Source of the DNA: a virus | Length of the DNA: 37,708 nucleotides | Virus record (IMG/VR): IMGVR_UViG_3300009149_000116 | Location: 1-37,708 of that record | Reading direction: 5' to 3' (one strand) | Position numbers and translations under genes: made by a program | Shown: positions 1 to 37,708 of the stretch, one piece after another | Position numbering within the stretch: the stretch's first letter is position 1 | How the letters are laid out: every line of letters begins with the position of its first letter | Notes under the pieces: model-generated | Databases searched by the model: none | What the model saw: the letters and a program-made list of their open reading frames with translations, nothing else | Told to the model about the DNA's origin: nothing

Positions 1-429
1 GTCACAACCTACTACATAGTTATGTCTTTGAATTGGTCTTCCTTGTTCTAACTCACCCCACCATGATAGTATACTATTCTCTCCACCATACACAAATACT
101 GTTTCGCCTATATAACCATCGTTATCAAATGTATATTCTATATCACCAGTATAGTATGGTTTTATAGCTGCATCTCTTAGGTGTTCAATTAACCCATACT
201 TAAAGAATAGGTCGGTAGAACCAGATTCAATACAGAGCAAGTTCTGAGCTTTCCCACGTGGTGTCAACACCCTTACTTTCTCTTCATTGTCAAGCCACTG
301 GGTACGTGGCATGCCAAAGTTGCTAATACCGCCATCAGCTATAAAGATAGCTTTTAGTTTATCAGGTAATGCTCCGTAGTCTACCCTGAATGGCTTTGTA
401 TTAGCAAATGTTTCGGGTATTTTAATCAT
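1..429 (-). CDS. terL: Terminase large subunit, C-terminal part (partial)
   Basis: This frame is open from an ATG at 429 to the window edge and so is incomplete. It begins MIKIPETFANTKPF and, near the edge, reads DGYIGETVFVYGG and then YVVGCD. That last string resembles the first catalytic-Asp strand of the RNase H-like nuclease domain of phage large terminases. The nuclease cuts the DNA concatemer during packaging into the prohead. The N-terminal ATPase half is encoded at 801-1739 in another frame, and an HNH gene lies between. The ATG overlaps the HNH stop codon and has only a weak AGAG upstream, so translation is probably coupled to that gene. The assignment rests on the flanking ATPase half and on the nuclease-like strand; the remaining catalytic acidic residues would lie outside the window. 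Confidence 0.75.
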   Translation of the reverse strand, partial: MIKIPETFANTKPFRVDYGALPDKLKAIFIADGGISNFGMPRTQWLDNEEKVRVLTPRGKAQNLLCIESGSTDLFFKYGLIEHLRDAAIKPYYTGDIEYTFDNDGYIGETVFVYGGENSILSWWGELEQGRPIQRHNYVVGCD

Positions 430-820
430 TATAGTGAATTTCTCTATGGCAGTTTGCACAAACAAGAATACATTTATCTAATTCTTTAAGAGCAACTTTA
501 TGAGTTGCAAGGGCTATTTGTTTTTCTTTATCTCCAATAGCATGATGAAAGTCTAATGCTGCAATACACTTATTATAACCACAAATCTGGCATTCACCAC
601 CCTTTAAATTAATATACTCTAGTTTGTGTTTTCTATGTCTTTTATTCTGTGCTATATTGTGTTTTGGTTTATTATCCCTATACCAATTTATAGAGTTATC
701 ATATGCACACTTTTTGCACCAACGACCATGCTTATCTTTTGTTTGTTTATCTTTATAAAACTCAGTTATTGGTTTTATAGTTTTACATTTAGTACATTTT
801 TTAGTTAAGATAGGAACCAT
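422..820 (-). CDS. HNH homing endonuclease inserted in the large terminase gene
   Basis: 132 residues. The N-terminal part has a zinc-binding pattern (CTKC, then CKKC). The C-terminal part is a canonical HNH domain: CQICG, LDFHH, then LVCANCHREIH, which provides the metal-binding and catalytic histidines. Proteins of this kind nick or cut intron-less or insertion-free alleles and so spread their own gene. The ORF starts inside the end of the terminase ATPase ORF and its stop overlaps the start of the terminase C-terminal ORF. It therefore fills the whole insertion and leaves no room for a group I intron of normal size. AGAGG nine bases before the ATG is a good ribosome-binding site. The three frames differ, so this is not an intein. 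Confident as an HNH protein; mobility is inferred from position. Confidence 0.92.
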   Translation of the reverse strand: MVPILTKKCTKCKTIKPITEFYKDKQTKDKHGRWCKKCAYDNSINWYRDNKPKHNIAQNKRHRKHKLEYINLKGGECQICGYNKCIAALDFHHAIGDKEKQIALATHKVALKELDKCILVCANCHREIHYND

Positions 821-1739
821 AATTCAATACCTCTGGATAATTTTCTTTATACCATTCAGTATCATATAGTACTATTTCATTTTCTTTTGGTGAATCATAT
901 AAACCAACCCCCTGTAGAGGATTGTCATAGAACGAGAGTTCAATAACTTTATCTGGGTTCTCAATCATCAATTTGCTATAAGCGTGGGCTGCACCCCAAG
1001 GCCCAGTTGTACTATTAAAAATTGAAGTGGGGCAAGTATCAGCTAGGTTCTCAATAATCCATTGACAAGGCGTTGGTTCTATTTGTGCAGCTTCATCTAC
1101 CAACGTGGCTCTACCACGAAAACCCTTACCAAATCCTATTGATGTTGAATCACCTTTAAATGCTGCTCCGTTACTTAAACTTTGTAGAAATAGATTTTTC
1201 TTAAATACTTTAGGTTTAAGATACTCAGGTAAAGTATTAAGCATATATAAAAGTTTGAAAAAGAGAGTTTCTTCTGAGCCTAATAACCTACCATCTTTTA
1301 TTTCAGAACCATCATCAACTAAGTTTTCTTTACGAGAACCTAACAAAAACTTCTCATCATCATTAATAAGAAAGTACAGTAAGAACGTACCAAGAATAAT
1401 ATAAGTAGCTCCCTGTTTTCTTGACTTACGAGCAAATAAATCCGAACCGTTTCTAAGTGCATTACTAATACTAGTAACAGCTTTAACTTGATGGGGCCAA
1501 AGGTTAAAAGGTAAGTCTTTATTCCCTAACTGGCTATTGAACGTCCACAAACTTGTGTTAAAGAAAATACATGGATTAAGATAACAGTTTGCTAGATAAT
1601 TAGCTGTGGCTGATTTATCACCACATAAATAACTATGTAAATCTATTCTAAACTTTATATTCTCTTGTAACTCTGTAGGTATAGAGTCAAAGAATGTATT
1701 TGGGTCTCTAGATATTTGACTATATTCAGAACTATTCAT
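801..1739 (-). CDS. terL: Terminase large subunit, ATPase part
   Basis: 312 residues forming the packaging-motor ATPase half. A Walker A-like loop lies at about residues 104-112 (RKSRKQGAT, a degenerate P-loop of the type common in terminases) and a Walker B at 211-218 (ATLVDEAA, acidic pair D-E). STTGPWG at about 242-248 fits the coupling motif (motif III). The ORF ends after KENYPEV with an unrelated tail, close to the end of the ATPase domain where the linker to the nuclease domain would start; the missing C-terminal half is encoded at 1-429. The start overlaps the end of the small terminase gene by eight bases, typical of coupled translation. The protein alone could hydrolyse ATP but needs the nuclease half for DNA cutting. 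Confidence 0.9.
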   Translation of the reverse strand: MNSSEYSQISRDPNTFFDSIPTELQENIKFRIDLHSYLCGDKSATANYLANCYLNPCIFFNTSLWTFNSQLGNKDLPFNLWPHQVKAVTSISNALRNGSDLFARKSRKQGATYIILGTFLLYFLINDDEKFLLGSRKENLVDDGSEIKDGRLLGSEETLFFKLLYMLNTLPEYLKPKVFKKNLFLQSLSNGAAFKGDSTSIGFGKGFRGRATLVDEAAQIEPTPCQWIIENLADTCPTSIFNSTTGPWGAAHAYSKLMIENPDKVIELSFYDNPLQGVGLYDSPKENEIVLYDTEWYKENYPEVLNYGSYLN

Positions 1740-2334
1740 TGATTACTTTAGATTCAATAACTTTAGTAGGGTTAGTCTCAAGGAGACGTCCAGCCAGTCT
1801 TTCTATTTGCTCGGAAACTAATTCGCCAGTAATCGTTACGTTAAGATTACGATTCTCAATTTCAAGCTTCTGCCTACTCTTCCAATTCTCTTCATTTCCT
1901 AGACCAAGCTGACTAGATAGGTTACAAAGTAAGAAGATCAGCAGATTATTATTAGCTGCTTGGTGGTTATCAAACTCTGTTTCCTCAGTTTTTGTTATAT
2001 TTCCTTCTGCATCCTTGATTATCCTAGTTTTCTTAGTTTTGTAGTCATATCCTGCAGCTTCCAGCATAGACTTAGCTACCAACCGCTTGACCTGATTGTG
2101 CTTACCATCAGTACATGCAGTCTTAAACTGCGGAAATGCGTGTTTCCATGCCTTAATGCCCTGAACACTAATACCAAGCATGTATGCTAGATCATCTTCA
2201 GTAAAATCAGAAGCTACCATCCGTGAAGCTATCTCAGCATACTCAGGTTTGTACTTCTTTACCCAGTAATTATAAGGCCTACGTGTAGTTTTTGGCCTTG
2301 GTGTATCTCTTATGATTATCTTTTCTTCTTCCAT
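1732..2334 (-). CDS. terS: Terminase small subunit (putative)
   Basis: About 200 residues, immediately upstream of and overlapping the large terminase, the usual position of the DNA-recognition subunit. A helix-turn-helix-like segment is visible near DDLAYMLGISVQGIKAWKHAF. It is followed by a basic helical region and a long charged central helix, as in oligomeric small terminases. The start is uncertain. The frame is open to a GTG at 2367, but AGGGG abuts that codon too closely. The ATG at 2334 (MEEEKIII) gives a more typical N terminus but lacks a clear ribosome-binding site. Family assignment comes mainly from position and the HTH. Confidence 0.75.
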   Translation of the reverse strand: MEEEKIIIRDTPRPKTTRRPYNYWVKKYKPEYAEIASRMVASDFTEDDLAYMLGISVQGIKAWKHAFPQFKTACTDGKHNQVKRLVAKSMLEAAGYDYKTKKTRIIKDAEGNITKTEETEFDNHQAANNNLLIFLLCNLSSQLGLGNEENWKSRQKLEIENRNLNVTITGELVSEQIERLAGRLLETNPTKVIESKVINE

Positions 2335-2403
2335 AGTAAAAAAATGGGTGTTTGGGTAATGGTACACCCCTGACCATTATAATTAGTAGTATAGGCCGAC
2401 TCA

Positions 2404-2432
2404 TCTTTTAGTGGAGTCCTGCTCTATGTCAA
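2404..2432 (-). promoter_or_regulatory. Candidate promoter for the terminase operon
   Basis: On the minus strand a perfect TTGACA (2427-2432) is followed, 16 bases on, by TAAAAG, a 4/6 match to the -10 consensus. A separate TATAAT lies further down at 2376-2381 but has only a poor -35 partner. One of these may drive packaging genes, or a phage-specific late promoter may be used instead. Weak evidence. Confidence 0.3.
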
Positions 2433-2769
2433 CTGATTATATGTTATTAATATTTAAAAGTTATGTCATTGGCTGTTATTCTGTTATAAGTGTAGCTAAT
2501 ACTAATATACAATGTTTATAATCAAAAACATATTTAAGATACAATGCTATGATTATGATCTATATATATCGTGTAATATTTTTCTAAGTATTATGTGGAA
2601 TATGAATTTTATTATTCTATTAATAATACATGCTCTATCTATATACTAAGGAAAGAGATTCGACAGTCAAAACCATTAAAATAGCTATAGGGCGATAGTT
2701 ATCAAGAAGATTTATTAGAAAACCCTGTTTTTGAGCTAAAAATTTTTATTTATTTATTTAATTTTAGGC

Positions 2770-2798
2770 TTGACAAACAGTACCAAATATGGTATAAT
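2770..2798 (+). promoter_or_regulatory. Consensus sigma-70 early promoter
   Basis: TTGACA at 2770-2775, a 17-base spacer, and TATAAT at 2793-2798: both hexamers are perfect and the spacing optimal. Transcription should start near 2805. The spacer contains AAATATGGTAT, related to the repeat array at 4196-4286, so a common regulator may bind both. It drives the regulator-like genes at 2930 and 3509. Confidence 0.88.
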
Positions 2799-2803
2799 AG
2801 AGT

Positions 2804-2914
2804 ATGGATATAGATGATATGAGAAATTATGAAATTATTTTATTTTTATATGAACATTCTCCCATAACTTTCGTATATATAGTAGGGAAGTTAATAATCA
2901 ATGAAATTATATAA
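2804..2914 (+). CDS. Possible leaderless 36-residue protein
   Basis: An ATG at 2804, at the predicted transcription start of the perfect promoter, opens a 36-codon frame ending TAA at 2912-2914. The product (MDIDDMRNYEIILFLYEHSP and on) looks helical, like the first helices of a winged-helix domain. No Shine-Dalgarno could precede it on the transcript, so translation would have to be leaderless. It may equally be a chance frame inside the 5' leader of the next gene. Confidence 0.25.
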   Translation: MDIDDMRNYEIILFLYEHSPITFVYIVGKLIINEII

Positions 2915-2929
2915 AAGAAAGGTAGAAAA

Positions 2930-3496
2930 ATGAGTGAAAGACCAACGAACAAGGAGCTTAGGGCATGGATGGATGAGAACTTTACAGAGGGCCAGATAGA
3001 GGCCTATACCTTAATCCACCCTGATCTTGGTGGTCTATCTATTAGGGCTGCAGCTAAAAAACTAGGGATTACTGTTCGATCAGTAGAACGGCGTATAGCT
3101 TGTATGAGAGCAACGTTCCCACATGCTTTTAGGTTTGAGAGAATGTGTACATATGAGCAGGAGCTAATAGCTAAATCTAGAGTACCTGAATGGGAAATGA
3201 AGACTTTAAGAGGTATCATGGGCCATACTAAACAACTAGCTACTAGGTATAACGTACCATTTGAACTCACTGAGGATGAGTTTCTTGAGATTATACGTCA
3301 GCCCTGTATAGTATGTGATAGAGAAGGATTCAGAGATGCTATAACTGAGGATGGTAGGCACTTTAAGTACAACATACTTGTGTTAAGAATTTTTTCAGAA
3401 GGCTTCAACTATTTAAATTCATATCCAATATGTACTCATTGTAAAAACTATCAAGGTTGGAGAGCCTCTCGACGTTTTAATAGGTTAGGATTTTAA
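2930..3496 (+). CDS. HTH regulator-like protein with degenerate HNH fold
   Basis: 188 residues and the first well-supported gene behind the early promoter, with AAAGG upstream of the ATG. The N-terminal part has a sigma region 4/LuxR-like helix-turn-helix (SIRAAAKKLGITVRSVERRI, about residues 36-55). The C-terminal part carries CIVC and then CTHC, with an intervening segment patterned like phage HNH proteins (a short strand, G-F/Y, N, P-x-C-x2-C). The catalytic histidines of HNH are not present. The likely reading is a DNA-binding regulator that evolved from an HNH endonuclease, keeping the zinc fold as a DNA-binding element. Function as an early transcription regulator is inferred from its position only. 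Confidence 0.65.
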   Translation: MSERPTNKELRAWMDENFTEGQIEAYTLIHPDLGGLSIRAAAKKLGITVRSVERRIACMRATFPHAFRFERMCTYEQELIAKSRVPEWEMKTLRGIMGHTKQLATRYNVPFELTEDEFLEIIRQPCIVCDREGFRDAITEDGRHFKYNILVLRIFSEGFNYLNSYPICTHCKNYQGWRASRRFNRLGF

Positions 3497-3508
3497 GAAA
3501 GGATTAAG

Positions 3509-3826
3509 ATGTTTAAATTTTCTAGTAATAACGATAGTAAGGATGGTAGGAATAATAACAGTCGTATCGATAATGAATGCCATAGACGTAACTCACACAC
3601 TGATGGCCCTGTTAAATGTCCTTACTGTGGATCTGATAGCTGGTTCATTTATAGCGTACATTTCAGATGTTTCTTGTGTGGTAAGACATTTGGCCCTAAG
3701 GGGCTACTTATGCCTACTAATATCTCAAAAATTAATAGTGATTTGAAGCAGGTAAAATTCAACGAAGATAATTTTTATAATGATTTTATTACATGGTGTG
3801 ATGAGCAGGAGATAGATGATGATTAA
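3509..3826 (+). CDS. Small zinc-ribbon protein
   Basis: 105 residues with a clear zinc ribbon: CPYCGSDSWF and, about 16 residues on, CFLCGKTFG. The N-terminal 35 residues are Ser/Asn/Arg-rich and probably disordered; the C-terminal tail is acidic (EQEIDDD). It lies 12 bases after the HTH gene behind AAAGGA and is followed by a strong terminator, so the two form one early transcription unit. Zinc ribbons of this kind are common in nucleic-acid-binding phage proteins; the specific role is unknown. Confidence 0.7.
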   Translation: MFKFSSNNDSKDGRNNNSRIDNECHRRNSHTDGPVKCPYCGSDSWFIYSVHFRCFLCGKTFGPKGLLMPTNISKINSDLKQVKFNEDNFYNDFITWCDEQEIDDD

Positions 3827-3859
3827 ATAATAATAAAATATTTTTCTATATAGGATATT

Positions 3860-3896
3860 GGGTCAGGGTTAGTCAGACAGCCTTGGCCCTTTTTTT
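3860..3896 (+). terminator. Rho-independent terminator
   Basis: GGGTCAGGG (3860-3868) pairs with CCTTGGCCC (3881-3889) over nine base pairs with two G-U wobbles and a 12-base loop. Seven T residues follow directly (3890-3896). It closes the 2930-3826 transcription unit. Confidence 0.85.
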
Positions 3897-4195
3897 GTAA
3901 GTGAAAATATATATAATTTTTCTGGAAGTACATTTGTTACCCCTGCACCCTTTCGGGAAAGACCTTACCCCCCCCACTTCAGATTATTGGACTAAGTAAG
4001 TCAGACGGGCTTCCACTTATAGGACTAAGTCTATCTATGGTGATTGTATAAGATGTATTAGCAAGCGGGTGTGTAAGTATGGTATGGGTGATAAGGGATG
4101 AGGCTGGTATAAGCTATACTCTAATAATCCCCATTATACTCAATTAAAGCATAATAACAGTAATAACGATTATAGGACATACTTGCCTAATTACT

Positions 4196-4286
4196 ACATA
4201 TGGTATGCTTGACCGATACTATACAACATATGGTATACATACTATATATGGTATCACTAACAACAATATACTACATATAGTGGTAT
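4196..4286. repeat. Cluster of ATATGGTAT-type repeats (operator or iteron candidate)
   Basis: ACATATGGTAT occurs at 4196-4206 and 4226-4236, ATATATGGTAT at 4244-4254, and the looser ACATATAGTGGTAT at 4273-4286. A related AAATATGGTAT lies inside the promoter spacer at 2785-2795. Spacing between starts is about 30, 18 and 29 bases. The array sits just upstream of the twin promoters, which suits a regulator-binding or initiator-binding site. Confidence 0.5.
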
Positions 4287-4327
4287 TCATATCAAGAACA
4301 TTTATTATCTTTATTTCAAGATTTTAG

Positions 4328-4356
4328 TTGCACTTTATCCTAAAATCGAGTATACT
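4328..4356 (+). promoter_or_regulatory. Twin promoter, copy 1
   Basis: TTGCAC (4328-4333), 17 bases, TATACT (4351-4356), followed by TTATATAGTGG. It is nearly identical to copy 2 at 4458. Its transcript would carry a leader of about 175 bases before the gene at 4538. Confidence 0.7.
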
Positions 4357-4457
4357 TTATATAGTGGTGGCAGTATCCAATATGATACGTCCGAATTTGA
4401 TATAGTTATAGTGAGTATGGTGTAGTCAACATTAAATAAATAAAAACAATATTTTAC

Positions 4458-4486
4458 TTGCACTTTGTTTAGAAATGTGTTATACT
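4458..4486 (+). promoter_or_regulatory. Twin promoter, copy 2
   Basis: TTGCAC (4458-4463), 17 bases, TATACT (4481-4486), followed by TTATATAGTGA. The shared core extends beyond the hexamers (TTGCACTTT at the -35 end, TATACTTTATATAGTG at the -10 end), so the pair looks duplicated or bound by a common factor. It would start transcription near 4493, just ahead of the gene at 4538. Confidence 0.75.
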
Positions 4487-4537
4487 TTATATAGTGAAAG
4501 TAATGTTATTTGACAATTAAATATGAAAGGGAACGAA

Positions 4538-4870
4538 ATGAAAACAGGAACAAGCAATTCAGTAACAGTAACGTGCAAGTGTGGTAAAACTTACAAAACA
4601 ACAATAAATGAAGACGGTAGTCGGGTAAAGAAAGATTGCAATGCTTGTGCGTTTGTTCGGCTTGCGGAGTTACGGGTAAACAATGCAATTCAAAAAATCG
4701 AGCTTATCGGCAATTTAGCAGGTGCCAAATATGAGCGAAGTGAAGAACAAATTGCTCAAATCGAATTTGCTTTGTCCGATGCGATTGTCAAAACAATGGA
4801 GCAATTCAAGGCTACCAGAACAATCAAGGCTAAATTTAGTCTTATCAGTACCGGCGAAAATATCGAGTAA
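4538..4870 (+). CDS. Small zinc-binding protein of unknown function
   Basis: 110 residues. The N-terminal part has CKCGK and, some 24 residues on, CNAC, a probable four-cysteine zinc site. The rest is a predicted helical region. An in-frame ATG at 4523 exists, but AAAGGGA lies directly before the ATG at 4538, which is therefore preferred. It is the first gene after the twin promoters and ends just before a GNRA-capped terminator, so it is probably a highly expressed single-gene unit. Function not recognised. Confidence 0.7.
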   Translation: MKTGTSNSVTVTCKCGKTYKTTINEDGSRVKKDCNACAFVRLAELRVNNAIQKIELIGNLAGAKYERSEEQIAQIEFALSDAIVKTMEQFKATRTIKAKFSLISTGENIE

Positions 4871-4884
4871 TAATTGCTGTAATG

Positions 4885-4912
4885 GGATATTGTAGCAATA
4901 CAATATCCTTTT
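4885..4912 (+). terminator. Terminator with GCAA tetraloop
   Basis: GGATATTGTA (4885-4894) and TACAATATCC (4899-4908) form a perfect ten-base-pair stem capped by GCAA, a GNRA tetraloop, followed by TTTT. It lies 15 bases after the stop codon at 4870. The short T run makes it somewhat weaker than the one at 3860. Confidence 0.75.
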
Positions 4913-4947
4913 ATGTTAATTATGATTATATATGAAGGGTAAATAAT

Positions 4948-5157
4948 ATGAAACAGTACAGCGAAATAAAACTAAAAAATAAGATGAAGTTATGCATACA
5001 CAATACGGATGTAGCAATTGAATTGCATGAAGATTCAGAATGTGAAGCCGAAGCCGGACAAAATGTTCTTGCTGATATAAATCCAGAGCATGTTGATTTA
5101 GGGATTGACGTTCAAGAATTTGCAAGCGAATTAGTACGTCGCTGGAATAGTTTTTAG
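4948..5157 (+). CDS. Small acidic protein of unknown function
   Basis: 69 residues, strongly acidic in the middle, with no cysteine motif or membrane segment. GAAGGG lies upstream of the ATG at proper spacing. It follows the tetraloop terminator, so it depends on read-through or an unseen promoter. No family recognised. Confidence 0.6.
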   Translation: MKQYSEIKLKNKMKLCIHNTDVAIELHEDSECEAEAGQNVLADINPEHVDLGIDVQEFASELVRRWNSF

Positions 5158-5181
5158 TATTGACAGAATAGGAATAACAAC

Positions 5182-5352
5182 ATGACAGCAGAACAATATA
5201 AGTGCCAAATCGACGCAAGTGCTGAACGTGAAGCAAAAGCATTATCTCGGCAAGGTCGATACACACAACAAAAACGGTTAAGATTTATAACCGATAGTTA
5301 TAATCAACAAGAATTTAATAAGTTATTTACAACTAATAAATATAAGGACTAA
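5182..5352 (+). CDS. Small protein with SAERE motif
   Basis: 56 residues, ATG at 5182, TAA at 5350-5352, with AGGA 8 bases upstream. The segment QIDASAEREAKAL resembles DVDESAERESMAI in the next gene, suggesting a shared short motif or partial duplication. Basic and hydrophilic; role unknown. Confidence 0.55.
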   Translation: MTAEQYKCQIDASAEREAKALSRQGRYTQQKRLRFITDSYNQQEFNKLFTTNKYKD

Positions 5353-5356
5353 AATT

Positions 5357-5707
5357 ATGTATCTTAATTTTACATATAATCAATTATACCCTAATGCTAA
5401 TGATAGTCCAGATAAGTATAAACACTATTTACCACAAAAACAAAAACCAATAAAAAGGTTTTCTTTTGGTAGTACAAAAATCGTTCAAAGTTTTAGTATT
5501 GATAAACCAAAGGATAGAATATATATTGATATTAAAGCCGATGTTGATGAAAGTGCCGAGCGTGAAAGTATGGCCATTAAAAACTCTTACAAACCAAACA
5601 CTATGGATTTTGGCCATCGCTTAAAAAGCGGTATAAGAATGAATACTTTGGGTGATGCTCCGAGAGTAGTAAATATCAGAGAAGTGTGGAAAAAGATAAC
5701 ATTATAG
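5357..5707 (+). CDS. Protein of unknown function with SAERE motif
   Basis: 116 residues, four bases after the previous stop, with AAGGA upstream of the ATG. Hydrophilic, no cysteines. It shares the SAERE element (about residues 67-71) with its upstream neighbour. It ends 10 bases before a consensus promoter, so it closes this transcription unit. Function not recognised. Confidence 0.6.
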   Translation: MYLNFTYNQLYPNANDSPDKYKHYLPQKQKPIKRFSFGSTKIVQSFSIDKPKDRIYIDIKADVDESAERESMAIKNSYKPNTMDFGHRLKSGIRMNTLGDAPRVVNIREVWKKITL

Positions 5708-5717
5708 AATATTGTTT

Positions 5718-5746
5718 TTGACAAGCGTTAACAATTATAGTATAAT
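5718..5746 (+). promoter_or_regulatory. Consensus sigma-70 promoter
   Basis: TTGACA (5718-5723), 17 bases, TATAAT (5741-5746), both perfect. The sequence beyond the hexamers also resembles the 2770 promoter (TTGACAA at the -35 end, GTATAATAGA at the -10 end). It feeds the small-gene, radical-SAM and amidoligase block downstream. Confidence 0.88.
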
Positions 5747-5767
5747 AGAATAATGAGGATTAGTATT

Positions 5768-5908
5768 ATGACAATAAAAGAACTTATTAGTGATTTACAA
5801 AAGTATAATGATGATATGAATATATTTATATACAATGAAACATTTGACCAAAAACATGATATTGAGATAACCCCTGATGATGACAATAATCTTATTATAT
5901 GGGTATAA
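5768..5908 (+). CDS. Small acidic protein
   Basis: 46 residues directly behind the consensus promoter, with GAGG nine bases before the ATG. The sequence (MTIKELISDLQKYNDDMNIF, then an acidic tail with IITPDDDN-like pattern) resembles the short phage proteins that begin with an ELI..L..Y.dd..v pattern. Unknown role. Short, but the start signals are good. Confidence 0.55.
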   Translation: MTIKELISDLQKYNDDMNIFIYNETFDQKHDIEITPDDDNNLIIWV

Positions 5909-5923
5909 TGGGGGATTATTATT

Positions 5924-6001
5924 ATGATAAACAGATTATTCAATGGCTATACTTATGAAGTTATGATTATGGCAGTGTTTGCATATATTGCTTTATGTTA
6001 G
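5924..6001 (+). CDS. Possible 25-residue membrane peptide
   Basis: ATG at 5924, TAG ending at 6001, preceded by GGGGGA. The C-terminal two thirds is hydrophobic (VMIMAVFAYIALC) and could span a membrane. Too short for composition to help, so tentative. Confidence 0.3.
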   Translation: MINRLFNGYTYEVMIMAVFAYIALC

Positions 6002-6106
6002 GGTAAATAAAATTAAGATTTATTAAATAAACTTCCCTCTCATATTTGATTATGGATATAATGTTAGGCAAGGACGCCTCTTATTTATTATTGAAAGGAT
6101 TAAAAT

Positions 6107-6241
6107 ATGGTATATTTACTTATGACATATTTAACAATGTTGGCATTTATAATTACTGGAATGTATAAACATGATATACACTATTTGCAGACAGCGTTAC
6201 TACTATACATAATAATCTTAACAGTGAAATGGGATGAATAA
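6107..6241 (+). CDS. 44-residue protein with two membrane segments
   Basis: ATG at 6107 with GAAAGGA upstream, TAA ending at 6241. Two hydrophobic stretches (about residues 2-18 and 29-40) are separated by a short KHD-containing loop, so a small hairpin membrane protein is likely. No family recognised; phage hairpin proteins include holins, but the early-gene position does not favour lysis. Confidence 0.5.
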   Translation: MVYLLMTYLTMLAFIITGMYKHDIHYLQTALLLYIIILTVKWDE

Positions 6242-6258
6242 TATGAAGGTAATTAACT

Positions 6259-6780
6259 ATGCAAGATACAACTGTAAGGTTTGATACAGCTAAAATAGTT
6301 CTTGATTGGCGATGCAACTTGAATTGTAGTTATTGCTGTAATAAATATAATTATATTAAAAACAGTTTTCTACCAATTACTGCAAAGGAAATAGCAGACT
6401 CACAATATACTGACTATGAATTGACTGGTGGTGAGATATTATTACCACAGGCATTTATTAAACTTGAGGACTTATGCGTAGATTATATACCACAAGATAG
6501 TAATATATATGTTTATACAAATGGTGTGTTCCTTAATCATTATAAAGCTGTACTGATGAAGGGATGGGGTGTTAGAGGATTAAATATAGGGTATCATAAT
6601 AGGCCTTTAGATTGGGAATTATTAGACGAAGTAAATGAGTATTTACCTATTAGATTATGGGTAAGCAATGATGATATACACAACATACCAGAGGATTTAA
6701 GAATAAAAGATATAAATTTGTGGGCGTTGGGCGATTGCGACGCTATTACTACTGATAGGTTTTATTTGATAGGAGAATAA
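6259..6780 (+). CDS. Minimal radical SAM protein
   Basis: 173 residues. The N-terminal part has C19-x3-C23-x2-C26 in the context WRCNLNCSYC, the signature that binds the [4Fe-4S] cluster of radical S-adenosylmethionine enzymes. GGE at 57-59 matches the motif that positions SAM. The protein is shorter than a full TIM-barrel radical SAM enzyme, so it is a minimal or truncated core. No partner genes for queuosine-type DNA modification (QueC, QueD, FolE) are visible. It lies upstream of two amidoligase-fold proteins and a glutamine amidotransferase, which suggests a peptide or small-molecule modification (inference). Substrate unknown. Confidence 0.8.
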   Translation: MQDTTVRFDTAKIVLDWRCNLNCSYCCNKYNYIKNSFLPITAKEIADSQYTDYELTGGEILLPQAFIKLEDLCVDYIPQDSNIYVYTNGVFLNHYKAVLMKGWGVRGLNIGYHNRPLDWELLDEVNEYLPIRLWVSNDDIHNIPEDLRIKDINLWALGDCDAITTDRFYLIGE

Positions 6781-6782
6781 CT

Positions 6783-6986
6783 ATGTATAAAAAATTATCC
6801 ATCATTTCACATACAGTTAATATATCTGCTGAGTATTTACGCAAACTATCTGCTTACGCTTATTGGTGTGGTGGACATAAAAGAGGTTATTGGATATTAA
6901 AGGGTATAAAATATAAGAGTATTAAAGGTGTTGGATATGCTTGTTTAGAGGATTGTGTTAGAAAATGGGGACTAAGAAAACAATAA
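6783..6986 (+). CDS. Small basic protein of unknown function
   Basis: 67 residues starting two bases after the radical SAM stop. Lys/Tyr/Gly-rich and basic. The preceding gene ends in AGGAGAATAA, which supplies the ribosome-binding site. Tight coupling suggests it works with, or is a substrate of, the radical SAM protein, but this is only positional. No family recognised. Confidence 0.55.
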   Translation: MYKKLSIISHTVNISAEYLRKLSAYAYWCGGHKRGYWILKGIKYKSIKGVGYACLEDCVRKWGLRKQ

Positions 6987-7009
6987 TTCTAATATTAAAG
7001 GGAGCTTTA

Positions 7010-7372
7010 ATGAGTAATATGTGTAAACTAAACCAAATTAAAAGTTTTTCTACGGAAGAAAATGAAAGATTAAAGAATGTAATATCTACAGCAGTTAAAG
7101 AAATAAAAGAAGTGTTAGATGCCCTATACAACCAAATACCTAAAACACCTATATCTGTAAATAATCCTTTTGTAGAAAAGTATAAAAATAGTATTTGTAG
7201 ATATTGTACGGATTTAAAACCTATAACTTGTGGGCAGGGAGATTGTTTTGATAGACAAGAATTATGTAAGACCTGTGTTCATATATGTGGTGGCCCTACA
7301 CCATGTGATGCTGAACATTCTATGTCTGCTTGTCCTCTTATTGGTTTGGATAGGTGGTTGGCCGACGGTTAA
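7010..7372 (+). CDS. Cysteine-rich protein
   Basis: About 120 residues starting at the ATG at 7010, preceded by AAAGGGAG; an upstream in-frame ATG at 6965 lacks such a signal. The N-terminal half is helical. The C-terminal half has ten cysteines in a compact region (CRYC, then CGQGDC, CKTCVHIC, CDAEH, CPLIG). This could be a metal cluster or zinc fold. It lies inside the radical-SAM/amidoligase cassette and could be a partner or substrate. Function unknown. Confidence 0.6.
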   Translation: MSNMCKLNQIKSFSTEENERLKNVISTAVKEIKEVLDALYNQIPKTPISVNNPFVEKYKNSICRYCTDLKPITCGQGDCFDRQELCKTCVHICGGPTPCDAEHSMSACPLIGLDRWLADG

Positions 7373-7397
7373 TGTAGATGGACGATAAGGACTAAAA

Positions 7398-7652
7398 ATG
7401 AAACTATTGGATTTGAATAAAATACAAACTGAACAAGATGTTCTTGAAATAGCAGATGATATAGATTCTTATATTGTAAGCAAACTTTCATCAGAATATG
7501 AAGATGCAGAAGGTGTGCAATATTTACACCTGCGTATGTTAGTTTCTTCCATAACAGAAGGTAATGTTACAAGATTTCTATTCCTTAATTCTAATTTATG
7601 TTTGAAGTTTGGTATGAATCAATACTGTGAAATACTGTATAAAAAAAGATAG
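7398..7652 (+). CDS. Small protein of unknown function
   Basis: 84 residues with AAGGA nine bases before the ATG. Acidic, helical N-terminal half (TEQDVLEIADDIDSYIVSKL). No motif recognised. Adjacent to and co-directional with the amidoligase genes. Confidence 0.6.
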   Translation: MKLLDLNKIQTEQDVLEIADDIDSYIVSKLSSEYEDAEGVQYLHLRMLVSSITEGNVTRFLFLNSNLCLKFGMNQYCEILYKKR

Positions 7653-7667
7653 GTGTGGGGAAGTAAC

Positions 7668-8831
7668 ATGGACAATGAATCAATACAAATAAAATGTCAT
7701 TGCTGTGATAATTTATTTGATGAGGAAGGTTTGACATCATATAAAATTGAGGGTGGTAATTTAGAAGTTTCATTATGTGAAACCTGTTATGGTGATGAAA
7801 TTGGAAGATGCGAAAACTGTGGCGGTTTAGAATATAATGATGACATGATACGGTCAGATATTACATCTGATTACTATTGTAAGGATTGCTATAGCGAGAT
7901 ATTTACATCTTGTGATGAATGTGGTTACGAAATATATATTGATAATGGTCGTAGCCATAGTGAATTATGTAGTGAGTGTGATGAAGAGAGGTGGGCTGAT
8001 GGTGATGAGCGTTGTTGTAGCTCATGGAATTATCACGGTACGGATAGCAAACTGTTTTATGGTATTGAGTTAGAGGTTGGCTCTGAAAGTTATATGGGAT
8101 TAAAAAGTATGTTTATAAACAACCTTGATGAGGATTTCTTTGATATTCACAGTGATTGTTCTATTACAGAGGATGATATAGAAGATGAAGCAGAAATTGT
8201 TTCTCACCCTGCTACATATAAATTCTTAAAAGAACATCCCGAATTATGGAACAATGTATTAAGGTATAGACATAAGGGTGTAATCAGTTATAGAACCGGG
8301 ACATGCGGTATACATATACATTTGAGTAGAAGTTATTTTACTACTGAACACTTAGAGAGGTTCTTACAAATGATATATTGCCAGTCCTCATTTACTTATC
8401 TTATTAGTCAACGTAACAGTAGGGCATTAAGCCAATGGGCAGCATTATACGATAGACATAATGACAATAAACGATATACTAAACGTACACTTAAAGAAAA
8501 AATGCAGAAAGACAGGTATAACCAAGACAGGTATGAAGCTGTTAATTTAAGCAGCATATATACCATCGAGCTAAGGCTATTTAGGGGAACACTAAACCAA
8601 ACAGCATTTTGGAAAAACATAGAATATGTACAAGCATTGGTGGAGTTTACTAAAGATGCTAATAATAAACTAACACTATCAAAGTTCTTAAACTATGTAT
8701 CAGAGAATAAAGATGATTATAGTAATCTACATAAGTGGATTATAAAACGTCGTGCAACATTAGTGCCTGATAAAGAGCCTGTTACGTTTAAGAAGGTGAA
8801 ACGCATACTCAAACACTTGGAGTTAGCATAA
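7668..8831 (+). CDS. Amidoligase-fold protein with zinc ribbons, copy 1
   Basis: 387 residues from the ATG at 7668 (GGGGAAG upstream; an in-frame GTG at 7653 is unlikely). The N-terminal 110 residues have three successive four-cysteine zinc ribbons (CHCC/CETC, CENC/CKDC, CDEC/CSEC). The rest matches the amidoligase (COOH-NH2 ligase) fold related to glutamine synthetase and ATP-grasp-type ligases. It shows GIELE at 132-136, SDCS at 162-165, EIVSHP at 176-181, GIHIHLS at 214-220, and a late N-x-R-like core ending ELRLFRGTLN at 301-310. Such enzymes join a carboxylate to an amine using ATP. It overlaps the next gene, a paralogue, by one base. Substrate unknown. Confidence 0.82.
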   Translation: MDNESIQIKCHCCDNLFDEEGLTSYKIEGGNLEVSLCETCYGDEIGRCENCGGLEYNDDMIRSDITSDYYCKDCYSEIFTSCDECGYEIYIDNGRSHSELCSECDEERWADGDERCCSSWNYHGTDSKLFYGIELEVGSESYMGLKSMFINNLDEDFFDIHSDCSITEDDIEDEAEIVSHPATYKFLKEHPELWNNVLRYRHKGVISYRTGTCGIHIHLSRSYFTTEHLERFLQMIYCQSSFTYLISQRNSRALSQWAALYDRHNDNKRYTKRTLKEKMQKDRYNQDRYEAVNLSSIYTIELRLFRGTLNQTAFWKNIEYVQALVEFTKDANNKLTLSKFLNYVSENKDDYSNLHKWIIKRRATLVPDKEPVTFKKVKRILKHLELA

Positions 8832-10144
8832 TGCCTACTAATTTTGATGAAGCAGTAGTAATTTCAGCTTATAATGAACTTAGTAATGTAGTTAATACTG
8901 CACATGACGCCGGGTTAGGGATGCTATGTAGTTGTAGTATATGTAATGCACATATTACAGAAAATAACTGTTATAATGACAGTGAGGTACATAATGGCTT
9001 ATCTTTTATGAGGTGGCCCTTTCCAGTTTGTATAGATTTAGAGGACTGTAGTGTTGGCAGGCATATAGGTTGTACGTGTCACTTTTCTTTTGGTTATACT
9101 ATACGAATTTGTTGGGATTGCTTTGCAAGTATTAGTGGTGCTTATTATAGGTATGTAGATAGTAGTATAAATACATTTATTACTGCTATAGGTACATCCC
9201 ATAATGATGACTCTCTTTGTGTAGCAAATAGCCTAAATGCTATAGCATCAAGAAGTGAAGAAGATTATGATGATAACTCAAGTTGCAGGTATTGTGATAG
9301 AAATGATAGTAGTGTTACTGCCCATGAAGATACGTGGGGTAATGATATATATTTATGTGAAAGATGTGAAAGAAATGGAAATCATTTAATACATGATTAT
9401 ACATATGAACCTGAATTAACATTCTATGAGACTATTAAAGATAAACGAACAGAGTTATTTTATGGTATTGAATTAGAAGTAGAAGTTTTACCTGATTTTA
9501 GAATACCAGATGTAATAAGAAAATTACCAGACTTTACTTATGTTAAAAGCGACAGTAGTATTATGAGGGGTTTTGAAATTGTTTCTCATCCTGCTACTTA
9601 TAATTGGCTATTAGAGCATATTGATGATTGGAATAACATTTTAGATATACGTAACTACGGTTGTCGTAGTTATAATACACGAACATGCGGTATGCACATA
9701 CATATGAGTAAGGCCGCTTTTGGTAGACATCACTTGTATAAGTACTTATATTTTATGTATAATCCAGTTAATAAGACAGCAATAACACAAATCAGCCAGC
9801 GTGAGGATTGTTTATTGGATAGGTGGTCTGGTTTTAATAACGACCTTAGAATGATAAAAGCAAAAGCATTAACTCGTGCTGAAGTGGGTGATAGACATAC
9901 GGCTGTTGGTCTTGGACGTATAAGTACTGTAGAACTAAGAATATTTAGGGGGACATTAAACCCAGTAGCATTTTGGAAAAACATAGAGTTTGCACATGCG
10001 TTGTATAACTTTACTAAAGATAATGGATTAAAAAGTATGATATGGATAATGTTTATAGAATATGTTAAGGCTAACAAGCGTGACTATCCAAACCTAAACA
10101 AGTTTTTATTCTGTGAACAAACTGAAACTATACTGAATTATTAG
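8831..10144 (+). CDS. Amidoligase-fold protein with zinc ribbon, copy 2
   Basis: 437 residues, a paralogue of the preceding gene with a larger cysteine-rich N-terminal region (CSCSIC, CTCH, CWDC, then CRYC/CERC at about 152-179). The catalytic-like core is GIELEVE at 212-218, KSDSSI at 239-244, EIVSHP at 249-254, GMHIHMS at 287-293 and ELRIFRGTLN at 368-377, followed by FWKNIE as in copy 1. Both copies keep all these motifs, so both are probably active. Two tandem ligases suggest either two different couplings or a heterodimer. It is followed by a glutamine amidotransferase in the same frame after 18 bases. Confidence 0.82.
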   Translation: MPTNFDEAVVISAYNELSNVVNTAHDAGLGMLCSCSICNAHITENNCYNDSEVHNGLSFMRWPFPVCIDLEDCSVGRHIGCTCHFSFGYTIRICWDCFASISGAYYRYVDSSINTFITAIGTSHNDDSLCVANSLNAIASRSEEDYDDNSSCRYCDRNDSSVTAHEDTWGNDIYLCERCERNGNHLIHDYTYEPELTFYETIKDKRTELFYGIELEVEVLPDFRIPDVIRKLPDFTYVKSDSSIMRGFEIVSHPATYNWLLEHIDDWNNILDIRNYGCRSYNTRTCGMHIHMSKAAFGRHHLYKYLYFMYNPVNKTAITQISQREDCLLDRWSGFNNDLRMIKAKALTRAEVGDRHTAVGLGRISTVELRIFRGTLNPVAFWKNIEFAHALYNFTKDNGLKSMIWIMFIEYVKANKRDYPNLNKFLFCEQTETILNY

Positions 10145-10147
10145 AAA

Positions 10148-10154
10148 GGAAGGG
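10148..10154 (+). promoter_or_regulatory. Ribosome-binding site that decides an AUU start
   Basis: GGAAGGG at 10148-10154, within AAAGGAAGGG, lies eight bases before ATT at 10163. The next usable codon, TTG at 10169, would sit 14 bases away and would remove the cysteine that must be residue 2 of the amidotransferase. Both spacing and the protein family favour ATT. Confidence 0.75.
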
Positions 10155-10162
10155 TAGCAACT

Positions 10163-11128
10163 ATTTGTTTGATAATAGTAAAACCGGCAGGTACAGTGAT
10201 AACGAGACGTACATTAAAAACAGGCTTTCAGGCTAATCCAGATGGTGCTGGAATGATGTACACGCATGACAATGTACTCGAAGTTGTAAAAGGATTCTTT
10301 CACTTTCGGGGATTTTATAAGACGTTTAGGAGTATTGAGCGTGCATTTCCAAAAACTAATATAATAGTACATTTTAGAATAACTACCAGTGGATTAAAGA
10401 ATACTCCTAATTGTCATCCGTTCGTAGTTGACGATACATTGGCATTTGCACACAATGGGATATTTTTAGGATTGGGCACACTATTAGAATCTGATACTAT
10501 GATATTTAACAAAACAGTATTACAGTTGTTACCAAAGGGGTTTCTTGATATACCACGTATCAAAGAAGCATTAGATTTATACATACAAAGAGGTTTTTGT
10601 AAGCTGGCATTTCTAGATAAGGATAATAATTATACTATTATAAATCCAAGTGCCGGGGAATGGAACAACGGCGTATGGTTTTCTAATACATCATATGAGG
10701 ATAGGGCTGTATTCGGTTTTACTAAATATGATTATAACGGGTATGATTATTCTAATACATATCGTAACTGTTCAATGTGTAGACAATTAATACCACTAAG
10801 AGAAATGGAATGGCATGAAGAAGTGGGTGGTTTTGTATGTGATGTGTGTAATTACTCTACTCAGACATCTGCAGGTGACGACTGTGAGGTATGTGGGGTA
10901 TGTGGTTTCTACCCAAGTGAAACGTCCCATGCAGGAATATCATACTGTGCAGATTGTTGGAATGAATTAACAATGTCATATAAAGTGCATTGTCCATGTT
11001 GCCATGAGTATACTACACTAAGACTATTAATGTCTGATGATTATAAATGTGATTCGTGTGGAGCATATGTAACTCCTGATGAATATAAAGATTTGTTACA
11101 CCAAACAGCCATGAAAGGTGTTGATTAA
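10163..11128 (+). CDS. Class II glutamine amidotransferase with zinc ribbons, AUU start
   Basis: About 321 residues. Family hallmarks are NPDGAG at 25-30, HFRITTSG at 70-77, CHPF at 84-87 and AHNGI at 96-100, all typical of N-terminal-nucleophile glutaminases. These enzymes need a cysteine directly after the initiator Met. The frame reads ATT TGT TTG ATA ATA, so starting at ATT gives MCLIIVKPAG, while the first conventional start (TTG, 10169) lacks the nucleophile. The C-terminal third adds several zinc ribbons (CSMC/CDVC, CEVC/CADC, CPCC/CDSC). Predicted to release ammonia from glutamine, probably for the amidoligases immediately upstream. Confidence 0.85.
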   Translation: MCLIIVKPAGTVITRRTLKTGFQANPDGAGMMYTHDNVLEVVKGFFHFRGFYKTFRSIERAFPKTNIIVHFRITTSGLKNTPNCHPFVVDDTLAFAHNGIFLGLGTLLESDTMIFNKTVLQLLPKGFLDIPRIKEALDLYIQRGFCKLAFLDKDNNYTIINPSAGEWNNGVWFSNTSYEDRAVFGFTKYDYNGYDYSNTYRNCSMCRQLIPLREMEWHEEVGGFVCDVCNYSTQTSAGDDCEVCGVCGFYPSETSHAGISYCADCWNELTMSYKVHCPCCHEYTTLRLLMSDDYKCDSCGAYVTPDEYKDLLHQTAMKGVD

Positions 11129-11523
11129 TGTCTATTAAAAATGAAATACATAAATATTGGTTGGTAGTAGTTGATAACTTTGATGAGTTGTGCATACACA
11201 CGATATTTAATACAAAAGTATTAGTTATTAATTTAGGTAACAGGCATGGAACAAGGTGTTCAGGTTACGTAGATATAATTACTATAGATGGTAAGTACAT
11301 AGCACGTTATCCCGGTAAAAGTATAGTAGAAAGTTTTGAGGCTACCCGTAGTAAAAATAAGCTACTTAGAGATTTATTACTCAAGGCAAGATTAAATGAT
11401 GCAGGTAATAAAATAAAGGAAGCCGAACAATTACAACAATTTGATGGTGAGAGTGTACCTGATTTGTCTTTTAGTACACTCGGTGAAGCATGGCGAGAGT
11501 GGACGAGGCGACGCCCAAGCTAA
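11128..11523 (+). CDS. Protein of unknown function
   Basis: 131 residues, start overlapping the previous stop (TAATG), so it is translationally coupled to the amidotransferase. Mixed strand and helix, with a basic Trp-containing C terminus (EAWREWTRRRPS). No motif recognised. The coupling suggests a place in the amidoligase cassette. Confidence 0.6.
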   Translation: MSIKNEIHKYWLVVVDNFDELCIHTIFNTKVLVINLGNRHGTRCSGYVDIITIDGKYIARYPGKSIVESFEATRSKNKLLRDLLLKARLNDAGNKIKEAEQLQQFDGESVPDLSFSTLGEAWREWTRRRPS

Positions 11524-11552
11524 AGAGATTATAGATATATAGGAGAAGCTGA

Positions 11553-11840
11553 ATGAAAGTATTAACATTATGTGATTATTGTGGCTGTAAGTTACAGGTA
11601 ACTACTGATAAATCCAAAGAAGAAACAACGTTTATGTGTCCTTCATGTAATAAAGTAAACTATTTAGACTTGTGTAAAATAATTACTAATACATCAGGTA
11701 TTACAGCTACTACTAATATAGTGTCTACTAATAATGCTATTAATAGTAATAAGAAACCTGTAATGACTGAACAACTTGCACTTGAGCAGTTGAAGGCATT
11801 TTGTATAAAAAATGACTATTTACTACCTTCTATACTGTAA
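11553..11840 (+). CDS. Small zinc-ribbon protein
   Basis: 95 residues. The N-terminal part has CDYCGC and then CPSCNK, a clear zinc ribbon; a Thr/Asn-rich linker follows, and then a short helix (LALEQLKAFCIKN). AGGAG lies upstream. It precedes the recombination genes. Function unknown. Confidence 0.6.
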   Translation: MKVLTLCDYCGCKLQVTTDKSKEETTFMCPSCNKVNYLDLCKIITNTSGITATTNIVSTNNAINSNKKPVMTEQLALEQLKAFCIKNDYLLPSIL

Positions 11841-11878
11841 CATATTAACTAACTAAATTATTTTATAAGGAGACCAAG

Positions 11879-12649
11879 ATGAGTAATGAAAACATGAAAT
11901 TATGGAATGCAGTGTGCGAGACAGACCCAGCAATTACTAAGCGTGTAACCATGCGTGGAAACTTCACTGCTATTGACTCACAGACACAGGTTAAAAGAGC
12001 TACTGAATTATGGGGTAGTTATGGAGCAAACTGGGGATTAAAAGATGTAAAGTTCAATGAGTTTAGGGAAGGTGATAAGATTGTAGGATTAATGGCCTAT
12101 GGTACATTTATATACCCGAACTGCTTAACAGGTTTTCCAATAGCTGCTGACATGCCATACAAATCTAACGATGATTGTGTTAAGAAATTACAAACAGAGT
12201 GTATATCTAAAGCACTATCAAGGTTGGGATTTAACAGTGATGTATTTGAAGGTAAGTTTGACGACAATAGGTATGTTTCTGAAATGACAAAGAAATATGC
12301 ACAGCAGAAACAAGACTTACAAACAGATATTACTAAGTCTAAGGTGGCTGAACCAGAAGTAGTTGAGCCCAAAGTTGATATACCCATAGGTGGCCTTCAT
12401 CATTTAGTGGAAGCACAAGAGAATGAAATACTTAATATGATAGAGGATGAATTGACAATGGGTTGTGATGATAACTATAAAGGTGTAGTAGATATGGATT
12501 TACTAAGACAAGCTATCATAGGGGAGTATGGTAAGTTACCACTTAAAGAATCCTCTGTGCGTACCGTAGTTGATAAGATGCTGGAGCTATGTAAAGATGA
12601 CAACTCCTTGATATTTGTTGATACTGATGATGTTATTAAAGGAATCTAA
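11879..12649 (+). CDS. Putative single-strand DNA annealing protein
   Basis: 256 residues with AAGGAGA upstream. The first 140 residues follow the pattern of phage Rad52/Sak-like recombinases. They show a short N-terminal strand with GNFTAIDSQTQVKRATELWG, a Trp-Gly core, and then TECISKALSRLGFNSDVFEG with a following KFDDNRYV. Such proteins anneal complementary single strands during recombination-dependent replication. The C-terminal half is acidic and probably a flexible tail for partner contacts. The downstream SSB and the PD-(D/E)XK nuclease at 24345 fit a recombination role. Family assignment is from remembered sequence pattern, not from a search. Confidence 0.6.
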   Translation: MSNENMKLWNAVCETDPAITKRVTMRGNFTAIDSQTQVKRATELWGSYGANWGLKDVKFNEFREGDKIVGLMAYGTFIYPNCLTGFPIAADMPYKSNDDCVKKLQTECISKALSRLGFNSDVFEGKFDDNRYVSEMTKKYAQQKQDLQTDITKSKVAEPEVVEPKVDIPIGGLHHLVEAQENEILNMIEDELTMGCDDNYKGVVDMDLLRQAIIGEYGKLPLKESSVRTVVDKMLELCKDDNSLIFVDTDDVIKGI

Positions 12650-12651
12650 TA

Positions 12652-12840
12652 ATGAATAAGCAACTGTTTAGGTTTAGATGTAAGAAATGTGGCGGTATTA
12701 TAGGTGTGAATATAGAAGGTAAGCCTATATGCGGTTGCAGCGTCTGGCCCGGCAATACAGTAGATTATGATACTGGTTGGTCAAAAGAGTGCCAAGATAA
12801 GTTAGGTGATACTACTAATGTTAAGTTAGGGAAACCATAA
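12652..12840 (+). CDS. Small zinc-binding protein
   Basis: 62 residues, two bases after the annealing protein. CKKCGG and, farther on, CGC, with a later cysteine, suggest a small zinc site. Translationally coupled on both sides (its stop TAA overlaps the next ATG as TAATG). Function unknown. Confidence 0.6.
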   Translation: MNKQLFRFRCKKCGGIIGVNIEGKPICGCSVWPGNTVDYDTGWSKECQDKLGDTTNVKLGKP

Positions 12841-13361
12841 TGTACTTCTGGACTGCTGATGAGCATTATAATCACAAAAATATTATTAAGTATTGTAATA
12901 GACCATTCAAAACTATAGAAGATATGAATGAGACTTTGATTGCTAATCATAATTCTATGATAGGTCGTAATGATACTACTATCCACGTTGGTGATTTCTG
13001 TTGGTGTAATAATAGACTCGACGCTGACCAATTTATACTTAGATTAAATGGTAATCACATATTTCTTAAAGGTTCTCACGACCACTGGTTGCCTGATTCA
13101 GCTAAGTATATATGGCGTAAAGAGATATATGGGCAGTTTATAATGGTATGTCATTATGCTATGACAATATGGGAACGTAGTCACTATAATAGTTGGCACT
13201 TGTTTGGTCATAGTCATGGCAGACATCAGGGTATTGGTAAATGTTTTGACGTAGGTGTTGACTGTTTTAACTTCTATCCTGTATCGTTTAATGAAGTGGC
13301 TGAGATAATGAGAACTAAACCAGATAATATTAATTTAATAAAGGAGAATAATGGTAACTAA
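12840..13361 (+). CDS. Calcineurin-like metallophosphoesterase
   Basis: 173 residues with the ordered motifs of the two-metal phosphoesterase fold: D7-E-H9, GD at 51-52, GNH at 71-73 with GSHDH at 78-82, a His in VCHYA at about 105, and GHSHG at 123-127. These place the metal ligands for phosphodiester or phosphomonoester hydrolysis. Size and motifs match the small phosphoesterases common in phage replication regions; the natural substrate is unknown. A second, more distant copy is at 21175. Confidence 0.85.
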   Translation: MYFWTADEHYNHKNIIKYCNRPFKTIEDMNETLIANHNSMIGRNDTTIHVGDFCWCNNRLDADQFILRLNGNHIFLKGSHDHWLPDSAKYIWRKEIYGQFIMVCHYAMTIWERSHYNSWHLFGHSHGRHQGIGKCFDVGVDCFNFYPVSFNEVAEIMRTKPDNINLIKENNGN

Positions 13362-13656
13362 AATATGGTATAGTGTACAAAATTGTGGTGATGGTAGTGC
13401 CTACCCAATGTTATGTAGTTCTAAAGAGCTTGCTAAACTCGACCAAGAATATATGGATGAGGGTTGGGGTGAAGATTGTGTAGGTTGTATTACTATCGAA
13501 TCAGATGCTTCTATTATAGGTATAAAAGAAAAGGTAGAAACACCAGAGAGCATGTTAGCAGAAATTAATAAGTGGAATAGTCCTGATGATGATTATTATC
13601 CACATGAAAAGGTAAAAGCATTAATCGAATTAATTAATAAAATGAAAGGAAATTAA
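13351..13656 (+). CDS. Protein of unknown function
   Basis: 101 residues, overlapping the phosphoesterase stop, with AGGAGAA upstream. Acidic, with a helical C-terminal half. No recognised motif. Confidence 0.6.
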   Translation: MVTKIWYSVQNCGDGSAYPMLCSSKELAKLDQEYMDEGWGEDCVGCITIESDASIIGIKEKVETPESMLAEINKWNSPDDDYYPHEKVKALIELINKMKGN

Positions 13657-13657
13657 T

Positions 13658-13741
13658 GTGGATGACAGTATAACTATATTATTATATGTATGTGTATGTG
13701 TATTACTATATTACTATGTGTGTATGTATTGGTGTAAATAG
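13658..13741 (+). CDS. Possible 27-residue membrane peptide
   Basis: GTG at 13658, directly after the previous stop, with AAAGGA eight bases upstream, running to TAG at 13741. Almost the whole product is one hydrophobic stretch (ITILLYVCVCVLLYYYVCMY). The DNA is a TATG/TGTA-rich low-complexity tract, so chance coding is possible. Confidence 0.35.
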   Translation: MDDSITILLYVCVCVLLYYYVCMYWCK

Positions 13742-13770
13742 AATAAACTTAGATATTGAAAGGAAAAGAA

Positions 13771-14145
13771 ATGAGTAATTTCAATTTGTGCGTGCAAGAA
13801 GGAAACATGACTTCAGACCCCGAAGTTTCTTATGCAGCAAGTGGGGCAGCAGTAGCTACGTTTTCTATAGCTGTTAACCGAAAGTATAAAGATAAGGAAA
13901 GTGTGTTGTTTATGCCTTGCGTATCGTTTGGTAAGCTGGCTGAGATTCTTATCAAGTATGGTGGAAAAGGTAAGAAGCTGTTAGTTAGTGGATACCTAAG
14001 TGATGATAGTTATGTTGATAGAAACGATAGTACAGTACATCGTATTAAATTATATCTTGATACAGTACGCTTTATTGGTGCGTTTCAAAAGGTAGAATCC
14101 GATACTGTAGAACCGTCAACTAAACCCGAAGAACCTGACTTTTAA
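13771..14145 (+). CDS. ssb: Single-stranded DNA-binding protein
   Basis: About 124 residues from the ATG at 13771, where AAAGGA gives correct spacing; an in-frame TTG at 13756 is unlikely. The OB-fold pattern is clear: an N-terminal strand (NLCVQEGNMTSDPEV), ATFSIAVNRKYKD, VSFGKLAEIL, KKLLVSGYL, and then strands leading to VRFIGAF. The tail ends EEPDF, an acidic tip like the protein-interaction tails of bacterial SSBs. It would coat single strands made by the helicase next door and recruit the polymerase. Confidence 0.9.
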   Translation: MSNFNLCVQEGNMTSDPEVSYAASGAAVATFSIAVNRKYKDKESVLFMPCVSFGKLAEILIKYGGKGKKLLVSGYLSDDSYVDRNDSTVHRIKLYLDTVRFIGAFQKVESDTVEPSTKPEEPDF

Positions 14146-14157
14146 TAGGAGATTAAT

Positions 14158-14979
14158 ATGCCTAACCCAAATAGAGGTTCGGGAGTACGTGCTAGTATAC
14201 TTAGAGACAGTATACCTGAATCTGTTAAATCTAAAGCAGCACCAAAGAAAAAGACTAAGCGTTATATATCCAAAGATGGTTTTGAAACTGTTAGACTTGT
14301 ACGTGGATTTTCTATGATACGACCACTGTGGTCTGTGATACAGGAAGTTAGTGATAGGTCTAAAAAAGAATGTTTTATATGTGGTGGTTATGCTCGTTGG
14401 TGTGCGTCACCTAAGTATAATCCAGCAATACCAAAGGATTTAGATATATATTGTGAAGATACTAAGACGTTTGATATATTAGTATCTGAGTTATATGGAT
14501 TAGGACTAAGAGTAGAGCATGATGGTGATATGGCTCTTACGTTTGCACATCCTACTAAGGGTGAGTTCCATACTATACCCCCCATACAGGTTATTAAACC
14601 TATGAAGAAGGGAGCAGTAGTAACTGATGGTGGTGTAATAAACGTATTATCTAACTTTGATTTTACTATTGTACGTGCGGCAATCTCAACACCTACACAG
14701 GTATTAGTAGATGCTGATTTTCTACATGATGAAGTAAGTAATGTGTTACGTCTAAAGAATATACATTGTCCAGTTAGTTCTTTATTGCGATGTATAAAGT
14801 ATACTAATAAAGGCTATTGGTTATCTCCTGTAGAATCCTTAAAGTTATTTGAGGATTGGATGAATAGGCCACAATCATATCGTGATAAGATAACAGGACT
14901 CGTTACGAAGTTAACAGCAGACGGTGAGTTATCTAAAAAAGAAATAGAAGAGCTTGAAGCTTTGATGCGTATTGACTAG
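14158..14979 (+). CDS. Nucleotidyltransferase of the polymerase beta superfamily
   Basis: 273 residues with AGGAG upstream. The core carries GG at 76-77 in CFICGGYARW, then DLD at 94-96 as the metal-binding acidic pair, and a third acidic residue at about 168 (NFDFTIVRAA). This is the order found in poly(A) polymerase/CCA-adding type nucleotidyltransferases. The basic N-terminal 35 residues may bind nucleic acid. Likely adds nucleotides to an RNA, protein or small molecule; the substrate is not readable from sequence. Confidence 0.75.
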   Translation: MPNPNRGSGVRASILRDSIPESVKSKAAPKKKTKRYISKDGFETVRLVRGFSMIRPLWSVIQEVSDRSKKECFICGGYARWCASPKYNPAIPKDLDIYCEDTKTFDILVSELYGLGLRVEHDGDMALTFAHPTKGEFHTIPPIQVIKPMKKGAVVTDGGVINVLSNFDFTIVRAAISTPTQVLVDADFLHDEVSNVLRLKNIHCPVSSLLRCIKYTNKGYWLSPVESLKLFEDWMNRPQSYRDKITGLVTKLTADGELSKKEIEELEALMRID

Positions 14980-14988
14980 GAGATACTA

Positions 14989-15888
14989 ATGCTCTACACA
15001 AACGAACGTAAATTATGTAAGCTACAAGATCGTTTGCCCACTGTTATATCTGATATAGGTAAACCAGATATGAGTATCCCAACAGGTATAGCTTCATTAG
15101 ATGATAAGATGAATGGGTTATATCCCAGTGATTTAATTGTTATTGGTGGTCGTCCGTCGATGGGTAAATCTTCTTTGTTAACTGACATAGCATTATACAT
15201 CAGTCGTAACAGACACGTGCTTATATTTAGTTTAGAAATGACTGCGTATAATTTAACACAACGTATGCTATGCAACTTAGCTGGCGTTAGTTTATTTAAG
15301 TTACGTAAGAATACTCTAACTGAACGTGAACTATGTGATATTAATAATACGTCCAAAGTATTATACAAGCCTGATAACTATAATATATCTATTGATGAGA
15401 CAACAAGGATAACACCGGATGATATGGAAGAAACTATAAGTATGCTTAATGACTCTGGTGATAAAGTTGATTGTGTACTTATTGATTACATACAGTTGAT
15501 GGGCCTACGTAGTTCATGTGAGAATAGAAACCAAGAGCTATCAGTTATATCAAGACAGCTTAAAGCAATAGCTAATAAGTTTGGTATACCTGTTGTAGTT
15601 CTATCTCAGTTAAATAGAAGTGTAGAGTATAGAGAAAACAGACGACCACTAATGAGTGACTTACGTGACTGTGGTTCTATTGAACAAGATGCAGATGTAG
15701 TTTTATTATTGTATCGAGAAGGGTATTATACTAGAGTTAATAACCCAGACGCTATTGATAACGGGACAGCAGAAATGATATTAACTAAGGTAAGAAATGG
15801 TGCTACTGGGATAGCTGTAGCTACATGGGATGCAGAAGGGATGAGTTTTAATCCGAGACTCAGATTAAATATGGAGGATAACTTTTGA
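14989..15888 (+). CDS. dnaB: Replicative DNA helicase, DnaB type
   Basis: 299 residues comprising the RecA-like motor only; the usual N-terminal collar domain of DnaB is absent. Walker A GRPSMGKS at 54-61, Walker B CVLIDYIQL at 162-170, a sensor Gln in VVLSQLNR at 203-210, and the arginine-finger segment around DLRDCGSIEQDAD. It would unwind the fork as a hexamer. AGGAG precedes the ATG. Primase is encoded separately at 17132, so the two activities, fused in T7 gp4, are split here. Confidence 0.92.
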   Translation: MLYTNERKLCKLQDRLPTVISDIGKPDMSIPTGIASLDDKMNGLYPSDLIVIGGRPSMGKSSLLTDIALYISRNRHVLIFSLEMTAYNLTQRMLCNLAGVSLFKLRKNTLTERELCDINNTSKVLYKPDNYNISIDETTRITPDDMEETISMLNDSGDKVDCVLIDYIQLMGLRSSCENRNQELSVISRQLKAIANKFGIPVVVLSQLNRSVEYRENRRPLMSDLRDCGSIEQDADVVLLLYREGYYTRVNNPDAIDNGTAEMILTKVRNGATGIAVATWDAEGMSFNPRLRLNMEDNF

Positions 15889-16376
15889 AAAGATATAAAG
15901 ATTATAATTATTTTATTACTAAGAGCGGGTTAGTATGGTCAGGATTTACTAATAAATGGCTGAGTCCTTTTTCTAATAGAGATGGTTACGCAGAGATATC
16001 TTTAAGCAAAGAAGGTAAACAACAAACTCGTTTAGTACACAGATTAGTTTTAGAGGCGTTTGTTGGGCCATGTCCAAATGGTAAAGTGTGTAGGCATTTA
16101 GATGGTAATCCTGCAAATAATAATTTGAGTAATATATGTTGGGATACCCAAAGTAATAACTTAAAAGATAAAGCTAAACATAATACTGTGCCTTGGGGCG
16201 AGACTTCCCCCAATCATAGGTTAGAGAAAGAAGAAGTCCAAGCTATTAGATATTTGTATTTGAAGTGTGGTTTAACCCAAAAAGATATAGCTGATAGATA
16301 CGATATTACACAATCGCACGTATCACGATTAGTAAATAAAAACTGTTGGTCACGACTAAGTTTAGGAGAATTTTAA
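15885..16376 (+). CDS. HNH homing endonuclease (NUMOD4/HNH type)
   Basis: 163 residues starting at TTG overlapping the helicase stop, with GGAGG eight bases upstream. The N-terminal part follows the NUMOD4 pattern (GLVWS then W.SPFSNRDGY). The middle matches the HNH_3 motif (RLVLEAFVGP, CRHLDGNPANNNLSNICW, where N-x3-N-L-x2-I-x-W is typical). The C-terminal part has a helix-turn-helix (LTQKDIADRYDITQSHVSRL). Phage homing endonucleases of this build insert beside replication genes, as here. Probably free-standing and active. Confidence 0.88.
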   Translation: MKRYKDYNYFITKSGLVWSGFTNKWLSPFSNRDGYAEISLSKEGKQQTRLVHRLVLEAFVGPCPNGKVCRHLDGNPANNNLSNICWDTQSNNLKDKAKHNTVPWGETSPNHRLEKEEVQAIRYLYLKCGLTQKDIADRYDITQSHVSRLVNKNCWSRLSLGEF

Positions 16377-16377
16377 T

Positions 16378-16776
16378 ATGAAGTTTGAATCTAAATTTAA
16401 TATTGGTGACAGGGTATTCAATATTGTTAATTATCCTGAAGTTACTTATCTTGATTGTCCAACGTGTGAAGGTAGAAAAGCAATAACTGTTGGAAACGAA
16501 ACATTTACTTGCCCAAAGTGTCATGGACGGGGCGGTTTTAGTAAGAGAGGTGAAAATAAATGGATTGTAAAAGACGGGTCATTAGCTATTGGACAGATAC
16601 GTATAGTACATGGGCCTAAACCAGAAGAAAGTTATATGTGTCTTGAAACAGGTGTTGGTTCTGGTAACGTGTATTATGCTAAAGATTTATTTACATCACG
16701 ACAAGAAGCTGTAGATGAGTGTTGGGAGCGTAATGCTGCTGTGGTTGTACCAGATAGCCCACTAAAGGAATCTTAA
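16378..16776 (+). CDS. Small DnaJ-like zinc-finger protein
   Basis: 132 residues. CPTCEGRK and, further on, CPKCHGRGG reproduce the CxxCxGxG repeat of the DnaJ cysteine-rich domain, with only one pair instead of two. The J domain and the rest of DnaJ are absent. The other half is a mixed alpha/beta region ending in acidic helices. Coupled tightly to the homing endonuclease. Function unknown. Confidence 0.65.
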   Translation: MKFESKFNIGDRVFNIVNYPEVTYLDCPTCEGRKAITVGNETFTCPKCHGRGGFSKRGENKWIVKDGSLAIGQIRIVHGPKPEESYMCLETGVGSGNVYYAKDLFTSRQEAVDECWERNAAVVVPDSPLKES

Positions 16777-16779
16777 TCT

Positions 16780-17130
16780 ATGAGTAAGAGCGATACCAAA
16801 ATATTTTCAGAAGCAACACAGAAACTATATGATGCTATCATGGAGATTAAATATGGACGACCTTTCCACAGCTTCAATTTTATTATGTTGCATAATATAT
16901 ATATGTTGGGTAGTGTATTGTACTATCACTTAGATGAAAGTATATTATCTGATACAGACTTTGATAAATTATGTAAGTACCTACTAGCTAATTTTGATGA
17001 GGCTAAAAAAGTTATACGACATGCAGATGAAACCTTTATTAAAGCTAACTTAGAGGCTGGTACTGGATATAGTATTAAGTTTAGTGCGATATGGTGGAAC
17101 ATAGCACAGCATTATCAGAGGATAAAGTAA
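16780..17130 (+). CDS. Helical protein of unknown function
   Basis: 116 residues, mostly helical, with AAAGGA about 11 bases upstream of the ATG. No cysteine motif or signal sequence. Sits between the DnaJ-like gene and the primase. No family recognised. Confidence 0.6.
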   Translation: MSKSDTKIFSEATQKLYDAIMEIKYGRPFHSFNFIMLHNIYMLGSVLYYHLDESILSDTDFDKLCKYLLANFDEAKKVIRHADETFIKANLEAGTGYSIKFSAIWWNIAQHYQRIK

Positions 17131-17131
17131 T

Positions 17132-17962
17132 ATGAAACTACAGGATTTTAATATTGTTGATGAGTGTAATCATTATTACACAGCATTTTGTCCAATACAT
17201 AATGATGTTAATACTCCTAACGTTACTATTACTAGGATTGGTAAGTATATAGGTCACTGGAAATGTTGGGCTTGTGGTGAAGAGGGCGTAGTTAGTGATA
17301 TGGTATTACAAGGTATCAACAAAACTATCATACATAAACCTAAACAGAGAGTTGGTATAAATTGGAAATCTCTGAATAGGTATTATATAAATAAAGGTAA
17401 GCTAAATAGCAGTAAGTTATTAGAGTTGGCAGATAGTTTAGACCTACCTTTGTGGACGCTTGTTCAGCTTGGTTTAGGTTATGATGGTAAAGCTTATACT
17501 TTTCCTGTACATAATGAGGATGGGGAGATTATTGGTATCGCCCTAAGATTTCCTGATGGTAGTAAGCGAATGGTTAGAGGTAGTGAAGTAGGTATATACT
17601 TAGGTAGCAATGTGTTAGATGTATCATGGGCTAGAATTAGGAATAGGTTAGTAATATGTGAAGGGGCTACTGACTTAGCTACTATGCTGCGTATATATTC
17701 AACTGCTATAGGAATGTTTAATAATGAAACTCCAATAGAGATAGTATATAATTATATATTAAAACATAAACCAGCCGAAACTATTATATTTCCAGACGGG
17801 GATACGCCGGGTGTAAACGGTGCTAATAAACTAGCACGTAGAATAATGGATATCACTCATGTAAAAGTTTTCCCTATGCTTGCTGGATATGATGTAAGGA
17901 AGTACTTTGCTGAGAAAGATAGAGAAGCAGTCTCATATATTTTAGAGTGTATACATGCCTAA
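17132..17962 (+). CDS. DNA primase with CHC2-type zinc and TOPRIM domains
   Basis: 276 residues. The N-terminal zinc site has C20-x2-H23 and C45-x2-C48 in the CHC2 pattern. The TOPRIM domain has E177 in VICEGATD and D222-G-D224 in FPDGDTPG, which hold the catalytic Mg2+. Size is like the primase half of T7 gp4 and lacks a helicase domain. It would synthesise RNA primers for lagging-strand synthesis with the nearby DnaB-type helicase. The last bases overlap the next gene. Confidence 0.88.
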   Translation: MKLQDFNIVDECNHYYTAFCPIHNDVNTPNVTITRIGKYIGHWKCWACGEEGVVSDMVLQGINKTIIHKPKQRVGINWKSLNRYYINKGKLNSSKLLELADSLDLPLWTLVQLGLGYDGKAYTFPVHNEDGEIIGIALRFPDGSKRMVRGSEVGIYLGSNVLDVSWARIRNRLVICEGATDLATMLRIYSTAIGMFNNETPIEIVYNYILKHKPAETIIFPDGDTPGVNGANKLARRIMDITHVKVFPMLAGYDVRKYFAEKDREAVSYILECIHA

Positions 17963-18296
17963 GAAAAAACAATCAGCAGAAGAATTAAAACGTAAGAAAC
18001 GTGTTAGACACTACCGAAATGCTTATGGCATATCTATAGAAACCTATAATAAATTATTAAAGTCACAGAAGTATAGGTGTGCTATATGTAACAAACCTAA
18101 TCTACCCACTGACCAGCACTTTGATATTGATCACAACCATAAAACAGGTCATGTTAGAGGGCTGCTATGTGGTTATTGTAACCGTAGTATTTTACGCTTT
18201 TTCCGTGACAATAAAGTTATTGCTGAGGGATTGGTTAAGTATTTATCAAGAGCATTAAAGGAAGATAAGTTGTGGAAAAAGAACGTGCGTTGGTGA
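17955..18296 (+). CDS. Endonuclease VII-like / HNH protein
   Basis: 113 residues, overlapping the primase stop. The pattern YGISIETYNKLLKSQKYRC, then CAIC, FDIDHNHKTGHVRGLLC and GYCNRSI is that of the phage recombination endonuclease VII family: two zinc CxxC pairs around a DxDHxH metal site. This family resolves branched DNA before packaging, but the same fold also occurs in free-standing mobile endonucleases. Basic N terminus. Good domain match; the role (resolvase or mobile element) is open. Confidence 0.82.
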   Translation: MPKKKQSAEELKRKKRVRHYRNAYGISIETYNKLLKSQKYRCAICNKPNLPTDQHFDIDHNHKTGHVRGLLCGYCNRSILRFFRDNKVIAEGLVKYLSRALKEDKLWKKNVRW

Positions 18297-18333
18297 CGTA
18301 GTGTTTTGTTGGGTATAACAACATTCTCTCGGA

Positions 18334-18363
18334 GTGGCGTTGGTGCAATAGCACTACTTACCA
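18334..18363 (+). other. Inverted repeat in gene gap
   Basis: In the 107-base gap before the next gene, GTTGGT pairs with ACCAAC around GCAATAGCACTACTT, and the alternative GTGC-AATA-GCAC can form within. There is no T run, so it is not a classical terminator; it could be an mRNA stability hairpin. Confidence 0.35.
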
Positions 18364-18403
18364 ACATAATATTAATTATATTATTATTTAGAAAGGTTAA
18401 AGC

Positions 18404-19039
18404 ATGAAAACAATAACAATCATATTTAGTATTATATTAATGACAGCAGGATTAGGTTGTGTAGCACTATCAAGTTATGTTACACCAGCAGATGTAGACA
18501 ACAAGGCTGTGCAGTATGTAGTTGATGCTGGTATAGCTGAACTAAATGATTATAAAGCTTGGTATCCTAACTTAGCTTTAGCTGAACGATTAGTAGACAA
18601 CCTTGATTCTGCTAACTTATTAAATCAGCAAGTGTTACAACAGGAAATGGATAAAGATAATACAGTGTATAGTATATTTAGAGGTACTGCTGTTAGTAAT
18701 CGTACTAAAGGTAGAGAACGGGAAGAAGCTTTATTCAGTGAGACAGGTATACTTCCCCTTGGTCTATCTATGTTAGGTGCTGGTGGATTTGCTGGACTAC
18801 TAGGCCTTATGCGTAAGAGACCACAGGACTGGACGCTAGAGGAAGTTGACAGTGCTATGGTAGAAGTTAAAGGAGAAGTAACTGAAAAAGATAGACAGCT
18901 AATGCAACTAGTTAAAGGTATACAGAACTTCCTTGATACTACTGATAATCCTGACGCACTTAAAGTAGAGTTAGATAAGACACAGGACGCTAACACTAGA
19001 GTAGCTGTTAGTGTAATTAAAACATCTAATAATGTATAG
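18404..19039 (+). CDS. Predicted membrane protein of unknown function
   Basis: 211 residues with AAAGG upstream. The N-terminal hydrophobic stretch (about residues 4-24) contains AGLGC, which resembles but does not satisfy a lipobox. A second hydrophobic segment is at 115-136 (ILPLGLSMLGAGGFAGLLGL), followed by a charged RKR end. The C-terminal third is an acidic helical, probably cytoplasmic tail. Two membrane segments with a soluble loop could indicate an inner-membrane anchor. A lysis role is not supported by the position. Confidence 0.6.
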   Translation: MKTITIIFSIILMTAGLGCVALSSYVTPADVDNKAVQYVVDAGIAELNDYKAWYPNLALAERLVDNLDSANLLNQQVLQQEMDKDNTVYSIFRGTAVSNRTKGREREEALFSETGILPLGLSMLGAGGFAGLLGLMRKRPQDWTLEEVDSAMVEVKGEVTEKDRQLMQLVKGIQNFLDTTDNPDALKVELDKTQDANTRVAVSVIKTSNNV

Positions 19040-19047
19040 GAGAGTAG

Positions 19048-19224
19048 ATGTATATTAAAATAGTACAATTAAAAAATGGTAGGTGGGTATGGTATATTAA
19101 GTCTGCTAACGGAGCTACCGTAGCCAGACCACCTAATACATATGCTCGTAAGTGGACAGCCAACAGAGCTATAAGAAACCTATTACATGAGTTTGGTTAT
19201 TGTTTAGGAGATAAACATGGGTAA
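19048..19224 (+). CDS. Small DUF1508-like protein
   Basis: 58 residues, ATG at 19048 with AGGAGAG upstream, overlapping the next start. The sequence KIVQLKNGRWVWYIKSANGA with a following T-Y-A-R-K resembles the short YegP/DUF1508 repeat (strand, GxWxW, NGxxIA, sK). One repeat only. Function of the family is unclear; match from memory. Confidence 0.5.
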   Translation: MYIKIVQLKNGRWVWYIKSANGATVARPPNTYARKWTANRAIRNLLHEFGYCLGDKHG

Positions 19225-19666
19225 AGGTGCAAGGTATCGTCCTGTTAATCAAGATAGGTACGGTAAAAACTATGATACTATTTTTAATAGGAGAGATAGG
19301 TTAGAACGTATGCCAGAACCAAAAGTTACAGTTAATGTTGACTATCCTAGTTTTGTGGATTGTCTTCGTAATGCGATTACTGAGATAACTCCCGAACAAT
19401 TCCATTTACTACATGCTGCTGTTGGTTTATCAGGTGAGTCAGGTGAGTTGCTTGATATAGTAAAGAAGCATGTATTCCAGACACATAGCTTAGATAAAGA
19501 AGAAGTAAAGAAAGAGTTAGGTGATATATTATTCTACCTTCAATTTATGTGTAATGTTTTAGGAACAACTATTGAAGAGGTTAAGCAAGGTAATATTATT
19601 AAACTAACTAAACGTTATCCTAACCAGAAGTTTGACCCCGAACGAAGTAAGAATAGAGAGGAATAA
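19217..19666 (+). CDS. mazG: MazG-family nucleotide pyrophosphohydrolase
   Basis: 149 residues. The signature E74-x2-E77 (GLSGESGELLDIVKK) with E100-x2-D103 (KKELGDILFYLQ) is the metal-binding pattern of the all-alpha NTP pyrophosphatase superfamily. The basic N-terminal 40 residues are an extension. MazG enzymes hydrolyse (d)NTPs to (d)NMPs and pyrophosphate; in phages they may modify nucleotide pools or alarmone levels. It is followed by further nucleotide-metabolism-like genes. Confidence 0.85.
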   Translation: MGKGARYRPVNQDRYGKNYDTIFNRRDRLERMPEPKVTVNVDYPSFVDCLRNAITEITPEQFHLLHAAVGLSGESGELLDIVKKHVFQTHSLDKEEVKKELGDILFYLQFMCNVLGTTIEEVKQGNIIKLTKRYPNQKFDPERSKNREE

Positions 19667-19668
19667 AA

Positions 19669-19941
19669 ATGCCGTATACTAAACCAGAAAGTAGGACAGA
19701 AATTAAAACGTTAGCAGAACAGATGATTAAATATATTAACGCATCCGGAGATTTAACTTATGCTATATCATTGTTGATGCATCTTGAGACTTTGAAAGCT
19801 AAACAATCGTATACAAACATGAGCCGCATACGTGCCACTGCACAAGATTCTGCTGATGAATACTATCGAGCAGTTATGGCCCCATATGAGGACGAAAAGC
19901 GTGCAGAGAATGGCCCAGTTAGCGTGTTAGATAGGGAGTAG
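19669..19941 (+). CDS. Small DUF6899-like protein
   Basis: 90 residues, two bases after the mazG-like stop. Begins MPYTKPESRTEIKTLAEQ and ends MAPYEDEKRAENG, which recalls the short phage family (MPYI.....l, LtYAI, sY..i....., YRRvv.PYEDkKi.eNGDv) typically found beside nucleotide enzymes. Helical. Unknown function; resemblance from memory. Confidence 0.55.
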   Translation: MPYTKPESRTEIKTLAEQMIKYINASGDLTYAISLLMHLETLKAKQSYTNMSRIRATAQDSADEYYRAVMAPYEDEKRAENGPVSVLDRE

Positions 19942-19945
19942 TATT

Positions 19946-20035
19946 ATGAATGTTAAAGATGGTAATCCAAAAGATATGCTGGGTTCAGCTAAAGCATATA
20001 CCCATCTTATTCCTACTGCTCCATTATATAAGTAG
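19946..20035 (+). CDS. dATP/dGTP diphosphohydrolase-like N-terminal fragment
   Basis: 29 codons, ATG at 19946 with GGGAG upstream, ending TAG at 20033. The sequence (MNVKDGNPKDMLGSAKAYTH) is the conserved opening (NPKD..GS.K) of a phage family annotated as dATP/dGTP diphosphohydrolase, N-terminal. In intact members this runs straight into the segment starting GLAMFEGARKYG, which here is in another frame from about 20032. A single -1 shift after the lysine codon would join them (PLYK-VGLAM). The stop TAG overlaps AGGA, which serves as ribosome-binding site for the next ORF. Confidence 0.6.
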   Translation: MNVKDGNPKDMLGSAKAYTHLIPTAPLYK

Positions 20036-20043
20036 GACTAGCT

Positions 20044-20385
20044 ATGTTTGAAGGTGCAAGAAAGTATGGGGCACACAACTACCGAGCTATCGGTACTCGT
20101 GCTACTGTATACTATAATGCAGCTAGACGACACATGGATGCATGGTTAGAAGGTGAGGATATAGACCCCGATAGTGGTATTCATCATCTGATGAAAGCGG
20201 TAGCATGTTTTATGGTGCTTAGAGATTCAATGATTATGGGTAACTTCGAAGATGATCGACCGCTACGTTATGCTGATGGGTTCTCTATTGAGAAGTTTAA
20301 TAAATTAACTGAGGATATAATAAATAAGTATCCTGAATGTGTTGAACCGTTTACTGAAGTTAATTCAAAAAAGGAGCAAAGTTGA
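20044..20385 (+). CDS. dATP/dGTP diphosphohydrolase-like main part (frame-split)
   Basis: 113 residues from the ATG at 20044 with TAGGA six bases upstream. The family pattern is clear: FEGARKYGAHNYR, ARRHMDAWLEGEDIDPDSG, IHHLMKAVACFMVLRD, and then EDDRPL. This is the MazG-like all-alpha fold (His/Glu/Asp metal ligands) thought to hydrolyse deoxynucleoside triphosphates. The N-terminal 29 residues lie in another frame. The upstream frame contains VGLA before the ATG, showing that this ORF is the continuation of the fragment. Whether two separate chains are functional is open. Confidence 0.75.
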   Translation: MFEGARKYGAHNYRAIGTRATVYYNAARRHMDAWLEGEDIDPDSGIHHLMKAVACFMVLRDSMIMGNFEDDRPLRYADGFSIEKFNKLTEDIINKYPECVEPFTEVNSKKEQS

Positions 20386-20777
20386 AAGATAACATACCAT
20401 CATGGGAATATGTTGCAGGTTTTTATGATGGGGAAGGTTGTTTTAGAGTTTATCCATATAAGAATACAAATTCTAATGGACATATATATACAGGAGAACG
20501 TCCGTTTGTTGTTGTATCACAGGTTAAAGATAACAATAAAGTTTTACATCTTATTTCCAATAAATTTAAGGACTATGATATAAAACATTCTTTTTACGAA
20601 GATAAGTATAAAGAGTATAAACATATTGGGCGACCTATGTCAGTTATTCAAATAACGGATAGACGAAGCTGCAAAGTTTTTATAGAGTATGTTCTTCCTT
20701 TTCTTATAATAAAAAAAGAGGAAGCTAAAATAGTTTTAACTTTTTGTAGGAGAAAATTAAAATCAAAGCGTACATGA
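20382..20777 (+). CDS. LAGLIDADG homing endonuclease, single motif
   Basis: 131 residues, TTG start overlapping the preceding TGA, with AAAAAAGGAG upstream. The motif WEYVAGFYDGEGCF (about residues 8-21) is the LAGLIDADG helix with its catalytic acidic residue; the downstream pattern of strands and a basic C terminus fits a single-motif homodimeric enzyme. It lies between two nucleotide-metabolism genes and ends over the start of the next one (ATGA). LAGLIDADG endonucleases are much rarer in phages than HNH or GIY-YIG types. Confidence 0.85.
   Translation: MKDNIPSWEYVAGFYDGEGCFRVYPYKNTNSNGHIYTGERPFVVVSQVKDNNKVLHLISNKFKDYDIKHSFYEDKYKEYKHIGRPMSVIQITDRRSCKVFIEYVLPFLIIKKEEAKIVLTFCRRKLKSKRT
20747..20752 (+). 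promoter_or_regulatory. Ribosome-binding site suggesting an AUC start
   Basis: TAGGAG at 20747-20752 lies nine bases before an in-frame ATC at 20762 but 21 bases before the first ATG (20774). Starting at ATC would give MKAYMSHSIRG, matching the start of the deoxyribosyltransferase-like family. A coupled restart at ATG (overlapping TGA) is the alternative. Confidence 0.4.
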
Positions 20778-21175
20778 GCCATTCTATACGTGGTCGAGCC
20801 GGTAATGCTGCGACAGGTGAGGACATGCTAGCTAATAATAAGAAAGCTATTGAAGTTGGTGTTGAGCTACGTAGATTATGTCCCGGACTAAGGTTATATA
20901 TTCCTGCCGAAATGGATTTCTTTTTACAAGACAAAGGTATTGAACCTATTGAGATAGGAGAAAAAGTTATCCTTGCTCTGGACTGTAAGATTCTAGAACA
21001 GTGTGATACACTATTAGTATACACAGGCCCAGATGATTATGTAAGTGGTGGTATGCAAATAGAAATTAATCATGCACCAGTAGATTGTATGCAGATTTTC
21101 TATTTTGATGAAGTAACACATGGAGTTGTGAAGATTATAAATTCTTTAATTAAAGGTAATGATAAGGAGAACTAA
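20774..21175 (+). CDS. Nucleoside 2-deoxyribosyltransferase-like protein
   Basis: 133 residues from the ATG overlapping the LAGLIDADG stop. SHSIRGRAG at the N terminus, an acidic central segment with PAEMDFF, DCKILEQCDTLLVYTG and SGGMQIEINHA match the DUF4406/deoxyribosyltransferase-like fold, where a Glu in the SGGMQIE segment is nucleophile-like. The first strand normally begins a few residues earlier (KAYMSHS is encoded in frame upstream), so the true start may be ATC at 20762. Predicted to act on nucleosides or nucleotides, in keeping with the mazG-type neighbours. Confidence 0.7.
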   Translation: MSHSIRGRAGNAATGEDMLANNKKAIEVGVELRRLCPGLRLYIPAEMDFFLQDKGIEPIEIGEKVILALDCKILEQCDTLLVYTGPDDYVSGGMQIEINHAPVDCMQIFYFDEVTHGVVKIINSLIKGNDKEN

Positions 21176-21870
21176 TGAGTAACATTTTAGTACCAGGTGA
21201 TCTTCATTGTCCTTGGCAGCGTGCTGGTTATTTACAATTTCTAATAGATTTATACTATCAATGGAATTGTGATGAGGTTATATTTATTGGAGACGTAGTA
21301 GATATGCACGCGGTATCCTTCTTTAATACAGACCCCGGTTGCCCCAGCGGTTTAGAAGAATACATTAGAACCAAGGAAGCAGTAGCTAAGTTTTATAAAG
21401 CGTTTCCTAAAGCAACAGTTGTATTAGGTAATCATGATAAACGTGTAGTTAGAAAAGCCAGAAGTGCTGATATACATGAAGTCTTTATTAAGTCCTATGC
21501 TGATATTTGGGAAACGCCGGGATGGGATTGGGTTGAAGATTGTATACGTGATGATATTTATTTTTATCACGGAGACGGGCAGGGTGGAGAATATCCTGCT
21601 GCTAATGCCGTAAGAAAAATGTTGATGTCAGTTGTAATGGGACATAATCACACTGCATCAGGTATAAAATATTATAGCAACCCTACGCAAAGGTTCTTTG
21701 CACTTGATACAGGAGCAGGTTGTGATGATAGGGCATTAGCGTTTGCTTACGCTGGTAATAATAAACGTAAGAGTGTATTGAGTGCTGCTGTTATTATTGA
21801 CGGTACGCCTTATCTTGAACCTATGTTGTGTGGTAAGGGAGAACCATATTGGGATGGTAATTTCAAATAA
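21175..21870 (+). CDS. Metallophosphoesterase, second copy
   Basis: 231 residues, ATG overlapping the previous stop. Motifs in order: GDLH at 8-11, GDVVD at 39-43, GNHD at 85-88, YHGD at 131-134 and GHNH at 156-159, the complete set of metal ligands of the calcineurin-like fold. Longer and distinct from the 12840 enzyme. Directly upstream of the DNA polymerase, with which it is coupled; processing of DNA ends or nucleotides is plausible. Substrate unknown. Confidence 0.87.
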   Translation: MSNILVPGDLHCPWQRAGYLQFLIDLYYQWNCDEVIFIGDVVDMHAVSFFNTDPGCPSGLEEYIRTKEAVAKFYKAFPKATVVLGNHDKRVVRKARSADIHEVFIKSYADIWETPGWDWVEDCIRDDIYFYHGDGQGGEYPAANAVRKMLMSVVMGHNHTASGIKYYSNPTQRFFALDTGAGCDDRALAFAYAGNNKRKSVLSAAVIIDGTPYLEPMLCGKGEPYWDGNFK

Positions 21871-22922
21871 TGGATAAACATATACTTACAAAATGGACAG
21901 AGTTTAGGGACTGGTGTAGGGGTGATATCTCTACACTAGCTCTGGACTTTGAGTGTACGAACGCCAGCTATCTTGGATTGCAGGTAGCTGGTTGGTCGGC
22001 ATGTAATGGAGAATCACTATGCTATGTAGACGTATTAGATAACCCACAGTATCAGATATTATGTAATCAGTTAGCTCATATACTACGTGATAAAGTTAAG
22101 TGTTTGATAATGCACAATGCCCCCTTCGATATGCGTATATTAAAACAACTAGACATACAACATACAGATAATATATTCTGTACTATGACAGCAGCACACC
22201 TATTGAACGAGAACACACCTAAAGGTTTAAAGTGGCAGACAGTACACGTATTAAAACAAACACGTGAGACACTAAACTTTAGTGATGCTATATCAGAGGG
22301 CTTTCATTCACGTAAATTCTATGAGTATGCTACTGATGATGCTGTTAATACATTTGATTTATATAAGCTTCAAGTTCCCCAATTAAAGAAACAGGAGTTA
22401 TGGGATTTGTGGTATAATATAGAACGCCCGTTTCAGTATTGTCTAAGAGACTTGGCTATAAACGGCGTGTTAGTTGACAAAGTTAACTTGGTTGCTGCAC
22501 AAGAGCAAACTACTCAAGATGTTAATGAGTTAGAGATAGAAATGTATAAGTCTGCTGGCGTTAGTTATTATACACAGATGTTATTAGACGGGGGTTACGA
22601 AATTATCCCAAAGGTCAACTTGAACAGCCCACTACAACTTATTGATTTGTTACAACATCTTGGTGTTACATTAAAAGAAACAACAGATGGTGGACAGTTA
22701 AGTACTAAAGAAGCTGTATTAGTATCAGTTAGACGTCAGCATCCGTTTGTAGGGTTGTTGTTAAAGTATCGTACTATTAGTAAAATGCTTAATGGATTTC
22801 TTATACCACTACCTAAGTTTATACAAGCAGATAGTAGGATACGTGGTTCGTTTCACAATTGCGTGGCAGTAACTGGTAGGTTATCGTGTACTAAACCTAG
22901 TTTACAATGTTTACCTAAATAG
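21870..22922 (+). CDS. polA: DNA polymerase I family, exonuclease and thumb part
   Basis: 350 residues. The 3'-5' proofreading domain is intact: D26-x-E28 (LALDFECT), N-x3-FD in MHNAPFDMRI, and YATDDAVNTFDLY. The polymerase thumb follows, and the ORF stops right after TGRLSCTKPSLQCLPK, the conserved TGRLS...PNLQNIP segment just before motif A. The remaining palm and fingers are encoded at 22933-23700 in another frame. No 5' nuclease domain is present, as in T7-type polymerases. The stop TAG overlaps the Shine-Dalgarno of the second half. Confidence 0.92.
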   Translation: MDKHILTKWTEFRDWCRGDISTLALDFECTNASYLGLQVAGWSACNGESLCYVDVLDNPQYQILCNQLAHILRDKVKCLIMHNAPFDMRILKQLDIQHTDNIFCTMTAAHLLNENTPKGLKWQTVHVLKQTRETLNFSDAISEGFHSRKFYEYATDDAVNTFDLYKLQVPQLKKQELWDLWYNIERPFQYCLRDLAINGVLVDKVNLVAAQEQTTQDVNELEIEMYKSAGVSYYTQMLLDGGYEIIPKVNLNSPLQLIDLLQHLGVTLKETTDGGQLSTKEAVLVSVRRQHPFVGLLLKYRTISKMLNGFLIPLPKFIQADSRIRGSFHNCVAVTGRLSCTKPSLQCLPK

Positions 22923-22932
22923 GAAATTAAAT

Positions 22933-23700
22933 ATGGCTAAGGTAGATGTAAGATCATTTATAATAGCACCTGATGGTAAGGTATTACTCTGTGCTGATTA
23001 TGCTGGACAGGAGCTACGTGTATTGGCACACGTGGCTCAAGAGCCAACAATGATAGCGGCGTTCTTAAAGAACCAAGATGTACATTTGCTCTTAGCTAAT
23101 GACTTCTATGACTTGAATACTCCAGAAGAATATATTACCACTACTCATTCAGAGTATAACAGTACCAAGACTAAGTTTAAGCAACAGCGTAATGATATCA
23201 AAACTGTTAACTTTGGGCTAGCTTATGGAAAGACTAAGTATGGGTTCGCTGCTGATTGGGGTTGGTCTGTGCCCAAAGCTGAACAATTCATAGCAAAATA
23301 CTTTGAGCGTTTTCCTCAGATTAAAACAGCTATTGATAAATGTAATGAGCTAGTTAAGAAACAAAAAGCTATACGTAACCTAACTGGACGTATACGTAGG
23401 TTCGACCATGTAGATGATAGGGTGTTACGGCAGGCATTTAATTTCTGTATTCAGGGTGCGTCTGCGGATATGGTAAAGAAGGCTGCGGGCGATACTTATA
23501 AGCTATGCCAGCTACGTCCTGAGTGGGACTGTAAATTAGTATTAAGTGTACATGACGAGTTAGTGTATGAAGTTAACGATGAGTACAAAGATATAGCATT
23601 AGCTGAAATTAAGTACACTATGGAACACGCTGTTGAGTTGTGTGTTCCTATGATAGTGGATATAAATTATGGTTTAAATTATTCAATAGCCAAGTGCTAA
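22933..23700 (+). CDS. polA: DNA polymerase I family, palm and fingers part
   Basis: 255 residues. Motif A DYAGQELR at 22-29 with catalytic D22; motif B R86-x3-K90-x3-F94 then YG at 98-99, the O-helix pattern; motif C VHDE at 206-209. It begins just before motif A and with the upstream ORF makes a complete family A polymerase. AGGAA lies eight bases before the ATG. The frame differs from that of the first half by +1; removing the single T of the TAG stop would give one continuous reading frame through PKRKLNMAKVDV. The two chains may assemble non-covalently into the active enzyme. Confidence 0.93.
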   Translation: MAKVDVRSFIIAPDGKVLLCADYAGQELRVLAHVAQEPTMIAAFLKNQDVHLLLANDFYDLNTPEEYITTTHSEYNSTKTKFKQQRNDIKTVNFGLAYGKTKYGFAADWGWSVPKAEQFIAKYFERFPQIKTAIDKCNELVKKQKAIRNLTGRIRRFDHVDDRVLRQAFNFCIQGASADMVKKAAGDTYKLCQLRPEWDCKLVLSVHDELVYEVNDEYKDIALAEIKYTMEHAVELCVPMIVDINYGLNYSIAKC

Positions 23701-23715
23701 GAAAGGAAATTAATA

Positions 23716-24051
23716 ATGAGTAAAGAACTGATTGCCGGGTTTATAATTATACTTATACTGGGTTGTGTTTTAGCAGCGTACTCTGTAGCATTACAACATA
23801 AAACAAATGAACTCGATGCATTACAAAACAAGTATGATACTAGGGAGTCATATCAGGGAGAAAAGTTTCTTTTAGTTTGGTATCATGATGATACATATGT
23901 ATATCAAACTAGAGAATTTAGTATACCAAATTATAAATTAAATGAGTTATTTTATATCCTATCAGATTTTGAATTAAGGTATAAAAATTATTCTATAGAA
24001 GAAAAAGTTACAATGGAGATAAATAATGGCAGAAGAAATGATAACAATTAG
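23716..24051 (+). CDS. Single-pass membrane protein
   Basis: 111 residues with GAAAGGA upstream. One N-terminal membrane segment (about residues 4-25, LIAGFIIILILGCVLAAYSV), then a short helical segment (NELDALQNKY) and a soluble domain. Topology is like an inner-membrane spanin, but no outer-membrane partner is visible and the position is within replication genes. Function unknown. Confidence 0.6.
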   Translation: MSKELIAGFIIILILGCVLAAYSVALQHKTNELDALQNKYDTRESYQGEKFLLVWYHDDTYVYQTREFSIPNYKLNELFYILSDFELRYKNYSIEEKVTMEINNGRRNDNN

Positions 24052-24163
24052 TAAAAAACTATACGACCAATTAGTTGAATCAGACAGAATATTAGATGCC
24101 TTGAATGCTGCTGGTGTAGACAATTGGGAAGGGTATGAGTTTGCTATGGAGGACTCACAATGA
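24026..24163 (+). CDS. Small acidic protein
   Basis: 45 residues, ATG at 24026 inside the end of the previous gene, GGAG upstream, and TGA overlapping the next ATG. MAEEMITISKKLYDQLVESD is a compact amphipathic start reminiscent of many small phage proteins with an 'L.....D..L.aLeaaGVDNWeGY' pattern. Unknown role; overlaps on both sides support translation. Confidence 0.6.
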   Translation: MAEEMITISKKLYDQLVESDRILDALNAAGVDNWEGYEFAMEDSQ

Positions 24164-24345
24164 AAGCATTTGAGAAGTGGTGGAAGAATCCTGATAATCA
24201 GTTTTATCTTGTGGATTATGTGGGGGAAGATTTAGCAGAAGTAACTTGGAGAGCAGCGTTAACGTTCGCCATAGAACGATCTAAATATGTCAAAACGTTT
24301 GGACATTTACAATCCGAACTAGTAGATGAATTAGGAGACGAATAA
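24160..24345 (+). CDS. Small FEKWW protein
   Basis: 61 residues. Begins MKAFEKWWKNPDNQF and contains AEVTWRAAL. Its first codons recur as short remnants at 25865 and 26039. Overlaps by 4 bases (ATGA) with its neighbour upstream and by one base with the nuclease downstream. Short phage proteins of this type are common; the role is unknown. Confidence 0.6.
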   Translation: MKAFEKWWKNPDNQFYLVDYVGEDLAEVTWRAALTFAIERSKYVKTFGHLQSELVDELGDE

Positions 24346-25184
24346 TGGAACTAACAAATAAACCACATTACCCAATGCCTGTAGTTGAGGCAGCAAGGGC
24401 ACAGATATATCACCCTACTATGGATACGTTACGCGTTACTGAACTGATAGACTCCCCGTTGATTAAGCGTCTAACAATAGAGAACTGGAATAACTTATCT
24501 ATTGATGTAGATGAGATAGTGTATTCCTCTTTATTTGGCACAGCTTGGCATGAATTTGTAGCTAAGTATGAAGCTGATGCTATGGTTGAACGTAGATGGT
24601 ATGCTAAGTTACCTGATACAGATATGATATTATCAGGTCAGACAGATATCTTTAAGCCACAGGAAGGTGTAATCGAAGATAATAAAACTCAGTCAGCATG
24701 GGCTTTTGTATTCAGTACACCTACATGGGAACGCCAGCTTAATGTCTATGCCTACCTAGTAGAAGCTAACGGTTATAATGTTAGAGAACTATGGATAAAT
24801 TCTTTCTTAAGGGACTGGTCTCAATACTTAGTTAAGAAATCTAACAGTGATTATCCTGCACATAAGTTTCATAGGATTAAGTGTAATCTATGGGATGCTA
24901 ACAAACGACATAAATATATACTAGAAAGATTAGCAATACATAATGACCCTAACTATGTATGTTCTGATGAGGAACGTTGGAGACGACCTACTACATGGGC
25001 AGTAAAAAAGAAAGGTACTAAAACTGCCAGACGTGTATTAGATTCTAAAGATAAAGCTGAAAATTGGATAACAGAAAATAAACCCAAGGGAGATATCTAT
25101 GTTGAGAAGCGTGACGGTGGGTGTATAAGGTGTCTCGACTACTGTACTGCACGTTCTATATGTCCCTATAAAGATAAGGAGTAA
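24345..25184 (+). CDS. PD-(D/E)XK nuclease (RecB/Cas4-like exonuclease)
   Basis: 279 residues. The core has H69 in FGTAWHEFV, D101 in SGQTDIF, E111-D-N-K114 (the D/E-x-K pair) and Q131-x3-Y135 (QLNVYAYL), the order typical of RecB/Cas4-type nucleases. The C terminus has four cysteines (CIRCLDYC...ICPY) that may bind an Fe-S cluster or zinc, as in Cas4. Probably resects double-stranded DNA ends for the annealing protein encoded at 11879. Cas4 itself is not implied: no CRISPR genes are present. Confidence 0.8.
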   Translation: MELTNKPHYPMPVVEAARAQIYHPTMDTLRVTELIDSPLIKRLTIENWNNLSIDVDEIVYSSLFGTAWHEFVAKYEADAMVERRWYAKLPDTDMILSGQTDIFKPQEGVIEDNKTQSAWAFVFSTPTWERQLNVYAYLVEANGYNVRELWINSFLRDWSQYLVKKSNSDYPAHKFHRIKCNLWDANKRHKYILERLAIHNDPNYVCSDEERWRRPTTWAVKKKGTKTARRVLDSKDKAENWITENKPKGDIYVEKRDGGCIRCLDYCTARSICPYKDKE

Positions 25185-25186
25185 AG

Positions 25187-25474
25187 ATGAGTTTTAATGA
25201 AATATTTTGTATAGAAGAAACAAATGAAGTTGCTTTAATTGGCTCAGGATACACAAATAATACAAGCCCATGCCAAATAGTTAGGCCAGATATGGATATA
25301 GTTTGGTATTCAGTTTTGTGGAAACGAAATGGAGAATATCGCATTTTTTCAGCAGAGTTACTTGATAAAATATATCAACTAAGAAAGAAAAAAACAAAAT
25401 CTGTTGCTATGATTTGGAAACAAGGTATATTGGTTGATACAAATATAGGTAAAATTTTATATGATCAAGGATAA
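25187..25474 (+). CDS. Protein of unknown function
   Basis: 95 residues, mixed strands and helices, two bases after the nuclease stop with AAGGAG upstream. Central basic run (RKKKTKS). No motif recognised. Confidence 0.55.
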   Translation: MSFNEIFCIEETNEVALIGSGYTNNTSPCQIVRPDMDIVWYSVLWKRNGEYRIFSAELLDKIYQLRKKKTKSVAMIWKQGILVDTNIGKILYDQG

Positions 25475-25480
25475 AGTATA

Positions 25481-25627
25481 ATGAGAAAATTACTATGTAA
25501 GTTATTTCATAAAAAACATTGGGTGTATTGTTATCATATTAATACATCTAGTTGTCATTGGTTATTTAGTGGTAAGGGTATGACTATGTACCATTGTAAT
25601 TGCTGTAATAAATTAAGGATAAAGTAG
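25481..25627 (+). CDS. Small Cys/His-rich protein
   Basis: 48 residues, ATG at 25481, TAG ending at 25627, six bases after the previous stop. It contains C-x-H (CYH), CH and a final CNCC, enough for a small metal site, and many aromatic residues. The upstream signal is weak (AAGGATAAA). Unknown function. Confidence 0.5.
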   Translation: MRKLLCKLFHKKHWVYCYHINTSSCHWLFSGKGMTMYHCNCCNKLRIK

Positions 25628-25628
25628 A

Positions 25629-25868
25629 ATGAACTTTAATAAAACTATTCAATTAAAAAAATATACTGTGAGTCTCACATACTATGCTTATATAAATAAG
25701 TGGTTTCTTCCTCTAGGTCTGGCATGGTGGAATAAGAAATCAAAACTTAGATATGCGTATGCAGCAGGAAATCCTGTGTGTTATTATACAAAACTATATG
25801 AAATCTCTATAGGGTTTTTATGGCATAGGTTTGTAATTCAATGGCATTATAAGGAGAAAGTAGAATGA
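25629..25868 (+). CDS. Aromatic-rich small protein
   Basis: 79 residues rich in Trp and Tyr (KWFLPLGLAWW, GFLWHRFVIQW). AAGGATAAAG precedes the ATG. The pattern suggests a beta-rich or membrane-surface protein; no clear transmembrane helix. No family recognised. Confidence 0.5.
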   Translation: MNFNKTIQLKKYTVSLTYYAYINKWFLPLGLAWWNKKSKLRYAYAAGNPVCYYTKLYEISIGFLWHRFVIQWHYKEKVE

Positions 25869-25906
25869 AAGAGTTTGAGAAGTGGTTTAGAGTAAATAAA
25901 CCTTAA
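25865..25906 (+). pseudogene. Truncated FEKW remnant
   Basis: A 13-codon frame, MKEFEKWFRVNKP, begins with a near-copy of the start of the 24160 gene (ATGAAAG, then TTTGAGAAGTGG) and then stops. It has a ribosome-binding site (AAGGAGAAAG) and so may be a decayed paralogue or an over-short translated peptide. Confidence 0.35.
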
Positions 25907-25928
25907 TGATAGATAAGGAGTTAGATCA

Positions 25929-26042
25929 ATGAGATATGTATATGGAATAATAACAGGATATGTCCTATGCCTATTCATTAATTTATATGGGTGGCAGAAT
26001 ATAGTTAATGGTATTACTAAACTTGTGGAGAGTGTGAAATGA
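25929..26042 (+). CDS. 37-residue single-pass membrane protein
   Basis: ATG at 25929 with AAGGAG upstream; TGA ends at 26042. One hydrophobic segment (YGIITGYVLCLFINLYG) followed by a polar tail. A second FEKW-like start (ATGAAAGAGTTT) overlaps the end at 26039. Unknown function. Confidence 0.5.
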   Translation: MRYVYGIITGYVLCLFINLYGWQNIVNGITKLVESVK

Positions 26043-26070
26043 AAGAGTTTAAGATTGGGGAACAAATAAA

Positions 26071-26322
26071 ATGAGTAGAGGAAATTATCTGTGGGAGTGC
26101 ACTAACAAGAAATGCAAGAAAAGGCTTGTGGGCTGGGCAGAGACAGTTCATGGTGGTATTGTAAAAGAGGGTGGTGATTATTCTCATGCAAGTGAGAACG
26201 GTAATATAATGTTGTGTCCAAAATGTAAAAAGAAGTTAGATAGATACTATACTACTTGTGATGAATGTGGTTGCCAAACAACTGGAGGTATGAGCAGTTG
26301 TGCTAACTGTTATAGTAAGTAA
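26071..26322 (+). CDS. Zinc-ribbon protein
   Basis: 83 residues with four cysteine pairs: CTNKKC, CPKC, CDECGC and CANC. This gives two likely zinc sites separated by a Gly/His-rich stretch. GGGGAA is about 10 bases upstream of the ATG. Ribbons of this kind bind nucleic acid or proteins; the role is unknown. Confidence 0.6.
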   Translation: MSRGNYLWECTNKKCKKRLVGWAETVHGGIVKEGGDYSHASENGNIMLCPKCKKKLDRYYTTCDECGCQTTGGMSSCANCYSK

Positions 26323-26337
26323 ATTTAAGGAATTAAA

Positions 26338-26883
26338 ATGAGAAAAAAGAGACCTAAATTATCAGAAGTAATAAAGAGCTATGGTATGCGTGGATACAAC
26401 GGCCTAAGTATTAAAGATATATATAGCGTGGAGGATAATACTGCCAGACCTATACAGGCTGATATAATTATAGGGATGGGAAATGGTGCAAGAAAATATA
26501 ACGTCCATAAAATGCAGCACAATACTAAATTGTGTGAAGTAGAGGTTATTGAACTAGTACCATATTACCTACAAAAAACTATTCCAGCTAGTACAGATTT
26601 GAGTTGGCATGGGTGGGTATACGGCGGAGAGCCTACACCTACTAATGATTATGATACTGCTGAATGGCGTAAACTTAGAACAACAGTACTTAAACGAGAT
26701 AAACATAAATGTCAGGAATGTGGTACAAATAAATGTCTTACTGTTCATCACGTTAAACCAAGACAAGGCGGTGGTAAAAATGAAGCTAGGAATCTAATTA
26801 CCTTATGTAGTAAATGCCATGATTTAATCGAAGTGGGGCTATCTGAGGCCTTAAATGAAAACAGTGATGGGCAGGACGAATAA
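26338..26883 (+). CDS. HNH endonuclease
   Basis: 181 residues. The C-terminal domain is a standard HNH nuclease: WRKLRTTVLKRDKHKCQECG, then LTVHHVKPRQGGG, NEARNLITLCSKCHDL, with the H-N-H residues and zinc cysteines intact. The N-terminal 100 residues are of unknown type and may recognise DNA. Another mobile or host-degrading nuclease; it sits at the end of the accessory gene run. Confidence 0.9.
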   Translation: MRKKRPKLSEVIKSYGMRGYNGLSIKDIYSVEDNTARPIQADIIIGMGNGARKYNVHKMQHNTKLCEVEVIELVPYYLQKTIPASTDLSWHGWVYGGEPTPTNDYDTAEWRKLRTTVLKRDKHKCQECGTNKCLTVHHVKPRQGGGKNEARNLITLCSKCHDLIEVGLSEALNENSDGQDE

Positions 26884-26922
26884 ATCATAAAACAGCTTAA
26901 ATCTAATTTATAGAATATATAT

Positions 26923-26948
26923 CCCCATTATTGAGCTAATAATAGGGG
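26923..26948 (+). terminator. Hairpin in gene gap, weak terminator candidate
   Basis: CCCCATTATT pairs with AATAAT-A-GGGG (one bulged A), loop GAGCT, in the 84-base gap after the HNH gene. The following TGGTTTTAGG has only four T residues. Could be a weak terminator or an mRNA stabiliser. Confidence 0.45.
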
Positions 26949-26967
26949 TGGTTTTAGGAGATTAAAG

Positions 26968-27183
26968 ATGAGTAATGGGAACACAGTTAATCATTGTAAG
27001 GATTGTTGTTGTGCAAGAAGTTGGGAAGCATTAGGCATAACCGTATATACAGGTAAATCAATACCGGAACATATTGTTGAACTTCAAGTAGAAAATAGGA
27101 CACTAAAGAATCTTCTTTTAAATTATATACCACCATTACAATATGAAGAACTATTAGCTGAGATTACTAAGTTAAATAAATAG
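26968..27183 (+). CDS. Small protein with coiled coil
   Basis: 71 residues. The N-terminal part has a cysteine cluster (CKDCCCA) and the C-terminal part a likely coiled coil (IVELQVENRTLKNLLLNYI). AGGAG lies upstream. No family recognised. Confidence 0.55.
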   Translation: MSNGNTVNHCKDCCCARSWEALGITVYTGKSIPEHIVELQVENRTLKNLLLNYIPPLQYEELLAEITKLNK

Positions 27184-27195
27184 AAAGGATAAGTC

Positions 27196-27375
27196 ATGAT
27201 ACTAAAAGAATTTTTAGATATTTATAATTATGCTCCATATGATGTAAGAGAAACTGCAGAAGCAGCAACAGATATAACAGACCATATAGATTTATCTAAC
27301 GCAGCTAAAGAATACTTAGATAAAGAACAAGCATTTTTTGATGAGTTAGATAAAATATCATTTGAGTTTGGATAA
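27196..27375 (+). CDS. Small acidic protein, last plus-strand gene
   Basis: 59 residues, ATG at 27196 with AAAGGA upstream, TAA at 27373-27375. Acidic and helical. It meets the minus-strand structural genes tail to tail with only two bases between stop codons, and no terminator separates them. Unknown function. Confidence 0.6.
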   Translation: MILKEFLDIYNYAPYDVRETAEAATDITDHIDLSNAAKEYLDKEQAFFDELDKISFEFG

Positions 27376-27377
27376 TA

Positions 27378-27728
27378 TTACCTAAACATAGATACTACTA
27401 TACCAATTGCAGTTACAATAAAGTAGTATACATACTTAGCATGGGTAGCTTTATGCTCAACGCTATCATTTTTTAACCAGCGAATATCGGTGTGCATCTC
27501 TATAATAAGTTTATCTCTTTCGCTATCGTTCATTGTGTTGCCCTTTTTACTATGGGTGGTAAGAGTACGGATACTCCTATCACCCCTTTTTTTATTCTTA
27601 TGAGCCAATGTATAGAACTGAACTCTGTGTTTAGCAGTAAGGCTCTCTTGTTCGAATCTTGATAAGTTAAACCAAGACTTATTATATGTATCCCTAGCTA
27701 TCTTATCCTTCCACCGTTGTAAATCCAT
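27378..27728 (-). CDS. Small membrane protein, possible dual start
   Basis: 116 residues, start overlapping the stop of the giant gene (TAATG). The last 20 residues are a hydrophobic membrane segment (YVYYFIVTAIGIVVSMF), preceded by charged helix DIRWLKNDSVEHKATH, as in C-terminally anchored holin-associated proteins such as XhlA. An internal ATG at 27533 (MNDSERDK) has AAAAGGG seven bases upstream, so a 51-residue short form is likely as well. The first 65 residues may be a separate basic region (KNKKRGDRS). Lysis function is a guess. Confidence 0.5.
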   Translation of the reverse strand: MDLQRWKDKIARDTYNKSWFNLSRFEQESLTAKHRVQFYTLAHKNKKRGDRSIRTLTTHSKKGNTMNDSERDKLIIEMHTDIRWLKNDSVEHKATHAKYVYYFIVTAIGIVVSMFR

Positions 27729-30700
27729 TACCTACCTCTCTTACGCCCGCTTCCTCTACCACTTCCCCTACTGCCACTACTTGGTGGCTCTTCACCAAGT
27801 GCGTAGCTAGACCATATTAATCTACGTGGGTCACGAGTGTCTAAACTGTTTAATTCCATTATACCTTTTATGGTACGCTTAGGTTGGCTCCAAGGTATGC
27901 CACCAGCCCTAGCAGCTGCCCCTGCTAAATGTACTCCCGCACCAGCATAATCAAACTCACCATCTTTAGTACTAGTACTGGCATCATATAATTCCTTAGC
28001 CCAACCAAACCCTACAGTGGATGAAGGGTCATATCCATTTAGTACAGCAGATATAATCTTACCAAATACAAATAATGGTGCTGCTGCAAATGACGCCATA
28101 TCCTTAGCCCAATCCTCTGGGTCAGGTGGTGTGAATCCCCTATTGATTAAACCAAGAACTGTGGCTGGTAAAATATAACTCATCAATACCCTGTATGCTG
28201 CTAGGCCGGGAGATATCTCACCACGCTTGGTAGCACCTAATATATCATGAGACCAATAGTTATAGTTCTGATTAATCTGGTTCTGGAATAATGTAAACAG
28301 TTTAGATAATTCACCGCCCCTAAAGAAATGTGGCAAGTCCATAATATCTGCCATAGGTTGAGTTCGTTCTATTACTGAATCAGCATAGGTGATAGCATCT
28401 GCCTCTGATACAGACTTCATCTTCATATCATAAGCAGCTTTCCAAGCTGTAGTAACTGTAGCTTGGTCTAACAAACGCACAAAGAATAAAGCCTTTTCTG
28501 ATAAGGCCCTCTTACCACCAATCTGCTGACGAACACTTCTACGCCTTGCCATCTCACGTATTTCACGTTCCATGTTTCTATGCTTCACTACTACAGATTT
28601 ACCATGTACAAAATCTTTTAATGCTTTAGGATTTCTAGCACCTTCTGCAAATGCTGCCATAGCATATGGTATCATCCTAGGGTCTTCTGCTAAAGCTAAA
28701 GACATGGATAATGGTTGTTTAAGTGCAGTAACAATATTCAATCCTAACGCCGAAACAACTGAATTACGTCTTAGTATACCAACAGTTCTAGATAACCAAT
28801 CATTCTCTAATGATGTACGTTCACTAGTCACGTCCTGTAACCACTTATCTAGTATCTTATTACCAGCACCACGAGTCTTTTCCTGTATAATCTTTCTAAA
28901 GTTCTTATTCTTTATAACCTTATTAACATTATATACAGGTAGAGCCATAGCTTTATAATGCTCTACTGTTCTAGCATGTGCAACATAGTTAGACAATGCA
29001 TCTAAGTTTAATGCACCAATACCTTTAGTACGTTCCTTGGTCATTGTTTTTACTAGGCCCAGTTTAGGTTCAGCTACCTCACCTAGTAGTTGGGTTATCA
29101 AATCATCAAACTCTTCTTCAGCATTAACAAACCTAGCAATCCTACCTTCAGGTAATTTACGTATGCCTGAGTAACCTTTAATCTTAGGGAGTGCTGTTCC
29201 AGTAGTCTTAAAGTATTTATCTGCTATCTCATCATAGTCAGAACTATACTGTTCTAATAACCAGCGTCCCATTTCTACTAGTTTCTCGTCCTGAATAAAC
29301 TCACTTAAAACTAGTTGAATATCTTCATCACTTAACTTATTACCCTCTTTTAAATTCTTGAGTTTATCAGCATCCTTAGTAGCTAAGAATATTTCTAACA
29401 TATCTACAGGCCTTAGTTTTAAATCAGGCCTAATTTCAATCCTCTTATTGTATAGTTCTCTAATGTTTATATCCTTACTGGCTAGGAAATCATTAAGCTG
29501 CTTCATCCTATAACTACGACCAAGTGCTGATTGGGCAACAGCAGCCCTAATAGGTTTCCATATATATTCTTTTAATGAACCATTAGTTCCACCATCTAAC
29601 CATTCTATCATACGACCGATACGGGCCATACCCCAATGGTAATGTGTAATTGTATCCTTGACAACATCTTTAATTTCTGTAGTTCTGCTTTTACGTGAGC
29701 CTATAACTTTAGCATTAAACGCATCCGGATTTGCTTTTGCTAGGCCAGCAACTATCTCATTAACTTCTTTATCTATAGCATCTTTGTACGTAACTTCTTG
29801 AGTAGCTGGTGTACGTAAATCCTGTAGTGTAGATATAGCATCATTAAGTGACAACCCTACTGATATTAATTTAGCTAGTTCTTTAACTACAGTAGTCTTA
29901 GGGTTATCAAACTTCTTTCTCTCAAAAAACTCTATACGTCCTTCCTTCTTTGTTTGCTCCTTCTGCTCCTCTGATTCGGCAGCAGCTTTACTCTTAGGTG
30001 CATCTGATCTTCCACTACTACTAGCTTCTATATCCAATATAACCTCTTCGCCTGTTACAGAGTCTACATATTTATCACCTTCTCGTATAACCTCTTGCTC
30101 TGTTATACCAGTTCTACTACCAGATGTAGTTTTATAAACATTAACTTGTGGTTCAGCCCTTTCACTTATAATTTGTTTAGTACCCTCTTCTTCTTCAAGC
30201 TCGCTAACAACTACCTTCTCTGCCCATGCCCTAGCCCTATCTTCAGGTACGCCATCCTCTATAAGTTCCTGAGTCATAGTATCTACTTTCTTCTGCCAGA
30301 CACTTTCCTCTACATTTTGGTCATTAATAGTGGGTAGCTCTTGTTCCCTACGTTCCATGACCTCATTATTTTCAGACATCTCCACTACTTCATCTACTGT
30401 CATGTCTCCGTTACTAACTGATTCTAATGCTTCAAATATATTACCACCAAATGTTTTGTTAACTTCTTCAGGTGTCCACTCATGTTTAGCCTCAGATACA
30501 ATATTTGAACCTTGTATATTAATAGGTTCACTTACTGAGTCAGCAGCAAACCCCGCAACTGCTTTACCGGCTCCCGGTAGTGCAAATGCTATTGCCATAT
30601 ATGGTAAGTTCTTGAGGTCTGATTCTAATGCACCATTCATTCGTTCCAAAAAACCAGCACCTTTACCAGCACCAAAGTCATCAATATTAAATATAGCCCT

Positions 30701-31642
30701 TAGTTGGTTACCATAAAATTCCTCACCAAGCTCACTAATCATACCATCAAAACCAGCACGAGTACTTATCTTACTAATAAAATCTAAGGTTGTGTGGTTC
30801 TTATGTAACTTTAACCACTTAGCCTGTGCTTTACCTAACACCTTACCTAAAAAAGGTGTACGTATTAAAGCTTTACCCATAGCTGGGCCAACAATTTCAC
30901 CAGCTTGTTCAGACAATACTTCTATATAGTGATCTCCTAAACCTTTTATAATGGACGTCAACGGTGCTTCACCTGAATCCTTTACTTTGATCTCACCATT
31001 TGGGCCATAAGATATACCAGTAGGTAACTGACGCTTTAGTACAGATACAGCAGCACGTTGGGGTAATCCTACAGAACGTAGTGCTGCACCAGTAGCATAC
31101 TTAGCAGTACCTATAGTTGCTTTTGCTACCAAGTTCTTAGCCTGTCCTTTAAGTAACTTCTCAGCTATTTTTATTACACCCTTTTCTCCTAACTTTTTAA
31201 GGCCACCAGTAGCTAGGAACTCAATCATAAATGCTGGCATCTCTCCTACAATTCTACCAACCTTGCCAGCACCAGTATATTCTTTATTTACTTCTGTTAG
31301 GTAACGTTCTACCACTTCCCTGTCACGTTCTTTAGTTGAGTAAGCTGCAGGTCTATGTGCCTGTGCCCCAAAACCCATAGATGCTTCACGTGTAGGCTCC
31401 CTATAATTATAATCTTTAGTATTGAGTCTACTAGTAGCATCTATCACTTGAAGCATTTCAGCCGCATGAATAGCACTACCTAAGAATGGAACCTTACGAC
31501 GTGGGTTTTCTAGGGTTGATTTCCAGAACCCTTGTCCAAAGTCTGTTGATGTCTTAGGCGGCTCCATCCCTAACAAGTCATTCATAGTTTTAGGAACAGC
31601 CTCTGGTATCGGTTTATTTAACAGGTCATTTAGAGTAGTCAT
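27728..31642 (-). CDS. Large LPD38-type virion (ejection) protein
   Basis: 1304 residues, the longest gene. The C-terminal third matches the large polyvalent protein-associated domain 38 pattern: a helical region with NLDALSNYVAHARTVEHYKAM, VVSALGLNIVTALKQPLSMS, SVIERTQPMADIMDLPHFFR and SYILPATVLGL. Such proteins are internal virion or ejection proteins. The N-terminal 20 residues repeat a NDLL motif (TLNDLLNKP and MNDLLGMEP). The middle is helical and charged. With no lytic domain visible, it probably forms part of the DNA-translocation channel or is injected with DNA. Assignment by pattern. Confidence 0.7.
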   Translation of the reverse strand: MTTLNDLLNKPIPEAVPKTMNDLLGMEPPKTSTDFGQGFWKSTLENPRRKVPFLGSAIHAAEMLQVIDATSRLNTKDYNYREPTREASMGFGAQAHRPAAYSTKERDREVVERYLTEVNKEYTGAGKVGRIVGEMPAFMIEFLATGGLKKLGEKGVIKIAEKLLKGQAKNLVAKATIGTAKYATGAALRSVGLPQRAAVSVLKRQLPTGISYGPNGEIKVKDSGEAPLTSIIKGLGDHYIEVLSEQAGEIVGPAMGKALIRTPFLGKVLGKAQAKWLKLHKNHTTLDFISKISTRAGFDGMISELGEEFYGNQLRAIFNIDDFGAGKGAGFLERMNGALESDLKNLPYMAIAFALPGAGKAVAGFAADSVSEPINIQGSNIVSEAKHEWTPEEVNKTFGGNIFEALESVSNGDMTVDEVVEMSENNEVMERREQELPTINDQNVEESVWQKKVDTMTQELIEDGVPEDRARAWAEKVVVSELEEEEGTKQIISERAEPQVNVYKTTSGSRTGITEQEVIREGDKYVDSVTGEEVILDIEASSSGRSDAPKSKAAAESEEQKEQTKKEGRIEFFERKKFDNPKTTVVKELAKLISVGLSLNDAISTLQDLRTPATQEVTYKDAIDKEVNEIVAGLAKANPDAFNAKVIGSRKSRTTEIKDVVKDTITHYHWGMARIGRMIEWLDGGTNGSLKEYIWKPIRAAVAQSALGRSYRMKQLNDFLASKDINIRELYNKRIEIRPDLKLRPVDMLEIFLATKDADKLKNLKEGNKLSDEDIQLVLSEFIQDEKLVEMGRWLLEQYSSDYDEIADKYFKTTGTALPKIKGYSGIRKLPEGRIARFVNAEEEFDDLITQLLGEVAEPKLGLVKTMTKERTKGIGALNLDALSNYVAHARTVEHYKAMALPVYNVNKVIKNKNFRKIIQEKTRGAGNKILDKWLQDVTSERTSLENDWLSRTVGILRRNSVVSALGLNIVTALKQPLSMSLALAEDPRMIPYAMAAFAEGARNPKALKDFVHGKSVVVKHRNMEREIREMARRRSVRQQIGGKRALSEKALFFVRLLDQATVTTAWKAAYDMKMKSVSEADAITYADSVIERTQPMADIMDLPHFFRGGELSKLFTLFQNQINQNYNYWSHDILGATKRGEISPGLAAYRVLMSYILPATVLGLINRGFTPPDPEDWAKDMASFAAAPLFVFGKIISAVLNGYDPSSTVGFGWAKELYDASTSTKDGEFDYAGAGVHLAGAAARAGGIPWSQPKRTIKGIMELNSLDTRDPRRLIWSSYALGEEPPSSGSRGSGRGSGRKRGR

Positions 31643-31643
31643 A

Positions 31644-32588
31644 TTATTTTCCTAACGCAGTTCTAATAGCTTCAGGAGTCCATCCCCTATTGATAAGAAT
31701 CTGATACGTTTCTTTATCGGCGTCAGTTTTAACATAGTCTGGGGTAGCCACTTCTGACGGTGAACTAAGTTGAGACTGGAATAGTTGTGCAGCTTGATAA
31801 AGTTGTCTCGCTGCTGGCGTAGCTTCAGTTAGTTTACCATCTTTATCCCTAACTGCTAGTGGTACTATAGTTGTACCCCAACCGGGATTAATGTCAGCGT
31901 TCTCTTCAAAGTCATCCATAATAGCAGTTACTTGATCAAGCTGTTTAATTCTATCAAATTCAAGATTTCTATTTGTAGGCCTTGTATCCAAACCAGTTTG
32001 TATACGTGCAGCTTGTTGGCGTTCCTCTTCACTTAGATATTCATATGCGGCAGGTTTAAGACCATACTCTTGTTTCTCTTGCTCTTCTCGTAATCTCATA
32101 GCTGCATCATGCTCACCTAATATTTGTGATACTTCTGGAATACCATCATCCTTATATGTTAATGCGTTTCTAAAATCCATATCATCATAAGTTTCTTTTG
32201 ATAGATCACCACTCTGTCTTAGACTATTTATATATGATTTGGTATCTGAAAATTGTCCATATCTTTCAGAACGTACTCTCTCTTTTTGTGCAAAGTCAGC
32301 TTGAGAGATCATCTCCATCTTCTCTACTTCCCACTCCTTTGCCCTAGCTTCGGCATTTAACCTAGCTTGTCCTAATCTAAGTTCTTGGGCAAACTCTTGG
32401 GCAGAACGCATCTGTATCTTTTGAGCTTCCCAATCCATAGCTTTCTGTTGCATAGCTTCTTGGGCTGCTCTAGCATTAGCAATTCTTACATCTTCTGCAA
32501 ATCGTTCTCTAGCTTTACCTTTACCAATTATTTCACCAGCTAAAGCTTGTGACTGTGCTTCACCAGCAGGTCTTATTTCTATCGCCAT
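31644..32588 (-). CDS. Coiled-coil virion protein (putative)
   Basis: 314 residues. Residues 20-115 are a long Ala/Glu/Gln-rich heptad region (ARAAQEAMQQKAMDWEAQK, repeating W-E-A-Q and E-A-R-A), strongly coiled coil. The C-terminal half is mixed. Located between the LPD38 protein and the fibre-like gene, so probably an internal virion or tail component. It starts over the stop of the preceding small gene (TAATG). Confidence 0.6.
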   Translation of the reverse strand: MAIEIRPAGEAQSQALAGEIIGKGKARERFAEDVRIANARAAQEAMQQKAMDWEAQKIQMRSAQEFAQELRLGQARLNAEARAKEWEVEKMEMISQADFAQKERVRSERYGQFSDTKSYINSLRQSGDLSKETYDDMDFRNALTYKDDGIPEVSQILGEHDAAMRLREEQEKQEYGLKPAAYEYLSEEERQQAARIQTGLDTRPTNRNLEFDRIKQLDQVTAIMDDFEENADINPGWGTTIVPLAVRDKDGKLTEATPAARQLYQAAQLFQSQLSSPSEVATPDYVKTDADKETYQILINRGWTPEAIRTALGK

Positions 32589-32758
32589 TACTCTATTACC
32601 TCAATTATAATCGTAGATTTTATCATTTCCACATCGCATATCTCATAGAAACAGCAATCATGTTTATAGTTGCACATAATATTACTAGACCTGAAACACG
32701 GGCGACGGCCTTCGGCCTGTTGTAACCACCTAACCTTTTGTATTAGAAGTTGTTTCAT
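32588..32758 (-). CDS. Small Cys-rich protein in structural operon
   Basis: 56 residues (an in-frame ATG at 32770 is less likely). ATG at 32758 overlaps the fibre-like gene's stop (TAATG) and its own stop overlaps the start of the next gene, so it is firmly in the operon. Contains CNYKHDCCFYEIC, and GGCCGAAGGCC in its DNA makes a hairpin. Function unknown. Confidence 0.5.
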   Translation of the reverse strand: MKQLLIQKVRWLQQAEGRRPCFRSSNIMCNYKHDCCFYEICDVEMIKSTIIIEVIE

Positions 32759-35544
32759 TATACCCACCAACCCTTAACAGTTATTGCAATGAAATCACAG
32801 GAAGTAGTGCAGTCATATTCAATCACTCTACCCGTATCACAAGGAACTATACAATCCAACGCTGTGTAAGCATTGGCTATTACACTATAGCACTGAGAGA
32901 CACTTCTTGTATTTGAGTTGCCATTTTTTCTAAACTTTATTCTTGACCCAACCAAATCATCCTGAAGAACTACCGCCAGCAAAACAGCCTTGGCCCCAAC
33001 AGGAACAATAGCGGACAAGTCCAGATCATAATAAGTACTTGTTAGCATGGTTAAGTCCGTCTCACTATAGTCGACGGTTGCTGGGTCTCCTCTATCGACA
33101 AACCTATGTCCAAGATTGGTGGGTTTAATTTTCTTATGAACAGAATCTGTATCATCCAACACAGGTATAAAGTCTGCTGCTGCATCTATCGTGGTTATCT
33201 CTGTTAACTGTCGAACATCCAACCCAAGCTGGAAATCAGTACCAGCATCATCGCTAAACCATAAAGTATTGGGTGCTCCTGTCTTTGCCCATATCTGACC
33301 ATGATTTGCAATGTTAGTAGCTTGATCAGCTTTCTCAGCAAGGAACAAAGAGTTAGAACCAACAATATTTCCTGTCACCTCTATCTGATTATCTGTGTCG
33401 TCGAAGGTTATTTGTGGTGTACCGTCCGAACATCCAATTATTGAATTACTTACTGGTAATACTAGATGTCCAGACAATGATATAGTTTTACCGGCTGGTA
33501 CAGCAATACCATAATTAAAGGTTACAACACCTGTTGTATTAAATGCGAACGCACCACCATCACTATTAACCCCATTGAGTTGAAGTGTGTCACCATCATG
33601 TGTATGTGCAGCAGGAGCAACTACTGAATCATCAACATACTTTTTGTTAGCAATCATAGCATCTGTAGTTGGGGCTGCGTCTGAAGATAGTACGGCCCCG
33701 GCAGCAAGAGTTACTAAACCTGCATCCCCTATGATAGATACTCTATCACCATTTACATTATCTCCTATATGGAGATCATCAGCTTCTACGTACATATAAT
33801 AATAATTAAGTGTACCAGCAGCATCTGCATTAGGGTATAAAAATAAACGTGCCCCGTAAGTACCACTTGCCGCTCCATGGCACGTTATAACACCAGCAGT
33901 AGTATCTTCTACACCAACAACAATGTTCCCACCCAGTGCGTAAACTGTTTGAGCTATGTTAACATGCGTACCTAGAATACTAATAACAGGAGTACCTGCT
34001 ATTTCTAATGTAAGTGTATTAGCAGCTTTATTTATACTACCACAAGTTACTTCCCCTGTACCTAAACTGACATTACGGTTAAATGTTACAGTTCCAGTAG
34101 TGCTAAACGAGAAAGCACCACCATCACTATCTATACCATCACACTCTAATGTCTGTAGATTATGTAGGTGAGCAGTTAGAGAATATAATCCAGCATGGTC
34201 TCCCCAACCAACTGCAGTATCATAACTAGCGTGGTCGTAAGTTAGTTCATGAGCAGCTACAGCAGCAGCACCAGTTCCAGCAGCATCTACACCTATAGAA
34301 GTTCTAAGAGTTGCTCCTGTTTCCCAAGCGAATACTCCTGCCCCTGTACCTACTAGCATATAGCTGTCACCAGTTACAGGGCCAACTGTATTCAAATCGT
34401 CAAGCACATCTCCATGACTCTGCCATACTCCACTGTCTACATTGGTTGAGAAGTAACTGTCGTCTGCACCTTCCATATATAAGGTCACTACAGAAGCTAA
34501 TGCTCCTGCACCAACATTGGCATAGACATCCAAAATAAGACGGGACGTACTTGCAACTTCTACATCAGCACCCAAAACAGCATGTACTTCATAACTTAAT
34601 TCCACTTCAGTTAGGCCAGTAGAAACCTCTGTAGTTGCTACTGTCGTTTTATTTGAAGTTCCATCAGCATCCACCCGGCTAATGACTCCATACAACTCTG
34701 TGATTCTATGATTACTCGCACCCTTCTTAGCATGGAAATGAAATGGAATAATGCCTTGGCGAATTGTTGTGGTTCCCGGCTCACCTGCCTCAGTAATAAA
34801 ACCTTGTACTAATTGATTATCACCCTCAGCAAGTGCGGGTGTTACTACTGTACTACTAGCTTCTCCTGTTTCACGTGGGTAGGAAGTAAGATAAGCACCA
34901 GCAACAGTATTAGATAAGAAGAAATCTTTTCTTGCACCAAGAGCAAGGTCTACATATTCTTTGGTGGCAAGGTGTGTTCCTGATGTTGGGGTAACTCCTG
35001 TCACTACACCAGTAAATGTCCCACCTGCGAACTCAGGACTCGCTCCCGTATGTAAATCCTGTGGTGCAGATAGAGTAATAGAACCAGCAGCGTTAGCCAC
35101 CGTCACTCTGTTAGCAGTTCCTGTGAGAGTAGCCAGCACAGGGTCGTTTCCAGTAGAACCTATAGGTAATTGTCCATCTGTACCTTCAGCCAAAACTGTA
35201 ACAGCACCTGTACCTGAGCCTAGCATTAAGCCATGATTTGTAATAGTAGCAAGTCCAGTACCACCTTTGCTAGCAATTAGTGGGTCGACGATACCTATTG
35301 TGATAGTGCCATCACCATCATCAGCTATATTTATTTCATTAGCTGTACCAGTTACCCAACTAGCTAAATCAGTAGATACTAATCCCTTTGAAGCATCAGT
35401 AGAAATAAGTCTAGATGCAGTTAAATCAGTAAGTGTTAATCCAGCAAACGTAGGATTAGCTGTTGGCCCTAACTTAGTAGAACTTTTTGCTGTTGCTTGG
35501 CGTACTGATACCCAATCGTGATCTTTTATATTAGAAGTTAGCAT
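32758..35544 (-). CDS. Tail-fibre or appendage protein (putative)
   Basis: 928 residues with the Gly/Thr/Asp-rich, low-charge composition of phage fibres. Repeated units occur: TGTANEINIADDGDG and TGTANRVTVANAAGS; GGAFSFSTTGTVTFN and GGAFAFNTTGVVTFN; and THLATKEYVDLAL and AMIANKKYVDDSV, all repeats typical of phage fibre shafts. The C-terminal 110 residues form a distinct, probably beta-sandwich, tip domain ending ITVKGWWV. Likely binds the host surface. No chaperone or lyase motif seen. Confidence 0.75.
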   Translation of the reverse strand: MLTSNIKDHDWVSVRQATAKSSTKLGPTANPTFAGLTLTDLTASRLISTDASKGLVSTDLASWVTGTANEINIADDGDGTITIGIVDPLIASKGGTGLATITNHGLMLGSGTGAVTVLAEGTDGQLPIGSTGNDPVLATLTGTANRVTVANAAGSITLSAPQDLHTGASPEFAGGTFTGVVTGVTPTSGTHLATKEYVDLALGARKDFFLSNTVAGAYLTSYPRETGEASSTVVTPALAEGDNQLVQGFITEAGEPGTTTIRQGIIPFHFHAKKGASNHRITELYGVISRVDADGTSNKTTVATTEVSTGLTEVELSYEVHAVLGADVEVASTSRLILDVYANVGAGALASVVTLYMEGADDSYFSTNVDSGVWQSHGDVLDDLNTVGPVTGDSYMLVGTGAGVFAWETGATLRTSIGVDAAGTGAAAVAAHELTYDHASYDTAVGWGDHAGLYSLTAHLHNLQTLECDGIDSDGGAFSFSTTGTVTFNRNVSLGTGEVTCGSINKAANTLTLEIAGTPVISILGTHVNIAQTVYALGGNIVVGVEDTTAGVITCHGAASGTYGARLFLYPNADAAGTLNYYYMYVEADDLHIGDNVNGDRVSIIGDAGLVTLAAGAVLSSDAAPTTDAMIANKKYVDDSVVAPAAHTHDGDTLQLNGVNSDGGAFAFNTTGVVTFNYGIAVPAGKTISLSGHLVLPVSNSIIGCSDGTPQITFDDTDNQIEVTGNIVGSNSLFLAEKADQATNIANHGQIWAKTGAPNTLWFSDDAGTDFQLGLDVRQLTEITTIDAAADFIPVLDDTDSVHKKIKPTNLGHRFVDRGDPATVDYSETDLTMLTSTYYDLDLSAIVPVGAKAVLLAVVLQDDLVGSRIKFRKNGNSNTRSVSQCYSVIANAYTALDCIVPCDTGRVIEYDCTTSCDFIAITVKGWWV

Positions 35545-35547
35545 GAA

Positions 35548-36174
35548 TTAATAACCACCAAAGTCAGTTCTCAACCACTCGCTCAATGACTTATGAGGCT
35601 TTGTAGCTACGGGCTGGGGTTGTGGTTGCTGCTGTTGCGTAGAAGCCTGTGCTATCTGTGCCTGAACCAAATTATTATAATCTGGATACGGATTCTGTAT
35701 TCTTTCTACAAATCCAGCCAAACCTAACTGAGCTTCTGTCTTACGCTGACTTAGCATATCTTCTAACTTGAGACGTGACGGTTCAGTAAACTCACTAGCT
35801 ACTCGTGTGGGAACACTGGCTGCTGTAGTTGTACCGAATAATCCAGATGATATAAGGTTCTGTGTTTCATTACCCACCAGTTTATTAGATTGGGTCTCTA
35901 TATCTTTAAGTCCTGAAGCACGTAGAGAGTTTTCACTACCAGTTAAACCATTTAAAATACTACCATATAGTCCTCTAATTTCTGTCTCTCTAGCTTTGTT
36001 GGACTCTTTAGCCTCAGCCTCCATTTTTTCATATCTGCCTGTAAGAGATGTATCCACCCCTTGTTCCTGATTCCACCTGTTCTTTACGCTCCCTACACTG
36101 ACTCCGTGTGATCTAGCTTTTTTCATGGCCTCGTCTAAACTTATATTTTTCAAATCTAGTCCAGCATAAGACAT
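35548..36174 (-). CDS. Small virion protein of unknown type
   Basis: 208 residues. The N-terminal half is helical with charged pairs (EAMKKARSHGVS, EKMEAEAKESNKARETEIR); a Gln/Pro-rich linker (QQQQPQPQPV) precedes the C terminus EWLRTDFGGY. AGGAAAAG precedes the ATG, and its start overlaps the end of the next (upstream) gene. Probably a tail or ejection component from its position. No family recognised. Confidence 0.55.
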   Translation of the reverse strand: MSYAGLDLKNISLDEAMKKARSHGVSVGSVKNRWNQEQGVDTSLTGRYEKMEAEAKESNKARETEIRGLYGSILNGLTGSENSLRASGLKDIETQSNKLVGNETQNLISSGLFGTTTAASVPTRVASEFTEPSRLKLEDMLSQRKTEAQLGLAGFVERIQNPYPDYNNLVQAQIAQASTQQQQPQPQPVATKPHKSLSEWLRTDFGGY

Positions 36175-37708
36175 TATACTTTTCCTGCCCTTCTTGTATC
36201 AAACATAACTTTATTAATTCCCCAAGATTCTGATGCGTTAGAATTACTTAATTTAATTCCACAATATGCTCCCCTCATTCGTGGGCGTATCTTATTTTTT
36301 CTACCAGAGCCTGTAAGTTCTGCTGTCTTAAATGGAGCAGCACCATCTATTATATCTTCTAATACTGTCTCAGCATCATCCCCTTTATATAGTGAATATG
36401 TTACTCCGTCTGAATCAGTAAACTCACCATCTGCTGAACCACCAGCCAGTTCAAATACTAGTTCAGTTAACTTACCTTTAACATCTAGTTCTGATAACGG
36501 GGTTATAGGATATACTACATAAGATGATATAGCTTCATCACTAGCACCAATGTCATCATCTTTAGCTGTATTAACTAGCTTACGAATATACCCATCCTTG
36601 CATCCAAAAAGTAAGTCAGAGTAGTCTGGGTCATTAGCATCATAAGACAATAAAGAGTATACTCCGCATTCTTCTGGATAAGTCTCTGGAAAGAACCCAC
36701 GAGTTTTGAAACTATAGAAATAATTAGAGTTAACACCTGAAGCTAATACTGTAATACAAACAACAATACCTTGACGCTTCTTGTCATACCCCATTGTAAT
36801 TCTATGTGTAGAGGTATCAGCACCTTCTTCATTTATAATATTAGGTAGTAGTGTTTCGGTTAAGTTTGTTATACCTGAGAAATTAGATTCTATTTTATAT
36901 AAGCCGCCTGTACCCCAAAAATATAAGTTTCTATTATCATCAAAGCACCAGCTATTAGAGCCATACATACCAGTAGTATCACTTAGGTTATCTAGTGAAC
37001 CGCCTGATACTGGGTCACCACGTAAAATCCATATAGTAGAAGCACAATCAAATATTAGATAATCATCATGGAAGGATATCAACGATCTAACTATATCAGG
37101 ACATTGCCCAGCGTCAGCATTATTACCAGCTACTGCACTCATCGGGTCATTAGCACCGTATAAGAAATCAAATGGTTTAGCTACCCTTGACATATACCAT
37201 TGATTAGGATATTCGGGATTACCTGATATCACTAACCTTCCTCTATATACGCAGATTAAATATGCTTTGTTTGGTATAGCACCGTAATCTGTAGCATTGC
37301 CAGCAAATACTGTCCAATCATACCAATGTGGGGAAGCTACTTCAACAGCACCAGTAGCGAATGATATAGCATTACCATCATCGTCAGTACCAGTAATAGT
37401 TTCAGCAGCAAAAGTTTCTGTTGTAATACGATATCCATAAATAGTAGCTGCGGCATCATCAGTATCTGCAGTAATATAATCTACTATCATCTTTGCACCA
37501 GATGTACCACCAGTTAGTATAGTACCAGAATCAGGAGCAGCCGTACCTATATCTGTAGTTGCTATCTTTGTATTAATAAAATCAGCTACTTTTAACTTAG
37601 CCCCATTAGCTATGAATACTTTTTGAAATGCTGAAGCCATTGTTACTTGATCGGAAGTATCAATATCACCGTCACTCGCAGCAAGTAATGTCATATCAGT
37701 ATCAGCCA
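36174..37708 (-). CDS. Tail or stabilisation protein (partial)
   Basis: The frame is open to the window edge (before the ATG at 37694 it continues A-D-T-D), so the gene is incomplete. It encodes at least 506 residues with repeated short beta patterns (KAYLICVYRGRLVISGNPEY, YLIFDCASTIWILRGDP, NLYFWGTGGLYKI, SLLSYDANDPDYSDLLFGC). Such blade-like repeats suggest a beta-propeller of the kind found in podovirus tail-tube or stabilisation proteins. Located upstream of the fibre-like protein. Moderately confident as a structural protein; the precise name is uncertain. Confidence 0.55.
   Translation of the reverse strand, partial: ADTDMTLLAASDGDIDTSDQVTMASAFQKVFIANGAKLKVADFINTKIATTDIGTAAPDSGTILTGGTSGAKMIVDYITADTDDAAATIYGYRITTETFAAETITGTDDDGNAISFATGAVEVASPHWYDWTVFAGNATDYGAIPNKAYLICVYRGRLVISGNPEYPNQWYMSRVAKPFDFLYGANDPMSAVAGNNADAGQCPDIVRSLISFHDDYLIFDCASTIWILRGDPVSGGSLDNLSDTTGMYGSNSWCFDDNRNLYFWGTGGLYKIESNFSGITNLTETLLPNIINEEGADTSTHRITMGYDKKRQGIVVCITVLASGVNSNYFYSFKTRGFFPETYPEECGVYSLLSYDANDPDYSDLLFGCKDGYIRKLVNTAKDDDIGASDEAISSYVVYPITPLSELDVKGKLTELVFELAGGSADGEFTDSDGVTYSLYKGDDAETVLEDIIDGAAPFKTAELTGSGRKNKIRPRMRGAYCGIKLSNSNASESWGINKVMFDTRRAGKV

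Follow-up and report, generated by a model that had tools for sequence, protein, structure and literature searches.

At the locus described here, two amidoligase genes (AL1 and AL2) and a class II glutamine amidotransferase (GATase) gene follow one another, preceded by a minimal radical SAM gene and three small orphan open reading frames (ORFs) (Table 1). The locus lies in the IMG/VR record IMGVR_UViG_3300009149_000116, whose 37,708 bases were analyzed as a whole and are called the window below; the window carries genes for a terminase small subunit, SSB, a DnaB-like helicase, a primase, a DNA polymerase, and an exonuclease and therefore belongs to a tailed phage. All genes of a cassette proposed in an earlier note on this DNA are open frames in the order given there. 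The note also placed them behind one consensus promoter, and while a perfect sigma-70 site is indeed present, it does not set the cassette genes apart, because they belong to a series of early genes on the plus strand that extends from about 2.9 to 27 kb. The window holds two such perfect sites against 0.10 expected. No Rfam family was found in the window, and a PADLOC search for defense systems returned no match for the ligases or the GATase, so that a reading of the locus as a defense system was rejected.

Table 1. Features of the ligase-GATase locus and its upstream interval (window coordinates)
Feature	Position	Strand	Remarks
Second perfect sigma-70 consensus promoter	2770-2798		extended -10; directly upstream of first early gene
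Perfect sigma-70 consensus promoter	5718..5746	+	TTGACA-17-TATAAT, 12/12 consensus match
Minimal radical SAM protein, 173 aa, probable accessory gene	6259..6780	+	CxxxCxxC, TGGE, and TNG motifs; phrog_1802
Orphan ORF, 67 aa	6783..6986	+	in variable interval; no family, no relative in collected loci
Cys-rich orphan protein, 120 aa	7010..7372	+	no convincing family, no relative in collected loci
Orphan ORF, 84 aa	7398..7652	+	no family, no relative in collected loci
Amidoligase AL1	7668..8831	+	N-terminal zinc-ribbon array, ligase core from about 8055; alternative start GTG 7653
Amidoligase AL2	8831..10144	+	zinc ribbons, then core
Class II GATase	10163..11128	+	putative ATT start; nucleophile Cys2 at 10166-10168; C-terminal zinc ribbons from about 10769

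Both ligases match the Amidoligase_2 profile (PF12224; curated cutoff, 22 bits), AL1 clearly (E = 4e-13, 50.3 bits) and AL2 barely above the cutoff (E = 1e-4, 22.7 bits). AL1 probably starts at the ATG at 7668, which is served by the Shine-Dalgarno sequence GGGGAAG. The core residues, in AL2 numbering G212, E214, E216, D241, S243, E249, H289, H291, R324, E368, and R370, are invariant across 39 aligned relatives, and AL1 and AL2 each keep all of them, as the earlier note had claimed for its tandem paralogues. A profile for COOH-NH2 ligases (PF14395) matched nothing anywhere, the controls being likewise silent. In the structure prediction for AL2, most of the stretch from residue 190 to residue 430 reached a pLDDT above 90, while the first 150 residues were poorly modeled. 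When the AL2 core was compared with the PDB by Foldseek, it matched YbdK (3e-5) and gamma-glutamylmethylamide synthetase (GmaS; 4e-5), and also glutamine synthetases and the Pup ligase/depupylase PafA/Dop; among viral models, annotated amidoligases were returned. Judged by this predicted fold, compared for AL2, the ligase core is of the glutamine synthetase superfamily.

The GATase resembles GlmS and PurF (E = 3e-11 with a seven-member profile), which are also its nearest solved relatives. Among 28 relatives, Cys2, Arg72, Asn98, and Gly99 never vary and Asp111 hardly does, a pattern that matches the class II glutaminase site. Conservation also leads us to place its start at the ATT at 10163 rather than at the mechanically listed TTG at 10169, because the latter would drop the catalytic Cys2, invariant in the 28 relatives. 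In the frame that follows the TAG of AL2 (10142-10144), no ATG, GTG, or TTG precedes the codons ATT TGT TTG, and the Shine-Dalgarno sequence AAGGAAGGG lies at a good distance upstream of the ATT. Among related GATases, 77 start codons are ATG, three are ATT (the window, its duplicate L001, and L058), and two are ATC (L011 and L058), with an upstream GTG as an alternative in L011. Contig L001 is the same phage as the window, from within AL2 onward. We also considered a readthrough fusion of AL2 and the GATase across the in-frame TAG and rejected it: the share of in-frame pairs (28 of 60) does not clearly exceed one third when kinship among loci is allowed for, and Cys2 would be buried in the fused chain. 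Prediction of such a chain gave no confident arrangement (pTM 0.46).

To ask how far this gene arrangement extends, we drew on loci from a profile-based scan of viral contigs (80 loci) and a genome scan (31 loci), with named phages also included. The association of amidoligase and amidotransferase to which the earlier note had pointed is strongly conserved: of 114 loci whose ligase could be scored, taken from viral contigs, bacterial genomes, and named phages, 105 carry a GATase on the ligase strand no more than 500 bp away. Among the nine exceptions, L017, L076, and L086 break off at the ligase or inside the GATase, L082 and L083 have an upstream GATase missed by the motif filter, and L124 has one at 720 bp; at L009, L131, and L135, no GATase was seen beside the ligase. 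The distance from ligase stop to GATase start is mostly -26 to +36 bases, the genes usually overlapping or lying within about 40 bases of each other, which fits translational coupling. When neighboring proteins from 60 non-redundant loci were clustered, no family apart from the pair itself occurred in more than 18 loci, and the commonest one groups with helicases. This near-universal pairing in the absence of another fixed partner suggests that ligase and GATase suffice together. Phages and mobile elements widely carry the pair, which is kept in many distantly related viruses and in some bacterial elements, and its catalytic residues vary little or not at all.

CxxC pairs are present on all three enzymes, with six in AL1, four ahead of the core in AL2, and seven after the HNG motif in the GATase. 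The further proposal that these zinc ribbons dock the enzymes to a common substrate found no backing, as ligases of this kind commonly carry such ribbons in clostridial elements and unrelated phages as well, and the ribbons of ligase and GATase do not covary across loci (Fisher p = 0.48).

The tandem arrangement of the ligases is conserved across the lineage of the window. The ligase-ligase-GATase triplet recurs in three other phages of this lineage (loci L011, L013, and L015 in records G002, G004, and G006), which share the SSB, exonuclease, helicase, and primase-like genes with the window and mostly the terminase (packaging) genes too; in L012, both the ligase and the GATase are present twice. 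The AL1 proteins of the window and of L011, L013, and L015 form one separate clade (support 100/98), and therefore the duplication predates the split of the four phages; AL2 of the window groups with L015 at only 84/68, the deep AL2 branches being poorly supported. By sequence, the duplication is old and both copies are intact: throughout the tandem loci of the lineage, both ligases carry the core motifs, and the sole flagged motif (D-T-S in L015) keeps its D and S. Our search of the openly licensed literature turned up no account of an amidoligase duplication that is conserved together with a single GATase. The phage ligase-GATase pair is already known from phages of the phiEco32 type, Marvin, and OM43 phages, and the new part is the conserved duplication of the ligase. 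Two adjacent ligases with one GATase were also seen in bacterial contigs from an uncultured Ruminococcus (L112) and a Brachyspira (L133), perhaps as independent duplications.

The genes upstream of AL1 behave differently. The radical SAM ORF carries CNLNCSYC, TGGE, and YTNG motifs and, with its CxxxCxxC and GGE motifs and profile support, belongs to the radical SAM superfamily; it matches phrog_1802 ("radical SAM") at 1e-12 and PF04055 weakly (E = 5e-4, below cutoff). No SPASM cluster domain was found in this protein, which ends after a partial core, and SPASM-type families gave no match above cutoff or over its C-terminal part. An identity as a prokaryotic viperin (pVip) was rejected, with only residues 18 to 94 matching (4e-6) and the NCBIfam viperin score (0.003) far below cutoff; MoaA, QueE, and NrdG were rejected as well, since similarity to them is confined to the common core and in every case falls far short of the cutoff. 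Neither tblastn in phages nor the viral-contig scan found a relative of the protein. The gene is absent from the sister phages G002, G004, and G006, whose sequences reach 4 to 6 kb beyond AL1 on the upstream side. In 36 whole viral records, only three besides the window match PF04055; in two of these the match is remote from the pair, and in the third it sits on the other strand at a distance of about 3.5 kb. A home-built profile, of limited sensitivity because it was made from five sequences, found an adjacent radical SAM gene in one other of about 118 loci, L107 (2782-6090). In this contig, from a Ruminococcus flavefaciens metagenome-assembled genome (MAG), a longer SPASM-like radical SAM gene lies directly upstream of the amidoligase-GATase pair, near a recombinase-like ORF. 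The Cys-rich ORF, which probably starts at the ATG at 7010 behind the Shine-Dalgarno sequence GGGAG, has no relative in any collected locus. A relative of window ORF 4523-4870 lies upstream of AL1 in G002 and G004, so that the interval is bounded on both sides while its contents differ. Because it is missing from the sister phages and from nearly all other ligase neighborhoods, the radical SAM gene looks, by its distribution, like an accessory passenger in a variable early interval outside the module. The inclusion of the radical SAM gene and the Cys-rich gene in the cassette, as the earlier note had it, was thus not upheld: among related phages, ligase, ligase, and GATase are kept together, and the radical SAM gene shows the random distribution that the note had named as counting against its proposal.

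Our results lead us to favor, as the probable reading, a module of AL1, AL2, and GATase that acts as a glutamine-dependent amidating system in which two ligases draw on one ammonia supplier. The GATase, given its complete active-site residues, would free ammonia from glutamine by means of its N-terminal Cys, and the ammonia would pass to a ligase of glutamine synthetase fold that uses ATP to activate a carboxylate for amidation, as fold, residues, and translational coupling suggest. After the old duplication, the two ligases probably serve two substrates or two positions from the common ammonia supply, and the zinc-ribbon arrays hint that the target may be a macromolecule. No paper naming a substrate of the pair was found among the openly licensed literature. 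As the pair has no other fixed partner, reconstitution with two genes could answer the question of its substrate, and a lineage with two divergent ligases and one GATase offers a natural comparison of substrate choice.

Alternatively, the module might amidate or cross-link peptidoglycan or another envelope polymer, altering the cell surface and blocking superinfection, a published prediction for phiEco32 and related podoviruses that reportedly goes back to Iyer et al. 2009. The prediction has been repeated for OM43 phages (PMC10580990) and Pseudoalteromonas phages (PMC5498523), and the amidation of peptidoglycan glutamate by MurT-GatD offers a precedent (PMC3267633). The openly licensed accounts of the phage pair repeat one prediction. 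We nevertheless hold a cell-wall role to be rather unlikely, since the gamma-glutamyl cyclotransferase (PF06094) found in the positive-control phage W01 is absent from the window and from eight relatives, whose records may be fragments, no single partner family recurs next to the pair, and zinc ribbons would, in our judgment, be an unusual feature in an enzyme that acts on small precursors of the cell wall. A reversible tag, with gamma-glutamyl or other amide bonds made by the ligase and removed by the GATase-fold enzyme acting as a thiol peptidase or amidase, would accord with the presence of PafA/Dop among the structural matches, and Ntn hydrolases can act as amidases; it appears quite unlikely, as all class II glutaminase residues are kept and the sequence is closest to the ammonia-donating GlmS and PurF.

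That radical SAM protein, Cys-rich protein, and ligases jointly modify or tag one peptide seems highly improbable. The genes are adjacent and collinear with a small Cys-rich ORF in between, and the SPASM-like gene of L107 has a comparable position, but the triplet persists in sister phages that lack the radical SAM gene and the Cys-rich ORF, and the single other locus, with a radical SAM protein of another type, is by our estimate at about background frequency. Equally hard to credit is that the two zinc-ribbon ligases, having diverged in function, and their common ammonia donor place two different amide modifications on a macromolecule in the course of infection, to which, in this phage only, the radical SAM protein adds a third change. 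After a duplication, one copy of an enzyme often becomes inactive, and one of the tandem ligases could be inactive and purely structural; we think this very unlikely, because both copies carry all core motifs here and in the other tandem loci of the lineage.

The favored amidating module has its closest counterparts in Marvin (gp105-gp106) and the OM43 phages MEP401 and MEP402, where an Amidoligase_2 gene likewise lies next to a class II GATase gene, ligase first. These phages have one ligase gene, whereas the window has two divergent ligases upstream of one GATase. The putative peptidoglycan modification cassette of the phiEco32/LUZ24 type (StenR_269) also combines an Amidoligase_2 protein with class II GATases but adds a gamma-glutamyl cyclotransferase, an ATP-grasp protein, and another ligase, the cyclotransferase being absent in the window. 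With YbdK, GmaS, and glutamine synthetase, the AL2 core has in common its predicted fold and probably ATP-driven amide formation; in contrast to them, the window ligase (11 to 16% identity) has N-terminal zinc ribbons and would receive its ammonia from a separate GATase. MurT-GatD is alike in outline, pairing a ligase with a glutamine-dependent ammonia donor, but its ligase fold is unrelated and its GATase belongs to a different class.

Elsewhere in the window, a DUF7768-like gene (20756-21175) is a second gene with an apparent ATT start (20756); the codon aligned with it is ATG in sister phages (MKVKAY, MRRIKAY, and MKRIRAY), and the first ATG in the window (20774) would cut the first strand. 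The DNA polymerase (21870-23700) consists of two adjacent ORFs with a 10-base gap between them; it is a single ORF in sister G004 and split in sister G002, which has, overlapping the two parts or lying between them, an ORF similar to the HNH endonuclease of window 15885-16376. The best match in the genome collection is in L105, a contig that carries the ligase, GATase, exonuclease, SSB, helicase, and terminase genes of the same phage type and is binned, possibly by mistake, in a Lokiarchaeota MAG.

Follow-up and report, generated by a model that had tools for sequence, protein, structure and literature searches.

The phage sequence analyzed here, 37,708 nucleotides of IMGVR_UViG_3300009149_000116 (referred to in its full length as the window), very probably carries a working class II glutamine amidotransferase gene that is translated from an AUU start codon at position 10163. 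The open reading frame (positions 10163 to 11128, plus strand; 321 amino acids counted from ATT) is, as judged from sequence comparisons and a structural model, that of a class II (Ntn, N-terminal cysteine) enzyme with predicted glutaminase activity. The family's requirement for an N-terminal cysteine dictates the AUU start. Comparison with homologous sequences demonstrated the family, the position of the start, the Shine-Dalgarno region that precedes it, and the conservation of the cysteine.

Identification of the enzyme family

Matches to the Pfam class II amidotransferase models were below cutoff, and those to the NCBIfam glmS and purF models were far below cutoff. In the PHROGs collection, phrog_25883 matched with an E value of 1e-11, and a family resembling glucosamine synthase matched at 3e-6. 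In an alignment of 20 relatives the invariant columns included C2, N25, G28, G30, H70, R72, T75, G77, H85, P86, H97, N98, G99, and D111, which is the pattern of a class II amidotransferase; among these, R72, N98, G99, and D111 are the Arg, Asn-Gly, and Asp residues conserved in the glutamine site. The AlphaFold model of the protein (mean pLDDT of 83, with blocks of at least 92 across residues 1 to 180) has a predicted Ntn fold and matched EgtC, GlmS, and PurF with Z scores of 10 to 14 (up to 14.3) over approximately 170 residues. These structural alignments begin at residue 2 of the model, which pairs with residue 1 of mature GlmS and PurF and with residue 2 of EgtC. Thus, the window protein shares with EgtC, the glutaminase domain of GlmS, and PurF an Ntn fold that begins at residue 2 and the Cys, Arg, Asn-Gly, and Asp residues, but it is only 14 to 19% identical to these proteins and is a different enzyme. 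The homologues, PHROGs matches, invariant residues, and fold bear out an earlier sequence-only reading of this DNA, which had recognized a class II amidotransferase. The C-terminal region contains cysteine pairs resembling zinc ribbons.

The proposed start codon and its Shine-Dalgarno sequence

The codons that follow the in-frame TAG at 10142 to 10144 are AAA GGA AGG GTA GCA ACT ATT TGT TTG, and translation of the frame past this stop gives K G R V A T I C L I I V K P A G. The frame is intact throughout and closes at TAA 11126 to 11128. No ATG, GTG, or TTG is present in frame between the TAG and ATT 10163. The ATT at 10163 to 10165 is the sole start that gives Met-Cys, and provided that it is the start, the catalytic Cys2 (TGT, 10166 to 10168) directly follows the initiator Met. 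The nearest ordinary start codon, TTG at 10169 to 10171, loses Cys2. The reading frame therefore agrees with the earlier contention that only ATT preserves the nucleophile.

A Shine-Dalgarno region, AAGGAAGGG, is located at 10146 to 10154, and its core, GGAAGGG (10148 to 10154), ends eight bases ahead of ATT 10163, a distance that had previously been described as ideal and was confirmed here. When the strength of the Shine-Dalgarno sequence was computed as pairing with the 16S tail for the listed candidate starts, ATT 10163 had a duplex of -8.3 kcal/mol at an aligned spacing of 7. ATT 10163 thus combines the features sought in an AUU start: a position matching the starts of homologues, a properly spaced Shine-Dalgarno sequence, and no usable ordinary start. 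RNA folding over the start was no better than that of shuffled sequences (z of -0.4), ruling out a special RNA structure at this site.

Homologues and their start codons

The homologue set comprised 156 distinct proteins from phage records and IMG/VR, with the window included. Matches to 34 phage records were found with tblastn, each aligned from query residue 1; a search of the phage records at the DNA level with positions 8831 to 11128 gave no match. Start codons among the 156 were ATG in 154, ATT in one (the window), and ATC in one (L041, contained in the sibling phage G001, IMGVR_UViG_3300024433_000030); none was GTG or TTG. Cys was at position 2 in every one of the 156, as expected from the previous suggestion that it is essential, and the alignment that the sequence-only reading had proposed as a check showed that all begin with Met-Cys. 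ATT, ATC, and ATA together account for approximately 8% of the trinucleotides in the window. The placement of ATT at the position of the homologues' ATG, with Cys next in all 156, is more than chance.

The amidotransferases of three siblings, G001, G003 (IMGVR_UViG_3300027901_000015), and G004 (IMGVR_UViG_3300021467_000021), have 37 to 43% identity to that of the window. The genes of G003 and G004 start with ATG. G001 has the same amidoligase-amidoligase-amidotransferase gene order as the window, and its amidotransferase, 37% identical over the protein, keeps the Cys and has no nearby downstream start. Its sequence indicates that it likely starts at ATC, with less certainty because there is an in-frame GTG 12 bases upstream. 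The Shine-Dalgarno value for this ATC, -10.7, is better than that of every start in the window list; the value for the ATG of the G003 amidotransferase is -4.5. In the phylogenetic tree the start codon changed at least two times, and a tree in which the two non-ATG genes formed one clade was 14.9 log units worse, although the test did not reject it (p-AU of 0.079). A single origin of the ATT in the window and the ATC in G001 is therefore not favored.

Amidoligase neighbors and possible function

Two Amidoligase_2 genes precede the amidotransferase gene on the plus strand. The first (7653 to 8831) matches PF12224 with an E value of 3.7e-13; its start is unsure because the Shine-Dalgarno-like match for ATG 7668 has a long spacing of 11. 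The second (8831 to 10144) matches PF12224 with 22.7 bits versus a cutoff of 22 and phrog_16683 with an E value of 8e-27. It shares a frame with the amidotransferase gene, and its TAG stop is 18 bases before the ATT. The adjacent pair is probably a duplication common to the window, G001, G003, and G004. Both amidoligase genes (7653 to 10144) have cysteine-rich N-terminal regions.

Amidoligases are the usual phage partners of class II amidotransferases, as in the Methylophilales phages MEP401/402 and mycobacteriophage Marvin (PMC10580990). In those modules, as in the window, a Met-Cys amidotransferase is beside a PF12224 amidoligase, and the MEP402 amidotransferase is approximately 38% identical to that of the window over 201 residues. 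However, the MEP401/402 and Marvin genes start with ATG, whereas the window gene has ATT in this place, follows two amidoligase genes, and encodes a C-terminal region that resembles a zinc ribbon.

In the proposed mechanism the ribosome would be positioned at AUU 10163 by the Shine-Dalgarno sequence, possibly aided by coupling to the termination of the amidoligase 18 bases upstream. The initiator tRNA would decode AUU as formyl-Met, and removal of the Met would leave Cys2 at the N terminus as the nucleophile. Ammonia taken from glutamine might then be supplied to the two upstream amidoligases, or the enzyme might work beside them. Output from the AUU start may be lowered, as the sequence-only reading had suggested, and control of this start by IF3 is possible by analogy with infC, the precedent for an IF3-controlled start. 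Because 154 of the 156 homologues use ATG, weak initiation is not conserved across the family, and its family-wide use was rejected. A regulatory role of the start that is shared by the homologues is likewise disfavored by this near-universal ATG.

Alternative explanations for the ATT codon

If translation began at TTG 10169, the amidotransferase domain would be made without its nucleophile and would be either inactive or adapted to another use. Other genes in the window probably do start at TTG, an ordinary start codon, for example at 15885 and 20382, where good Shine-Dalgarno sequences are present. However, the Shine-Dalgarno spacing for TTG 10169 is 13, compared with 0 to 8 for most other listed starts, and the Cys and all the other catalytic residues have been retained. 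Retention of a Cys codon with a correctly spaced Shine-Dalgarno sequence before it would be surprising in a dead gene, and the G001 gene, which does not have a nearby downstream start, keeps the Cys too. Thus, a start at TTG 10169 is very unlikely; the gene could be weakly expressed from TTG, or unexpressed. It is highly improbable that the real codon is ATG and that the ATT arose by a mistake in sequencing or assembly or reflects a minor variant. The sequence is a metagenomic consensus, and one base separates ATG from ATT. However, IMGVR_UViG_3300024262_000176, a nearly identical contig with 10 mismatches and one gap relative to the window over 20.8 kb, carries the same ATT and the same start region of the DUF7768 gene discussed below. 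An isolated assembly error is therefore not the cause, and G001 has ATC at the same site.

There is also a very slight chance that the TAG is read through to produce an amidoligase-amidotransferase fusion, with the Cys freed by processing or with the fusion itself functional. Six sense codons separate the two genes, which share a frame, and some class II amidotransferases carry propeptides. However, the upstream stop in G001 is TAA, readthrough would be unnecessary in the siblings with ATG starts, and the amidoligase and amidotransferase genes of MEP401/402 are separate and overlapping. Furthermore, a strong Shine-Dalgarno sequence directly follows the TAG. Stop-codon readthrough was rejected on the basis of the stop codon differing among siblings and the Shine-Dalgarno sequence following the stop. 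No tRNA genes were found in the window, G001, or G003. There was thus no sign of a suppressor tRNA in the window, and a phage-encoded altered initiator tRNA as the explanation for initiation at AUU was rejected because none of the three yielded a tRNA gene.

Other candidate near-cognate starts

The window was scanned for ATT, ATC, ATA, and CTG codons with good Shine-Dalgarno sequences ahead of any usable ordinary start, and the only real genes returned were the amidotransferase gene and a DUF7768 gene (20762 to 21175, plus strand). As judged from its sequence, the probable start of the DUF7768 gene is ATC 20762 or ATT 20756, with AGGAG at 20748 to 20752 as the Shine-Dalgarno sequence. The value for ATC 20762 is -7.3 at a spacing of 6; that for ATG 20774, the first ordinary ATG, is -0.2, with no Shine-Dalgarno sequence. 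The sibling proteins begin from ATG as MKVKAYLSH (G001) and MRRIKAYLSH (G003), and the window encodes KIKAYMSH upstream of ATG 20774. An open reading frame resembling a homing endonuclease (20382 to 20777) overlaps the 5' end of this gene.

A gene for a small zinc-binding protein in G001 (22253 to 22543, minus strand; also in L041) has ATT where that of G003 has ATG. The G001 sequence IILITGCCNCSNT, with ATT as its first codon, aligns with MTLITKCIGCSNT of G003, which begins from ATG. The Shine-Dalgarno duplex for the ATT is -11.1 kcal/mol, and an ATG without a Shine-Dalgarno sequence sits 10 codons upstream of it. The alignment suggests that the G001 protein probably starts at ATT. Together with the likely ATC start in G001, these candidates show at the sequence level that the amidotransferase gene is no lone oddity.

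Start codons were also compared with those of relatives in approximately 1.9 Mb of fetched phage DNA, a screen rather than a census, in which some items share ancestry. A DNA primase gene on the plus strand has ATT following AAGGA as the sole start at the conserved position in four contigs (L049, 5614 to 6322; L061, 4429 to 5137; L072, 4007 to 4715; and L105, 5584 to 6292). Its first ordinary start is 46 to 54 codons inward and would delete the zinc-binding end, and the sister phages L045 to L047 have ATG in the same context. An unnamed protein beginning IIYGYA has ATT in L241, L244, L245, L246, L248, and L249 and ATG in L238 to L240; a GGAGG-type Shine-Dalgarno sequence precedes the ATT, and an ordinary start is absent for approximately 36 codons. 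Well-supported nonordinary aligned starts with their own Shine-Dalgarno sequences were almost all ATT, and the other codons traced to few or inconsistent alignments.

Near-cognate starts might, tentatively, be a repeated feature of this phage group or, through relaxed initiation, of its hosts, and not special to the amidotransferase gene; this reading would add to the AUU explanation rather than replace it. The ATC of the G001 amidotransferase gene at the corresponding site, the DUF7768 gene, the zinc-binding protein gene, and the ATT codons opposite the relatives' ATG in the primase (four contigs) and the unnamed protein (six contigs) are consistent with this. However, the candidates number only about two per phage, the G003 and G004 amidotransferases use ATG, and the phages with the primase and unnamed protein genes are not close relatives. 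It is therefore a speculative proposal, somewhat doubtful at present, that a group of environmental phages has repeatedly shifted genes to AUU or AUC starts with strong Shine-Dalgarno sequences, through loose host initiation or as a setting of expression, and that gene finders miss them. Similarly uncertain is the suggestion that this one reading covers the amidotransferase twice, the DUF7768 gene, the zinc-binding protein gene, and, elsewhere, the DNA primase and one more protein.

AUU starts elsewhere and their significance

In E. coli, infC and pcnB have AUU starts. Common gene callers accept only ATG, GTG, and TTG, which is why, to our knowledge, annotations contain almost no AUU starts. 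Ordinary gene finders would clip the front ends of proteins that start at AUU or AUC. A catalytic N-terminal residue provides an internal check on the start, and thus this family can support AUU starts from sequence alone.

The previous expectation that AUU initiation is rare is consistent with the single AUG-to-AUU switch among 61,358 ancestral AUG starts in bacteria (PMC5622118), a rarity that counts against an AUU start in the window gene. However, infC and pcnB, which had been offered as the examples, are not the only ones. The AUU start of S. aureus cvfC1 has a strong Shine-Dalgarno sequence, as does that of the window gene, and for S. aureus AUU and AUA starts preceded by strong Shine-Dalgarno sequences the reported output in poor medium is approximately 10% of that from AUG (PMC13009471). 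Y. pestis rcsD-Hpt also has an AUU start (PMC10191623). The window gene has its AUU start in common with infC, pcnB, cvfC1, and rcsD-Hpt, but those are bacterial genes, whereas this is a phage gene whose AUU start is predicted. The literature searched, the coverage of which was incomplete, contained no description of AUU starts in phages. AUU starts are already known and genuinely rare, and recurrence in phages is the more interesting part. If the recurrence is true, then phage start codon use is underestimated, some annotated phage proteins miss active sites or zinc-binding ends, and phages with AUU or AUC starts are natural tests of initiation fidelity.

Additional features of the window

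The DNA polymerase is encoded by two open reading frames in different frames in the window (21870 to 22922 and 22933 to 23700) and by one undivided open reading frame in G003 (28238 to 30061). In G001 an HNH-endonuclease-like open reading frame is located between the polymerase halves. Open reading frames that by eye resemble homing or HNH endonucleases were observed in the window at 422 to 820, 2930 to 3496, 15885 to 16376, 17955 to 18296, 20382 to 20777, and 26338 to 26883, which is many for a 38-kb phage.
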